Source: Stachybotrys elegans (taxonomy: Eukaryota > Ascomycota > Sordariomycetes > Hypocreales > Stachybotryaceae). From it: 64,000 nucleotides of DNA. Positions 1-64,000 of this stretch are shown in pieces. Location of the stretch: the NCBI GenBank assembly GCA_020746835.1, contig JAGPNK010000023.1, forward strand, positions 186,001 to 250,000. The letters run 5' to 3'. The stretch's first letter is position 1; each line of letters starts with the position of its first letter. Made by a program: the position numbers and the translations under genes. The notes under the pieces were generated by a model. It made no database searches. It was not told the DNA's origin and was given only the letters and a program-made list of their open reading frames with translations.

Positions 1-273
1 TCACAGTGGGTGCTATTGTGGTTGGAGACGTATTGGCATTCAAATGACCCCGGACAAGGATATGAGCTTAGATATCGCAGGTACATAAACTACTAATGAA
101 AGCTACATGCCAATGTACGATATTGCCCTGTTATTACAATAAAGGGATTGTCAGACTGTAGCCGACATCACCCATTGGCCAGAGCTAGAGAACAATAAGG
201 GGTCTGCGGCTGCGGGAGCGAAAGCTTTAAGTATAGTTATAGAAATATAAAGAGTGTCACCATAAAGCAACCT

Positions 274-2084
274 TTACATTGCAGGCCGCACGTTTGATTC
301 CTTCCCCTCTGTCGTCCACTGTTGCAACTCATACTCCTGGCCAGACGGTGAACTCATAGTCTCATTCGTTTGGCCTGAACGCGATCCACCAGTTTCTTTC
401 CAATTGGAGTTCTCGGGTGGGGAAGAATTCTGCAGTTTCTCGAAAGGACCTTTTGCTAGAAAGAGCTGCGAGTCTTTGCGAGGCCGGCTGGGCAGCCTCT
501 CCGCATAGCCTTTTCCGCTGGTATTCTTTGTTTCATCTCGGGACTTGAGGGATGTAAGGAGGCCGGGGACTCTACGGAGGAGAGGACGTAGCGTCGGAAG
601 GCTGGCGCAGATGATGGCGCAAGCGACTTCGATGATCGACCAGTTGACGACGTCGACACTGTCCCCTGTTGGTACATTATGATCAGTAAGTGTTCTCAGC
701 CTCGGTCTAGAGTATACATTCACTCACACGTTGAGTCAAGTGAATTAGCGAAAGAAACGGTATATTTCAGTCGCATTATACTTGTCACGCAGGCACTAAG
801 ACGAATGTCAGTATCGGGCATTCCCACTCCCACTGGGGCAAGGGTTTTCTTACAAAGAGCCAACGCTGAACATTAGAATGAGGGCAATTCGTTTCTGCAT
901 CGTCAGACGTAATTGGAAGACCTCCTTGATTGGCAAAGCAAAGATGACGATGTCTTCAACGATGCTGAAGATGGCTCCGGAAACCGTGATAGCCGTAATA
1001 TCCAAGCATTTTCCTGTGATCGTTCTACCCCACACGGCATTGACTGGTAAGCATTGTAGGATGACGACAAGCATGTATATCAAGCCATGGCCAACGAGGA
1101 ACACGCCAAAGGTGATGATGGCGCGTTGGAGCCAGGTAGCAGGGAAGATACGACTGAAGAGAACCAGGATTGAGACTTTGGCTGTTACTTGAACAAGCAC
1201 GTAGAGAATTTGAGCTATGTAGAAGAGCTGGTAGTTTGTTAGCGAGTGAGAACCCACTGGGATCCTCAAAGGTTTATGCAAGAGGACGTACCTGGAATAT
1301 CGTCGGCGCATTTTTGGGCCTGACGTTCCAGTAATGGTTTCCGAACCCTAGATGGGTGCCTAGTTGATTTAGCCCATGGGATACTTCACCCCAAGCATTC
1401 GGCAACGCACCGGCAAGCTGGACGGAGCAGAGCCCAACGAAGAAAATTGTGGCCACGATGGTTGTCCAGTCATCCCACCAGAGTCGATTCGACACGGTCC
1501 ATCGGGCAATACACCTCAACACAACGATGACGAGAGTCAAGACGAGACATGAGACGATGGCCACCTTGACTTCGGTACTTCTCGATTCAATAGGGTAGTC
1601 CGCACAAAGACCTCCAAGGAGAGTTGCTGCCTCTGCAATGCAGGTTGATAAGTCATGTAATCTTGGAGCGGGAAAGTATCAGGGAAAACTGACGAGCCTG
1701 GTCGGCAAAGGGACAGGCGAGCTGAACACATGATGAAAGGTCTGCCTGGAATGCCTGGTTGGCACATATGCAGTCGCTTGCAACTTGAACTGATGTAAGG
1801 CTGCAATTTCCGCCGATCACTGCGTTTGTAAGACATGGTCTCTATTTCGGGGAACGAATAGCAACAAGTCAGCGAATGCAGTGTCTGACATCCCTCATAT
1901 ATACATGCGTTGCTCCTGAAGGCAGGCAAGACAATCATTGATCTTCCTCAAAATCACCAGATTCAACACTTACAGAGCATTCGGGAGTTGCCGATAGAAG
2001 ATCCAATACGCCCTGGGCAGCGACTGGACGCCCTGACAATAATGCCAACGCCGCTGCCAGAAGCGCGGTGGCGGGTACTCTCAT
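274..2084 (-). CDS. CFEM-domain Pth11-like seven-helix receptor
   Basis: Likely plasma-membrane G-protein-coupled-receptor-like protein of the fungal Pth11 class, which senses surface or nutrient cues. Six exons join in phase (2084-1974, 1841-1694, 1632-1292, 1227-854, 795-728, 665-274) to give 477 residues. A signal peptide (M-R-V-P-A-T-A-L-L) leads into a complete CFEM module with eight cysteines, including the hallmark D-C-I-C-A-N core, then a rhodopsin-like bundle with the W-W-D-D-W motif after the first helix and the T-W-D-S-V-D...LPTLRPL segment near the last helix. The tail is Ser/Lys-rich and cytoplasmic. The start was chosen because the ATG at 2084 opens directly onto the signal peptide; an in-frame ATG 36 nt upstream would place a charged stretch before it. 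The family assignment is firm; ligand and pathway are unknown. Confidence 0.88.
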
Positions 2085-3110
2085 CGTGTTGAGCGCGTTA
2101 CGCGTGTATTCAACGATCAAGACAATACAAATACTTCTCGCTTCTCGAATCAGAAGGAAATGAAGCGATAGAGAGCTTCAGCAAAGGACTCGAAGCAGGA
2201 TGAAGGGAATGGGAGAGGTCATCAATGCCAGACAATGGTGAAGAGAGATGAACAGCAGCTTGTCACATCTGACGACCCGCTCGGACCGCAGCCATCCCCA
2301 CACGTTGTTATCACGTATTTATTTGGCCCGCCCTAGGTCACCCTTCATCACACGCGCAAGCGAAGCCACTGCGGAAACTCGTGGATTGATGCCCTCCTCA
2401 AGTCATCGCCATCCATATGCACGATTCAAGTCCTCTGTAATTACATATGAACAGTCCGGCTTCCAAATGACCTATTGAATTGGTTCACACATACAAATAC
2501 AAGACACACCTTTCTACACACATGCATTTAGCATATACCCTGTGAGAGTTGTTACCCTGGGAGAGCCCTCACATTGTCTACGAATACGCACAGGTTGTTC
2601 TCTACGCATGGGGCGCGTTCGCGCGGCCAAGGTCTCAAGGTATACTTCAGGTAATACTCACACTACTCGGCAGGTACGGAGTAGTCTCCAGATCGGTTAA
2701 GAGAATCCCTTCTTGCCCCTGCCGACACACCCCGCAATTCTCCTCCCCAACTGCCCTTTCAAGTAGCATGTCCCGTGCCAAGACGTGAGTTCGGAGTGGC
2801 ATGGCGAAAAAGCAGGTCTTGTAACAACAACGGCAGGAGTCATACGACTCGACTGAGCCTAAATAGGGAGGTGTGTAATTAACCATTAATGCAGAGCCAC
2901 ATGTGCCGAGCTTGGATGATTCTCACGATGGCGAAAATATATATCTTGCCTCTTGTCAAGCGAATCCGGGATGGGGAGAAGATAGAGATCACTGGTAGCC
3001 AGACCATGTCCCTTCCAGGGTAGTTCACTCGTTTGTCTGTCTTCCCTGCTCCCCGGACCTTGCCTTTGCTGTTGCAACGAGCTGCTTTCCGATTCGATAC
3101 GCACTCTATC
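2085..3110. other. intergenic region, no gene seen
   Basis: About 1 kb between the divergently transcribed receptor gene and the GMC oxidoreductase gene, so it should hold both promoters. Only short random reading frames occur. No repeat or RNA gene was recognised. Confidence 0.6.
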
Positions 3111-5182
3111 ATGCAGTTATCTTGGTGCTTTCTTTCACTAAGCTGCCTTGCGGCCAGCACGGCAGCTATTGCCATTCCCGAGTTAGCGTGAGTAACCCCT
3201 CCCCTTGACTCCGGCTCAAAAACCCTCGTCGGTCTAAGCTATGCTTTAAGCACATGGTGATCTTGCCTTATTATGTGTGCGGAAGTAGCACTAACATCCC
3301 GTGTGGCAGGACTAGCTTCGATAGCACCTACGACTACGTAATCGTCGGCTCAGGACCGGGTGGCGCTCCTCTAGCTTCGCGCCTCGCTATTGCAGGCAAG
3401 AAAGTTCTTTTGATCGAGGCAGGCGATGACCAAGGCCTGTCGACCGAGTATCAAGTTCCCGCTCTCAGCCTGCAATCCACAGAGTATGAGCCTATGCGAT
3501 GGGACTACTATGTCAACCACTACAGCGATCTCCATGTCCAACAGAAGGACTCCAAAATGTCCTACAGGACTAGCAATGGAGGTTTGTATACTGGACTTGC
3601 TCCAAGTGCTGATGCAGAGCCTCTTGGTGTTCTCTACCCAAGATCTGGCACCATTGGTGGCTGCGCAGCACATAATGCTCTGATCACCGTCTATCCTCAT
3701 GCGAGTGATTGGAACAAGATTGCTGCTCTGACTGGTGACAGCTCTTGGAATGCTTCCAACATGCGCCAGTACTTCAAGCGCCTCGAGAGCGCAAGATACC
3801 TGCCCAACGCCATTGTTGGCCATGGTTTTGACGGATGGCTCACTACGAGCGTCACCGATCTCGGCCTCGTAATCAAGGACATCAAACTCCTGACTGTCAT
3901 CGTCTCAGCCGCTGCAGCCATGGGCAAGAGTTTCCTCGGTCTTGTCCTCTCGACGGTGGCTGGCCTGGGTCAAGTCTTGCTCAGGGACGTCAATGCAGAC
4001 ACCCCTCGTCGGGATTCCGCCGAGGGGCTCTACCAAGTTCCCATCACAGTCAAGGATGGCATCAGGGTCGGTCCCCGCGAATTCGTCCTCGAAACGGCCA
4101 ACGCTAAGAACAAGGATGGCTCCCGCAAGTATCACCTCGACATTATGATGAACACACTAGCCACCAAGGTCCGTTTCGACACGTCCGGCACTAAGCCTCG
4201 CGCGGTTGGTGTCGACTTCATCTCTGGCAAGAGCTTGTACAAGGCCGATCCTCGTGCTAAGCCTGTTGCCTCGTCCACTGCCGGCTCCGTCAACGCATCT
4301 GCCGAGGTCATACTGGCTGCTGGCGCTTTTAACACGCCTCAGCTCCTGAAGCTTAGCGGCGTCGGACCCAAGGCTGAGCTTGACTCTTTCGAGATCCCTG
4401 TCGTTGTCAATCTTCCTGGCGTTGGCACCAACCTCCAGGATCGCTATGAGACTGCCATTATCGGCGAGACCGAGTCCGACTTCGAAATTATCAAGGGCTG
4501 TACTTTTGGCCGGGAAGGCGACCCCTGCCTATCGAAGTGGAAGACCGGTGACAGGGGCATCTACGCCTCTAACGGCATTTCTCTGGGCATCGTTAAGAAG
4601 TCTTCCGTTGCCACAACTAGTGACCCAGATCTCTTCATCGCTGGTGCGCCCGTCGCCTTCAGTGGCTACTATCCTGGCTATGCTGCAAACGCCACCACAG
4701 ATCGCAAACATTGGTCGTGGATCACTCTCAAGGCACACACCTCCAATAAGGCCGGCACTGTCCGCCTTCGTTCCACTGATCCCAGGGACATGCCCCAGAT
4801 TGACTTCAACTACTTCCAGCAGGGGGGTGATGCTGATAGGAAAGCTGTCGTTGAGGGCATGAAGCTTTCCCGCAAGATGATGAGGGACGTCATTCCTCTA
4901 GCTGGCGGCTTCAAGGAGGTTTGGCCCGGTTCCAGTGTGTCAGACGCTGGTCTTGAGGACTGGGTCACGAACGAGGCATGGGGACACCACGCCAGCTGTA
5001 CGTGTCCAATTGGCAAAGACAGCGATCCGATGGCTGTCCTAGATAGCAAGTTTAGGGTGCGCGGAACGGACGGACTCCGAGTTGTGGATGCCTCTGTATT
5101 CCCTGAGATCCCCGGCTTCTACATTGCCGTGCCTGTGTATATGATCAGCGAGAAGGCTGCGACAGTCATTCTGGGTCAATGA
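3111..5182 (+). CDS. secreted GMC-family FAD oxidoreductase
   Basis: Flavoenzyme of the glucose-methanol-choline family, probably an extracellular alcohol, aryl-alcohol or sugar oxidase/dehydrogenase. Exon 1 (3111-3187) encodes a signal peptide (M-Q-L-S-W-C-F-L-S-L) ending in A-I-A-I-P-E-L. A 122-nt intron follows, and exon 2 (3310-5182) carries the rest, 649 residues in all, normal for the family. The ADP-binding motif V-G-S-G-P-G-G is near residue 38. The substrate-side signature A-A-G-A-F-N-T-P-Q-L-L-K-L-S-G-V-G is in the middle. The catalytic His lies in W-G-H-H-A-S-C-T-C-P near the C-terminus. The second active-site position, usually His or Asn in an N-P-x-x-T context, falls in an I-P-G-F-Y-I context instead, as in several choline-dehydrogenase-like fungal members. 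The exact substrate cannot be told. Confidence 0.88.
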
Positions 5183-5193
5183 CTGGTGTAAAA

Positions 5194-5805
5194 TTAATAG
5201 TGTGTGGGTGGAATCGGCAGGAATACAGCTCTATTCGGTGCCTCGGCTGTCAGTCGATAAATTGATCCGCATCTTGGAAGATCAGTCTCAAACCATTGGA
5301 GGGGTACCCCTGTTTTTGGTATCCCTGTTACTTCCGGGACCACAGCCATGAAGACGTTGTGGTCCCACAGACCCCATGGCCGCCAACCACGCTTATCGTT
5401 CTGCGGCGCCTCGAAGATGTAGCTCTCAGTGCTGCAAAAAAATGCAAGAATCTTGTATCTGCCATGCTCCGGATCTGGAATTGTCTTTCTGAGGAAGTTG
5501 CAAAGCCGGCATGCTGATTCACGGGACAATCTCTCACCCAAAGTCGTGACGTAGTAGAAGTCGGCGAGATACGGCGGGCCGTCTTGGTAGGATCGGTACA
5601 CTTTAAGTTCCCTATTGTTTTGGCCTCTACGTGAACCTTTGTAGAGCTCGTAGGCGCGATGGAATCTCGCCTCGAGATTGAGTCCTCCACAGTCGTTGCA
5701 TAGGCCGGCTCTCTCTTCCAAGTACTCAGATGCATTGATAAGCCATTCCGTTGTATCCAACCGCCCATCAACTGAGTGTTCTGAATCGTACTCTAGTGAG
5801 TCCAT
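5194..5805 (-). pseudogene. truncated N-terminus of a HET-type protein
   Basis: A 204-residue reading frame resembling the pre-domain N-terminus of a common fungal HET (heterokaryon incompatibility) subfamily: an L-C-N-D-C-x2-L-N-L-E-A-R-F zinc-like start, the L-S-R-E-S-A-C-R-L-C-N-F-L-R-K block, then an F-E-T-D-L-P-R-C-G segment. The frame stops before any HET domain (no alternative exon found), 12 bp from the convergent stop of the GMC gene. The start was set at M-D-S-L-E-Y; the track-level reading frame extends further upstream in non-homologous sequence. I infer a remnant that lost its effector half, although a short expressed protein cannot be excluded. The subfamily assignment comes from memory of the motif pattern. 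Confidence 0.5.
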
Positions 5806-6426
5806 AGTGGGCTGGAAGCGCTGTAAGATCGTGTTGGTACTCCCTTCGATACAGCTATGGAATTTACAGACGAATGCATAATAAATGGACAGTAAGAGAG
5901 TCCTATTTATGATCAGTGGCCTAAGGTACTTCGTCAGCCTTAACCGCCGTGGCTTGTGCAGACATGCTTCCATTCCATAGTAAATTCTCTAGCGTCTCTC
6001 ACTGTAGCATTCCCAAAATAGAGTCCATGGAGGCTTCATCCATATCCCAATTTACTGTTGATTATTGGTGAAATACACCGCTTACGTGGACCCCATCTTA
6101 CGTTATACTATACGATACACTATAAATAACAATATACAAGTTCACTCGGCAAAACTCTTTTCCTTGTCAGCATACTCGAAAAGCGTCACGGGCCCATTGT
6201 CGGCTATCTCGGCACTAGGTACTACACAGAACAGCATCCCGAATGTTCTCCTAGCCCTGTCATAGCGTAAGCATGTACATGTATATCAGGGGCTCGCAGC
6301 AGGTCAGAACGAATCTCTTCAAGTCTTTATCCACTTCCCATCTTTTTTAGCCTTATTCTACATATCATTACAGACTTTGAACACTCTTCAATTATCATCT
6401 TAGCATTTACATAAACAACCTTTATC
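5806..6426. other. intergenic region, no gene seen
   Basis: Contains the leader of the downstream esterase gene, rich in C/T close to its start codon. There is a locally AT-rich patch around 6100-6145. No gene or repeat recognised. Confidence 0.5.
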
Positions 6427-7185
6427 ATGTTCTTCAAGAGTCTTATTCCTGCCTTTGCCCTGGGCGCAAGCGCCGAGTTGATTGTAGGACTGGGTTCTTC
6501 GTACGCTGCAGGACCAGGTCTTGCACAGCCGATTGGCGAGATTCTGCGCCAAAAACTCTCAGATCACGACGGACAAGAGTGGTCCTTCACCAACCATGCT
6601 GTCAGTGGTAGCATCTTGACGGACATTACGGCAAATCAGTCCCCGGAGCTTGAAGGGTCCAACCCAAGGATTGCGTACATTGTCTCCGGTGGCAACGATC
6701 TCTCATATGTCACTTGTTTGGGCAACCCCAATAACAGCGCATGCCAGAACTCCATCTCCGAGGATGAATGGAAGCAGCGTTACAAAGACGTTTTGGATTC
6801 TGTTATCCGACATACAGCTGGTGATCCAGCTCTGACAATTTTCTGCGTGACATACATCAGGGCCCTTGGCGCAGACACCGTTTGCCCAAGCGATGACTGC
6901 CCGATGGAACCCGACGAGAAGGAGCAAAATGACAATCTTTACAACCGACTTGTCGACTACACGGTTCGTGCGATAGATGAGTGGAAGGCCACCGAAGACA
7001 ACGGACAGCACGATGTGCGCATGATTCCCATGCGCCAGAACAGTGCGGAGCACTACATTGGCACCGCCGAGCCGTGGATCAATGGAGCGCAGATCCCAGT
7101 GGGTGCAGGAGGCATTGCCTGGCACCCTAACAATGCAGGAGCTAATGCGGTTGCTGAGTTCCTTTTCCAAAGCTTTACCAACTAG
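6427..7185 (+). CDS. secreted SGNH/GDSL-type hydrolase
   Basis: Single-exon 252-residue protein, probably an extracellular esterase or carbohydrate deacetylase. The N-terminus M-F-F-K-S-L-I-P-A-F-A-L-G-A-S-A is a signal peptide. Family blocks are visible: block I G-L-G-S-S-Y-A-A-G with the nucleophile Ser near residue 24, block II Gly in N-H-A-V-S-G, block III G-G-N-D near residue 89, and block V W-H-P-N with the catalytic His near the C-terminus. The four Cys in the middle (V-T-C-L...C, C-P-S-D-D-C) probably form disulfides, consistent with secretion. The length is typical of the compact SGNH fold. No neighbour suggests a pathway. Confidence 0.82.
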   Translation: MFFKSLIPAFALGASAELIVGLGSSYAAGPGLAQPIGEILRQKLSDHDGQEWSFTNHAVSGSILTDITANQSPELEGSNPRIAYIVSGGNDLSYVTCLGNPNNSACQNSISEDEWKQRYKDVLDSVIRHTAGDPALTIFCVTYIRALGADTVCPSDDCPMEPDEKEQNDNLYNRLVDYTVRAIDEWKATEDNGQHDVRMIPMRQNSAEHYIGTAEPWINGAQIPVGAGGIAWHPNNAGANAVAEFLFQSFTN

Positions 7186-8037
7186 TCTCTACACCTCTAT
7201 AGCCCTTTGATTTCTTAGCAAGCAACGACGTGGATATATTTTAAGGAGACCTATGATATACCATGAGAGTGTGTTATTGGAGACGCACATCCATCCCCTG
7301 TTCATAAGAAAATCAAAAAGCTATTAGTTTAGATAGCGATTGAACTGCTGCCACTCAAATTATAAGAACTCCAACTGCCCTAAAACGGAGACGAAAAAAC
7401 CATAGACTTAGTCTGACGCTTAACGTAGGTTGTATGTGCTGACTGGCTTGTCCTTTCATCAAAATTGCTCCCAACGGGAGACAACAGCATAATAATGGAT
7501 TTATCCAGTGCTTAAACAGCCCTGATGGCCGTGGCTAGTCAAGCGAAAGTGGGGAGTGAATTTGGCTACAGAAAGGAAAACAATGAGACCGTACATCGCC
7601 GACCAAATGGATGCGACTATACAAGTTGTGATAGTGGTTATGGATCTTAGCAGGCACCAATCTCATCCACACAGCGGAATCGCAGAGGCCAATACCTCCT
7701 CTATATTATATCCATATACCATAGGCAGAAATTCGTATAAAATGCGCTCCCAGATTTTTTCAACCATAGGTAACCATCTTGCCAATTAAAGATACAAAGA
7801 AGTGCCATATAAAGTATGGCCGTAGTGGCATGTGCATAGCAAATACCTGAAAACCCCTGGTTAGAGGGCTCTCTACATTTGCAGACATGCTTATCGTTAA
7901 TAATAAAGCCATAGCTAATGGCCCATAATATCAAGCAATATATCTACTAAATCGAAACGTACCGATAGAAGTAGCGAGCAGAACTCATCGAGAACGGTAG
8001 AGCTAGAGACTGTAGCGTATAACACGACCTCGCCCTC
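7186..8037. other. intergenic region, no gene seen
   Basis: About 850 bp, moderately AT-rich, without a credible reading frame, between the esterase gene and a decayed vWA gene. Confidence 0.5.
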
Positions 8038-8715
8038 CTATAGAACCTCCCAGCCCACAGAGGTAAGCACTATGATGGGATGCATAACGCCAGACACTTT
8101 AGACGCCATGGTGGATAGAAGTTATTCACCAGAGTTCCAATCTTCAGCCGCCTTAAAGTGAATGCTGCGGCAAGCTGACGTTTTGTCGCTAGTGAGGAAA
8201 ACCGTTGCTATACTCACATTCGCCTCCTTCAAACTATCCGCAACTTCCAACGGGGTGCCACCAGTGGAGAAACCGTCCGATACAAGAACGAGGACACAGC
8301 GCTCAGCACCAGGATCCCTATTAAAAACCTCAAGTGACTGACTCAAAGCTTTTCGTATCGGTGTCCTGCCATACATATACAGTCGACGCGTGTCGAATAA
8401 GGCGGAATCCCCGCTTCCCTTGCGGGGGGTGTTGGCTTCTGACCGCTTCTGCAATCGTTTCAGCAGGTCCACCACATCGCCAACCGCTCCAGAAATGCAG
8501 CGCGCAAGATGAAGCGTTTCCGAATCATCCACCGCTTCATCTTCCTTCGTCCGCATAGACCTCGCCGGCATACCCACCGGCCGATAGAGCCAAAGCAGCA
8601 ATAACTGGCCCTCCAATGGCTGCACCGACGACTCCCAATAACTTCCCGCCATATTAAGCCCCTTTCTTTTTTGTTTGTATCTGCTCCAGAGGAGGAATTG
8701 CGTCGACGGGTTCAC
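8038..8715 (-). pseudogene. broken von Willebrand factor A domain gene
   Basis: The frame from 8715 encodes a vWA core: G-R-T-P-I-R-K-A-L with a D-P-G-A-E-R-C-V-L-V-L-V-S-D-G strand (acidic MIDAS-type residues) and A-T-V-F-L-T. It hits TAA at 8124-8122, but the same frame beyond the stop still reads as the vWA tail (M-A-S-K-V-S-G-V-M-H-P, then T-S-V-G-W-E-V) to TAG at 8038. The amino half lacks the expected first MIDAS strand (D-x-S-x-S). The gene is therefore 5' truncated and interrupted by a nonsense codon. Recoding is less likely than decay given the missing start. No partner gene was recognised. Confidence 0.6.
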
Positions 8716-9025
8716 TAATGCCGTTTAACACGCGATACAAAGGCAGCCGATGATAGTGTGGCAGAAGCCGTTGCAAGAGCCGCTTTATGAAGTGTGATCT
8801 TGAATTGTATGAAATGAGTGAAATTGTCGGTCAGAATCGTTACCCTGCTTAACCACTCGCAGAATTCCCAATGTTTGCAAGGACAAGTTGTTGTTTGCGA
8901 GCTTTTCTCATCCACTTTGACACAGTCCAAGCTCGGGCGGAGAGCTGGAATCTCCACTGTGTTGCACCATGACTGTCTAACACCTTTCTTATCTGTATAT
9001 AACGACAACAGTGAATATAAGTAGA
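8716..9025. other. short spacer with unassigned reading frames
   Basis: Overlapping short frames on both strands, none with recognised homology. It may hold further decayed vWA-gene sequence. Confidence 0.3.
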
Positions 9026-10684
9026 CTAAAATAATCCTTTTTTCTCATCGAAGTAGACATCAACTGCCATTAAGGCTGCGATGACCTGTTCTTTCGACAC
9101 ACCAGGAGCCTTCAGCAACGCTTGGGCCAGAGGTGGGAGGGATTCTAATAACCCTGTAATCTGATCTTGACTCGGAACTTCTTTCCCAAATTCCCGAGCA
9201 ACAGTGGCCGCTTTGGCAGAGATGTCTGACGCATATGACTCTTGTACTTCCTTGGCTATCCTGCCGTCGACCAGAACATCCAATCCAACAGCTGCTAGGC
9301 CCTTGGCACAATTAATTGCTCTCATAAATGCGTCCTCTGTGCCAGCGGCCTTGACAAATGCCGGCGTATGATTGACTGCCCCGCCACTTTCGATGAAGAA
9401 TGCAGCCTGCATGGCTGGACAGAAATGGGAGACGTTCCCTGTAATCAACAAGTTAATATATGGGCACTGGACTCATTATGCACTTTGATCTCTTGCCTTG
9501 GTCCGAGGCGGCACCGGGGTTGTCTGTAATTTCGGGCAGCTTGTAGACCGTCTTGACACCGAATTCGTTCATGCGCTTGGTGAAATCCTGGCATAGGGAT
9601 GGGTTGGAAATAATATCCCAATAAGCGGCTCGCGTACTAGACTAAATTAATATATAATATTCGTAGGTGCTGTTCACTGCGTAAGCACTTACTCGTTCAC
9701 TTTCGTGGTACAGCCTGCGGCTTGGCCTCCTGACTCGAAGCAACGGGTGACCTTGTGGCGAAGATCATCCAAGTCCTTCCTGGATGGTGCCCTGATACTG
9801 TATTCCGCCCTAGAGTGATCGGGAATGATATTGGCGGCCTTGCCCCCGTCCTTTATGATGCCAGCCACTCTCAAGGATGGGTGCAGTTGCTGGCGGAGGG
9901 CTGAAATGGCGACGTATGAGTTCACAAAGGCGTCTAAAGCATTCCGTCCGTCCCAAGGGGCAATTCCAGCATGTGAAGCAAGACCTTCAAAGTCAACCAC
10001 CAACCTTTGCGAAGCAAGGCTCCTAGTAAAGGCGAGGGCTCTCAGGTCCTTATCGGAAGCCAGTGGCCCAGGGTGGGCCATTATGCAAGCATCAACGTTA
10101 GTATAGGCTCCATACTGGAGCAATTTGATCTTGCCTCCGCCGCTCTCTTCCGCTGGAGTTCCAAGAAGCTTTACGGTACCTGGCAAGCCCAACATTTTCA
10201 GCATCTCCCAGCAGGCGACGAAGGCTGCAATCGAGGCAGACGCAATCAGATTGTGACCGCAGGCATGCGCGGACTTGTATTTTGGAGGAACCATGTCTGG
10301 CACTACGACCATGTTGGGAAGAGCGTCGTACTCGGCATTATACGCTACCGTTCGATGATTGGTGCCCGTATCGTCAGTGCCTCGTGTGGTGACTTCAATC
10401 AGAAAGCTAGTATCGATGTCATATGCATGTCGATGGACTTTGTAGTCCGAACCCAAAGACTCGAAGTAGTCGCAGATAGCATCGTGGGCTGTAGATTCGT
10501 GCCAGGCTAGCTCTGCATTGTTAAAGATCTGCTCTCCAAGAGGTTATTAGCTTATGTCTAACATAAGTCAGATAATAGGAACCTTGTAATTGATGTCCTT
10601 TATCGCGGCTGAGTGGTCGGTAATGGTTTTTTCAATACTTTGACGAATTTCTTCGTCCGTAAATTGAGCCGACTTGCTATCCAT
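9026..10684 (-). CDS. M20-family metallopeptidase / amidohydrolase
   Basis: Zinc-dependent hydrolase of the M20 peptidase/aminoacylase superfamily, closest in style to PM20D2-like dipeptidases and amidohydrolases; probably cytosolic, as no signal peptide is seen. Four exons join in phase: 10684-10583, 10528-9693, 9636-9497, 9438-9026. Metal-site motifs: Y-N-A-E-Y-D-A-L-P, H-A-C-G-H-N, the catalytic Glu pair in G-T-P-A-E-E-S-G-G-G-K, and the C-terminal ligand region G-N-V-S-H-F-C-P. The dimerisation (lid) domain includes G-L-A-S-H-A-G-I-A-P-W-D-G-R-N-A-L-D. Intron 3 needs a GC donor (C-A-A-G|GCAAGA), the common non-canonical class. The C-terminus carries an extra alpha-helical extension of roughly 100 residues after the last motif. 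Substrate unknown. Confidence 0.85.
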
Positions 10685-12230
10685 TTGCGGTCTAGAGGCG
10701 TGGAATGGATGAGTGATGAGATTTTCTCAGCTAAGGATTGAACTAGACTCGCACCATCGACATGACCTACTATGATTGTAGGGGTAAGTAGACGAGGTGA
10801 CAGAGTATACTTTATACCTACACGCTATGGGTTCTGGCGCGGCGGGATACGTGGCGGTTTTGTGGTTTCAGGCAGCCTTACCTGGCTACATCCTTTAACA
10901 CGTGTGAAGCCGCCTCACTAAGTTCGGGCCGTACATACCAAGGGCCCAGCGTCTGCTTCACCGACAAGTTAGGTGTCAACGGCTATCCCTGCTTCCTGTC
11001 CGGCCTAGACTCACTATAGCGGACCATAAAGTCTTTCCAGCATCAGACATGCTCATCCTCGACAATGATTGGTTAATTTTGTATTCGCGCCCACACAGGG
11101 TCCAAATTCAGCCAGCCACTCAAGTTCAGCTTGGACGGAATAGGATATGCCGTAAGACATTCAGACGGCGGACAGAACCAGCCATGTCTTGTTGGTCTCG
11201 GCACATTCCTCTCGGCGCATGATTACCTCGTGAGTACAATTATCATATGTGAGGCGTCTTGAATGATAATGATGTGTTTACACGTTCCCGCGTTCTTTTA
11301 TGAAGCGGCCGGACCTCCTATGGTGCCTGACCCCTATTGGCCTGATATCGACAAGGCTTGTGCTGTTCAGCCGCAGCTGAGGCAGGGGTAGCCAAGCCAA
11401 AGGCACATGAAACCGTTGTGTTATTATAAGCCCTCAAGCCAACTAGTGGTGCCCAATCTCTTCTGACTGGTCAAGCCCAGTCTGCCACGAAGCAATGGAC
11501 CTCTGTTAGAATTGCCGAAACGTCATCCTCATTAATGAAAGCAGAGTGGTGAACAACTTCTCAAAAAGAGAAAAACATCACCCGTCTCTCGCTTCACATT
11601 AAATCGCTATAGTTATGGGCTGTCGGGCTCAGGTTGATACGTATGGAGCAAGAGTTATCCATACAATGGCCCTTTGATAACGCCACCTTTGCCGCCATCC
11701 AGGAGGCACTCGGCCTGCCGCCTTCATGCTCCCATAAATCGGGCAAGCGGAGGATATCAATCAGGGCCCACCAGGTGTAATACCAATGCCACTGATGGTG
11801 TTACTCGCTGACATCCCAGTTCTCATTTACGATCGAACAACAACGGGGCCATATCAACTGTCCTGAAATATGACTACCGCCAATGTTACCACTGGCTACG
11901 CTTTACTATGCTCGAGAATATCGCTCGAAGCTGCCTACGCTCAGGTCTGCTCTCAATTGCCGCAATTTCCCCATCCGCTTTTGGTCCCGCCAGATCCAGT
12001 AGTGGGCAAACGATCCTCAAGCCGGGAGCATCTTCTGGCTAAATGGCATGGTAGAGACGAGGAAATCCACCATCTCTCGAGATGGCCACCTCATGCGCAG
12101 CGGACAGCCTGCTTGGCGCAAACTTCTGCTTCAAAGGGGGGAAGGCGATCGTGCAAAACTGGCTTAGTTTCCGCTACTATTCCTCGTCAGCTTGTGCGTA
12201 AATTCTCTGCCCTGGCGCCTTCCGTCTTAC
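10685..12230. other. long intergenic region, no gene seen
   Basis: About 1.5 kb between two minus-strand genes. Reading frames longer than about 60 codons are absent for most of it, apart from a frame opening at 11870 that is antisense to the downstream membrane-protein gene. No repeat was recognised. Confidence 0.55.
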
Positions 12231-13283
12231 TTAGATGCGACCCGAACGTTCACAAGAAGGCACCGAGTGACGTCGGTCGAATTGCTGGTCGTGGCATACT
12301 ACCGGCGCAAACTTCATCACGTCCTCCGCAAGCTCGATGTCGTCTATCTTCATCCACGACCCGGTGGCCGCCGACGATCCCAGCCTCCCTGGCGAGGACG
12401 GGACCTCGGGGATCGCGCATGACGGCAGCCTCTGCCGCCGCGGGATATCTGTGGCCGCACTGGACCCGTGGTGTCCGCGGGGCGTCGAGGACTTCTGCCG
12501 CCGCACGATGCGCAGGGCGCCGTAGATATTCGGCGCGTTGGAGACAAAGGTTGATACGGCAATCTGGACAGATGCCCACACAGAGCGGGTCGCCTGGGAC
12601 GAGCTGGTGCTGAAGATGAGCACGACGCGTACGATGGTGACGACGATGCAAAAGGTACCCAGCGTAAACACGCAGTACAGGCGCAGGTGTTGAAAGAGCG
12701 TGCGCTTCTGTAGGGTGACAATGGGAAAGGAGATGACGAGCAGCATTATATCGATAACAATGTTGCTGAGCCCTTGGAGGAGAAGCTGGCCATATGCGCG
12801 TACGCACTGGCCCGGATGCGGGTCAATCTGCCAGTAGAGGTCGATAGGGCGGCATTCAAGTAATGTGGCGATGATAGTGCCGACAAAAGTGGCGGCGAGC
12901 AGAATCCAGGTTGCGCGGATGAGATAGGCGATGGCGGTGATGCCCGAGAGTATACGCCGGTAGAAGAGGAGGAGGATGGACATCTGCAGCCAGAGGATGG
13001 CGGCGAGGACAATACGGGCGATTAGCACGAGGATGCTACCTGTGCGGACCAGACCCGGATCATAGATGGTCAGATTGCCATCGAGGACGAGATTGGTCGT
13101 GCCAAAGGTGAGGTAGTAGTGGTTGATGACGATGCGGGCAATAATGAACACGATAGAGAGAACAACCAGCACGAAGCTCGTGTCGCGCTCCTTGCCCTGC
13201 CATATTGTCGTTGCCGCACGAAGAATGACGATTAAGAGCGAGATAGTCGCACAGCTAAAGTTGGCAGCCACGGCGTCAGACAT
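12231..13283 (-). CDS. Pth11-like / rhodopsin-domain integral membrane protein
   Basis: Intronless 350-residue protein with seven hydrophobic segments between about residues 8 and 255, then a hydrophilic tail of about 90 residues rich in Ser, Arg and Pro. The loop with C-R-P-I-D-L-Y-W and C-V-R-A-Y-G-Q matches the conserved extracellular-loop cysteine pattern of fungal rhodopsin-domain proteins, as do S-N-I-V-I-D-I-M-L-L-V-I-S-F-P-I and N-A-P-N-I-Y-G-A-L-R near the last helix. No CFEM domain precedes it, unlike the receptor at 0.3-2.1 kb. Likely a plasma-membrane sensor; ligand unknown. The start is the only ATG placing the first helix at the N-terminus. Confidence 0.75.
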   Translation of the reverse strand: MSDAVAANFSCATISLLIVILRAATTIWQGKERDTSFVLVVLSIVFIIARIVINHYYLTFGTTNLVLDGNLTIYDPGLVRTGSILVLIARIVLAAILWLQMSILLLFYRRILSGITAIAYLIRATWILLAATFVGTIIATLLECRPIDLYWQIDPHPGQCVRAYGQLLLQGLSNIVIDIMLLVISFPIVTLQKRTLFQHLRLYCVFTLGTFCIVVTIVRVVLIFSTSSSQATRSVWASVQIAVSTFVSNAPNIYGALRIVRRQKSSTPRGHHGSSAATDIPRRQRLPSCAIPEVPSSPGRLGSSAATGSWMKIDDIELAEDVMKFAPVVCHDQQFDRRHSVPSCERSGRI

Positions 13284-14574
13284 GCTGGGCCGCTACGCCT
13301 ATGGAGGGACTCTTTTGAGGAAAGTTTACTTGGTGAGAATCGCGGTCAATGAGTCTGTCAGGGAGAGCATAACCAGGCTTGAGATGATGGTGTTATTCCG
13401 GATGCTCCTCTGGCAGCCGATATCAATTGGGCCAGCCGGCAGATATCTTCTACATCACCTTTGCACATCGATAGTTCAGAAAGATGCTGCTGGAAAGGTT
13501 GAAGAATGGTAGGGGGTGGCTTGTTGAAGAGTGGAAACGGGTGGGGATAAATCCGGGGAAGTGGCATAGGGTGACAGGTACATGAGTCGAACTGATGGTC
13601 TGGGGTTACCTTTTTCGTCACAAAATTGGCACTAGGCATGAGGACTGGTGATGGTGCTGACCGTAGGTCAGTCGAAGTGTATGACCTCTTACTCGCGCAG
13701 CCAATGCGAGCAGGGGGCGTAGGAGGCCCGATTACAGGGGAATCCTACATTCAAAGACTGTCAATCATGCCTTAGGGAATCAAGGCAAGCCATTTGGCAA
13801 CCTACGAGTAGCCCCATGCCAAAGCTTAAATGGCACATGTGCCTTCGAGAATGACTATTGCACTTCCGCAGCCGAGCTGAGCATTGCAACGGCATGAAAT
13901 ATGGAAACATAATGTGGCTGAGTCAGTCGGTCTTAGCTGACAATGTCGGGCCCCGTGCGTGACAAGATCACCAGTCACGGCCACTCGCACTCGCACTGGC
14001 TGGTACTGTGGCTTGAGTTTGTGGCGCTCATCGCGCTTGTCGAAGTCCAAGCAGATGTGTAGAGGGTGGACGACAACACTCACCTAACCGAGCTGAACCA
14101 ATGTCAGACCACTATGGGAAGAGGCGTCCCGCGACGAATCTTGGCAGGGTGCCCTTACTAATTACGTGTTGGAAGCTGCATAATGCCCAACTCCGCACTT
14201 GCCTATGCGAGGCATGAATGAATCGCGGGCTTGTGTGCCTCTCACCCTTTGCCAAGGCAAGATCCAGCCTGCATGGATTTTTTGAAAGACGCTCACATTG
14301 CGGGGGTAGGTTTGGTCTTAGATACCTGCCAAGAATAGCTGATTCTGGCCTAGATTGCTATTGTCTCTTCCTCTTCAAGCAAGCACTTGGATCGAGCTTC
14401 TCGGTTGGTCAGCAAGCTGATGTAGAAAGGGCGCCACAGGGGCTATCGCACCCCACGAATGGAAGCTCCTGGGTGCTTGGCTTGGAGCAAGATAGGCGTT
14501 AGTGTGCGCCAGGGAAGCTGCCATAGATGCCTAGCCTTAGGCGCCCCTGCTTGCCAGACTAAATAGTCTCCCTA
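13284..14574. other. intergenic region, no confident gene
   Basis: About 1.3 kb. A 94-codon plus-strand frame (14218-14502) has no recognised homology and may be an upstream relic of the ankyrin gene. Confidence 0.45.
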
Positions 14575-14586
14575 GTGTACGCCGAG

Positions 14587-15630
14587 ATGATGTGCCTGTC
14601 TACTGGGGATCCCGGTCTTGGAGGGGAGATGGGGCAGTCCCGGGTCTGTGGTCGTATGTTGGTTGTTCCATTTCGCGTGCTTAGGTTTGGTCACGGAGAT
14701 ATTGTCAAAGCTCTTCTCGCGGCTGAGGCTGATGTCAAAATAAATGACAAGAACCTGCTGTTGGCGTGGGCAGCTATAAAGGGGCCAGAAATTGTAAATA
14801 TCCTAATCGAGCACGGATGCGGGTTTGAGCTGAAGGACTATGGAGAAACAGTGCTCTCGGTTTCGTCACGGTCAGGGAAACCCAAGGTAGTCGAGATATT
14901 TCTCGATAGAGGTGCAGATGTTGAAGGTAAAGACAAGGACGGAAGGTCACCGCTTTCGTTGGCAAGCACGGTAGGAGTCGCCAAAGTACTGATCAGTGCC
15001 GGGGCTGATGTCAACTCCGAGGACAATTATGGTCGCTCGCCCTTGTTCTGGGCGACTGATATTGAGATGGTGAGGGCACTCCTCGATGCCAAAGCCAATG
15101 TCAACTCGGGACAGGGCGCTGGCCGGGCGCCCCTTATTACCGCGGTGAAGCAGCAACATCTGGAAAAGGCGCGGTTGCTGCTTCAGGCGGGGGCTGACGT
15201 GAACGGCAGAGATCAGAATTCATGCACTCCCCTGTTGATAGCCTCCAAGGCACAACACCGCCATCTATATCAGGGAATGGTGGAGCTGCTCCTGGATCAT
15301 GGCGCGGATACGGAGGCAGAGGATTTGAAGGGCCTAACGGCGCTCTCATGGGCAGCATGGAACGAGCGAATGGATATTGTAATGATGCTGGTTAACAAAA
15401 GCGCGTCTTTGGCGTCCTTTGTAGGATATAGGCCGGAAACGTTGTGGGAGAGAAGAAGCGTGGTTGGCAGGATGGGCAGGTCGAGGAGGAGGCGGATGGA
15501 AGGCGATTCGGATTCAAATTCAGAGTCGGGAACAGAATCGGACTCGGATTCACCGTGGGATGAACCTAGTGATGGGACCCGTCGTCCGTTGCACCGAGGG
15601 AGACGAAGAGGTCGTCATAAGCGGTCCTAG
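14587..15630 (+). CDS. ankyrin-repeat protein, probably 5' truncated
   Basis: About 347 residues from the first ATG. At least seven ankyrin units are visible (for example H-G-D-I-V-K-A-L-L, D-G-R-S-P-L-S-L-A-S, N-Y-G-R-S-P-L-F-W-A-T, L-T-A-L-S-W-A-A), ending in a basic and acidic low-complexity tail with S-D-S-N-S-E-S-G and an Arg-rich end. Units three and four lack part of the first helix. In fungi such arrays usually sit at the C-terminus of large NACHT or HET proteins. The first repeat begins abruptly about 35 codons after the ATG, with no domain ahead of it, so I infer a truncated or shortened gene. Whether it is expressed cannot be told. Confidence 0.6.
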   Translation: MMCLSTGDPGLGGEMGQSRVCGRMLVVPFRVLRFGHGDIVKALLAAEADVKINDKNLLLAWAAIKGPEIVNILIEHGCGFELKDYGETVLSVSSRSGKPKVVEIFLDRGADVEGKDKDGRSPLSLASTVGVAKVLISAGADVNSEDNYGRSPLFWATDIEMVRALLDAKANVNSGQGAGRAPLITAVKQQHLEKARLLLQAGADVNGRDQNSCTPLLIASKAQHRHLYQGMVELLLDHGADTEAEDLKGLTALSWAAWNERMDIVMMLVNKSASLASFVGYRPETLWERRSVVGRMGRSRRRRMEGDSDSNSESGTESDSDSPWDEPSDGTRRPLHRGRRRGRHKRS

Positions 15631-17111
15631 CATCAACATTGCTTTTGGCCAATGAGTTGATGAGTGGAACCTAGTTTACATATGTGGGGGAATAAAGGCA
15701 AAAGAAGAAGTCATCTCAATGATTGTTTGACTAATAAAGGCAAACCTGGACTTAGTGTTAAAAGATGGTAGGAGATTTTGTAGGGAGAGTAACAGTTAAA
15801 GCTTGGTCAGTTCAGGAAAGATATGATGCCCCCCCCTCTCTTTTTGAGTATTGATATTGGCACAGTGACTTTGGATAAATGGACAGCAGTAGTGGTCAAA
15901 TTAACAAAGGTACAGTATATGAGGGGGCTGTAATAATCCATGGGCACCCTAGGCTTCCGGTGGCCACGATCCCGACCTTCGCCGGCAGCCCGGAACCTAA
16001 CCTTCGCAACCATGACGATGACCTTCGCTAGCAGCTATGATCCTGACCTTCGTTTAGCTCCCCCAGTACACTGTCCTGATATAAATTCAGGCCCTCTGTT
16101 CATGAGGCGTCACTGTTCTGGGTTTTTACATCCCGCGGCGGCCCTTGGTGAACCACACCAGGTTGTTATTTGGGCTACTGCTCGATAGAAGGCTATGCGT
16201 GTTGGGAGAGTTCTTGGAATCCGCTCAGGGGAAGATAGAACAAGTGTAATTAGATTGAAATTACGGCAGCGCCGAGTTTCAAAATTTTCACATTTGTCAA
16301 GTATTGGTATCAAGAGTACCACGTCGCAACCCCAAGCACACGCTCATCCTCCCACACTCGCATGTCCCAGCTCCTGTCCAATATATCATCTTCCAATCAC
16401 CATTGCCCTCGTTTTGGCAGCGGACGGCGAGACGTCTACCCCAGGGTAAGGCCGGAAGCGATCGTTAGCACATGGTGGAAGGCGTTTGACGCCGACTCGC
16501 CCTCATAGGTGGTGACGACTTTTCTTCGGATGCAGTCGATTCGTGGTGTTGGCTGGAGCGTGGCAATGGGAGTCAGTCGTTGTCAAAAAGAGTGAGAAGG
16601 ACCATTACGACAAATTTTCCTCGATCCTCGGCCGTAACTCAGAAAGCGTCTGTCTCCCGCGTCGACGGTCACCCGAGCTTGCCCTGTCTATCACCGGCCC
16701 TCATTCCAGGAGCTGACGAGATGTCAAAGTTACAACGGTAAAGACCAGGCTTTGCCGTGCCTTATGAACCCAGGCGGTGTTATAGTGTCAGTTAAAAGGC
16801 GTGGCAATGCTTCTCCAGGACTAGGGCCTCTAATACATGGAAAGAGGGCATAGGGATATATAAATTTCTTACCATGCCTCCCAGTCGTTGGCATGTCTGC
16901 AATCTGTAGTTTCTTGACCATAAGAATCCTTTCTGCATAATATCGGCTGCTCACAGTATTCGGCGGTGTAGTAGTCATAGAATCTTTTACGTTGAAGCCT
17001 CCCGCTTGTCGGTCGATCTGCGCACTGGTGAGTTATGACATATACAGTGTGGGTTCCTGTGCGACTAAAGGGTCCCAAATATCAAGTCGTATCATTTAGC
17101 CTTCCGTAATG
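15631..17111. other. intergenic region with a short degenerate repeat
   Basis: About 1.5 kb without a gene. At roughly 15970-16055 the string ACCTTCG occurs four times at 22-30 bp spacing in similar context, a small degenerate tandem array. No function is suggested. Confidence 0.45.
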
Positions 17112-19314
17112 CTAAATAAAATCAAGTTGTTGTAGCTTCGCAGATAGACCTCCGTGCATCATCCCATGAATATAACTTTCGCCCATCATAGTGTGCCGCC
17201 CGCCGATTTGTCTCAGTATCGTAGGCACGTTGAGCCCAGGAAGCAGAAACACGGTCATGTTCCCGAACACTGCTGTGGGTGGCCCCCAACTTGCCTCCAG
17301 CAGTCACAAAGAGATATTTCGGAACGTAAAAGGTTACAGACCACATCGTTGATGTCTCCAGTTCGCCCATACTCAGCGTGATACGCTTGGCAACCTCGAT
17401 GCATTGTTCCAGGCCTCAAGGTTTTCGTGATTACTGCCTGACTTCTGGAAGAGCTCGTCGTTTTCGATCCAGTCATCCGAGTCTATCAGACCCTCGACTT
17501 ACGGCAATTTCCCCGATAGTTGAAGCACAAGTGTATGCATTTCCAGATACTGCCTCACTTGTGATTCTCGATTAGGTAGACCGTAGAATGCGCGCAGTTT
17601 GTCGTACGGGCAATTCCCAATCCCGCAGTTTTTGCCAATATCATGCAACACAATGTCGTTTAAGATTGTGTGGGCAGTGTTTGAAAAGTGCGTAATCAGT
17701 TCTTCCTTTGTCGAGCGTCGGGGATAGCTATACTCCCAGAGGTTCATCACCAAGGTGCGCGAAAGAACCTTAAACGGGTCTTGAAGTGTGTCGGTCCAGT
17801 CACTGTAACATACGCCGCTTCCTGTTAACTTGTACATTGTCCACCACTGACGGATCTTCGAAACGATCCGTGGTACTCGTATTCGAGATAACTCGGGGAA
17901 ATAAGACATCGCGGGCAACTTGTGAAACCATCTGAAATTGTCGATTTCAAACGTTGCTACTACCTGGTGAACCCCCATGCCCGAGCAGCTCAGCACATGT
18001 GCAAGAACTCGGGGAATGGTGGGCTCGAGGCCAGCGCTGGCGGAGAATGATATAGGCCCTTGGGACAATCTTGTATAATCAGCACTCAGGTCCGGGAGGG
18101 GAGCCCTTGCATTATCGTCTTGGACTCCTTCATAGCAAGCCATCCCAGGCCTAAGAACCTTGAATCATCATATGTGCCGCCTCAATAGACATCTCTAGGT
18201 GCTTTGGAGTAATCATCAACCCCAGTTGTCCTTGGAATTCCTTGACAATTTCCAAGAAGCGTACATTTTGTCGCGAGGGGCGGAGCAGGTAGTTGTACGG
18301 AATGACTGAAACGAGTATAGAGCATCGTTTCAGGGCCCTAGCCCATCCAAGGCAGGCAACCCATCTGCTGCATCGGATCCGTTAAAGCCCGGGCTCCGGC
18401 AATAATCTGCGTCCAGGTGTACAAGGTGAGCTTTCAGAGTCAAGATGGCCTGCATGTTGGCCATGGTCAACCCACAGGGCTCTCGCAAAGATGGTATCCT
18501 TGGGTAGGTCGGCATAGTCGCCAACAGGAAGAACCTTGATCATGGTAGCGAATTGTGCCCAGGCTCCGTATCTATGGAGATCAACCATGAGCTGTGGTAA
18601 GCTTTGGGCAAAAAGAGTTTGCAATCCGTACATGTACGTGTTTCTGGAGCGCACCCACTCCTGTACAATCCAGGCCCGCTTCAAGTATCGCGTTGATATT
18701 GGCTGAAAACACCAAGCAGAAATTCTCGATCGAGTGCTCCGTCGAGGTCTGCTCGATCTGCCCAGTTGGGTAGCATGAGGCCGCGTCTTAGCAGGGAAGT
18801 GCTTTGCTTGACAAGCTGTCCTCGCTACCTATCCACATGATCGTAGCTGAGCACAGGAGTAAATGCGGTCCATTATTCGGACATGCTGATTACATTCTTG
18901 TATGTTCCTGGTTGATGCAAATGGAATCAATCTAGATAGGAAGCCACGTCAATCCAGGGAGCAGGTGCTCCAGCTGGCCACGGCTCAGGTGATTGCGAAT
19001 GGAGATCAAAGCAATATACAAGTTGGAGGTCACTGCGGCTGGTTCTCGTCGCAGTCGATTCCGAATGCTGGGCCATGCTAATCTTCCGCACTTGCGACAT
19101 TTGGACTCTCGTAAACACCCAGGGGGTCGCCCCAAGTGTGGGATAGAGACAGGTACTCTGGCTTCGCGTCGAGATCCTGCGTCGTGATGGAGCAGCGGAT
19201 GGGCTCGAATGGGTGGTCTTTTCTTCGTAAAGGATAGAGTTTTAGATAGAGTTTTATAACTCGTATCGATGACGCAGTTGGAAGCGGCTGATAGACCAAA
19301 ACCTTCCTCGGCAT
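17112..19314 (-). pseudogene. decayed HET-domain gene
   Basis: Pieces of a HET incompatibility protein lie in order on the minus strand but in different frames: the N-terminus V-Y-Q-P-L-P and the L-S-L-S-H-T-W-G-D-P motif (about 19.3-19.1 kb), I-D-S-I-C-I-N-Q-E after an in-frame stop (about 18.93 kb), M-W-I-G-S-E-D, then K-R-A-W-I-V-Q-E-W (about 18.67 kb), a long frame at 18143-17499, and the C-terminal G-E-S-Y-I-H-G-M-M segment ending at TAG 17112. At least four frame changes and one stop separate them, and introns do not account for all of these. The order is intact, so this is a whole gene that decayed in place. A second HET gene at 51.0 kb is intact. Confidence 0.72.
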
Positions 19315-19479
19315 GGGATACAAAAGTGGTTGTATGATTGGAAGGCTGCCTGATTTTACAGCTAGGCAATTGCGTCCCAGTTGTTTATACGTCCACTGGA
19401 CTAGATGGACATTAGTAGGGATCGCCACAGTGTAGTTCTTGTTACCTTTTCTGCATAGATTATTACCAGGTGCTGATGA

Positions 19480-21509
19480 ATTACTTTCATGCGTGAAATG
19501 AAAATTCTGCAGGTCCTTCAAGTTCTCTGATGTAACGCTCGGACGGATCCTTCCAAAGCCTGAGTAATGCGCGCTGGTTAATCGTAGATTCGTCTGACCA
19601 TCCTCTGGTTGCTCAAGTGCCCACACAAGGGAAGCTTCCGAACAACGACTTCGTAGGTCGGAACCCGAGTATCCAAAGGTTCTTTGCGCGAGCAGCTCGA
19701 CGTCTACAGTTGTTCGAGGTCTCTCTCGTTTAAGAAAAGCCCAAGGATTTTGGCTCGTAACTCGACGCTTGGTAAGCCGAGGTAGTATTTTGCGGCAGTC
19801 GACGCAGAAAGGCATCGTTAAGATCCATCGGACGATTTGTGGCAACCAGAACAAACGGTGTGTTGTCACTGTTTTTGGCTAGGCCATCCATTTCAGAGAC
19901 AAATTGCGTGATGGATGCTCGCTCCCAGCTCCCATCGCTGTTTGTGCGACGCCGGAACCCGGAATCGGCCTCGTTGATAAAGATGACACAGGGAGAGAGC
20001 TTTCTCGCCAACGTGAATGCTGCTTGAATCAACTTCTCGCTGTCTTCGACCCAACTTGATGTGAGGGCACACAAGCATCTTGATCGTTTCCTTAGAATCG
20101 TCGTCGAGGATGACGTCGCCATATGTTACCGTGAGCTCGTCTGCATTAGTTAGTCATACCCTGGTTGGGTAGCCAGAAGAGTTACCTGGATTGGCGAGCT
20201 TTGAGAGTAGCGTGTCCTCGTATTCGTTGGTGTTGTTCTGGACCTGTTTAATCTTTTCTACCCAAGGGCTTGTGGAGGACTCGTCTTGTAGTCGCTTGAT
20301 CCGTGCCACGACGGTGCTGACATCTTCAAAGTTGATGTAGGGGTAGAGACAGGCCCGACCGACTGATTCACAGCCTGCAATAATTCATCTACAGCCCAGA
20401 TCGACTCGTTCAAAAGTCCTCCCACATCTCCGTCGCCCAACGCACCGAGCAGTCGTGCCAGACCATCGGGGTTTCCCGGCAGCAATCTTGCACGAAGCAA
20501 ATATTTCAGTCTTCGGACATTGGTTGTGAACGGTTCAGTATTATCATTTTCATCTCTTTTGTAGGTGGGACGAACTAAAAAGATCTCGGCTGGGTTTAGT
20601 TTGAGCTTGCGACGAATCCTGCCTCCATTTCAGGAGCGGTTCTGGTACATGTCTTTTTCGCAGCAGCTTGGCGACTTGTGCTGAGATGTGTCGAGCGTGA
20701 CAACGATACGCGTCTTGGTTCCGGCTTCACGAAGTCGGATGGCGGCATCTCTGAGCCTGCCCCAAATTCTTGCATGTTGGCGGCTGTCCATGTCGTCGTA
20801 GATTTTGTCGGCAAATGTATGGTGTAAATGTATGAGAACTCTCGTCGCCGATCGCGAGGCCGTTGAACGTTGAAGGGTTTGTCGAGATGGGGGCCAATAG
20901 TGAGTCGTAGACAGCCTTGTTGCGGTCACGAGGTCCGTCTGATACTCTTTTGTTGCTCCTGACTCCGAAATACTGAAGAAGCGGTCCTAGGATGACACTC
21001 GGATGGGGTTTTGGATGCTTCGAGTCGTGCGCCCAAACACGTTGCCTCTCTCTATCTATCTGCAGAAACGCGGAGGCGATGGCTTTCATGGTGACCATGT
21101 CAAGAGAGATTGTATGAGCGCCAATCTCTTTGGAGACATTCAGCACAAGACCCCTGAAGAAGGCGGAAGCATCTTTGCAGTTGGACCGAAACAAGACAGC
21201 TAGCTTTATTTCCGGACTCGGATTGCGCATCAGAAGCGACAGGACAGAATCTCTCGCACTCTCGTAAGTATCTCTTGAAAGCGCAAAGCTAGGGCTGAAG
21301 CCTTTCTGGTTCGGTGATTGGGTCGCGGACTGGTCATCTTTTTGCTGGCCCTTGGGAGAATAGCAGTACTCAACTAGCTTGAGCGAGTGAGCAGAAAGAG
21401 GAAGAGCATCATATAGATGAACATTAGTTTTCAAGAACCAGTCTGGAAGCTGGTAACCAGACCAGCTCTGCTCTGGTTTGGCCATTTCTTGGCTGTTGCT
21501 TGGGGCCAT
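19480..21509 (-). pseudogene. relic of an AAA+ ATPase gene lacking Walker A
   Basis: Resembles fungal mitochondrial/ATAD1-like AAA proteins. The N-terminal region (21509-20727) begins with ATG. Further pieces follow in shifted frames (H-H-T-F-A-D-K-I-Y-D-D-M, then R-R-L-K-Y-L-L-R-A). The ATPase core reads S-S-W-V-E-D-S-E-K-L-I-Q-A-A-F-T-L-A-R, Walker-B-like C-V-I-F-I-N-E-A-D-S (Asn where Asp is normal), then V-A-T-N-R-P-M-D-L-N-D and the sensor-2 block G-Y-S-G-S-D-L. Between G-D-V-I-L-D-D-D-S-K-E-T-I-K and the Walker B segment, where G-P-P-G-T-G-K-T should lie, sequence for roughly 80 residues is missing. The last AAA piece shares an open frame with the HET N-terminus downstream. Confidence 0.7.
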
Positions 21510-21609
21510 ATTGCCGTCGGATACTCTAGTCGAAAGGCCGCCAGACTATGTACGAGGCATGGATTTATACTTCAGTCTGCTGTGGCTGTGCAATTACTGA
21601 TCACTCCAA

Positions 21610-21727
21610 TCGAATTTTCTAACCAATTATTATCTATTGATTTGATATCGTCTTTATCATCAGAGGGGGCCTCCTCGAAGTCACGGGTCTGTATCCCATT
21701 CGGGCACACGAACGGGAAATCCCACAT
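21610..21727 (+). repeat. dispersed repeat A, copy 1
   Basis: Nearly identical over about 115 bp to 60250-60368, sharing TTATCATCAGAGGGGGCC and CACACGAACGGGAAATCCCA. Weaker copies lie at 22505-22590, 35160-35197 and 53684-53796. Read on the minus strand both good copies stay open with D-F-P-F-V-C-P-N-G-I-Q-T and S-I-D-N-N-W-L-E-N, so this may derive from a coding segment of a mobile element. No terminal repeats were recognised. Confidence 0.7.
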
Positions 21728-22280
21728 TACTGATCACTCGTTTCGGTATCACATGTGCTTCTTTCTAACCGTTGTGGCAGTCCAACTGCAGCCCCGCCCA
21801 GTTATACCGCATCTTCTCTTCCATCACAGGGTCCAACCCACAAGCGAAAGGGTGGCAAAGTGTAGGGCATACGGGCAAGGCGTTGTTGGCTAAGCCTCAG
21901 CAGAGGCAAATGGTGGCGATAGCCTGGCTTTACACATGAGGATAGGCTGGTAACCTGACAATGACTGTCTACGCAATCTATAGCTGGTCAAATACCCTTC
22001 CGAGCCTGTAGAACAGAATTTCTTTATCACAATAAAGCCCTTTATAACAGCTGTACTATCGTGAGCCCAGTCTTAGGACTTCCGCCGGCATCCCAACCTC
22101 GGCACATCACTTTCGACAACAGAACTTCAACCAGCCTCATCAGAACACACGAAAGGACCAGAGAATAGGCCAACAGTACATGTGCCGATCAAATTAATAG
22201 CAAGTCCCGACTGCATACGCTTGTACATAGTTGCGGCCGCTGCTCCATTTTGTTCTCTGGCCCAGCCAATGGGTAATTCT

Positions 22281-22345
22281 AACACCCTTTCATTGTTTGA
22301 CTCCATTCTAGTCTTGTGGGCAGCAGGGTAGTCATTATTCTTTGT
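22281..22345 (+). repeat. dispersed repeat B, copy 1
   Basis: Shares the TTGACTCC-ATTCTAGTC-GGGCAGCA pattern with 43110-43205 and, more weakly, 59540-59640. The element type is unknown. Confidence 0.45.
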
Positions 22346-22504
22346 ATACTATTATTCTCCTACACTGCTCTCTGGCTTCGAGCAAAGGGTGGTGTCATCT
22401 GATGATCCCTGGATTATCCTTATCCTGTTGTAAGCGTATTGCTGAATGTCTATCCGTGTACCTCAGGCCCAAGCCTTAACCTCTTGAATTTCTTGCCAAG
22501 TGCC

Positions 22505-22590
22505 ATCTATTAACTTGATATCTTTATCACCGGAGGGTCTCCCAAAGTTGCTGCTCTGATCCCATTGGGGCAGAAGAATTCCAGATCTGT
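22505..22590 (+). repeat. dispersed repeat A, degenerate copy
   Basis: Aligns to repeat A through ATCTATT..TTGATATC, TTTATCA and CTGATCCCATTGGGGCA, with several gaps and mismatches. Confidence 0.5.
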
Positions 22591-22836
22591 TCTTGTACGC
22601 AAGACCAAGGGCCGGAGCTGCAAGGGCCGATGGGCCGTCTTCTAGTAAAAACAGCGCTTGCTTGAGTTAAACAAGTCCAGATCTTCCAGTCCGGAGAGTA
22701 TATTATCTTTGCTTCAGCCACTCCGACATTGTAAAGGACAAAAATAGATCTTGTCCATTGGGGTGCCAGATAATGCGAGCTGAAAGAGGTGGACAGGAAT
22801 CGATGTCTTCTTTCGTACCAGTGATATGAAAATTGG

Positions 22837-23910
22837 CTATTCAATCACTATGTAGATGCGTTCTCGGTTCGCCGCCTCATTTTTCCAAGGCCAATCGGTA
22901 TGTGGAAGAGGTTCTTTATGTAACAATATAACATCCACAGTAGCCCTTACGTTGCTTTGGTACATGTCGAGGTAGCCGACAGCCACGCAATCGCCAATCT
23001 TGACACAGCTGACTTCATTCCGCTCCGTGTGACGATGCCAGAGCACTCTCCTCCAATATACTCGGCATTGACGCGACCCAGCAGGGTGAGACAGTCTTTG
23101 AAATTTCTCATAACACGTACTTTGACCTCTACTTAGCCAGGCTCAAATTGAGCATATGCTTCGGTATCCTCAACCCACTCAAGCCTATCAAACGGCCCGG
23201 TAATCGTATGTTCAGAGTGATTGGGGTCCGTCGGAGAATTCGCGGTCATTGATACCATTCTGCATCCGTTCAAACTTGTGTCGATCCAAACTTTGCCTGT
23301 AGTCGATTGGCGCAAAGGCTGCCCGAAACCTCTTTGTACTCTTCATGAATTTCAGCACACCGAATGTCATTACCCGAGATGAGAGGGTTCCATATCATTC
23401 GAATATGACCATTGTTCCCACAGAGTGACTGGAAGATTCAGAAGAGTCGTTAGTCGCACAGGGATTCTCACTGCGAAAACTCGACACTAGCCTTCTGTTG
23501 GCCAAAAGGTGAGCTGGATTTCGTGTGTCTGAACTCATAGAATGAGTTTTGTTGTCGTTAGAATTCGATGATATCCCCAAGAATGCACTGTTTTGGTTCG
23601 AGCGTTCGCAAGACCAACGGCCTACCCTATATCATGCGGCGAGATCCGACGCGGTCCGCTTCAGCGAACGAGACTTGCAGGGCAGCAAAACGCTGATTGG
23701 CAATCTGGAGCCTCAGTCCCTAATAATGACCAATTTGAACTTGCCTTGACAGTCGGCCGGATGGGTCGCATCATCAAGAGGAGGCATGCTGTGAAATACT
23801 TCAGAGTCTCAATCGCGGAACACAAAATGAGTGCCTGAAATCCGATACCTGAGCAGTTGATCCATATATCGTCGCAGACGACTGTTGTCTGAGCCCAAGC
23901 CACCATCTAG
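22837..23910 (-). other. unassigned region with short frames
   Basis: Several minus-strand frames (for example 23133-23315 and 23661-23906) read like coding sequence (V-W-I-D-T-S-L-N-G-C, and Y-R-I-S-G-T-H-F-V-F-R-D in another frame) but are broken by stops and shifts. I do not recognise the family. Probably another decayed gene. Confidence 0.3.
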
Positions 23911-24147
23911 GCACCGGTCCAAATACCCGTGCCCGTCTTATACGACGTCGTCATTTTCATCAAAATCAACTTGCCAAGGCTTGAGTAATTTGCGAGGGAA
24001 AGCGTTGCGCAAAGATCTTGGTCGAGTGGAGCACATTGGCAGCGACAACTTCGCACTGACCTAGTCAACCGAGTCTTGCTCAATGCTGAAGGTGTTTCTG
24101 TATACGACCGAATGCTTTACTACCTAAAATACTATCTACTGTCTTCT

Positions 24148-25283
24148 CTATTTACTAACAAACCACTTGGGATAATAAAGAATGTTAGCAGCCTTCTCCG
24201 ATGAGGCCTCTGTATCGCCTTCTGCAGGTAGGGCAGCAGCTCCAGCGGCGAACCACTTGGGGTAGTACTCAAATCTTGCATGATCTCCCGTAGCATTGAG
24301 CGCAGAGGCAGCTTCAGGACCTGTAAACCATTTGGGGTAGTACTCGAGCTTCGCAGTGTCGATATTTCCATCTGGACCCGCGAACCACTTGGGATAGTAC
24401 TGCACCATTGCAGCCTCACCGTCGGGACCATCGAACCACTTGGGAACGTATTCGAACTTGGCGGCCTCCCCAGAGTTGGGGGCAGCTTTGGCGTCGGGGC
24501 TTGCGAACCACTTGGGATAGTAGTTGAATTGGGCCGGCGCGTCGACGGCAGCCTCGGGCTCAACCTTCCCAGAATGCTTCTCCGAGGCTAAAGCGGTAGG
24601 ATCTTCGGGAGAGAGCCACTTGGGGTAGTAGCTGACCATTGCGGTATTGCCATCGAACCACTTTGGATAATATTCGACCTTGGCGGTGGCCCCTTCGCCA
24701 GAGGCGACATGCTGGTCGGCGAACCAGGTCGGGACGTATTCGAGCCTGGCGCTATCGCCCTGTGTGGCATCGGCGGAAAGAGGAGCGGGAGTACCGCCGG
24801 TGGCTTTCAGAGCTTCGAAACGAGCTTTCAGAGCTTGACCCTCAGGCCTTTCCATCTGTAGCAGCATGTTAGCTAAGCTGAACCCTTTGGGAGCGAACAA
24901 AGGCAAAATACATACGCTGTAGCGCTCGAGATAGGTGGTCCCATCGACGCAGCAACGAAGCTCATGGGCATGAAAAACCCGAGGGGTAGGATTCTTGATA
25001 TAGTCGATCACGAATTGAACGTCATGAGCACCCAGAGCGAGTGCCGTGCCGACGGAATCGTCGAGGCCAGTGAGCTTTCCACAGGTATGGCACACGTATT
25101 GGGGGCTATGGAGGTAATGTTGCTTCATATTGAACGTCTTGAAATCCATCTTGAGCAGAGCAGAGAGGCGATCCGTCTCAGCATCGTCAATGGGCCAGAC
25201 GTAGATCTTCTTAGTAGTTTCGCTGCAGCAAGATTTAGTACAAGTGACGATCGGAGATCGAATGGAGCATACTTTGAGGCCAT
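24148..25283 (-). CDS. unknown protein with nine YYPKWF repeats
   Basis: Three exons join in phase: an 11-nt first exon (25283-25273), 25222-24916 and 24855-24148, giving 341 residues. Introns are 50 and 60 nt with GTATGC/GTATGT donors, TACTAA and CTAAC branch sites and CAG acceptors. The N-terminal part (about residues 1-105) starts M-A-S-N-E-T-T-K-K-I-Y-V-W-P-I-D-D, holds C-H-T-C-G-K and a later H-A-H-E-L-R-C-C that could bind a metal, and has no signal peptide. After a short charged linker, nine units of consensus A-x-[LVFI]-x-Y-[YV]-P-[KT]-W-[FL] are separated by 14-36 residues of Gly/Ala/Pro/Asp/Glu-rich spacer; the last unit is three residues from the C-terminus. No dibasic Kex2 sites separate the copies. 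I do not recognise the family. It could be a peptide precursor or a multivalent short-motif scaffold. Confidence 0.85.
24160..24738 (-). repeat. nine coding repeats of the YYPKWF motif
   Basis: The six-codon cores lie at 24738-24721 (Y-V-P-T-W-F), 24672-24655, 24630-24613 (ends W-L), 24522-24505, 24450-24433 (Y-V-P-K-W-F), 24399-24382, 24342-24325, 24267-24250 and 24177-24160. Tyr, Pro, Lys and Phe codons vary synonymously between copies, for example TAT-TAT-CCA-AAG against TAC-TAC-CCC-AAA. The spacers differ in length and sequence. Confidence 0.92.
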
Positions 25284-25367
25284 TGTGGAATAAAGTAGGG
25301 TTGAGTTTGAGTTGTTAACAGGTTACTGTATGAGTCTGAGATCTGTCTTCTCTTCAAGGCCGTGGCC

Positions 25368-25378
25368 CTTTATATAAT
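25368..25378 (-). promoter_or_regulatory. candidate TATA box for the YYPKWF gene
   Basis: Read on the minus strand the sequence is ATTATATAAAG, about 90 bp upstream of the ATG at 25283, a usual distance in filamentous fungi. This is inferred from position and sequence only. Confidence 0.45.
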
Positions 25379-26342
25379 CATTTTCGGGAGCTTGGAATAT
25401 TCGATAGCAAGAGGCGCTCCATATCCGGCTGCTCGCATATTGGCAACTTGCCGCCCGCTAGCAGTGGCTGAAGGCCTGCATGTTGACATCAGGAAGAGCG
25501 AACCAATACAGAATCAAGGACATGGACAAGGGTGAGGGTGCTGCGAAATGGCCCGAGCCGTAAGCCTCTAGCCATGAACCTTCCTGTTGAGCTGCTAAAT
25601 GGCGGTGAGGGACGCATGAGCTGAACGTTGCCAGCTAGCCACACACCGTCACTATTGACTTTGGCGGCTAAATTGGTAATAGTGTTTCCCTACATGGCGA
25701 AAGCGTCGTGACAGCGATCAGGCAAGGCCGAAGCTGAAAGGTATATTGGCTTGTGGCTGGCTGAATAGCATGATCTCTTATTATGTTTGGACAACGAGAT
25801 GGAGCGGCTTGCAATGTTTCCATTGTAAAACCACTCTTATCGAAGATAAGAATTAAGCTTTATCAAGTGGGTTGACAGAAACATGCAAGGCGCATTATAC
25901 ATTTCCAAGTCAGTAATACTTTCTAGTATTACACGTGTATTTCATTAGGCGCCCCTTGCCACCTTGTATTCTTTTCCAGCGCTATATTGTGACTGCAACT
26001 GTGCGAACCAGTTATCACAATCCATTTGAGGACAGAGTTTGTCCTTTGCTTCCCGTCTTTCCTTCCCCTCCACTTACCCCTCACAAACATTGCATTCTTA
26101 CACTGTATCAAGGGTTAAATGCTCTAGCATTATAACAAGGTCTTGTACAGCTTGGGGGCAAGGGGGAGGGAGGCGGCAGAAGTCATATTGGAGGCCAAAC
26201 CTTTCCTCGACCTTTTCATACACGTCGTTGGGCTGGACTGAACTCAATGCCTCGAGAGTCTTTGAGCTTGACACACCTTGAGCTCATGCTCATCAATGCC
26301 GAGATCGACATGTCTCTTACGTACGAGCTTGGGGACTACAGG
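25379..26342. other. intergenic region, no gene seen
   Basis: About 1 kb upstream of the YYPKWF gene and downstream of the polyketide synthase relic. Short frames only. Confidence 0.5.
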
Positions 26343-27345
26343 TCACCCTTCTGACGTAGATCTTGAACCTGTAGTTAGTGTCTTTGACCCAGCAGACTTT
26401 GAAGATGCCGTGAGATTGATTTGAGTTTCCGTGCCATTTTCATTTATAACGACAGGAGAAGTAAAGGAGACGCTTTGCAGTTCAATGTGGTACTGACCAG
26501 GCCTGAGCTGCCCTAATGCCTCAGTTGCCATGACCAACAGTCCCGCCGGGTATCGCATTTTTCCGTAAACTCTGTAGTGAGACACCAGGAATTGTCGTCT
26601 TTCTGATGACAAGCCGCCATCTGGCATCAAGTGCTTCCAGTCTACAGCTCGAGAAGAGGATGATGTTTGGTCTCGTGCGCTGAAAGTTCTCGATATGGCA
26701 GACTCTTTCCAGTGAGTCACAGAATGATCAAAGACGTAGGAGGGTTATCTACAATCCTAGGCTGCCGGACATTTGACACGCACACAGCAGAGTTGACTGC
26801 ACCATTTCTTTCGTGACAAACAAGCGGCGTAAAGCATGTCGGGTATTGAGTTGGGCTTTAATGGTCCTTGGAGAGTCCAATCACAGACCACCCGCTCGTG
26901 TGAGCTCGTGTGGACCTCTCGTGATTGGTGACTATGGCTTCGGTGGATTTACAGCAAATGTCGATGGCTTCTATGAAGCGTACGGGCGATACCGTACGCT
27001 GGCCAGGCATCTTGCTGACCTGGTAGGCCAGGAATCAGACGAAACCATCCTCACGTCCCTGCGGGCTTGACCGGTCGCAGTCTCATCTCAATGGTAACCC
27101 ACTTCTACTCTGAGCTTCCTTGCAAAGGTACACTGGGAGGTATGAGACACGAAGTGATCCAGAGCTGCCATTGGCCCCGAGACGGTCGTGTTCGTGGGGC
27201 TATTGATGCAACTGACGGAGATTGTGGGCTGCTCAGCAGCATTCTGCAGCTTTACAAGCACTTGATCGGCAGGTAAACCGACACTGCAGGGCACTTTCGA
27301 GGCATTGGCGAGTTGAGTGGCCAGAACGCGTCGAAAGTAAGACAC
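26343..27345 (-). pseudogene. relic of a highly reducing polyketide synthase (AT-DH)
   Basis: The minus-strand frame 27345-27088 resembles the middle of a PKS acyltransferase domain (C-I-N-S-P-T-N-T-T-V-S-G, then F-A-R-K-L-R-V-E-V-G-Y-H). After about 370 bp of scrambled sequence comes the AT-DH linker pattern L-P-S-Y-V-F-D-H-S-V-T-H-W-K-E-S, then the N-terminal half of a dehydratase (V-S-H-Y-R-V-Y-G, R-Y-P-A-G-L-L-V-M-A-T-E-A-L, with H-I-E-L-Q-S-V-S-F). The catalytic DH motif (H-x3-G-x4-P) is degraded (its His position reads V-S-H-Y-R-V-Y). KS, ER, KR and ACP are absent. Expected size is over 7 kb; about 1 kb is left. The relic sits right next to the tailoring-gene block. Confidence 0.72.
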
Positions 27346-27953
27346 TTACCCAAGAACAAACCGACCTCAAATAACACGCCGCTACACAAACATGATAACG
27401 CACTGCCCCATAGCTGCGAGTGGTCTACAAACTGCACCCGGCCATGTGCTTAATGGTGCGTTGCCAGATTGGCACCTTCTAGTTTGACACCGTTTTGGAA
27501 GAACAAGTTTGTCGTGGCATATGGAGCCTGCATCCCTTCTAATCGACGCGACTTTGGCAGAGTTGTGATGCGGTGAGATTGGGGGCCGAGCCGATCAAGT
27601 CCACTATTGGATACTTGGGACCCCTTTCGCTTCGGATTGTTGCAGATTTATGCAATTAGGCACATATAAAGCGCCACACCCTAAATCGCGGAGGAGGGGT
27701 GGGAGATACAGGTTATGTGTTGGCTGCCAACCTTGTTGGTAGGTAAGTAGGTGACAGTGCATTCCGTACTGTACGAGAAGAATGGACTTGTGAGGTCCCG
27801 GGCTCAATCATGTTCCCCGACCCCGCGTCTCTTCTCTTTCCCATCCTCGGTAAGCCCGTGATACTGCCTGACTTGACGCAAACTTCATCTTGAACACGAC
27901 GCACCACTGCGCAGCACATCTCGGGTTCCCTCTTCCTACAATACTACTTCGGC
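27346..27953. other. spacer between the PKS relic and a P450 gene
   Basis: About 600 bp. It may contain more unrecognisable PKS sequence at its left end and the P450 promoter at its right end. Confidence 0.4.
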
Positions 27954-29659
27954 ATGTTCCTGTCAACGCCAAGTTTTAAGGAATGGCTTGCCATATTCTT
28001 TGTGTCCGGCCCTATTATGGTTCGTGCAGCGCGTGCCCCCCTAAGCCTTTCCACTAATGGATCAGTTTCTTCTGAAAGCTACCTATAATCTATATTTCCA
28101 CCCTTTGGCTCACATACCTGGACCATTCTGGGCTCGTGCCAGTGGTTTTCCGTCTTACTGGCAGGCAAAAATCGGGAAACGGCACATTTGGCTATGGCAG
28201 CAGTTTCAGATATACGGTGACAGAATCCGCGTTTCTCCCGACGTGGTCTTGTTCTGTGATCCCGACGCATACCTGGACATCTTTTCAGTCAGGGCGAATG
28301 TCCGCAAAAGCGATTTCTACACGGCCTTTGTACAAAGTGGAAAAGTACCGAGCACTCTCGGCACTGTTGATGTTGCCGAGCACGCGGCAAAGCGAAAGCT
28401 CTTGAGCATGGCCTTCACAGAGAAATCCCTCCGGGCGTCCGCCTCTTTCATCAGCAACCACATTGATCGCTGGAATGAGTTGATGCTCGAGGAGAATCCC
28501 GACACTGTCGAGTGGTCCAAGTCCTTTGATCTTTCAGAGCGCTTGGACCAATTGACTGTTGATATCATGGGCGACCTCAGTTTTGGGAAGTCATTCAACA
28601 TCAAAGAGCCGGGAGACAACCCACTGAAGACAGTTCCCCGCCTGATTGCCGGGTTTTTGAGATTCTACTATCCTGTAGGCCTCCATCTTATCTCCACGTC
28701 AGCATTGCTAACTTTAGAAGCTCTGTCGTTCCCCATTCCTGCCTGTCTTACTGTGGCTGAGAAAGCAGGGACTCATCAAAGCCTTGGAGTCGAGCGCTCC
28801 GCCAACTGTTCAACAGTACCGCAAATTTGTGCGTAGTAGTATCGCTGACCGCATTGCTTTACACAAGGAGCAACAAGAAAAGCCTGAAGCGAAACGACGT
28901 CAGGATATATTCTACTTCCTTTGTGAAAGCCGCGATCCAGACACCGGCGAAGTGGCCTTTAACGAAGAAGCGCTGCTTTCGGAATCAACTCTGCTGATTA
29001 TTGCTGGCACCGACACCACAGCTATCAGCTTGTCTGGAATCTGGTTTTACTTGACAGGAGACCCGCGACGCTGCCAGAAGCTGGTGGATGAGATTCGGAG
29101 CACCTTCAATACACCGGAGGATATTGTGTACGATCAAAAACTGCTGTCCTGCGTGTACCTCAGGGCCTGCATTGACGAGGGCATGCGAATGACGCCGACT
29201 GGACCCTGTGAGCTTCCGCGACAAGTACTTCCAGGCGGCCAAAGAGTCCTCGGAGAGTTCTACCCCCCGGGAACCATTCTAGGTGTTGTGCCGTGGTGCA
29301 TGTCATTTAGCGAAAGCATCTATGAGGACGCCACCGTCTTCCGGCCCGAGCGATGGATCGTGGACGAGGCCAACGGTGTGACGAAAGAGTCAGTGGACCG
29401 ATTAAAGGCCAACTTCCACCCCTTCCTCTCAGGAGTGGGCAGCTGTCTAGGCAAGAATATTGCAATGGCAGAAATGATGCTGACCGTGGCTCGGACTCTC
29501 CATCGACTGGATATTCGACGGACGCCAGGATCCACGCTGGGCTGCGGCGGTCCTGAACAAGGGTGGGGAGCACGCAACAAGAAGCAGTATCAGTTGGTTG
29601 ATGCTTACGTCTCCCTCCGACAAGGGCCAGAGGTGCAGTTTCGGAAACGGGCGGCATGA
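27954..29659 (+). CDS. cytochrome P450 monooxygenase
   Basis: ER-anchored haem monooxygenase, 538 residues from three exons (27954-28019, 28066-28674, 28718-29659) with 46- and 43-nt introns. Exon 1 encodes the membrane anchor (M-F-L-S-T-P-S-F-K-E-W-L-A-I-F-F). Next come the Pro-rich hinge H-I-P-G-P-F-W-A, the I-helix A-G-T-D-T-T, the ExxR motif D-E-G-M-R, and F-R-P-E-R-W. The haem loop is F-L-S-G-V-G-S-C-L-G-K: the Cys ligand is present but the usual Arg two residues before it is Gly. The pattern resembles fungal benzoate-hydroxylase/Tri11-like clans used in secondary metabolism. It is the first plus-strand gene of the tailoring block and lies next to the PKS relic. Confidence 0.87.
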
Positions 29660-30076
29660 GTTCGGTACGTGGAGAGTGGCAACGGGAGCATGGATCAGCC
29701 AAAGTGCACACTATTCAGCCTTTTCAAGTAGCAATGAAGTCGCACCTGTGCTGCCACCACTCTTTCCTTTGTGGGCACTGTTCAAGTAGCACCACCGATC
29801 GGCATACAACTAAAGTCCTGTTTACTCGACCGTCTAACCTTTGGTGATACTCTGCTGCACTGTGCTATTGGTTGATCAGCGTTATTGTTAAACCGCAACG
29901 CAGATAAGTGCAGGAAGGTAAATAAACTGTAGAAGGATAATTAGAAGTGCAGAACCTAATTCCGGTAGTGCTCATAAAATGACCTAAAATAAAGGGGCAG
30001 GCACACCAGCAGACAGTCAATCAAGCACAATTCAATTGGTCAGAGGCCCGCTGTGGTTCAATAGAAATATCGTGCT
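29660..30076. other. spacer between convergent P450 and SDR genes
   Basis: About 420 bp of shared 3' flank. No gene recognised. Confidence 0.5.
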
Positions 30077-31128
<1,052 letters not shown>

Positions 31129-31763
31129 GACTAAGTATTGTGAGCGGTATTGAAACACGATCGCAAGGTTGTGAGCACACCGAGGTTTTATGTCGTAATG
31201 AAAGTCGAGAATTACTGCCGGAGATGAGCTGCCCGCATCGTCAAGAACCATTGCCTTCGCGGGAGCGCTTATAAGAGCTTCTCAGGTCTCCTACATGCAC
31301 CAGAAGGCCCACTGGATCCAGTATTGTCGAATTCACGACGCAGGCACTACGCTGAATCGGACATCGTGGTTTTGCTCTCGTCTCATACTACTAGGTTGGC
31401 GGTGGATAATACTTTGACCGTCGCGTGAATTGCCCAGCCGTTCCAACCGACCCACCAAACAATGCGCTATCAAGCACTAATTCGGTGTTGGGCCGCCACC
31501 GTGGAGAATCGATATGTCGCGCCAGGTGTTATCTCGGCCCCGACAACTATTCCATTCGCAATCTGCCACAGGACAGACCCCAGCTGCCGCTCAGGCAAAG
31601 ACGCCTTCTGCATATCCTTCGTAACGCCTCCTGGTGCGCTCAGCCAGAGCGCCCGCATTGCGCGACCCTTCCCCGCCCCGCTCACTTCCGACACGGCTTG
31701 ACACCAAGGCCGGCCCGGCACCGGATTCCGCCGTCTAGGCGTCTGGCCTTTGCGGCTTCCTTG
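31129..31763. other. bidirectional promoter region, SDR and regulator
   Basis: About 635 bp between the divergent starts of the SDR and the zinc-cluster regulator. A plus-strand frame runs open into the regulator from 31425, but it shows no homology and the ATG at 31764 sits directly before the first zinc cluster. Confidence 0.45.
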
Positions 31764-33465
31764 ATGGGCCGCAAGCGGATTGCGTGTAAGGTTTGCGCCG
31801 CGGTCAAGACCCTTTGCAGCAAAGGACGGCCTTGTATGCGATGCAAGAGATTGTCGCTGGTGTGCTCCTACGGCGAGGACGACCCGTCTGCCCTGGCTTC
31901 GGCCGATGTCGCTCGGAGACTACCCAAGACGGGACATACCCGGTCCAAGGCGGGATGCTTGAGCTGTCGGCGGAGGCGCAAGAAGTGCGACGAGCAATTG
32001 CCCGTCTGCGGAGACTGCCAGCGCCTCCGTCTGGAGTGTTGCCCTCCAAGCATCGGCATCGGCATTGGGGCGGAGCAGGTTGCACATGCACCCGAGACAC
32101 TGGCTTTGTCAGATCCGGAAGCCGGCAGCAATGCCATCGCCGTCACCGTATCCCAGCTCAGGGAGGATGCATCGCCGGAGTGGGCCTCGGCCGTGGCCGA
32201 CGTCTTCGAAGATCACATCCTGTCAACCCAATTTGTTGACTGGATCGCCCTGATTGAGAATGAGCACAAATACCGCCGCAACGAGCTGGCCAACCTCGCC
32301 AACAGCGCTGCCTTGGTCGACCTCCCCATTCCGTGCGCGAGCGACGACGAGGCTGGTCGCGCTACGTTCCTACCACCTACCGCTCTGAACAATCTGACAG
32401 GCATCACGCCGTTCTCGCTCAAGGATTGGTCGTTTGGCCAGAGACACCTTCTCAACCACTTTATGCAGTCCGTCTCCAGGGCTCTGGTCGTTGTTCCAGA
32501 CGAGGAGAACCCTTTCCTCCGATACGTAGTCCCCATGGTCATCGAGAACACCATGGTTCGTCATGCCCTACTCGCCTTGTCCGCTTGCCATCTCGCCAGA
32601 ATCTATCCAGTGTTCAGGCAAGATCTCTTACTTCACCGAAGCCTCGCCATGCAAGCCCTGCGGAGCGACCTCGTCTATCCTGACTCCCCAGAAGGAGGGC
32701 TGGTAACAACTCTGCTTTTGTGTTTAACTGAGGTATGGGCCTCTTAAAGTTACAAGACAGTACGGGACTAGTGATGTTCAGATTTGCGAGGGCGACTCCA
32801 GAACTTGGGCTCTGCACCTGTTTGGCGCCAAGGCCCTGCTGGATGACATTGACGCACACTCGTTAGGCGAGCAGCCTCTCCAGTCCATGGTTGAACTGTA
32901 CAATTACCTATGTTGTGTGACAAGCGCAACATCAGACGACGTGCCTCCAGTGCTGGAGAATATCCTCTCGGACGATGCCGCCATTCACCCCTTGTTCAGT
33001 GCTGCTGCCCGCCTTTACGGAATTCTCCCCACTATCAGCCAGCTCGGAAAGGACGTTGCCCTCAGCTTGAGCCCTACTCAAGACCTGCAGCTGCGAGCCC
33101 AAGACGTCGAACTCACAATACAGAGCTGGGCCCCGCTAGAAGAGACAGGAAGCAGCAGGTACCTGGTTAAAATAAGAGCTGCGGCCTTTGCCACACAGTG
33201 GGCTCTCATCCTTCGACTAAGCCAGATTACAAAAAAGCTGCCAAATAGTGATCTAAAGATCACAAAGGCTACGAACAACATCCTGTCAGCGATTTCACTA
33301 ATACGGCCAGGATCGGAGGTTGAGGCGCATATCCTCTTCCCCTTGTTCATGGCAGGGGTCGGCAGCGTGACGAAACCGAACCGCCTGAGCGTAGAGTACA
33401 GATTGAAAATCGTGGAGACCACCGTTGGCTTTGAACGTATCAGTTGTACACAGCCTGCTGGATGA
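31764..33465 (+). CDS. transcription factor with two tandem Zn2Cys6 clusters
   Basis: Nuclear DNA-binding regulator of about 550 residues, exons 31764-32732 and 32782-33465 (49-nt intron). Two zinc clusters lie back to back. The first, C-K-V-C-x6-C-x5-C-x2-C-x6-C, is at about residues 8-35. The second, C-L-S-C-R-R-R-R-K-K-C-D-E..., is canonical with six cysteines and follows after about 35 residues. The middle and C-terminal region (H-A-L-L-A-L-S-A-C-H-L; I-L-F-P-L-F-M-A-G) matches the fungal transcription-factor domain of the PF11951 type. The expected family ending (L-L-D-E-L-W-R-R-S-N-E-G-E, then V-D-W-E-D-L) is present only in the next frame from about 33430 to TGA 33550, so a frameshift (or base error) near 33432 probably removes the last 35 or so residues. 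It probably regulates the adjoining block. Confidence 0.83.
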
Positions 33466-33899
33466 GCTTTGGCGACGGTCTAACGAGGGAGAGGCGGTAG
33501 ACTGGGAGGATCTGAAGGGATCAGATTGGGCGAGTTTGGTGCCACTATGATTGACCCGACATACAAGCCTGTAGGAGTGTGAGCTCGCCACTCGATGTAC
33601 GCCAAGATGCAACGACGCGCGCGTGTAAGCCCAATGAACTCGTGGTGTGTGGCACCATAACTGAGCCAATCTGGGGATCATACTAGCTTCATCAGGAATG
33701 TTGTGTCTGTGGGGCCGAGCTTCGCGACGGGATATACTTGGATAAGTATCCCGCGCTGGCCGAAGTCGACGTCTGATCTCGACATTATTATCCCAACCAG
33801 CAACATCAATAACGAGATACTGCATTGAAGTAAAACACAGCGCGAAAACTCATCGCTGAAACAGACAATAACACCGACACACTCATACACTTTTACATC
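33466..33899. other. spacer with out-of-frame regulator C-terminus
   Basis: The first about 85 bp still encode the regulator's C-terminal homology in the shifted frame. The remainder is the promoter of the dioxygenase gene. Confidence 0.45.
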
Positions 33900-34958
33900 A
33901 TGGCTCCTGGTGCACTGTTGCACGAAACCCCCGCGGCGCCAGCTTCCAAGGCAACGGTAGCAGCACCCACAGAGAACATCTGCACGATTCCATCACGATT
34001 CCCCAACCTGATCAGCACTGAGTTCCAAGACTTCAGAGCAGAACTGGCTGAGAATGGTTTCGCCATAATCAAGGGTGCGATACCTCGCGAACGGGCCATC
34101 CAGTACCAAGAGAAAGCGTACGAGTGGATCAAATCATTCCCCGGCGACCTCGACATGAATAATCCGGACACATGGGTCGAGAAGAACCTGCCCATCACTA
34201 ACAGCATCAAGGCATACGCCTATTACTGCGTTAGCCACGAAAAGTTCTTCTGGGACGCAAGACAAGAACCAGGAGTCCTTGGCGCCTTTGCCAAGCTCTG
34301 GGGCACCGACGAGCTGCTCGTGAGCTTCGATGCAATGAACTTGACCTTCCCGAACCGCAAGGACGTGCCCCGCAGACCCCCGTGGGAGCATATTGACCAA
34401 AGCCCAATGCGCCGGGTCGTCCACTGCATCCAAGGCCTCATGGCCCTGTCGCCTTCGGGCCCGAAGGACGGCGGTCTGGTCGTCTTCCCCGGCTCTCACA
34501 AGCTTAACGAAGAGTTCTTCGACACGCAGACGGACAAGAAGTCCTGGCAGCCCATGAAGGACGTGCACGTCTTCACGCGCGCCGAGCTGGACTGGTTCGC
34601 GGCCCGTGGCGTGCATCCGCACAAGGTCTGTCTCGAGGTCGGCGACATGGTCATGTGGGACGGCCGCACCATCCACTACCGTAGCGAGCCCACGGAGAAG
34701 AGCAACCAGATCAGGACGGCGCTGTATGCCACCTACGTCCCTGCCAGCCTGGCGAGTGCTGATCAGCTGAAGCTGAAGAAGCAGGCATTCGAATCGTACA
34801 GCGGCACCACGCATGGGCCGCACCAGTATATTGTCGTCCGGCCAAATGGTGTCTGCCTCCCAGACGGCACTCCTGATCCCCGGAGCCGAGAGGCGTCGTT
34901 GGAGAGCCCGGAAATGACGGACAAGCTTCTGAAGCTAGCAGGCGTGATTCCGTATTGA
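33900..34958 (+). CDS. phytanoyl-CoA-dioxygenase-family Fe(II)/2OG oxygenase
   Basis: Intronless 352-residue non-haem iron, 2-oxoglutarate-dependent oxygenase of the PhyH fold, probably cytosolic. The iron triad appears as H-x-D in W-E-H-I-D-Q-S-P (near residue 163) and the distal His in G-R-T-I-H-Y-R-S-E-P (near 260); the Arg in N-Q-I-R-T-A-L-Y, about ten residues on, would hold 2-oxoglutarate. The double-stranded beta-helix core spans about residues 150-290. The tail after A-L-Y-A-T-Y-V-P is longer than in primary metabolic PhyH enzymes. Family members often hydroxylate or rearrange secondary metabolites, which fits the neighbours. Substrate unknown. Confidence 0.86.
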   Translation: MAPGALLHETPAAPASKATVAAPTENICTIPSRFPNLISTEFQDFRAELAENGFAIIKGAIPRERAIQYQEKAYEWIKSFPGDLDMNNPDTWVEKNLPITNSIKAYAYYCVSHEKFFWDARQEPGVLGAFAKLWGTDELLVSFDAMNLTFPNRKDVPRRPPWEHIDQSPMRRVVHCIQGLMALSPSGPKDGGLVVFPGSHKLNEEFFDTQTDKKSWQPMKDVHVFTRAELDWFAARGVHPHKVCLEVGDMVMWDGRTIHYRSEPTEKSNQIRTALYATYVPASLASADQLKLKKQAFESYSGTTHGPHQYIVVRPNGVCLPDGTPDPRSREASLESPEMTDKLLKLAGVIPY

Positions 34959-35459
34959 TTGGAACAAATCGTCATAGCATCATCAGGTATCTAGATACTT
35001 CCAATTAAGCCCTTAGCAAGAAATAATTAACATCACTATAAACTCCTTGCATCGTATTGCTATATGTCAAGAGCACGCCACGGCGGCATCGTGACGGCTT
35101 CTGGTCAATTGCGGTGGCTGGAAAATTTTGACATCAGCCACAGCCACAAGCATCAACCTTTTTCGAATTTTCTTACCAATTGTTATCTATTGAGTGGGAC
35201 AGGTTAAACGCCGTCGCTAAGCTCTTGGAAAAGCCCGTCGTCAACGGAGCAGCCAATCAAGGGCGAGGGAGCTGGAGACCGCCACCGTGGGCCGCCCGTG
35301 TTCCTGGATCGGGATGCGTGCGGGGGTCTTTTAGCCGACTTCACGGTGCCCAGGTCTCCTTTGACATCTATAAAGTGTTTGAGAAACGGTGGTTCATCCG
35401 ACACATCGGTTTCAAGGTGCTGCAACACCGAGACAGCATATCGTATACACCTCTCCGGC
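34959..35459. other. spacer between dioxygenase and AKR-RidA genes
   Basis: 500 bp with a repeat A fragment at 35160-35197 and an upstream frame running into the AKR gene without homology. Confidence 0.5.
35160..35197 (+). repeat. dispersed repeat A, short fragment
   Basis: TCGAATTTTCTTACCAATTG followed by TTATCTATTGA matches the left edge of repeat A at 21610 and 60250, then similarity stops. Confidence 0.6.
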
Positions 35460-37109
35460 ATGGCCACCATGGAGCGAACAACCATTGCGGGCGGCATCGA
35501 GATCCCGCGCATGATCAATGGGCTCTGGCAGCTCGCTGATATGGATGTCGACATTCCAAGCACCGCAAAGGCAATGGAAGCTCTGTAAGTAATCCCCGTC
35601 ATGAGTAATACAGCACGACGGTAACTCATTTTGATTGTGATGATTAGGATCGCATCAGGACTATCATGCTTTGACATGGCAGACCATTACGGAGATGCAG
35701 AGCTGGTGATTGGGGAATACAACGGCATCAAGTCAGCTAGCCCTGAAATGGTGGCTTTCACCAAGTGGTGTCCGGAAGAAGACGGCAACACAACATTTGA
35801 GCATGCCGAGGCGGCTGTGGACTTGGCGCTGTCCCGCATGAAGCAGAAGAGCCTTGCCCTGATGCAGTACCACATTTGGGACTACACGGACGATACGTAT
35901 CTCAAGAACCTAGCCCATCTGCAGAAGATGCAAGATCAAGGCAAGATCCGCGCTATTGGACTGACCAACACGGACGCGGCTCATCTGGAGCTATTGAACC
36001 ACTCGGGATACCGCATCGCCACCAACCAGGTCAGCTGCTCTGTCATCGACCGGCGGCTGGTCAGGGGACGGCTGAGCACAGTGTGCGCGGAGCACGACAT
36101 CGGCATTCTTGCTTACGGGACGCTGCTGGGCGGCTATCTCAGCGAGAAGTGGGTAGGCGCACCTGAGCCCACGGACGAGTCGACGCTGAACTGGAGTCTT
36201 CGCAAGTACCTCCGCTTCATCCGCGCGGCTGGAGGCTGGGGGCCATTCCAGACCGTCTTGCGCGCCCTCGCGGCCGTGGCCAAGAAACACAGTGTATCTA
36301 TCCCTGCTGTCGCCACGCGCTGGGTCCTCGACATCCCCGTCGTCAAGGCCGTCATCGTTGGCAGCCGGCTCACGGCCGCCTCTGATAAATACAAAGCCAG
36401 TAACCTGAGCGCCTTCTCTTTCAAGCTGGACCAGGAGGACGTGAGCCTCATTTCCCAGGCACAGGAAGCACTGTGCGATATCCCCGGCGACAGCGGCGAC
36501 GAGTACCGCCGAGCGCCATTCCTCACCGCGTCAGGGGATCTAAGCCATCACATCCACGGGTCAGAGGATCGGATCAAAGCCATAGGAGAGGCTGTTGCCC
36601 AAGGCTCCCGAGTTGAGTACCACACGGGAAGCAAGTGGGAACCCATAGCAGTGAGTCGCCGTTCCTCTACGGCAGCCTTGTAAGCCCAAAGGTGTTCTAG
36701 ATTCTGACGGTTTTGACAGGGGTACTGCCGAGCCGTTAGGGTTGGTAAAGTAATCCGAGTATCGGGAACAACAGCAAACCCTCCTCCTGAGCTCGCCGAC
36801 AGCATATCTGCCATTGGCGGCAAGTCAGCACGCTGCCAGACCACAGCCATCTTAGACATCATTGCCCGGTCAGTCAAGGCGCTAGGCGGCACCACGCGTG
36901 ATATTGTGAGAACTAGGATCATGATTCGCAACGAGGAGGACTGCGCCGAGGTCAGCGGGGCCCATGGATGGGTCTTTGGTTGCGAGAAAGTTGGACCGTC
37001 CAATACGCTGGTTACCGCGAGTCCAATTGGTGACGCCTTCCTTGTCGAGATCGAGGCCGAGGCTGTAGTCGGGAGCAGCAGTAGACCCATTGTCGTCGTT
37101 TCACAGTGA
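35460..37109 (+). CDS. aldo-keto reductase fused to a RidA/YjgF domain
   Basis: A 505-residue two-domain protein from exons 35460-35584, 35648-36650 and 36720-37109. Residues 1 to about 365 form an NAD(P)H aldo-keto reductase: catalytic Asp and Tyr in F-D-M-A-D-H-Y-G-D-A-E, Lys in F-T-K-W-C-P, His in Q-Y-H-I-W-D, and cofactor region G-S-R-L-T. The third exon adds about 130 residues with the RidA (reactive intermediate deaminase) fold: R-V-S-G-T-T-A-N-P, then V-R-T-R-I-M-I-R and D-A-F-L-V-E-I-E-A-E-A-V. The domain boundary is near the last intron. The Arg that RidA enzymes use for imine deamination (P-x-R-x-x-V) aligns with Asn in P-S-N-T-L-V. The in-phase intron and continuous homology support a true fusion. 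I infer reduction of an unstable carbonyl or imine intermediate. Confidence 0.86.
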
Positions 37110-37539
37110 TGGCTTGTATAGTTCCTCAGTCACCTACATTTAGTGTCTACCTAGTAAAAGATCCGCCCTGGCACATACCACACTACGTTGCAACAGCTAC
37201 CCTAGTCACACAAACATGCACTTATACTGGCATCACGGAAGAGGGCGGAGGTACATCTCTAACGGTTGAAAGATAACTTAAAACATTATCAGTACTCCCA
37301 CCCTGTCAACCGCAACGGAGCAGTTGTCAGACCCATATCCGCCTCCCACCAGACACCTGTGATAGCCCGTACACCATGTTGGCAGTAGTTGCAATGGGAG
37401 TTGTCTGGGCCATTGCCGGGAGTGGCCAACACTAGCATGGCACGAGTGGGGAGGATATGGCTAGTGGAATCTTGACCTGCTCAGTATGTCCCACATCCCC
37501 TCAACTTGTGCCTCTTCTCTGCTGTCCACTTAGCAAACC
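37110..37539. other. spacer upstream of the MFS gene
   Basis: 430 bp with no gene. It should hold the transporter promoter. Confidence 0.5.
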
Positions 37540-39316
37540 ATGGCTTCAGCTGCCAATCGCGTCCTGATCCGCCAATGGCTTCCAAAGTCATCGGCAACAA
37601 CGGCCGTTATGGTGATCGCCGCAGCATGTGTGACCTCGACGACTAAGGGCTACGATGGGTCCATGATGTAAGTCGACGTGACCGCTTCGTCTCGCCCAGC
37701 GAGCTCTTATGCCCGTCGTTCTGGATACTGATATAATGTCGCCACAGGAACTCGCCCAATGCGTTGCCCAGCTACAGCGAGTACTTCGTGCTGACTACGG
37801 CCACCAAGGCCCTAAACACATGCGCCATCTGGCTTGGCGGCATCGTGTCCGCCGTCGTAGCCGGACCAATCGCCAACCGCTACGGTCGGCGCAGGTCGCT
37901 GCGTTGGGCCTCGCTCTTCACCATTTTCGGAGCCATTCTCCAGGCCGCCGCCCAGAACGTGCCCATGTGGGTTGTGTCTCGCATGTTCATCGGCTTCGGC
38001 ACCACTTTCTCCATGTGCGCTGGCACAGCCTATACCGCCGAGACATTACCTGTCAAGTGGCGCGGCTGGGGCGTTGGCCTCCTGGGCGATTTGTACTATG
38101 TGGGTGGCTTCCTCGCTGCCGGCATCACCTACGGCACCTCCCGTATGGACTCAACCTGGGCGTGGAGAGTGCCTTCGGCGCTGCAGGCCTTCTTCAGCAT
38201 CACCGCCTTGGGCTTCCTCTTCGTCGTTCCCGAGTCCCCACGATGGCTCGTCAAGCAGGATAGGAACGAGGAGGCGCTCCAGGTCATCGCGCTGATGAAC
38301 TCAGATGGAGACTGCTCGCATCCCGACACCATCGCCGCCTACCAGGAGATCTTGGATGCTATGGATTTCGAGCGCGCCGAGGGACGGCAGTTCCGCACGC
38401 AGCAGATCGTCAAGACCCGCGACCTCCGCATGCGAATAATCCTCGTCGCGTCGGCTTCTGTCTGTGCCATGCTGTCGGGTAACAATGTCGTCAGCTTCTA
38501 CCTGGGTGACATATTGACCAACGCCGGCATCAGTGATTCCAACACGCAGCTTGAAATTGTACGTATAGCTCCCTTAACCTCTTCTTCTTCCCTCGCATTT
38601 TTAAGGGGATGGAAGCCTTTTGAGCTGCCCTACTAATGATTCTCTTTCTTCTCTCGCAGACAATCGTCCTGAACGCTTGGTGTCTCGTCGTGTCTATCAT
38701 TGGCACGAGGCTATTGGACCAGTTTGGCCGCAAGACAATCGCAATCATCAGCAACTCTGGCATGGTCGTCCTCCTCTTCGTCGTTGGTGCATTGACAGCT
38801 GGTAAGCTCAACCCTATAAATCATACCCCCTCTGAGTTTGCCCTGGTTGCTGACATGTGGCTCAAACAGTCTATGGCACGTCCGAGAACCTTTCCGGCAT
38901 CTATGGCACCGTCGCCAGCATCTTCTTGTTCCAGGGCATCTACAGCCTGGCTTGGACCCCTCTAATCATGCTCTACCCCCCGAGGTGATGAACTACAATA
39001 TGCGCGTCTTCGGAGTTGGTCTCATGGAGCTTCTCGGCAACTGCTTCGGCCTCCTGATAGTTTTCGCGTTCCCCTTCGCCTTCGCCGCCATTGGCTGGAA
39101 GTTCTACATGATCAATGGCGCATGGAACGTTCTCGAGGTGGCATTCGTTGCATACTACTGGATTGAGACCAAAGGTCTCAGCTTTGAGCAGATTGATGAC
39201 AAGTTCCTCAGCATCTACGGAAAAACACCCACCTTGGAGGGCTTGGAGGGGACGAGAAGACTGGTGTTACTTCAAAGGTCCACCACATCACGGAGACCGC
39301 CTCCGAAAAGCAGTAA
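37540..39316 (+). CDS. MFS sugar-porter-type transporter with two apparent frameshifts
   Basis: Twelve-helix major facilitator of the sugar-porter family, plasma membrane. Exons 37540-37667, 37748-38558, 38660-38801 and 38870 onward. Signatures: G-Y-D-G-S-M-M in helix 1, R-Y-G-R-R-R between helices 2 and 3, V-P-E-S-P-R-W-L after helix 6, L-D-Q-F-G-R-K in loop 8-9, and W-I-E-T-K-G-L-S-F-E-Q after helix 12. In exon 4 the frame breaks in a run of six C at 38976-38981; seven would restore Y-P-P-E-V-M-N-Y-N. It breaks again at a four-G run near 39250, where five would give the tail ending T-A-S-E-K-Q at TAA 39316. Two one-base losses in homopolymers suggest assembly error or very recent loss. Otherwise the protein is full length. 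Confidence 0.72.
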
Positions 39317-39806
39317 GCAGTTTGCTCTATGGCGACTGCTAGCGGCCAGCAAAGCGTGTGTTGGCAATTAGAGGAGCCGATGCCCATGGTATCGTCAACA
39401 GCGCTCGCAACGTTATTATTGCCAATTGTCAGCAACTAGGAGATGGCAACTAGGAGATAGCATCGAAATGTTAAACAAGGACCATGCCATTTTAACAGTC
39501 TGCCGATGTGTCTTTCTTACAGCAATGCTAAGTAGCTTTGAGCGGATCGCCCAAATGATAAGGCATACCTGTCCCCGCCTTGCAGCCCTGGGGCCACGCC
39601 GACAGCGAGCAACTTGTTACGACACACACCAAGCTAGGGTTACGTGAGCAGACACGTGACCTTGGAGTGTAGGGTAGTATAGCACTCTAGGATACTTCTA
39701 ATACTGTCGAACCGACACCGCCGACTCCATAGGTGAAGGATGGAAACGATGATCCTAAGAGTATTTAAAGTCACTAGTTATAATCTGATAGACATAGACG
39801 CTCCAA
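39317..39806. other. spacer, no gene seen
   Basis: About 490 bp between convergent transporter and P450-relic sequences. Confidence 0.5.
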
Positions 39807-40500
39807 CTATCTCAGCCTTTTTCGAAATGCCATCTTTCCCTTGGGTGGGGGACTACCAAACCGGGCAAACCTCATATCAGGGCTCACTGACTCGAAACCG
39901 TTTGTCAGCTCCAAATCGTAACGGGTGAGTAGTGTTGCAAAATTGATCGCAATCTTATACCTGGTGAAGTGGCGTCCTGGGCAAATTCGATCCACCGCCA
40001 TAAGGAATCCATATTCCCAACAGACCAGCCATAGAAAAGTGCCGGCCGGTGTCTCCCTTCACTGTCGATGGGTCACTCTTGGACGGACGGTCCCGGGCGT
40101 GTCCACGTATCATCCACCAGAAATCCCTCCGCGTTGAATTCCTCAAGTGGGTGGTTCCACATTCTTTTTGTCCAGGCATCGTAGTCCAGCGCCAGCGTCC
40201 GGCTGTACGACGTCAAGAAACTATTTCTTGGTATAAAGTAGTCCCCAATGCGGACGTCACCATATTCAACAGTCCCACTGAACGCGGTGGCTATATAGAG
40301 ACGTAGCACCTCAGCATACGTGGACTGTATGAAGGGCTGGGATAGGAGCTGGGTGGTGTCTATGCCATGAGGCTTGCTGGGTACCCTACTTGCATCAACT
40401 TCATCCATGAGACGAGCCATGAGGGAGGGTCCTTGAGTGCTTCATAAATGAAATGGAAGGGTCCTGATTCTGGGTTTCCAGTTGATCTAATGTGAGTGTT
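39807..40500 (-). pseudogene. C-terminal relic of a CYP7/CYP8-like P450
   Basis: Minus-strand pieces: Y-A-E-V-L-R-L (the ExxR helix), W-N-H-P-L-E-E-F-N-A-E-G-F, W-I-P-Y-G-G-G and, after a one-base shift near 39985, I-C-P-G-R-H-F-T with the haem Cys, then the C-terminal beta region. The N-terminal about 300 residues are missing. The haem loop P-Y-G-G-G-...C-P-G is the same type as in the intact P450 at 45.7 kb, so the relic may be a decayed paralogue, perhaps a former cluster member. At least two frame changes rule out function. Confidence 0.7.
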
Positions 40501-41050
40501 GGTTGAAGCCTCAAAGCATTAAAACTCTTGTCTACATAGGGTAGGGACAATACATACGCTAGCAAAGCACCCAGATCATCTAAAGCTCGAGCTTGGATAC
40601 TGAGAATATAAATATATAAGGAGATACAGCCACAAGCGGGCGTATTTCTAGCAGGGGGTCTGTTGGCTCCCAACCAAGTGTTGGTTTGCGGTGCAGCGTG
40701 TTGGTTCATGGTGTAGCTGCAGTTTGACATGGGGATGGTAGCGCTGGATAATTGCATCCCTTACTCCGCAATTACCCCCTGTATCATACATGATACAGGC
40801 ATCTTTGCAAGGCGTGTCCCCGCACCGCAAGCCAATGGGTGGTAGCAGCAGGTAAGCCACTGACCTTGGGTCACAGTTACATTGGGGGCTGTGGTGCTTA
40901 CACAGTGCGCCAGGGAGTGACTTGTTATCTCGCTGCGTTGAATGACTAAGGGTTGCTCCCCAATCTCACTCCTGGTTGATCCTCTCCTTCAATCCCTCTC
41001 GGCAGATTCTCAGTACATTGACGCCTTCGGCCTCCGCGCGGGCCTCCAAG
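40501..41050. other. spacer upstream of a P450 gene
   Basis: About 550 bp, possibly including unrecognisable N-terminal sequence of the P450 relic. No intact gene. Confidence 0.4.
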
Positions 41051-42827
41051 ATGACTCTTGTCACGTCTATTGCAGTCGCTGCACCTGGCGTACTGGTAGC
41101 AGCGTTGATGATAAGCAGTTGCCTTCAGCTACTCAAGAACTATGCTGCTGCTCGATCCATGGGCGTCCCAATTCGCATCGTCCCAATCAGTCCGCTTAAC
41201 CCTTTCTGGGCACTCGTTGATCGACGAGTGCTTGGCTTCATCAGGCGGCGGATGCCTTTTAGCAACAACAGCTTTACCAAGTACAACTGGCGCGGGTGGG
41301 AGGTTGCGGACAGGTACGAATCGCATCAAGAAATGGGGGACATTTGGGTCTTGGTTACGCCTTTCAAAAATTGGGTATACGTCAACGACCCCAACGCCCT
41401 ATTGTCGCTTTTCAAGCGAGGAACTGAATTCCCCCGACCAGTCTTTATCACGGGTAAATATATGACAGCGAGACGTGACTCCGATTAACTTTAAATAGAG
41501 GTTCTGAATGTCTTTGGGCCCAATATCTCCACAGTAAGCAATGATGGGTTCGGCTGTTACCAACCAAAGCTGATGTTTACTTCAGGCGGAAGGTGCAAGG
41601 TGGAAAACACAACGCAGAATCGCCACGCATTGCTTTAATGAGCAGAATAACGAGATCGTCTGGGCTGAGTCCACCCGCTTAGCAAGCGATATGCTCAAAT
41701 ACTGGACTAGCAGGCCATCCATTGCTTCATCAGCAGAAGATTTACGCACTCTTTCGCTGCTTGTCCTCTCAAGAGCAGGGTTCGGAAAATCGTTCGACTT
41801 TAAAGGGCACGAAGAGCAGGCCAGTTCAAATCCTTCTAGCAATTACAAAGAGTCATTGCAGACAGTCCTAGAGAACCTGGTACTTATTCTCGGTTTTGGT
41901 ACCAAGTTTCTCTCTAACCCATGGCTCCCACGAAAATTTCGACTTGTCCATGAGGCATGTGCCGCATTCCAGACATATATGACAAACCTTTATGAAGAGG
42001 AGAAAAAGGCCTATAAAGAGGGTAAACTCACAGACAACAACTTGATGTCGCTACTCATTCATGCATCTCAGCAAGACTCTGAAGAGTCGGGAAGCGGTAG
42101 TCCTGGTGGATTGACAGAGAGCGAGATCTATGGCAACATGTTTGCCTTCAATTTCGCCGGACACGACACAACCTCTCACACTTTTACTTTTGCTTTGTAC
42201 TTTCTCGCGTCGAATCCAGATATCCAGGACTGGATCTCAGAAGAGGTGTGCCATGTTGTAGGGGGGAAGCAGCCTCACGAGTGGGACTACCGCCAAGTTT
42301 TCCCGCGCCTCAAAAGATGTCTTGCCGTTCTATACGAGACTCTTCGGTTATATACAGTGGTGCCTCCAATCAAGTGGACCGCTAATGAATCCCAAGAGCT
42401 CGTCGTCGGCGGAAAGACAATTCTTCTACCCCCCAACTCTATGATTGCCCCAAGCTATGGGTCAGTTCAAACTGACCCTAGATTCTGGGGGCCCGACTCC
42501 CTTACATGGAAACCATCACGATGGATCAAGTCGAATGCACCTGGTCTGGAAAATGAAGAGTTTGACCTGCACACGCGTGGTGCCTTTGTCAGTTGGTCTA
42601 TGGGAGCACGCGATTGCCCAGGAAAAAAGCTCTCCCAGGTTGAGTTCGTGGCAACTATGGCCACCCTCTTCCGGGACTGGAGGGTCACGCCAGAGAGAAA
42701 GAAGGGCGAAAATCTCGATGCAGCATGCAAAAGAGTCCTTAACCTCATTGAGGCCGACTCTGGGTATGTCCTTCTCTTGCAAATGTTGCACCCGGAAAAG
42801 GCACCTCTGGTTTGGACACAGAAGTAG
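41051..42827 (+). CDS. cytochrome P450 monooxygenase
   Basis: ER-anchored P450 of 559 residues from exons 41051-41453, 41499-41533 (35 nt) and 41586-42827. The start M-T-L-V-T-S-I-A-V-A-A-P-G-V-L opens the membrane anchor. Motifs: W-K-T-Q-R-R in helix C, I-helix N-F-A-G-H-D-T-T-S-H, ExxR in Y-E-T-L-R-L-Y, W-K-P-S-R-W in the PERF position, and a complete haem loop F-V-S-W-S-M-G-A-R-D-C-P-G-K-K with both Arg and Cys. This clan is frequent in fungal terpenoid and polyketide clusters. All catalytic signatures are intact, unlike the P450 at 28 kb. Substrate unknown. Confidence 0.88.
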
Positions 42828-44117
42828 CTTTGTTTCCAGATGCTATATGGAAAATTGAAGAGAGTCGACAAAATACTCTATTCACTCAGCTTATTGCCTT
42901 CTCTCTCAACATGGGCGATCTATGCAGTCTCTTTTTCTTTCTTTCTAGGGGGCCTTGCACGGTCCTCTATTATTAGGACCTACTTTTGAATGTCAATCAT
43001 TCACCCATTCTTCTCTCATGCGATCAGCGCAATGATTGGTGACGTGTGAATCTCTAGATACAAGGCAAAGCGGAACTTTTTCAACAATAGCGCGAACAGG
43101 ATGTCATCTGACGATCCCTTCATTGCTTGACTCTTTTCTTTAGTCCTGCGGGTAGCAAGGCCACTATCATTGTTCACACTTGTTCTATTTCGCCACTGCA
43201 CGCACCTACTTCATTATATCCCGAATAGATGTCAAGGTCTTGAAGAGATGCGGAGATTTGAGTAGCACAGCAATACATTTCTCAAATTCCTCATTGCAGA
43301 ATACTACATACCAGAGAAGTTTGCCTACAGTTCAAGTGATTTCGTTTCTTGTAATTTGGCAAAATATGTATGCACATCTATCCTATTGGACTGGCGGCAC
43401 ATGAGTCTTTCACATGTGCCACTCTCACATCTGGATATTCTAGAACACCACCTCCTTAATGTGTGACATGGAGTGTTTGTGAGGTCTACTAAGACCTCGC
43501 ATGGGACTCATGACCTTGAGCAACAAGTACAAGCCGTCCGATGTCATGGGACTCAAGAGATGCGCAGTCTGTTTCTGCATTGGTGAAAGTCTGGTCGAGG
43601 TCTTCTGTACGGATGCTTGTCAGATTGACATTCTTGCTGTTTCCGGATTGCTTCCTCTGAATGCCTGCAATCATCCTGAGGTATGTGATTGATAGCTCGT
43701 ATTCTTTTTTTTTGCGTGAACTTGCGAAATGTTACGGGAAGGCAGATAGACATGATACAATGATTGATAGCAAGGAATTTCCTGAGCATGGATAAGCTGT
43801 ATTGTTGATCGAGACAAGGTGCATACCAATGGACGGCTCTACGGCAGTCCACAGCCACAAGTCAGAAACGTCGAGGTTTCCATCAGGCCTGCGGGTGATG
43901 ATAAATTCGCCGTTCATACAATGGCAGTGATCGTAGTTACTAGAGACAGAAAGAAGAGCGCTAGGATATTCAGCTTCTTCCTCCATTGTATGTTGACTTT
44001 GCAGAGAAGAATGTCAGGAAGAAGCATGACTGTAAGATTTTAGTAAAAGTTCCAACGAGGCAGAATGTATCCAAGCAGTGGCATATCCTTGAAGCAATCA
44101 AAGAATGCTTACAATAC
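42828..44117. other. intergenic region with repeat B
   Basis: About 1.3 kb without a supported gene. A repeat B copy lies at 43110-43205. A minus-strand frame at 43732-43986 is unassigned. Confidence 0.45.
43110..43205 (+). repeat. dispersed repeat B, copy 2
   Basis: TTTAGTCCTGCGGGTAGCAA followed by GGCCACTATCATTG matches 59549-59572 (GCAAGGCCACTATTG) and, more loosely, 22281-22345. The preceding string ATCTGACGATCCC also recurs near copy 1 at about 22399-22411. Confidence 0.55.
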
Positions 44118-44670
44118 TTACTCAAGAAATGCATGAACATCCAGCGCACAGTTGACTTTGCATAATGTCAACGAATGATGGCCTGCGGCCTGTTGCACTC
44201 CGCAAGGATGTGTCCCACTGATCCAACGAGATAATGGCAGTGGGCATTTCCCACGGCAGCAAAGTAGCTGGCGAGTCAAACCAAGTACTGGCCACCAGAC
44301 GAACCTGTAGTAGTCGGAAGGGGTTTGAAGAATGGGTCGTTTCATTGAGACGTGGCTGGCGTAGAAGAAGAGCTCGACAATCAGCGAGACCATCAATGAA
44401 CGTTGTATACACTCAAAACACCAGCTGGAACTCGGCGATTCCGGACTGTATATTGACCATGTAATAAATGTCCCGAGCCGCCCACTGCCACAGAGTCCTG
44501 GTGATGAGAGCAAGATATAGGCGAAAACGGCAAAGATGCATCCCATAAGACCCGACCAGACCTGGGGAGCGCGAAACAGCCGGCATGTGATGGCAATACC
44601 GGACAAGGCGATGCCTCCCCATTGACGCCCCATGGTACATCATCAGTTCTTGAACAGATTCGCAACTCAA
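44118..44670 (-). other. possible fragment of a polytopic membrane protein
   Basis: Two overlapping minus-strand frames. One (from 44633) has hydrophobic stretches such as L-M-G-C-I-F-A-V-F-A-Y-I-L-L and L-M-V-S-L-I-V-E-L-F-F-Y-A, consistent with transmembrane helices. The other frame also looks partly gene-like, so a frame change may lie between them. I do not recognise the family. Given its position between two P450s, a membrane cyclase or transporter would be plausible, but nothing in the sequence proves it. Confidence 0.3.
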
Positions 44671-45727
44671 GGCCCTATTTCACGTACTAGCACAGCCTCG
44701 TAAGGACCGCTAGTGGCGTGACGCTTGGCTGGGCCTGTCGAGGAGTAGGAGTCATCATGTGATTGATCAAGTGAAATTTTGGTTTTTCCTTTCTCCGTGT
44801 GCTTCTGAGCCGTGACTGTAGGGGCGGGAATTATGGATGTAAGCATTCATTTACCAATGCGGACATAGGTTCAAGATTGTCTGAGCCGGCTGCTGACACT
44901 CGGCTAAGATAAACCCCCTGAATCCTTCGCCCCCGCTTCGCGAGGCTGCAAATTGTGGCTACTATTCGTGGGTAGGAATGAAGGGTGGGCTAACACAAAT
45001 GGTATGCGCAGTTGCACATTCAACACCGAGCCAGGTACAAGACGGGGAAACGGAAAATCGGCCTGTATGAATGCAGCTAAAATTAACAGCATCCTCAAGA
45101 GAGACGGCCGGACTTTCTTTGCCAATATCCGCTTTGGTCTTGCGCGTGGCGTCCAGAGTTACACTGCATGTTCGTCTGACCACCACCAGAGTCTTCTGCT
45201 GCGCTGACACCGCCCCTTTACATCTGACTATAGTTGCACTATGGTTTCTCAAAACGAATGAATATTATGCGGGTCGCCGGCAAAGCATGCAGACCAATCT
45301 CATTCGAGAGACCGGATGGCTGTATGTGAGACAACATATGCGTGTATGGTTGCACTGTTCTGCAAGTTAAGCCACACGTCTGACCACCCATTACGGGATA
45401 TTGGCTGGAATATGGAGAGGTCCTAATAACAGCTACAACTGCTGCCTGGGAGTTGGGGGCTAACAAGAGAACCCGCAGATAGCAAATGTGAAGATTTGAG
45501 CCAGACGGTGGTAGTCGGGGCGGGGCGCACTCGCCTGCTGTCTTTGACATACGGTATACCATGAGTACGTTATGAGACAGTTCAGCAGCCAGGGGTGTGG
45601 TCCATACGTATTATATATAGTTTTACTTACTCTCTGCTTAAGGGTGGTTTATATATTTTCATCTCAAGTTGTCACCAACCCAAACGCCATTGTTGAACAC
45701 TGCTCATCATTTAAAACTGGCTTCAAA
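44671..45727. other. intergenic region, no gene seen
   Basis: About 1.05 kb upstream of the third P450. Short frames only. Confidence 0.5.
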
Positions 45728-47533
45728 ATGTTGCACGACCTCCTCCAGACAAACTCTATACTTCTGAACGCCTGCCTTGGCGTCGGGACTTTGCTCTTGG
45801 CGCATCGCTTCTGGGCCTTTAGCCTCAAAGCCTGGTTGTATCCATCCCAGCCAAAGGATCTGCCTTACTGGATCCCGTGTAAGAGAACCACCAAGCCTAT
45901 TTGCAAATTGGGACTAACAATGTAGTTATCGGTATGTTATAGTATTAAGAATCGCCGGGATACAGGACTAAGAAGTAAAGGGCATACGTTTGGCTTTTTC
46001 CAAAACTATGCGGGCCTTATCGAGCATGGCATGTACGTGATGAACCCTCGAGGTAAGGACGTGATGCGATAGATGGCTGACTTTGTCAAGGACTTATTTT
46101 GGTCGTGTAAGGAAGCCATTCACGATCCAGTTGCTGGGTAAGAAGCTCTATGTGTGCACAGACCCCGATAACGTCTCGGATATATTTGACGATGTCCACG
46201 GATTCAACTTTGATACCCACCTGACCAGTCTTTTGACCAACTTTGGAATTTCCCAAGACAGCTTAAGGCGAGCCTGGCATGAGCCGAAACCAGGCGATTG
46301 GTGCTACATCCCCAACAACCCAATCAACCCCAAGCAGAAGAGCTTAATACATTGCATGGAAGACATCTACAGGCTACAACTGCTCCCTGGCCAACACATG
46401 GACGATTGGTGTGCTTCATTTCTGGGCTCGGTACAGCGCTCAATGGCTACCATGGATGATATGCTGCCTTTCGCAACTACTGACAACTCAATTCCGGGCG
46501 TGAGGCAGGAAGCCCAACAAGTGACGCAAGCAAGGCTTTATGATATTGTTTCTTTCTTCAGCGTCCAAGCCACAGCTACAGCCATGTTTGGGTCATCTCT
46601 CTTCACCATCGCGCCTACGATTGTGAATGACATGCTTGCATTCAATAAGCATGTCTGGATGATTTTATTCCAACGCCCGAATATAATGGGCTTGCCAGTG
46701 GACGGACCACGACAGAGAATCATGCAGGCAATGAGAGACTACCTGCAGATACCGGTTGAGAAACGTCAGGATGCCTCGTGGGTTGTGCATCAGGTCGTGC
46801 GCGGAATGGAAATTGTTCAAATGGATTCGGAGTCCATCACGTCTATGCTACTCATGATACTCTGGGCGTACGTCTTCTTCCTTTCACACGAATCAGGTAG
46901 CTAACGTGTCTCTCAAGTGCCGTTTCCAATGAGCATAACAGTTGTTTCTGGCTCATCGCCTACATTTTGTACGACAAAGCGCTGTTCGAATCGGTGAAAG
47001 CTGAGACAGACGCCGCCTGGTCATCTGGCCAGCTGGACATCAAGTCCTTGCACATGAACTCCCCCAATCTAGACGCAGCCTTCAACGAGGTGCTGCGCCT
47101 CAAGAACTCAGCTGCGGCCGTACGCGTTGCAACAAACAAGTCGACAATCGGAGGGACGACTATTCCAGCTGGCAGCATGATTGTCATGCCATTTCGACAG
47201 CTTCACATGAACGAGAAGGTATGGGGCCCTAATGTCGCAGAGTTTGATCCCACCCGGTTTCTGCAGCGAAAATCGTGGGCTCGTTCTTCCTCCTTTCGCC
47301 CTTTTGGTGGCGGTTCAACTTTGTGCCCTGGCCAAGTATTGGCGAGACAAGAAGTATATGGCTTCGTGGCAATCTTGTTGAAGCGTTTTGATGTGGCCTT
47401 GGCTTTGAACGAGGCTAATGAGAAGCCTGAGTTTCCACACTTGAATACAGTTACGCCATCATTTGGTATCAATGGGCCTATGGAAGGGACTGATATCATT
47501 ATTAACATTGCAGAGTATGGCAAGACTACCTGA
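45728..47533 (+). CDS. CYP7/CYP8-like cytochrome P450 with a 6-nt micro-exon
   Basis: P450 of 533 residues of the oxysterol-hydroxylase/prostacyclin-synthase-like clan. Five exons: 45728-45878, 45926-45931 (six nucleotides), 45981-46032, 46091-46867, 46918-47533. The micro-exon completes the conserved Y-W-I-P-F-I-G-H-T-F segment. It is flanked by GTAAGA...TAG and GTATGT...AAG introns of 47 and 49 nt. The N-terminal anchor is around L-L-N-A-C-L-G-V-G-T-L-L-L. The I-helix region reads W-A-A-V-S-N-E-H-N-S-C-F-W, lacking the usual A-G-x-D/E-T-T as in CYP7/8. ExxR is N-E-V-L-R-L. The haem loop F-G-G-G-S-T-L-C-P-G has Cys but Thr at the Arg position, normal for this clan. Such enzymes often modify steroid- or terpenoid-like substrates. 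Confidence 0.85.
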
Positions 47534-48451
47534 GTTGAACAGCTAACTATTAGAATAGCTTGGATCGGCAATCTCTGGATCATGTTCCATATTGCGATTT
47601 GACATATCAGTCTATAAATCTCGCTCCCTCTCGTCTCATTACTGATCCCAGTGCATGTTGTAGTGATAATGCAGTGATTCGATAGGGCATTGTTCATTGA
47701 CTAAATCTCTTAACTTGCTCACCCTCCAATCAACGACATTGTTGGCCCAGAAGAGTGAACCTGCGACGCCACCAACCGACAGCAGCATATCAAAGAATCT
47801 GGTCTTTCCAACAACCCTTGGTGGCCACGGCCTATGAGAGGTGAGTGTTCCGTCTTGGCTGAGTGTGCGTCCAACTGCATGTCTGGAACGCCCGCAGACA
47901 TCATGTGCGGAGAAAAGACCTGCTCCACTGCTTACGGAGTGATGACTCGTATACATCTGCAAAAGTCCCAATTACACTTGGGGGCCGCAGCCTGTTAGAG
48001 GTGGGTGTTCCGTCCTGGGTAACGGTGCGTCCAGCTAACTGCATGACTATCTGTAGCGCCTGCAGACACAGCGTCGCAATGTGCTGACGGATGGACCCAA
48101 AGCGCGCCACATCCACGTTTCACTGCTTGTGGTGTGATAATTTGTATCCACACCTGCCGGCTAAATCGACCGTGCCGTAGTTTGGGTAGCTGAACCAACA
48201 CTTCTCGTTCTGGGCTGTGCTGATGCCCAAGCCCCTTGATCACGACTCGTTCCCTGGACTCTTGTCCATTTCCCCTCCTATCTAGCCTCTGCTCTTGTAA
48301 TCCCGTGCCTCTTCCCCATCGGCCTCCTCTGTTTATTCTTTATGTGAAACATTTTGTGAGAATCAATCAGTGATAGAGTGGTAAGAATCATGCCAATCGC
48401 TCAGACGGCCTTTTCTTTCTCGTCACTTTGGTCTGCATGAGAACAATAGCG
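47534..48451. other. intergenic region with a diverged direct repeat
   Basis: About 900 bp with no gene. Holds the direct repeat pair described separately. Confidence 0.5.
47821..48083 (+). repeat. diverged direct repeat pair, about 160 bp apart
   Basis: The segment at 47821-47910 (AGAGGTGAGTGTTCCGTC, GTGCGTCCA..ACTGCATG, GCCCGCAGACA) recurs with substitutions and small gaps at 47978-48083 (AGAGGTGGGTGTTCCGTC, GTGCGTCCAGCTAACTGCAT, GCCTGCAGACA). No coding explanation was found. Confidence 0.65.
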
Positions 48452-48965
48452 TACAAGCAGCCGCCCCTTGGCTGCATTAGCATCGGATTTATGCTCGTGG
48501 GCGGTATTACCCCTTATTGGACATGGGAACTCTCATCTGCCTGCCTCTTGTTGTGGGCTTCTGGGTTTAGGGTTCGCTGTGCCTTTCAGCAGCCTGTTCA
48601 TTGTTTGGCTTGCTCGTCAGCTCAGCCTCGTGTTCCCCTATGGCACCGCTCTGCATTCCACCTCCAATGGTGCCACGGTCTCCAACCAGTCACGTGACAA
48701 CACCGGGGCCATTCTCATCACCTTTTTCCTCTCTCTCGTCTGGGGCGTTGCAAGTTGCGAGTCTTGGTCTACAAGTAGGGAAGCCATAGCATCATTGCGG
48801 CTGTCTACTTATGCTGGCTGTCATGTTGTGTGCTCCCTCAATAATCGGAAGGGCATGCTCCTTGATATGAACGTCTCTGGCTCGTTTATCCTAGGGTCTG
48901 TACTCGCATGTGGTGTCAGGCCTATCGTTGTATACTCTGGTGATGCCATCGGCATACCCGGTTAA
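48452..48965 (+). pseudogene. fragment resembling an OPT-family transporter
   Basis: A plus-strand frame contains G-L-G-F-A-V-P-F-S-S-L-F-I-V followed by R-Q-L-S-L-V-F-P-Y-G-T-A-L, similar in order and spacing to the F-A-V-P-L-R and L-x-F-P-S-G-T-A-T blocks of oligopeptide transporters, with hydrophobic segments either side. The frame ends at 48965, and the downstream sequence to about 49.5 kb has only short hydrophobic frames. Only a few hundred of more than 2000 coding bases remain. The family call is tentative. Confidence 0.38.
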
Positions 48966-49751
48966 TTTCCTGCCTATCCTGATCTTGTTGCGCACATTGA
49001 CTTTATCCCGAAGAGGTTCACAACCCCACGGATCCTGAGTTTTGCTTCGTAAACATTACTTGGAGTCCAGGAGGTGACATCGCCATCTCCCAAGAGCATC
49101 TGTTTCGTCAGCGCCTGCTGGACGCGCTCAGCACCCGCTCAGGCCTCTTACCCCCCGAGGCCGCCAAGCACACCTCCAGCTCATCAAGATCGAACGTGAA
49201 AGCCAGGGTGCGCTGTGAATTACAATATATTTCTTTACGCAGCTTGTGTAGTTCTGCGCCATTGACCGGTACGCATTGTATTTACTGTCATTTGGTATCT
49301 ACGGCTTCTTCCAGTTGCCGTCGCATGTTCCCGGCGAGGTGACATACTACACCAAGAATAACTCGTGTCAGGTCATTTGGTCTCAGAGGTCTGCAGATAA
49401 CTCGGCATTGGCCACTTTCATTACTGGTCTCCCGGATCTTGTGATTGAAGGTCCGGGGATTCTGCCAGCTTCGTGAACACCCTGCTCTAACAGAAGCGTT
49501 TTATTCACTATCCCTGGATTCTTCGTTTCATACTACTCATTGGGCTCTCCCGCTGGTCCGATTATGTTTCTGAGCGGTCGAGGTGGATGCTCCGCAAGGC
49601 TGAGAGCTGGGCGCGATATAGTTGCTGGGGCTACTGGCAGGGACACGAGCTCGGATCCAGCAGTGAAACATCACTGGAATCACTGCGGCAGATCTATCAA
49701 GGGGTTGGGTGCTGGGCGGCTGCGTCGGCCGGAATCGCTCGGAACTTCCCT

Positions 49752-50231
49752 GGTGCACTAGAGTTGGGAATATTGAGGAGGCAATGAAGGCAACTGAGCA
49801 AAGTCCCAAGACGGAGGCCAAGGACGTGGGCGATGAGGACTTGGTACAAGTAAAGACACTGATCAAGTTGATCTCGACGCGGATAACGGCTTTGGCCATT
49901 GAAGTCGAGTACATGCAAGAGCGCGCCATGAGGCTGCTCTCTGTGCTATGTGTTCTCTACAGCCGCCCTTACTATGGCGTAAAGCTGACATTTACTTGGG
50001 TGTTTAGCTTGATTGCCCAAGTGGAAGCATCGACTAGCCTTAGAATAGCCGCCTCGGCAAAAGAGGTAGTAAATCGATGAAGGTAGTGGCATTGATGACG
50101 CTCGTGTTTCTGCCAGGGACATTTTTCGCTACGCCCCTTGCTCTGCCAACACTTCACTGGAAAAAGGATGAGGTCGTGACTCCTCAGTTTTGGACATATT
50201 GGGCATTTACTGCTCCTGTACTTTCATCTTG
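49752..50231 (+). pseudogene. C-terminal relic of a CorA-like membrane protein
   Basis: The plus-strand sequence matches the C-terminus of fungal CorA-like proteins: a coiled-coil L-V-Q-V-K-T-L-I-K-L-I-S-T-R-I-T-A-L with E-V-E-Y-M-Q-E-R, a probable 57-nt intron at about 49948-50006, S-L-I-A-Q-V-E-A-S-T-S-L-R-I-A, and, after a one-base shift near 50077, the transmembrane M-K-V-V-A-L-M-T-L-V-F-L-P-G-T-F-F-A (a G-x-N-like position is not conserved) and F-W-T-Y-W-A-F-T. The upstream half is not recognisable and the end is cut off by a stop. Probably a decayed gene. Confidence 0.55.
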
Positions 50232-51006
50232 ATCACACTGTTTATGGGACGTCGTTCCACGTGGGAGTATTGGGAGTATTTATTTTGCAGAGGCCGCAAG
50301 ACTTGAAATCGAACCGTCGTATTGATGGTATAGAAACGAGACCAAGTACTAAGTAGCCAAGAGAGGGTTGCACTAAGTAATTGGTTTCACTAATAGGTCT
50401 AAATACTCTTCCGAGGACCTCCTCTAGGGCCTTGATCATGGTAGAAACTTCATCCACTGGAATGGCTATATCAGCTGATGCCATGTTCAAGCATGGGTGG
50501 ATTCGTGATAAACACTCGCCTGTATTTTAATGACGGTAAAAATCGAATTTGCGACATGGTAATTAGGCTCTTAGGAGCCCGCATTTACATAAGGTTGGAT
50601 TGATACGGACCATTGCAACGGGGAAGATAATTATGTTGTTGGATTTACCCTCTCTCTCGGAGGATTTCCCATGAATCTCACTCCTGATGACTAAATCAGG
50701 ATATTGATGTGTCAAGGTTCAACACCCAACATGGCTGCCTGACCGGCTGCCTAAGCCTACGCCACAGGTCCAGCTGCCTTCCCTTCTTCCTTATCCCTGC
50801 CAGTCGAAGCCTTCATGTCTTGCGCAAATTTACCTACAACAACCATCGAAGTTACTCAGCTGGGGTAGGAAAGCTAACTCTTCTAACGGTTTTAGTCTGT
50901 TTGCCTGGAAATATTGCAATTGACTCCGCCAGCAAGATCGAGAGATCTCCCGTCATCCTCTGAGTCTAAGCAGTTCCTCCCTGCCTCTTCATCCCCCAGC
51001 TTTGCT
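50232..51006. other. intergenic region, no gene seen
   Basis: About 775 bp upstream of the intact HET gene, presumably its promoter. The frame open from 50914 shows no homology before the ATG at 51007. Confidence 0.5.
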
Positions 51007-53096
51007 ATGGCTCTCTACGATAAGCTTCCAACACCAACCTCAATCCGCCTACTTCGCATCGAGGCTCACCCAGGAACCGAGGTGACATGCACACTATCAG
51101 TTTACTCCCTTTCGAACCAGCCGACGTACAACGCGCTTTCTTACACATGGGCTAGCCCCAGTTCTGAGGCCATGGCCCAAGAGGTCAATGCAGACGAATT
51201 CTGCCCTATTACCCTCAACGGCTTGCCCACCATGGTGACGCGCAACCTATCCGACTTCCTCCATTGTTTCAAGTCCTCAAAACAGGAGGACAAAAACGGT
51301 CTACTATGGATCGACGCTGTTTGTATCAACCAAAGCGACGTGGGGGAGAAAACGCACCAGGTTCGCTTGATGGCCCAGATCTATCGCCAAGCGACAACGG
51401 TATATGTTTGGCTTGGAAAACAGCTATCGAATGAAAGTGCGATAGACACATTGAGTCTACTCGCCGTGATTTGCGAGATGTGTTCTCGGGTCGACAAAGA
51501 TGTGGATGCTTGGGATTGCGCGTCACCTATGCTCATGAAGCGTGCTTCAGATGGTGAGGTGCTGCCTCCTTCTTTTGGCATACCTTGGGGAGAACGAAGA
51601 AAGATCCTCTCGTTTTTACGCAGAACATGGTTCTCCAGAATTTGGATCGTCCAGGAAGTTGTTGTTGCCAAATCAGTCTCTATGCTGTGGGGTGACATTT
51701 TCATCCCGTGGGACCTTGCTGTAAAGGCCGCATCTTACATTGAGACGACGGCTCTAGGAGACTACATAAAGGCAGCTGGAGAGATCGATTGTCACACGGA
51801 ACGTGGATGCGACGGTGAGTTCCGGTCAGCCACAACTCGGGAATCGGTCTAACAACCGGATCCATAGACACCTTCGAACACTATCACGACGCACCCAGCC
51901 GAGTGGACTTGGGGAACATTATCGAAATTGCGAGGCTTCGTGACAGATACCAGAAAGGAGAGTCAATAACATTGGCGGAGGCTATCCAGTCAACTTGGCA
52001 ATTCAAGGCAACGGATAAGAGAGACTTGATTTTTGCGCTGTTGGGCATCGTTGGAATGATCAGCCCAGTCGATGCTGCAGATGATCTGGTTGTTGACTAT
52101 GCACTACCCGAGGAATCCGTCTTCAAACAAACGGCTCGGTATCTGTGGAAAGTAGAAAGGAGTTACGGGACGATGCTTGACGCAGTTGTTACTGATCCTT
52201 CGGCACCTACTACAGGGAACCTGCCATCGTGGCAGCCTGACTATCGCCTCAGGAGGCGGTCCCCATTGGCAATTTGGGCCACGCGACCTGGCTCATGCTT
52301 TGGCATCAATCCTAAAGATATCTTTACACCCGAAGCGAGTGGGTGGCAAGGGGATCTCATGACAACCGGAAGGTTGACAGTCGGGGCTGTCTATGTCGAT
52401 CAAGTTGAAAAATGCGGCGAACCGATCAAGCAGTGGCGCACATCTGGCGGCTTTTCCAAGTCGTTGGAAATCATACTTGAAATGAACAAGATCTATTACA
52501 ACGGGCAACATCGACTCGAAGTCTTCTGGAGAACTTTAATCTGCAATATCTGGCCGAGTGGACCGGTGATTCCGGCACCCGCAGATGCAGCAGCTTGCTT
52601 CAAGGGTTGGATCTTATGCACCTACTTTGCATCCTACCATAGCGCCACAATGGAGGGTCTATCTCCTAATCCATTACCGGCGTATCTGATCGAAGGCCTC
52701 CGGGATGAAGAATACGATGTCATTCCGAACGTCTTCCAGTTTGCCGTACTACCCAACCCTCGTTCTCGATCAACGGATGTCTTACAGCCTGGGGCATCTT
52801 TCCATCATGCGGTGCAGCACTTCGAGGACATGCAACTCTTTGTGACGAAGAAAGGCTACCTGGGATTGGGCCCAGCTACTCTTCAACCAGGAGATAAGAT
52901 ATGGTGTACTGGGTTTTCGAAATGGCTTTATGCGCTGCGTGAGTCGCCGAGTGGCAAGTCGCCGAGTTCCAAGCAATTAGTTGGGGCTGTCTACGTCCAC
53001 GACCTCTGCAATGGAAATTATGCAGACATGATTGCGGATGGTCTAGGATACAAGAGTAAGAAGTTCGTTCGTTGGGACGTCATATCGATTTCATAA
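51007..53096 (+). CDS. HET-domain (heterokaryon incompatibility-type) protein
   Basis: Intact 678-residue HET protein from exons 51007-51814 and 51868-53096 (53-nt intron). In vegetative incompatibility such proteins act as intracellular triggers of non-self cell death; here the role is inferred from family only. Domain motifs in order: I-R-L-L-R-I near residue 15, Y-N-A-L-S-Y-T-W-A-S, L-W-I-D-A-V-C-I-N-Q near residue 100, Q-V-R-L-M-A-Q-I-Y-R-Q-A, V-Y-V-W-L-G, and W-F-S-R-I-W-I-V-Q-E-V near residue 210. Past the domain: the D-K-R-D-L-I-F-A-L-L-G-I signature (about residue 305) and the C-terminal F-V-T-K-K-G-Y-L-G-L-G-P...P-G-D-K-I block. No NACHT, ankyrin or WD repeats. The usual G-D-P after Y-T-W is A-S-P here. 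Confidence 0.88.
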
Positions 53097-54057
53097 CCAG
53101 TTCCTCCCTCTCGTCAATTGCATGACCAAGCAGTTTGATACTTTTTAGTTGTTGAATTGGGGATAATGCAGACACAACCTATGTGGATGAAATGGTTCAC
53201 AGGTGTATGGCAAATCCACGATCTGTGATGTTGGTTGTTGTTCCCCGTAACGTCGAAATTGCCAACCAGAATTATCCAAAAGGCTAAAGACCTCGACCCC
53301 GACGGAAACAGGACTTTCGGAGTGCACACCAAGCCGGATCTAGTAGACCTCGGTGCAGAGATGACGGTGGTCAAGGTCATCGAGGGTAACGCCAGAAGTT
53401 AAAGCCTTTTTGGCATCTGCTACGCAACCAAGCGACGTTCTTAAACCTGCCAGATCCCGATATATGGCTTAGGCGAATCTTCGGATCAGTGACCCCTGAT
53501 ATTTCATGATTTTTCTGCTCAAAAAGAGGCTCCCAGACAGTACACGCTCTTTTTGTAGCGGTGCCGTTCGTGTATTCGGGTAGAGGATGAAAGAAGTGCT
53601 TGTCTGTCGAATACTCAACCAATTGTCCGTTTGCTGGTTGCGTCAGGCAGAGGTTGTATGCTCCTACGACGGTTTAGACCTAAGTCTTTACAAATTGTTA
53701 TCTAACGATCTAATATTATCTTTATTGTTCGAGGGGCCTCCTCGAAGTCGCTGGTCTGTATCCCTTTGCGGCAGACGAATGGGACATCCGTATAGTTTCG
53801 AAGGCAAAGTGGCAGAAATGCCCACTGTATCTTTGGTAAGTCTGTTCTATGGGCTACACGATGCAATTCTATAGTAAGTTATAGTTTGGTTGCAACTTGG
53901 GGCTATTTTAATAACTATTATAATTAGTCTGTATTATCTGAAATATAAGTGCTACCTACTACATTAACACTACTTATTAAACTCCCTTCTCCCACCTAAA
54001 ACCCCTGACAGAGTTTGTACTCTTGGTACACTCTACTATATAACCTATACGCTTTAT
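53097..54057. other. intergenic region with repeat A and an AT-rich patch
   Basis: No gene. A repeat A copy lies at 53684-53796, followed by strongly AT-rich sequence at about 53870-54060 just downstream of the hydrolase stop codon. Confidence 0.5.
53684..53796 (+). repeat. dispersed repeat A, diverged copy
   Basis: Shares AATTGTTATCTA, GGCCTCCTCGAAGTC and TGGTCTGTATCCC with copies at 21610 and 60250. C-to-T-type differences (for example TCTAATATTATC against TCTGATATTGTC) would fit RIP. Confidence 0.65.
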
Positions 54058-54948
54058 CTACAGCCGCGTAGACTGCGCGCTCAAGAAGGGCATAACAGCC
54101 TCAATGACACCGTCTAGGTTCTCAGGGAAGAGGGCGTGCGATGCATTTTTAATGACAACTGAGATGGCGCGGTTGGGGTAGAGGGTAGCAGTTGTGTTCC
54201 ACTGGTCCTCGGGCTGGAATGGGTCGTCGGCAGGGATCAGCTCGAGGACCTGTGTCGAGTCGGCGCCGGCCCAAAAGCTGGTCAGGTCGCCTGCGCCGAG
54301 GATGGCGCCGTGCTCCATGGCGAGGGTCTCGGGATACCATCCATCGAGCCAGATGTGGCCGTCGTGGCCAGGCGCGAAGAATGCCTTTTGGAGTGCGGCG
54401 AGGCGGTCGGAGATGGGCAGGCTGGTGTTGCCTGCGACAAAGGGTAGGCCGGCAATGTCCTTGGGGATGTCTTGGCCACCGGGACTGGCGACGACAATGG
54501 CGGGAACCTTGTCCGGGTAGTTGAGGGCGATGCGCTTGGTGACAAAGGTACCAAAGGCGTGTCCCAGGACAATGGCACGGCCACCAGCCAAGGTGTCAAT
54601 CACGTCCGCTACGTCGGACGCCAGGCTGTCCAGGGTGACGTTGGACATGGGACCGGTGGAACCCAGGGTCCCACGGGGCTGGGGACGCAACACCAGATAG
54701 CCGGCGTTGACAAGGGCGGAGCTCAGTCCGTTGAAGTCATCTCCTCCGTCTCGGCCATAAGACGGGACAACGACGATAGCCGGGCCGCTGCCCTGGACCA
54801 AGACGCGGGTGGAGACAGGGCCGCTCTGTACGTATTGTGAAGGCCATTCGAGGTCTTCCGTGGTGATAGGCACTGCGCACGTGGCTGGTACATTGGCCAG
54901 GCCCAAGAGGCCAGCGACGAAGAGGGAGGAGAAATCGTTGTGGAGCAT
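54058..54948 (-). CDS. secreted alpha/beta-hydrolase with Ala at the nucleophile
   Basis: Single-exon protein of 296 residues. The ATG at 54948 opens onto a signal peptide (S-S-L-F-V-A-G-L-L-G-L-A-N-V-P-A-T-C-A); an upstream in-frame ATG at 55047 would bury it. The alpha/beta-hydrolase fold shows in I-V-V-V-P-S-Y-G-R-D-G, R-P-Q-P-R-G, and I-V-L-G-H-A-F-G-T-F. That last motif is the nucleophile elbow G-x-S-x-G, in which the Ser is Ala. The C-terminal His in N-A-S-H-A-L-F-P-E is at the right place for the triad, and acidic residues occur in I-P-A-D-D-P. With the nucleophile missing it may be non-catalytic or use another mechanism; similar G-H-A-F-G proteins seem to exist in other fungi, from memory. 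Confidence 0.8.
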   Translation of the reverse strand: MLHNDFSSLFVAGLLGLANVPATCAVPITTEDLEWPSQYVQSGPVSTRVLVQGSGPAIVVVPSYGRDGGDDFNGLSSALVNAGYLVLRPQPRGTLGSTGPMSNVTLDSLASDVADVIDTLAGGRAIVLGHAFGTFVTKRIALNYPDKVPAIVVASPGGQDIPKDIAGLPFVAGNTSLPISDRLAALQKAFFAPGHDGHIWLDGWYPETLAMEHGAILGAGDLTSFWAGADSTQVLELIPADDPFQPEDQWNTTATLYPNRAISVVIKNASHALFPENLDGVIEAVMPFLSAQSTRL

Positions 54949-56339
54949 GTTGGATGACTGTTGCAGTGCGTGGTGGCAGGCGAGGAGTGTGTGTGTGCGT
55001 TTGTTGTTGAGTTGTCTGGTCTCTTGGAGTGGTGTGAGAGAGGGCATTCACCGTCCTTAAGTACGTTTGGAGCAAGACATAGCCCGTTGTCGGCGCACCG
55101 TTCAAGTCAAGGTCAGCACAGTGACGCAATGAACTGCGCAAATGCATCGTGAGCTTCAGGAGGATCTGTTGAAAGAGATCCATATGCCGGAGCGGCCCAT
55201 GCACACCGATCTCGCTCTGTTTCGGCAATTCTGAAGGCTTCGTGTTGACTGGCTACCCTTCGTAAAGGCCTGATTAGGAAGGATGGCTTTGGTCAAGCGG
55301 GTCGAGGATGCAGTTCTAACCCACGGACAAGTGTGGACTGTCGGGTAACCGGAGGCTGCATAATGACGTAGAGTCCCTTCTCCTGGGGAGACTCCAAGCG
55401 TCGAACAAACGCAGCACGCCGCTCAATAGCCATGCCATGTCGGAGGCTTCTGTATGCATATTCCTTGGTCTGAGAAAACCCGATGAATGACGAGGCATGG
55501 ACTGTGCCGGATATCCGCGTGTCCCGCTGACAGCACAGGTTGTCTGACGTGAATTCTCCATATCGTATACATCAAGTTTGGCAGAAATGCATTCGCCTTT
55601 CCCATGACCTCATTCCGAGAAATCGCTCATTGGTTTGGACCCACGACGGGAGACCGCTCAAGGGTCCTCGCTGTCTTCGCCGTGCTTGCCCCATGGTTCT
55701 AAAATAGCGCAGCTGCACCAATCAATCACCCCTCCACTGGCAAAGCGGCAACAGCTTGGCGTAACGACGAACTCGTACGCGCTTAGGACGACTGTTGCGG
55801 CGGGCGCCGGGACAGCAGTGCAGGAATCACATCGCCGACTTTTGTCCGTCGCCTTGTGTGTGTGTGTGTGTGTGTCAGAGAGAAAGTTGGTATAACTGCT
55901 TGGGTGACCGCCACTAATGGTTGTAGACTGGCTGCCATTCCAACTTCAATTTTACTTTGTCTAGCATTGTCGACTCTTATCTGGTTCATTGCTCCTTGTC
56001 ATCCCAAAGACGATGCTTAGTCCAATATATGAGACCCAGCTGGAGCGAGAAGTTCGACGGTAGTAAGATGACAGCTCGAGCAGCAACACCATTGGCGTTG
56101 TCTTGGACGGCCACTGACCTTGCCTACAAGAGAGCAGTCAGAGGCCAAGGCAGTGATGCATAACCACAGGTCTTGCGCGCCAGCCTTCCTGCATTAGCAT
56201 GCTTGTCTATCCGCTCACGCCCAACAGTCCCGTCGTTCCATCACCCACTCGCTGACAAACCCACACCCAAAATGTCCGCTCGTGTACGGCCTTCTGCTCT
56301 GACGCCACCGGCACGCAACTGGTGGCGCACGAGTTCCAC
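54949..56339. other. intergenic region, no supported gene
   Basis: About 1.4 kb containing a (TG)n microsatellite at 55855-55875 and only short frames. The right end may start the MFS relic. Confidence 0.45.
55855..55875. repeat. (TG)n microsatellite
   Basis: About ten and a half TG units without interruption. Confidence 0.95.
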
Positions 56340-56450
56340 GTGTCCATGCCGGTAGTTACCTGTACCTCTTCGGCTTTGGTATCGGACCTCTCCTCTGGGC
56401 GTCATTGAGCTTGGTGTACGACGGCGGCTGCCGGTTATGACCATATTATC
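56340..56450 (+). pseudogene. short relic of an MFS drug transporter
   Basis: About 30 codons read Y-L-Y-L-F-G-F-G-I-G-P-L-L-W-A-S-L-S, close to the helix 2 region of DHA1 multidrug transporters (G-P-L-x-W-A-P-L-S-E-x-Y-G). No other transporter sequence was recognised nearby. Confidence 0.45.
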
Positions 56451-56624
56451 GTTGCTGTCTGCTTCTAGTTTGCCACGGCAACAGCCGAGAACATTCATAA
56501 CTTCATGCTGGCCCGGTTTGGGCGCGTGCTTTGCCTCGAACACGGGCGGCATGTTGGGGGATTTGCACTCGGCGGAATGGAGAGCAATCACGACGGACAC
56601 TTGCAGACCAAGCAAGAATGAGGG

Positions 56625-57529
56625 ACGTGTTAGTTGCAGTACGTTTGAGTGTAACAGACAAAGACCTACCTGATGCCAGCTTCGCCGGCCAGCAGGAAAA
56701 GTTCCTGAATATTTATGGCTGCGATGCGTTCTCAACGCTGTCGACACTGAAAGTGGCTTTGACAGTGTGCCTATAATGCTGCGTGGGCCTGGGAAAACGT
56801 CGTCCAAGGTTCCGTCAGATGAGTATCAGGTTTCAGGCCTCTTCTGGCAGATGAAAGCCTGACGCTTATTCAAAAGAAACGAGGGGACAGGCGCTGAAGC
56901 GAACACCGACTCGCAACGTGCCAACTGCCAAGCGGAGCCGGAGTGTTTGGTGCTGGAAGACACGGAAATCATCAAGCCTGGGCTGGGTATGCGCCATTGA
57001 AATCATTAGAGATGCTCGTCATGAAGGCATACGCGCTCCGCAACCTAAAATTCATTGCATCTGGCCTTTTGATTGGACAGATGGTTGTGTTTGGCCGAGT
57101 TTGCCTCATTGAATCTGCAAGCGACTGACAATCTTGTCAATAATCCGGTTCTGGTAATCAGCACCACCACCGACTCGGACTAGTCCCCATTATGCGACGA
57201 GCTGCAGCCATTGTCACAGATCATGGAGGATTTGCTTCACATGCTGCCATAGTCAGTTGAGAGCCTAGTCTTCCCACTGTTGTAGGGACAGGAACCACAA
57301 CTCATATCCTCCACAGTAGTCAGGACATGACTGTCTTGTGTGTCAGGGGCAGCAGTGGTCTTGTTTATGAAGGCAAATACAAAATAGAAAGCAACACAAT
57401 CAACGTTTCGGATTTCACCACCACAAGAACGAGCGTCATGATCAACCTTGCCCAGCGGCAGTATATCGGTGGCGGAAACTACCCGCCGATGGTATTGGAT
57501 TTGCCTGAATTGATCGTGGTTACCAATTA
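56625..57529 (+). pseudogene. relic of a PEP synthase / PEP-utilising enzyme
   Basis: Two conserved parts of phosphoenolpyruvate synthase are readable. The ATP-grasp signature [21 protein letters not shown] lies at about 56640-56695. The swivelling phosphohistidine domain lies at about 57180-57400: V-P-I-M-R-R-A-A-A-I-V-T-D-H-G-G, S-H-A-A-I-V-S, then TGA where Arg is expected, then L-P-T-V-V-G-T-G. The part between is drastically shortened and out of frame. The stop fits one CGA-to-TGA transition. These enzymes are bacterial-type and patchy in fungi, so a transferred gene that later decayed is plausible. Confidence 0.7.
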
Positions 57530-58357
57530 GATCCAAATCTATCCAATGGCACTTGTACGTTACGACAACCAAAAGGTATGATTCCAATGCCAAGCAAAGG
57601 ATTGCATTGGTAATAAAGGACTATCCAAGAAAACCTGATTATTTTGTGGACAACTCTCTGGTGGGTTGTCGGCTCTATCTGACATTATTCGGCTCAGCGA
57701 CTTCAAGACCAGTAAATATGCAGCCTTGGTTGGCGCCGCCGGGTTTGAACCGAAAGAGGAGAAACCATTTTAGGTTTCCGACGTCAAGATACTACTCGCC
57801 ATTGTACCACGAAAGCTTCATGGGCCCCAATGGATACAAACCGGCAGCTTAGAGGCACACGAGCCTACTCTAGGACTACAGTGATATCATACTTACATAT
57901 TTGTGGATAGGTGTGATTAGGTTACTTGCATAATAACTATTTAGTGTGCCAGCATCAATGACAATGTAATCGGTGACTATGATGCAACCTTTTCGGCTAT
58001 TTGCCATTGATTCGCCTGGTTGTATAGTCATTCCGTCAGGATTGCGTTTATATGACTGTCAGGAAACAAAATTCGGAATATTCGGTAATTTCTTCACACA
58101 TGACTCGTCAAGCAAGCCGAGATATAGTCAAAGCTGTGGGTGAACTTCCATATAAAATGACTTAATTGCTAGGCACCTAATCATTGACGGGATGAACCCT
58201 ATATCCGTCAGTACGATTTACGGTTGCCTTTCTTACAGAAGACAGCATCACTAAATCCAAATCAGAACCGGCTGCAGGCTATCCTCTATCCATTCCATAA
58301 TCTTTGCATTTTTATTTATTTTGGTTTCCCCCCTAAAGGACGCGTAGTATTTGAACA
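57530..58357. other. intergenic region, no gene seen
   Basis: About 830 bp, moderately AT-rich, upstream of the aquaporin gene. Confidence 0.5.
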
Positions 58358-59256
58358 ATGAGTCGTCTACATTCTGACAAAACACCCGTTTCAGTAGGGT
58401 CTCAGACACAGCAAGTATCCCTCTTGCAACGGTATTATTAACACTAATGAATCACCGACCCGCGATAATATTATTGGAATATGCGGAGAATTCTTCGGCA
58501 CAGTTCTATTCCTGCTGTTTGCTTTCGCTGGTACCCAGACCGCTTACCTCCATAGCCCACCTGTCGAGAACAGGGTAGGCGCTCCTGCAAATACGTCGAC
58601 CTTGTTATACATAGCGTTGAGCTTTGGCTTTTCACTTGCAGTCAGTGCAGGGATTTTTTTCAGAATCAGTGGAGGGTTATTCAATCCGGCTGTAAGTGTT
58701 TCGCAATCCAGTGGGACAGGTCTAACAGATAAAGGTTACGTTCGGTCTTGTACTCGTCCGGGCTATGCCACCCATCCGTGGCGCTCTCCTCGTCGTCGTA
58801 CAGCTTGTTGGCGGCATCGTCGCCGCCGCCTTGGTCAGCGCTCTACTGCCTGGACCCCTGACCGTTGGTACCTCCCTTGGTGGTGGCACCTCTGTTGCGC
58901 GAGGCTTGTTCATCGAGATGTTTTTGACCAGCTTCCTCCTCCTCACCGTTTTCTTCTTAGCCATAGAAAGGCAAAGGGCCACATTCATTGCGCCTGTCGG
59001 ATTCGGCTTGGCGCTATTTGTCGCCATGCTTGCGGGGGCATATTTTACTGGTGCCAGCCTCAACCCGGCAAGGAGCTTTGGGCCATGCGTCGTTATGGGA
59101 AATTTCCAAGGCTATCATTGGATTTATTGGGTTGGGCCTGGCCTAGGGTCCATCGCCTCGGCAGGGTTTTATAAGTTGATGAAGTTGCTTGGGTATGAGA
59201 CAGCAAATGTTGGCCAGCACGGTCCCGAAATTGAGATGGCAGCCTCCACGGTATAA
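58358..59256 (+). CDS. aquaporin / MIP-family channel, N-terminus unresolved
   Basis: Membrane channel for water or small neutral solutes. Six hydrophobic helices and both N-P-A loops are seen: L-F-N-P-A-V at the end of exon 1 (ends 58691) and S-L-N-P-A-R-S-F-G-P in exon 2 (58735-59256). The residue after the second NPA is Arg, and G-I-C-G-E-F-F-G-T starts helix 1. The intron of 43 nt splits N-P-A|V. The ATG at 58358 (M-S-R-L-H-S) is in a different frame from helix 1, and the helix 1 frame has no ATG after its upstream stop. Either a frameshift near 58430, a base error or a missed exon is needed. From helix 1 on, the gene looks intact. Confidence 0.75.
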
Positions 59257-59539
59257 TAAGAGAAAGATGAGCTTTAGGATAAGGACTTGGATTTATTTTT
59301 ACAACCAAACACCTTCGGCTGGCCTTGTGTGCTCTAACAAGGCCAGCCTCGTTAGAACACTTCTAAGGGCTAGAGCCAACGAATGGTATATGTATACATT
59401 GAGTCTGCTAACTGTAGGTCCCCCTGACTGCATATGCTTTTATTACTGCTACCACTACTATAGCCCCCTTATTATTCTCTAGCTCTAGATAATAAGTGAT
59501 ATTAGCTATAGTCTAATAATCCCTTTATTATTTAATACT

Positions 59540-59640
59540 ATTCTTTAGTCCTATAGATAGCAAGGCCACTATTGCTTGTATATACTATTGTTCTTTTTTC
59601 TACACTAGACATACCTACTATATTATTATTACAATCAAAT
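59540..59640 (+). repeat. dispersed repeat B, AT-shifted copy
   Basis: TTCTTTAGTCC and GATAGCAAGGCCACTATTG match 43110-43205. Many C/G positions of that copy are T/A here, as expected after RIP. Confidence 0.5.
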
Positions 59641-60249
59641 AGAGGAAGCCTATAGCTGTATCAAGAAGCTCCCACCGCACTGAGAATCTTTACTTGCAAG
59701 TAGCCCGGACAGTTCGATGAGCGACCCGAGAGATGCAAGCGCTGTGGCGCGCCGTGTGCTTACGGCTTTAGCAGGTCGGGAGAGACTATCCATGTCAACA
59801 TTCACGATCGCCATCACGGTCAGGTACCGCGTTGCCCGTCTTGGTCGCGTCCACATGCTCACACCAATACCAATTGACTCCCATCGATCTGTTGCAGCTT
59901 GCAAAATTTCAGCAACGGACCGCCTCATCGCTAGATACTTGAGCCGCACTGCCTTGGTCGGGAAGACTATTATGGGTATTCGATGTGAGTGGCGTTGAAT
60001 CGTTGAAGAATGAGGCACTGACAAATAACCGACTGCCAGTACGTGGTTTTGATGCATGCGGTGTTGCCTGTCACCCACCTCCACGACCATTTTTGCTTTG
60101 ATATCTGTAATTTCTCGCAGACTATCATTGTCCAATATTATAAAGCACTCTTATGTCTGATCGCACAGGTCATCAAAGCATACAATGCTATGACCCATGT
60201 GCTGCCAATAGTTCTCTGGCATTCGAGCTGTATAACAACTTCCTATACA

Positions 60250-60368
60250 ATCGAGTTTTCTAACCAATTGTTATCTATTGATCTGATATTGTCTTTATCA
60301 TCAGAGGGGGCCTCCTCGAAGTCACTGGTCTGTATCCCATTGGGGCACACGAACGGGAAATCCCACAT
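60250..60368 (+). repeat. dispersed repeat A, copy 2
   Basis: Best partner of the copy at 21610-21727, same orientation, with about a dozen differences over 115 bp. It lies directly against the broken end of the MFS gene at about 60400. Confidence 0.72.
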
Positions 60369-60389
60369 ATCTGGTCAGCGTCTTTCCGT

Positions 60390-61137
60390 CATTCTGAGTA
60401 TTGCGGCAGACCATCTCCATGTGACGGCTGTGGAAAAAGCACCACCAACTTATGGCCCCAGAACACTGGCAATTCCATATACCGCCGAAAGGAAGCCGGT
60501 ATATTTTGGCCTCGTCTTGGCGTCGGCAATAAATGCCACGATGGTGTATGACCCGGAACTAAAACCAGAGGCACAAATGCCAGCGATGGTTCGGCCTGTA
60601 ATGAAGGCGGCCGATATAGGTGCTACTGCATAGAGAAGGCTACCAGCTTGAAATATGAGGATGGCAGTAATGAAGCTTCGCTTTAGAGGAAAGTACTTGT
60701 AGACCTTGCCCCAGGTGGACTGAAAGCCGCCTGTCGTCATAAAGAAAGCTACACCATACCATGAGACATCCTGCAGACCCTGGAAGTCATCCGTGATGGC
60801 CGGTACGGCTGTCGCCACAATGGTCTTATGAATCAACGGTTAGGCATGTTGTGCTCAAAGGTGGAAGGGAGCCTACCATGTCAAGGGCGATGAGAAAGAC
60901 GCTGCAAAAGAGAGATATGAGAATCAGCCATAGCCTGAGACCTGTCGGATAATCGGGTGTTGAAACATCCTCAGACGATGATGCGGCAGGCTCAACAGGA
61001 TCCCACGAGGTTTTCTTTTCCGCTGAACCTTGTCCTGTTGATGCACTGGAGAAGGGGTTGCTCGTCGGCGCAATGACACTTTGACTCTCACCAAGCGTCA
61101 GTGATGTTGACGAAGAATTATGTTCTATCACAGCCAT
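60390..61137 (-). pseudogene. truncated DHA2-type MFS transporter
   Basis: N-terminal third of a drug:H+ antiporter (14-helix type). Exon 1 (61137-60877) encodes a long Ser-rich cytoplasmic start and helix 1 (L-F-C-S-V-F-L-I-A-L-D-M). A 52-nt intron follows, then T-I-V-A-T-A-V-P-A-I-T and the motif-A region W-G-K-V-Y-K-Y-F-P-L-K-R from 60824. The frame meets TAA at 60452-60450, where G-P-L-I-G-G is expected (here G-P-stop-V-G-G), and homology continues to V-T-W-R-W at about 60405 before ending next to repeat A. About ten helices are missing. Loss probably came with insertion or recombination at the repeat. Confidence 0.75.
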
Positions 61138-61500
61138 GGTGCGGACAATCGTCTCTTGCTGCTGTATACCAGGTGTCTACTTTGTGTGTCGTTAGTCTTG
61201 CCCGCGAATTCTTCCACGGTGATTCCAACGCAAGCTAGGGGGCAGCCGTGGAGGGCACACACTGCAAGGTTTATGTCCGAGCTGTGCATGCCAACGCGAG
61301 AAAATCAAGGGTGGTGCGGAGGTCGGCGATCGGACGAAAGGAGCATGAGGTTCATTCGCTGCAACGCTATTTTTATGGAAATCCCTTGGCGCTCCAGCCT
61401 ACAGCAATGTCACCACCTAAGCGCGCTACAAAGTACCTTTGGGGGAGCGGATGCCTTGCATTGGGTAACAATGAGCGTCCCCTGTGCTGCTATGCCACGT
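61138..61500. other. spacer, no gene seen
   Basis: About 360 bp upstream of the truncated MFS gene, holding its former promoter and the 3' flank of the SDR relic. Confidence 0.45.
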
Positions 61501-62440
61501 TCATGCATATCTATGACTCAGGCGGTTCGCGTGCAATTCTTCTACACTCTCCACTATCTCCAACACACCGGCAAACTCGAGCTCCGCCATGGTCTCGTCC
61601 CACAGTCGCGACCTGAAATCTTTACCTTCGGATGAGTACCAAAAGGGGGGATATCTGTCACCGTCGGCATTCAAGCCAACCATGAGAGGAGGAGGTCTCA
61701 CGGTTTGATAGTCCAGTCGCACACAAACGAGCCGTGGCTGTCTGTACCCTGTGCGAGTACCGCATCTACATACGTACTGGCAGCCACATGTACTGATCGC
61801 GACAGTAGAGCCTGCTCCATACGCGCCTGGAGAGAGGATGGCCATGATTATTCGCGGGAAAATGCCGTTTGGCCTGTCATGCCCGGGTTTGCGACGTGGA
61901 TTATGACATGCTCGGGAGATATATACTCGGCGAGCTTAGACACGAACATGATTTGCAGCAGCTTGGTTCTCTTGTACCAGGGGAATCTTGCAAATAGTTC
62001 GGGCTTTTGAAAGTGTGCAAAATGGGACTTTTAGACTCAATCGTCGTGTGGTAGGAAAGGTCAGAGCCAATGACGCTCAGTACAGGTGTTGCTCCCGCAA
62101 TCTTCTTGGCCTTGAGGATGGGAAGAAGCAACACAGCCAGGAGCATTGTTGAGAGGTAATTTACTTGCAGCGTCGGCTCGTTTTGTGTTTCTGGAGAGAC
62201 GGTGAATTCGCTTTTTATGAGACCAGCGTTGAGCATTATCAAATCGATGCGTTCCAGTCCTGCGCATTTCGCTGCAATGGCACGAACCGATGTGTACAGA
62301 GCCATATCAACGACCCAGACTGCTATCGAGGCGCTAGGGAACTCCTTTCGCAGCTTCCCGGCGGCTTCCTCTCCGCTGGACTGACAGCGGACGCCCATTA
62401 TAAGGTGCCCAAGGCCGATTGCCATTACATAGAATCTACA
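61501..62440 (-). pseudogene. truncated and frameshifted short-chain dehydrogenase
   Basis: The minus-strand frame from 62425 encodes an SDR of the retinol-dehydrogenase-like fungal type: D-L-I-M-L-N-A-G with V-N-Y-L-S-T-M-L-L, V-L-S-V-I-G-S-D. Homology continues in a second frame (V-A-N-P-G-M-T-G-Q-T-A around 61880) and a third (F-W-Y-S-S-E-G-K-D-F-R-S-R-L-W) to a stop at 61501. The glycine-rich cofactor loop that should precede is absent; sequence turns into the AT-rich block at about 62450, so the 5' end has been lost. Introns may account for part, not all, of the frame changes. Confidence 0.65.
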
Positions 62441-62449
62441 TCCAGAGCT

Positions 62450-64000
62450 TTACCCTCTAACCAATAGGATAAGCAAGGTAAGTTTTACTACTTTAAGCTT
62501 AATCATTAGGATAAGCTAGATAAGGTAAGGATAAAAATAGAGAGATCTACTAAATAATCTATATATCCTTATTATTATATTTATTATCTTAATATATCTT
62601 TCTTAAAGAACTTATCTATAAGTTTACTTTTAATTCTATATCTATTAGTATTTTTAAACTATTTTTTAAAATATAATTTCTATTTCTCTTTTTTATATAA
62701 ATGATTATAATTAATATTAATAGTATATATTCTATTTTAAGGCAAGAGTTATAAGGATAATATATCTTAGAGCTAAATTAAATAGCTACTAAATATACTA
62801 TATCTATTTATAGCTAAACCTTTAATTAATTTAAAGCTAGACACTTTTATAGCTAGAGCCCTCTATAGCTAAAGCTCTTTATAACTAGAATTTATTATTA
62901 TATAATATAGTTTAATTAAGGGATTTAATTATAAAACTTCTAAATATATAGCTATATTTATCTAGGGCTTAATTTATTATTAAACTATATATTAATAGCT
63001 AGATTTATTATTAAATAATATAGTTTAGTTTAGAAGTTCTATTAGAGAACCTTTAAATATATAGCTATATTTATTTAAGGCTGGATTTATTATTAAATAG
63101 CCTATTAATAAAGACTAATTTATTATTATATAGTATAATCTACCTTAGCTAAAGTAGCTAATAGTAAATTTAAACTATACTTAAGTATTTAAAATAGTAT
63201 AATAACTTTCTCTTATAATTAAAAAAGGGCTATATTTATAATAGTATTATTTAAATTACTTTAAAAAGTTAGTTAAAATACTAAAATATTTAATTTAAAG
63301 AATTAGCTTTATAAAGTATATAGATAGATAAAAGTATAAAAGAATATTAGAAAAAACTATATATATAGCCTTTTTATTTAAATCCCTTAGGTTTTTTATA
63401 TTAATAAAAGAAGGCTATAACTCTAACTATTATTCTAAAGAGTAAGTTTAAATAGTAAACTATTTTTATTCTATTTTAAAATATAGAAAATAGCTAATTA
63501 AACTTATTCTTTAGAAATATATAAAGAATAATAATAAGCTTATACTATAGATAGTAAAGTCTATAATACCTATTATTAAAAGACTAAAAATAATAATTTA
63601 AAATTTAAGCTAATATATATAATATAGAGTTAAGCTATAAGTTTACTTAATACTTAGTTTTACTAAATAAATCTTAAATTACTTTAAAACTATTTATATA
63701 AAGTAATTATAACTCTTCTCTTTTAGAATATATTAAGTTAGTATCTTTTTTATTTTATTCTATCTCTCTTTTCTTAACTATCCCTAAAATAAATATAATA
63801 ATTTAGTATTTCTATTCTTTATTTTCTAACCTTTTAGCCCTTAAAACTTTCCTTTTATATACCTTATAGTTACTATTCTATCTATATCTATTACTTTCTA
63901 AATAACTATTTAATTCTTTTTTATATTAATCTATTAATATACTATTTTTAAAACCCTAATTTACCTTATTAAATATACCCTTTTATAGCTTTTTTCTATT
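62450..64000. other. extremely AT-rich gene-free block, RIP-like
   Basis: About 1.5 kb made almost only of A and T with isolated AG/CT pairs. CpG is nearly absent, and CpA/TpG dinucleotides are very rare while TpA is abundant: the signature of repeat-induced point mutation of former repeat DNA. No open frame of note. It runs off the window edge. Confidence 0.8.
62885..63115 (+). repeat. imperfect tandem repeat inside the AT-rich block
   Basis: Two units offset by about 113 bp share AAATATATAGCTATATTTAT (62942 and 63055) and flanking TTTATTATTAAA and AATATAGTTTA strings. Possibly part of a mutated element. Confidence 0.6.

Follow-up and report, generated by a model that had tools for sequence, protein, structure and literature searches.

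One gene of Stachybotrys elegans encodes a protein in which a short aromatic peptide, in most copies YYPKWF, recurs nine times, and the question raised by this locus is whether the copies are the cores of an unrecognised ribosomal peptide precursor or the motifs of a multivalent protein. The gene lies in what we call the window, the whole 64-kb stretch of DNA that was analysed (C16:186001-250000, in an S. elegans assembly of 43.4 Mb and 61 contigs). We put at about 0.5 the probability that its product is a multivalent motif protein, cytosolic or at any rate not secreted, belonging to a small fungal family that moves horizontally. The gene is on the minus strand and consists of three exons, with a spliced product of 341 aa; its features are as follows.

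25369-25376, minus strand: TATA-box match TATATAAA, 93 nt upstream of the ATG, a consensus match only
25273-25283, minus strand: exon 1, 11 nt, ATGGCCTCAAA
25223-25272, minus strand: intron 1, 50 nt, GTATGC...GCAG, with a TACTAA-like branch sequence by eye
24916-25222, minus strand: exon 2, coding for the N-terminal Cys/His domain
24856-24915, minus strand: intron 2, 60 nt, GTATGT...ACAG
24148-24855, minus strand: exon 3, coding for the acidic repeat region
24160-24750, minus strand: nine ten-residue units (residues 142-338), A-x-[LVFI]-x-Y-[YV]-P-[KT]-W-[FL]

The very short first exon was assigned from its splice sites and from the spliced protein, which matches the deposited S. elegans protein B0I35DRAFT_484494 (P0001) exactly over all 341 aa. 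An independent gene model therefore agrees with ours, and the intact three-exon gene (window 24148-25283) proposed in the earlier note was confirmed by this identity and by the splice signals. The TATA-box match was the only one found when the 500 bp upstream of the gene were scanned with TATA[AT]A[AT][AG]. A whole-protein search of the S. elegans assembly gave no second copy. At the DNA level the pattern Y-x-P-[KR]-W-F occurred at 13 places in the genome, seven of them in the repeat gene itself, and the remaining six equalled the count of the reversed control (6), so that paralogues and stray motifs were both discarded.

Residues 126-341 of the protein are acidic (pI 4.7), and the six-residue cores within them start at residues 146, 168, 182, 218, 242, 259, 278, 303 and 333. 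Six of the nine read YYPKWF, and one each reads YYPKWL, YVPKWF and YVPTWF. When the protein was shuffled 20,000 times from residue 109 onward, no strict core was obtained and loose cores never exceeded one per shuffle, which rules out a chance origin. The nine units described previously were thus borne out by position as well as by shuffling. The spacing of 14-36 residues given with them was correct as a start-to-start distance but not as a linker length, the linkers measuring 4-26 residues.

The codons of the units were then compared among the S. elegans copies. Among 207 cases in which a residue is common to two units, its codon was also common in 108 (0.52), and the codon use of the gene predicts 0.51. 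For the six-residue cores, pS was 0.78 and pN 0.09 (pN/pS 0.11), and for the ten-residue units pN/pS was 0.24. Because codon sharing is only at the codon-use expectation and the core pN/pS is as low as 0.11, each unit is old, and its protein sequence has been maintained by selection copy by copy. A recent slippage array was ruled out, since the codon differences between units are at the maximum that the gene's codon use permits.

In homologue searches of 5.8 billion proteins, no more than eight entries from seven species came up, S. elegans included; the others were from Lophium mytilinum, Cercophora sp. LCS_1, Fusarium oxysporum (two entries), F. denticulatum, F. nygamai and F. pseudoanthophilum. 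The same eight were returned by a whole-protein search (E up to 1, 6638 candidates) and by a search with residues 1-125 (E up to 10, 118 candidates), both of which reach homologues of about 0.55-1.75 times the query length that share 5-residue words. As the protein database is clustered at 90% identity, some of the eight entries represent several sequences. No other Stachybotrys was among them, though S. chartarum IBT 40288 (P0077) is in the searched database. All eight carry the precomputed Pfam accession PF26731.1, which makes the repeat protein a member of PF26731 by the database's own annotation. Two of the homologues are called 'RNA binding protein' by their source, a name for which we saw no basis. 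No mention of YYPKWF, YPKWF, YPVRWF or PF26731 was found in a literature search whose coverage is thin for subscription journals. A bacterial or viral origin was also considered and rejected, no relative being found by tblastn in genome_contigs and viral_contigs with two peptide patterns each under a coarse filter.

The eight proteins have 9, 9, 10, 9, 11, 9, 11 and 9 units. Their 77 cores fall into two main types, YYPKWF (47) and YPVRWF (14). In the middle of the F. denticulatum and F. pseudoanthophilum proteins, four YPVRWF units follow one another at a regular 16-residue step, and F. nygamai has two; judged from their arrangement, these mid-protein units look like a later expansion in Fusarium. 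The copy number in homologues thus varies from 9 to 11 with the cores kept, which was one of the checks proposed at the outset.

To compare units with spacers, seven of the proteins were aligned, the second F. oxysporum entry (P0008) being left out. When every one of the nine S. elegans units was included, invariant columns numbered 42 of 54 in the cores, 24 of 36 before the cores and, ungapped, 59 of 118 in the spacers, and mean pairwise identity was 0.910 for the cores, 0.852 for the four pre-core residues and 0.725 for the spacers. Without the middle of the alignment, which is rich in indels and spans columns 216-321 with units 4 and 5 (YPVRWF in the orthologues), these identities rose to 0.959, 0.896 and 0.753, with 36/42, 21/28 and 59/109 columns invariant; the N-terminal part stood at 0.949 in the same comparison. 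Across the seven proteins the Tyr and the Trp were invariant in all nine units, the final Phe and the leading Ala in eight each and the hydrophobic residue in seven, and the two residues after the Tyr varied in three (YP, VP or PV). The family consensus of the unit can be written [TA]-A-x-[FVLI]-x-Y-x-x-[KRT]-W-F. The residues following the core Phe (positions +6 to +8) were variable.

The N-terminal part was close to invariant throughout, 109 of 124 ungapped columns being identical (alignment columns 1-125, seven proteins). It contains C48xxC51, H70, H88xH90 and C94C95, and all seven of these Cys and His residues were invariant in 7/7 sequences (S. elegans and P0002-P0007). From the spacing of these residues, the first ~105 residues are probably metal-binding. 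In the omitted entry, P0008 (F. oxysporum ACJA88_013265), 21 residues that include H88, H90, C94 and C95 are absent at residues 86-87. The stretch absent from that gene model ends exactly at the exon 2 boundary, and S. elegans has a GTTTTT donor candidate at this place; the gap may thus come from the splice model, through use of another donor or through a faulty prediction. The domain matched no known one above cut-off in searches of NCBIfam, PDB sequences and a Pfam library without the PF26731 model, nor in PHROGs and PADLOC, and residues 1-122 had no Pfam match up to E 10. The matches below cut-off were Ig_TMEM132 (Pfam, whole protein, E 0.31), NF009146 (E 0.16), two in PHROGs (E 0.15 and 0.79) and acetyl-CoA synthetase (E 0.25 and 0.76).

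These results can be brought together in the following way. The first ~105 residues would fold into a compact Cys/His domain with hardly any variation, and the remainder would be an acidic and largely disordered tail on which a single ten-residue docking peptide is presented 9-11 times. All copies would fit one and the same groove, belonging either to a partner or to the N-terminal domain of the protein itself, and in this way one chain could gather many partner molecules or condense. Tail disorder is suggested by composition; an AlphaFold2 model of the full-length protein had low pLDDT throughout, the N-terminal domain included (mean 30.4, all but two residues below 50). A docking motif shown many times is usually marked by fixed anchors, free positions between them and drifting spacers. 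Here the anchors are fixed, the positions between them are free and the spacers drift (cores 0.910 against spacers 0.725), and for this reason multivalent display is favoured. This alternative had been raised in the earlier note and fits what was found, as the units are conserved in orthologues, their number varies and the acidic spacers evolve faster. The peroxisomal receptor PEX5, with W-x-x-x-[F/Y] repeats in the tail of a multi-motif adaptor, offers a likeness: an aromatic short motif present in several copies along a disordered stretch that is joined to a folded domain, both stretch and domain being putative in our protein. PEX5 differs in motif sequence, in the order of tail and domain and in distribution, and no search suggested homology. 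Equal cores under strong selection are, however, also expected of a repeated-core precursor.

According to that alternative, which we regard as unlikely, the protein is a ribosomal peptide precursor of a new class, in which the N-terminal domain serves as leader or modifying enzyme and YYPKWF or YPVRWF units are excised and perhaps cross-linked (Tyr-Trp). It agrees with near-identical cores of two main types in variable number, and with the aromatic, cross-linkable residues in them. The dikaritin precursors (those of ustiloxin, phomopsin and asperipin) resemble it in that a single fungal protein carries numerous short, almost identical cores with spacers between them, and the highly repeated core by which dikaritin and Kex2-processed proteins are recognised is present with nine units. 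In PMC7329392, Kex2-processed repeat proteins are mined through an ER signal peptide together with repeats separated by Kex2 sites. The S. elegans protein has no hydrophobic leader, the best 19-residue window among starts at residues 1-40 having a mean hydropathy of 0.03, and its single dibasic pair is KK8-9, with none in the repeat region. The other seven homologues have at most one further KK, which in both F. oxysporum entries lies in the tail. The absence of a signal peptide and of Kex2 sites, pointed out earlier, was upheld by these scans and would make the protein a non-secreted one. UstYa (DUF3328, PF11807) matched 28 places in the S. elegans genome and none on contig C16, so that the lack of a UstYa-type protein noted for the window extends to the whole contig. 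Unlike the dikaritin and Kex2-processed precursors, therefore, the protein lacks a hydrophobic leader, Kex2 sites between its cores and a UstYa gene on its contig, and it possesses a large near-invariant N-terminal domain. A fixed cut site was not seen either, because the residues at +6 to +8 vary, and the pre-core residues are constrained as well.

Precursors of other kinds were compared with the protein too. In borosins, an N-methyltransferase domain is fused to the core; the repeat protein has no methyltransferase domain above the Pfam cut-off. BURP-domain peptide cyclases show that a Cys/His domain and aromatic core peptides can share one protein. To our knowledge they are confined to plants. 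Pfam gave no BURP match in the repeat protein, and these cyclases are at most a functional parallel. The borosin class is named in PMC9233826.

A further point in favour of a precursor is the surroundings of the gene, as genes for a P450, an SDR, a PhyH-like enzyme and an AKR lie 2.8-10.3 kb away. The recognisable neighbours are listed below.

19078-20122, minus strand: AAA ATPase pieces in two ORFs, the core and a lid match below cut-off, with a HET-like stretch (SHTWGDP, by eye) behind them
27345-26343, minus strand: polyketide synthase (PKS) pieces, acyl transferase 29.0 bits (below the cut-off of 32.7) and dehydratase 27.3 (just above the cut-off of 27)
28057-29659: P450, intron 28675-28717, 519 aa model
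31251-30407: SDR
31425-32747: zinc-cluster regulator
33900-34958: PhyH/Gig2-like enzyme
35631-36683: aldo-keto reductase (AKR)
37764-38636: sugar-type MFS transporter
41691-42827: second P450
50914-51852: HET-domain ORF, ~26 kb from the repeat gene

The block of tailoring genes that had been placed 3 kb from the gene is indeed near, the distance from the ATG to the first P450 ORF being 2.8 kb when measured. The PKS pieces between the repeat gene and the nearest P450 look like a broken polyketide synthase, to judge from their domain matches. If the repeat gene supplied the precursor of this cluster, an enzyme of the cluster should accompany it in some of the other carriers. The nearest P450 (28057-29659) had its best other relative in Talaromyces (64%), and Lophium, Fusarium and Cercophora were not named among the best 120 of its 743 matches, seven of those 120 being without an organism name and the scored set being the 8000 candidates that shared most words. 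Co-occurrence of a P450 with the homologues, another check proposed earlier, was consequently not seen for this one enzyme, and a link with the neighbouring cluster is weakened. With leader, Kex2 spacing and UstYa on the contig all missing, the positive support left to the precursor comes from the repeats.

The distribution of the family bears on how it spread. Lophium belongs to the Dothideomycetes and S. elegans to the Hypocreales within the Sordariomycetes; Fusarium is also in the Hypocreales and Cercophora in the Sordariales. With the indel-rich middle left out, the spacers of S. elegans and Lophium were identical at 95 of 109 positions (87.2%), those of S. elegans and Cercophora at 91 of 109 (83.5%) and those of Lophium and Cercophora at 96 of 114 (84.2%). 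Against the four Fusarium species of its own order, S. elegans reached only 61.5-67.9%, and F. oxysporum reached 81.6-83.3% against the three other Fusarium species. In its spacers, the cross-class pair of S. elegans and Lophium thus matches the closeness seen within one genus and exceeds that of same-order pairs, which speaks for horizontal transfer. The tree likewise placed S. elegans and Lophium on one branch (support only 84/87). Judged from these sequences, the gene has probably been passed horizontally between fungi.

Two matches to DUF3435, which we take to be the Starship-captain family, were found on C16, at 92981-94246 (minus strand, 116 kb away) and 273702-275238 (plus strand, 62 kb away). 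Both read away, and both hold in-frame stops in a six-frame search that ignores introns; genome-wide, 41 stretches of S. elegans matched this family. A telomere-capped mini-chromosome was rejected, there being no telomere repeat on C16 among the matches listed, which run in contig order to C35.

A gene that spreads in this way could be a selfish or conflict gene, such as a killer, an incompatibility factor or a self-assembling signalling protein whose units drive self-assembly. The patchy cross-class distribution with spacer identity comparable to that within a genus, the different copy numbers of close species, the single gene in the S. elegans genome and the A-x-hydrophobic-x-Y pattern, which by eye is strand-like, are all compatible with it. 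The spacers, however, are acidic and probably soluble, no partner antidote gene was recognised, and no match was obtained above the Pfam cut-off or in PADLOC, a library of anti-phage systems; we consider this explanation rather improbable.

Vertical inheritance of an ordinary conserved orphan protein, with extreme conservation, many losses and no transfer, appears very unlikely. The N-terminal part is indeed strongly constrained, and when S. elegans was grouped with Fusarium in one clade, the AU test fell just short of rejecting that tree at 0.05 (p-AU 0.055). What stands against it is that even spacer identity is as high as 83.5-87.2% within the trio of Lophium, Cercophora and S. elegans and far lower between S. 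elegans and Fusarium, and that no other Stachybotrys matched.

It is highly improbable that the protein is a self-contained peptide factory of a new, horizontally moving class, in which a metal-binding Cys/His domain forms Tyr-Trp cross-links in the protein's own nine to eleven YYPKWF/YPVRWF cores in the cytosol and a host protease then releases these cores, so that a signal peptide, Kex2 processing and additional tailoring enzymes would all be dispensable.

Elsewhere in the window, a dispersed repeat of ~121 bp was seen at 21607-21727 and 60248-60368, and again at C16:160504-160599. It has at least 42 matches in the genome (40 of 626 first-look candidates were scored), most of them with 93-97% identity. 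The copy at 21607-21727 is flanked by a 14-bp direct repeat, ATTACTGATCACTC, at 21593-21606 and 21726-21739, which by eye is like the target-site duplication of a SINE-type retroposon. Rfam gave no match within the window. An abrupt AT-rich block (GC 0.12-0.34 per kb) covers positions 62001-64000 of the window and C16:250001-260000 and 268001-272000, and the last 2 kb of the window have a RIP-like dinucleotide signature (TA/AT 1.37, (CA+TG)/(AC+GT) 0.55).

What is new about this protein, for which multivalent display is favoured here, is that its N-terminal domain is nearly frozen, that its units are old and that its gene has probably crossed between classes. The locus also illustrates that repeated short cores with tailoring genes nearby are insufficient alone as a sign of a peptide toxin. 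The conserved ten-residue motif provides a direct handle, as a bait peptide, for finding any binding partner. A nearly frozen domain joined to a many-copy motif, present in seven species and apparently moved across classes, hints at a function that is portable and can operate in hosts of different descent, and genes of such a portable kind are selfish or else useful.
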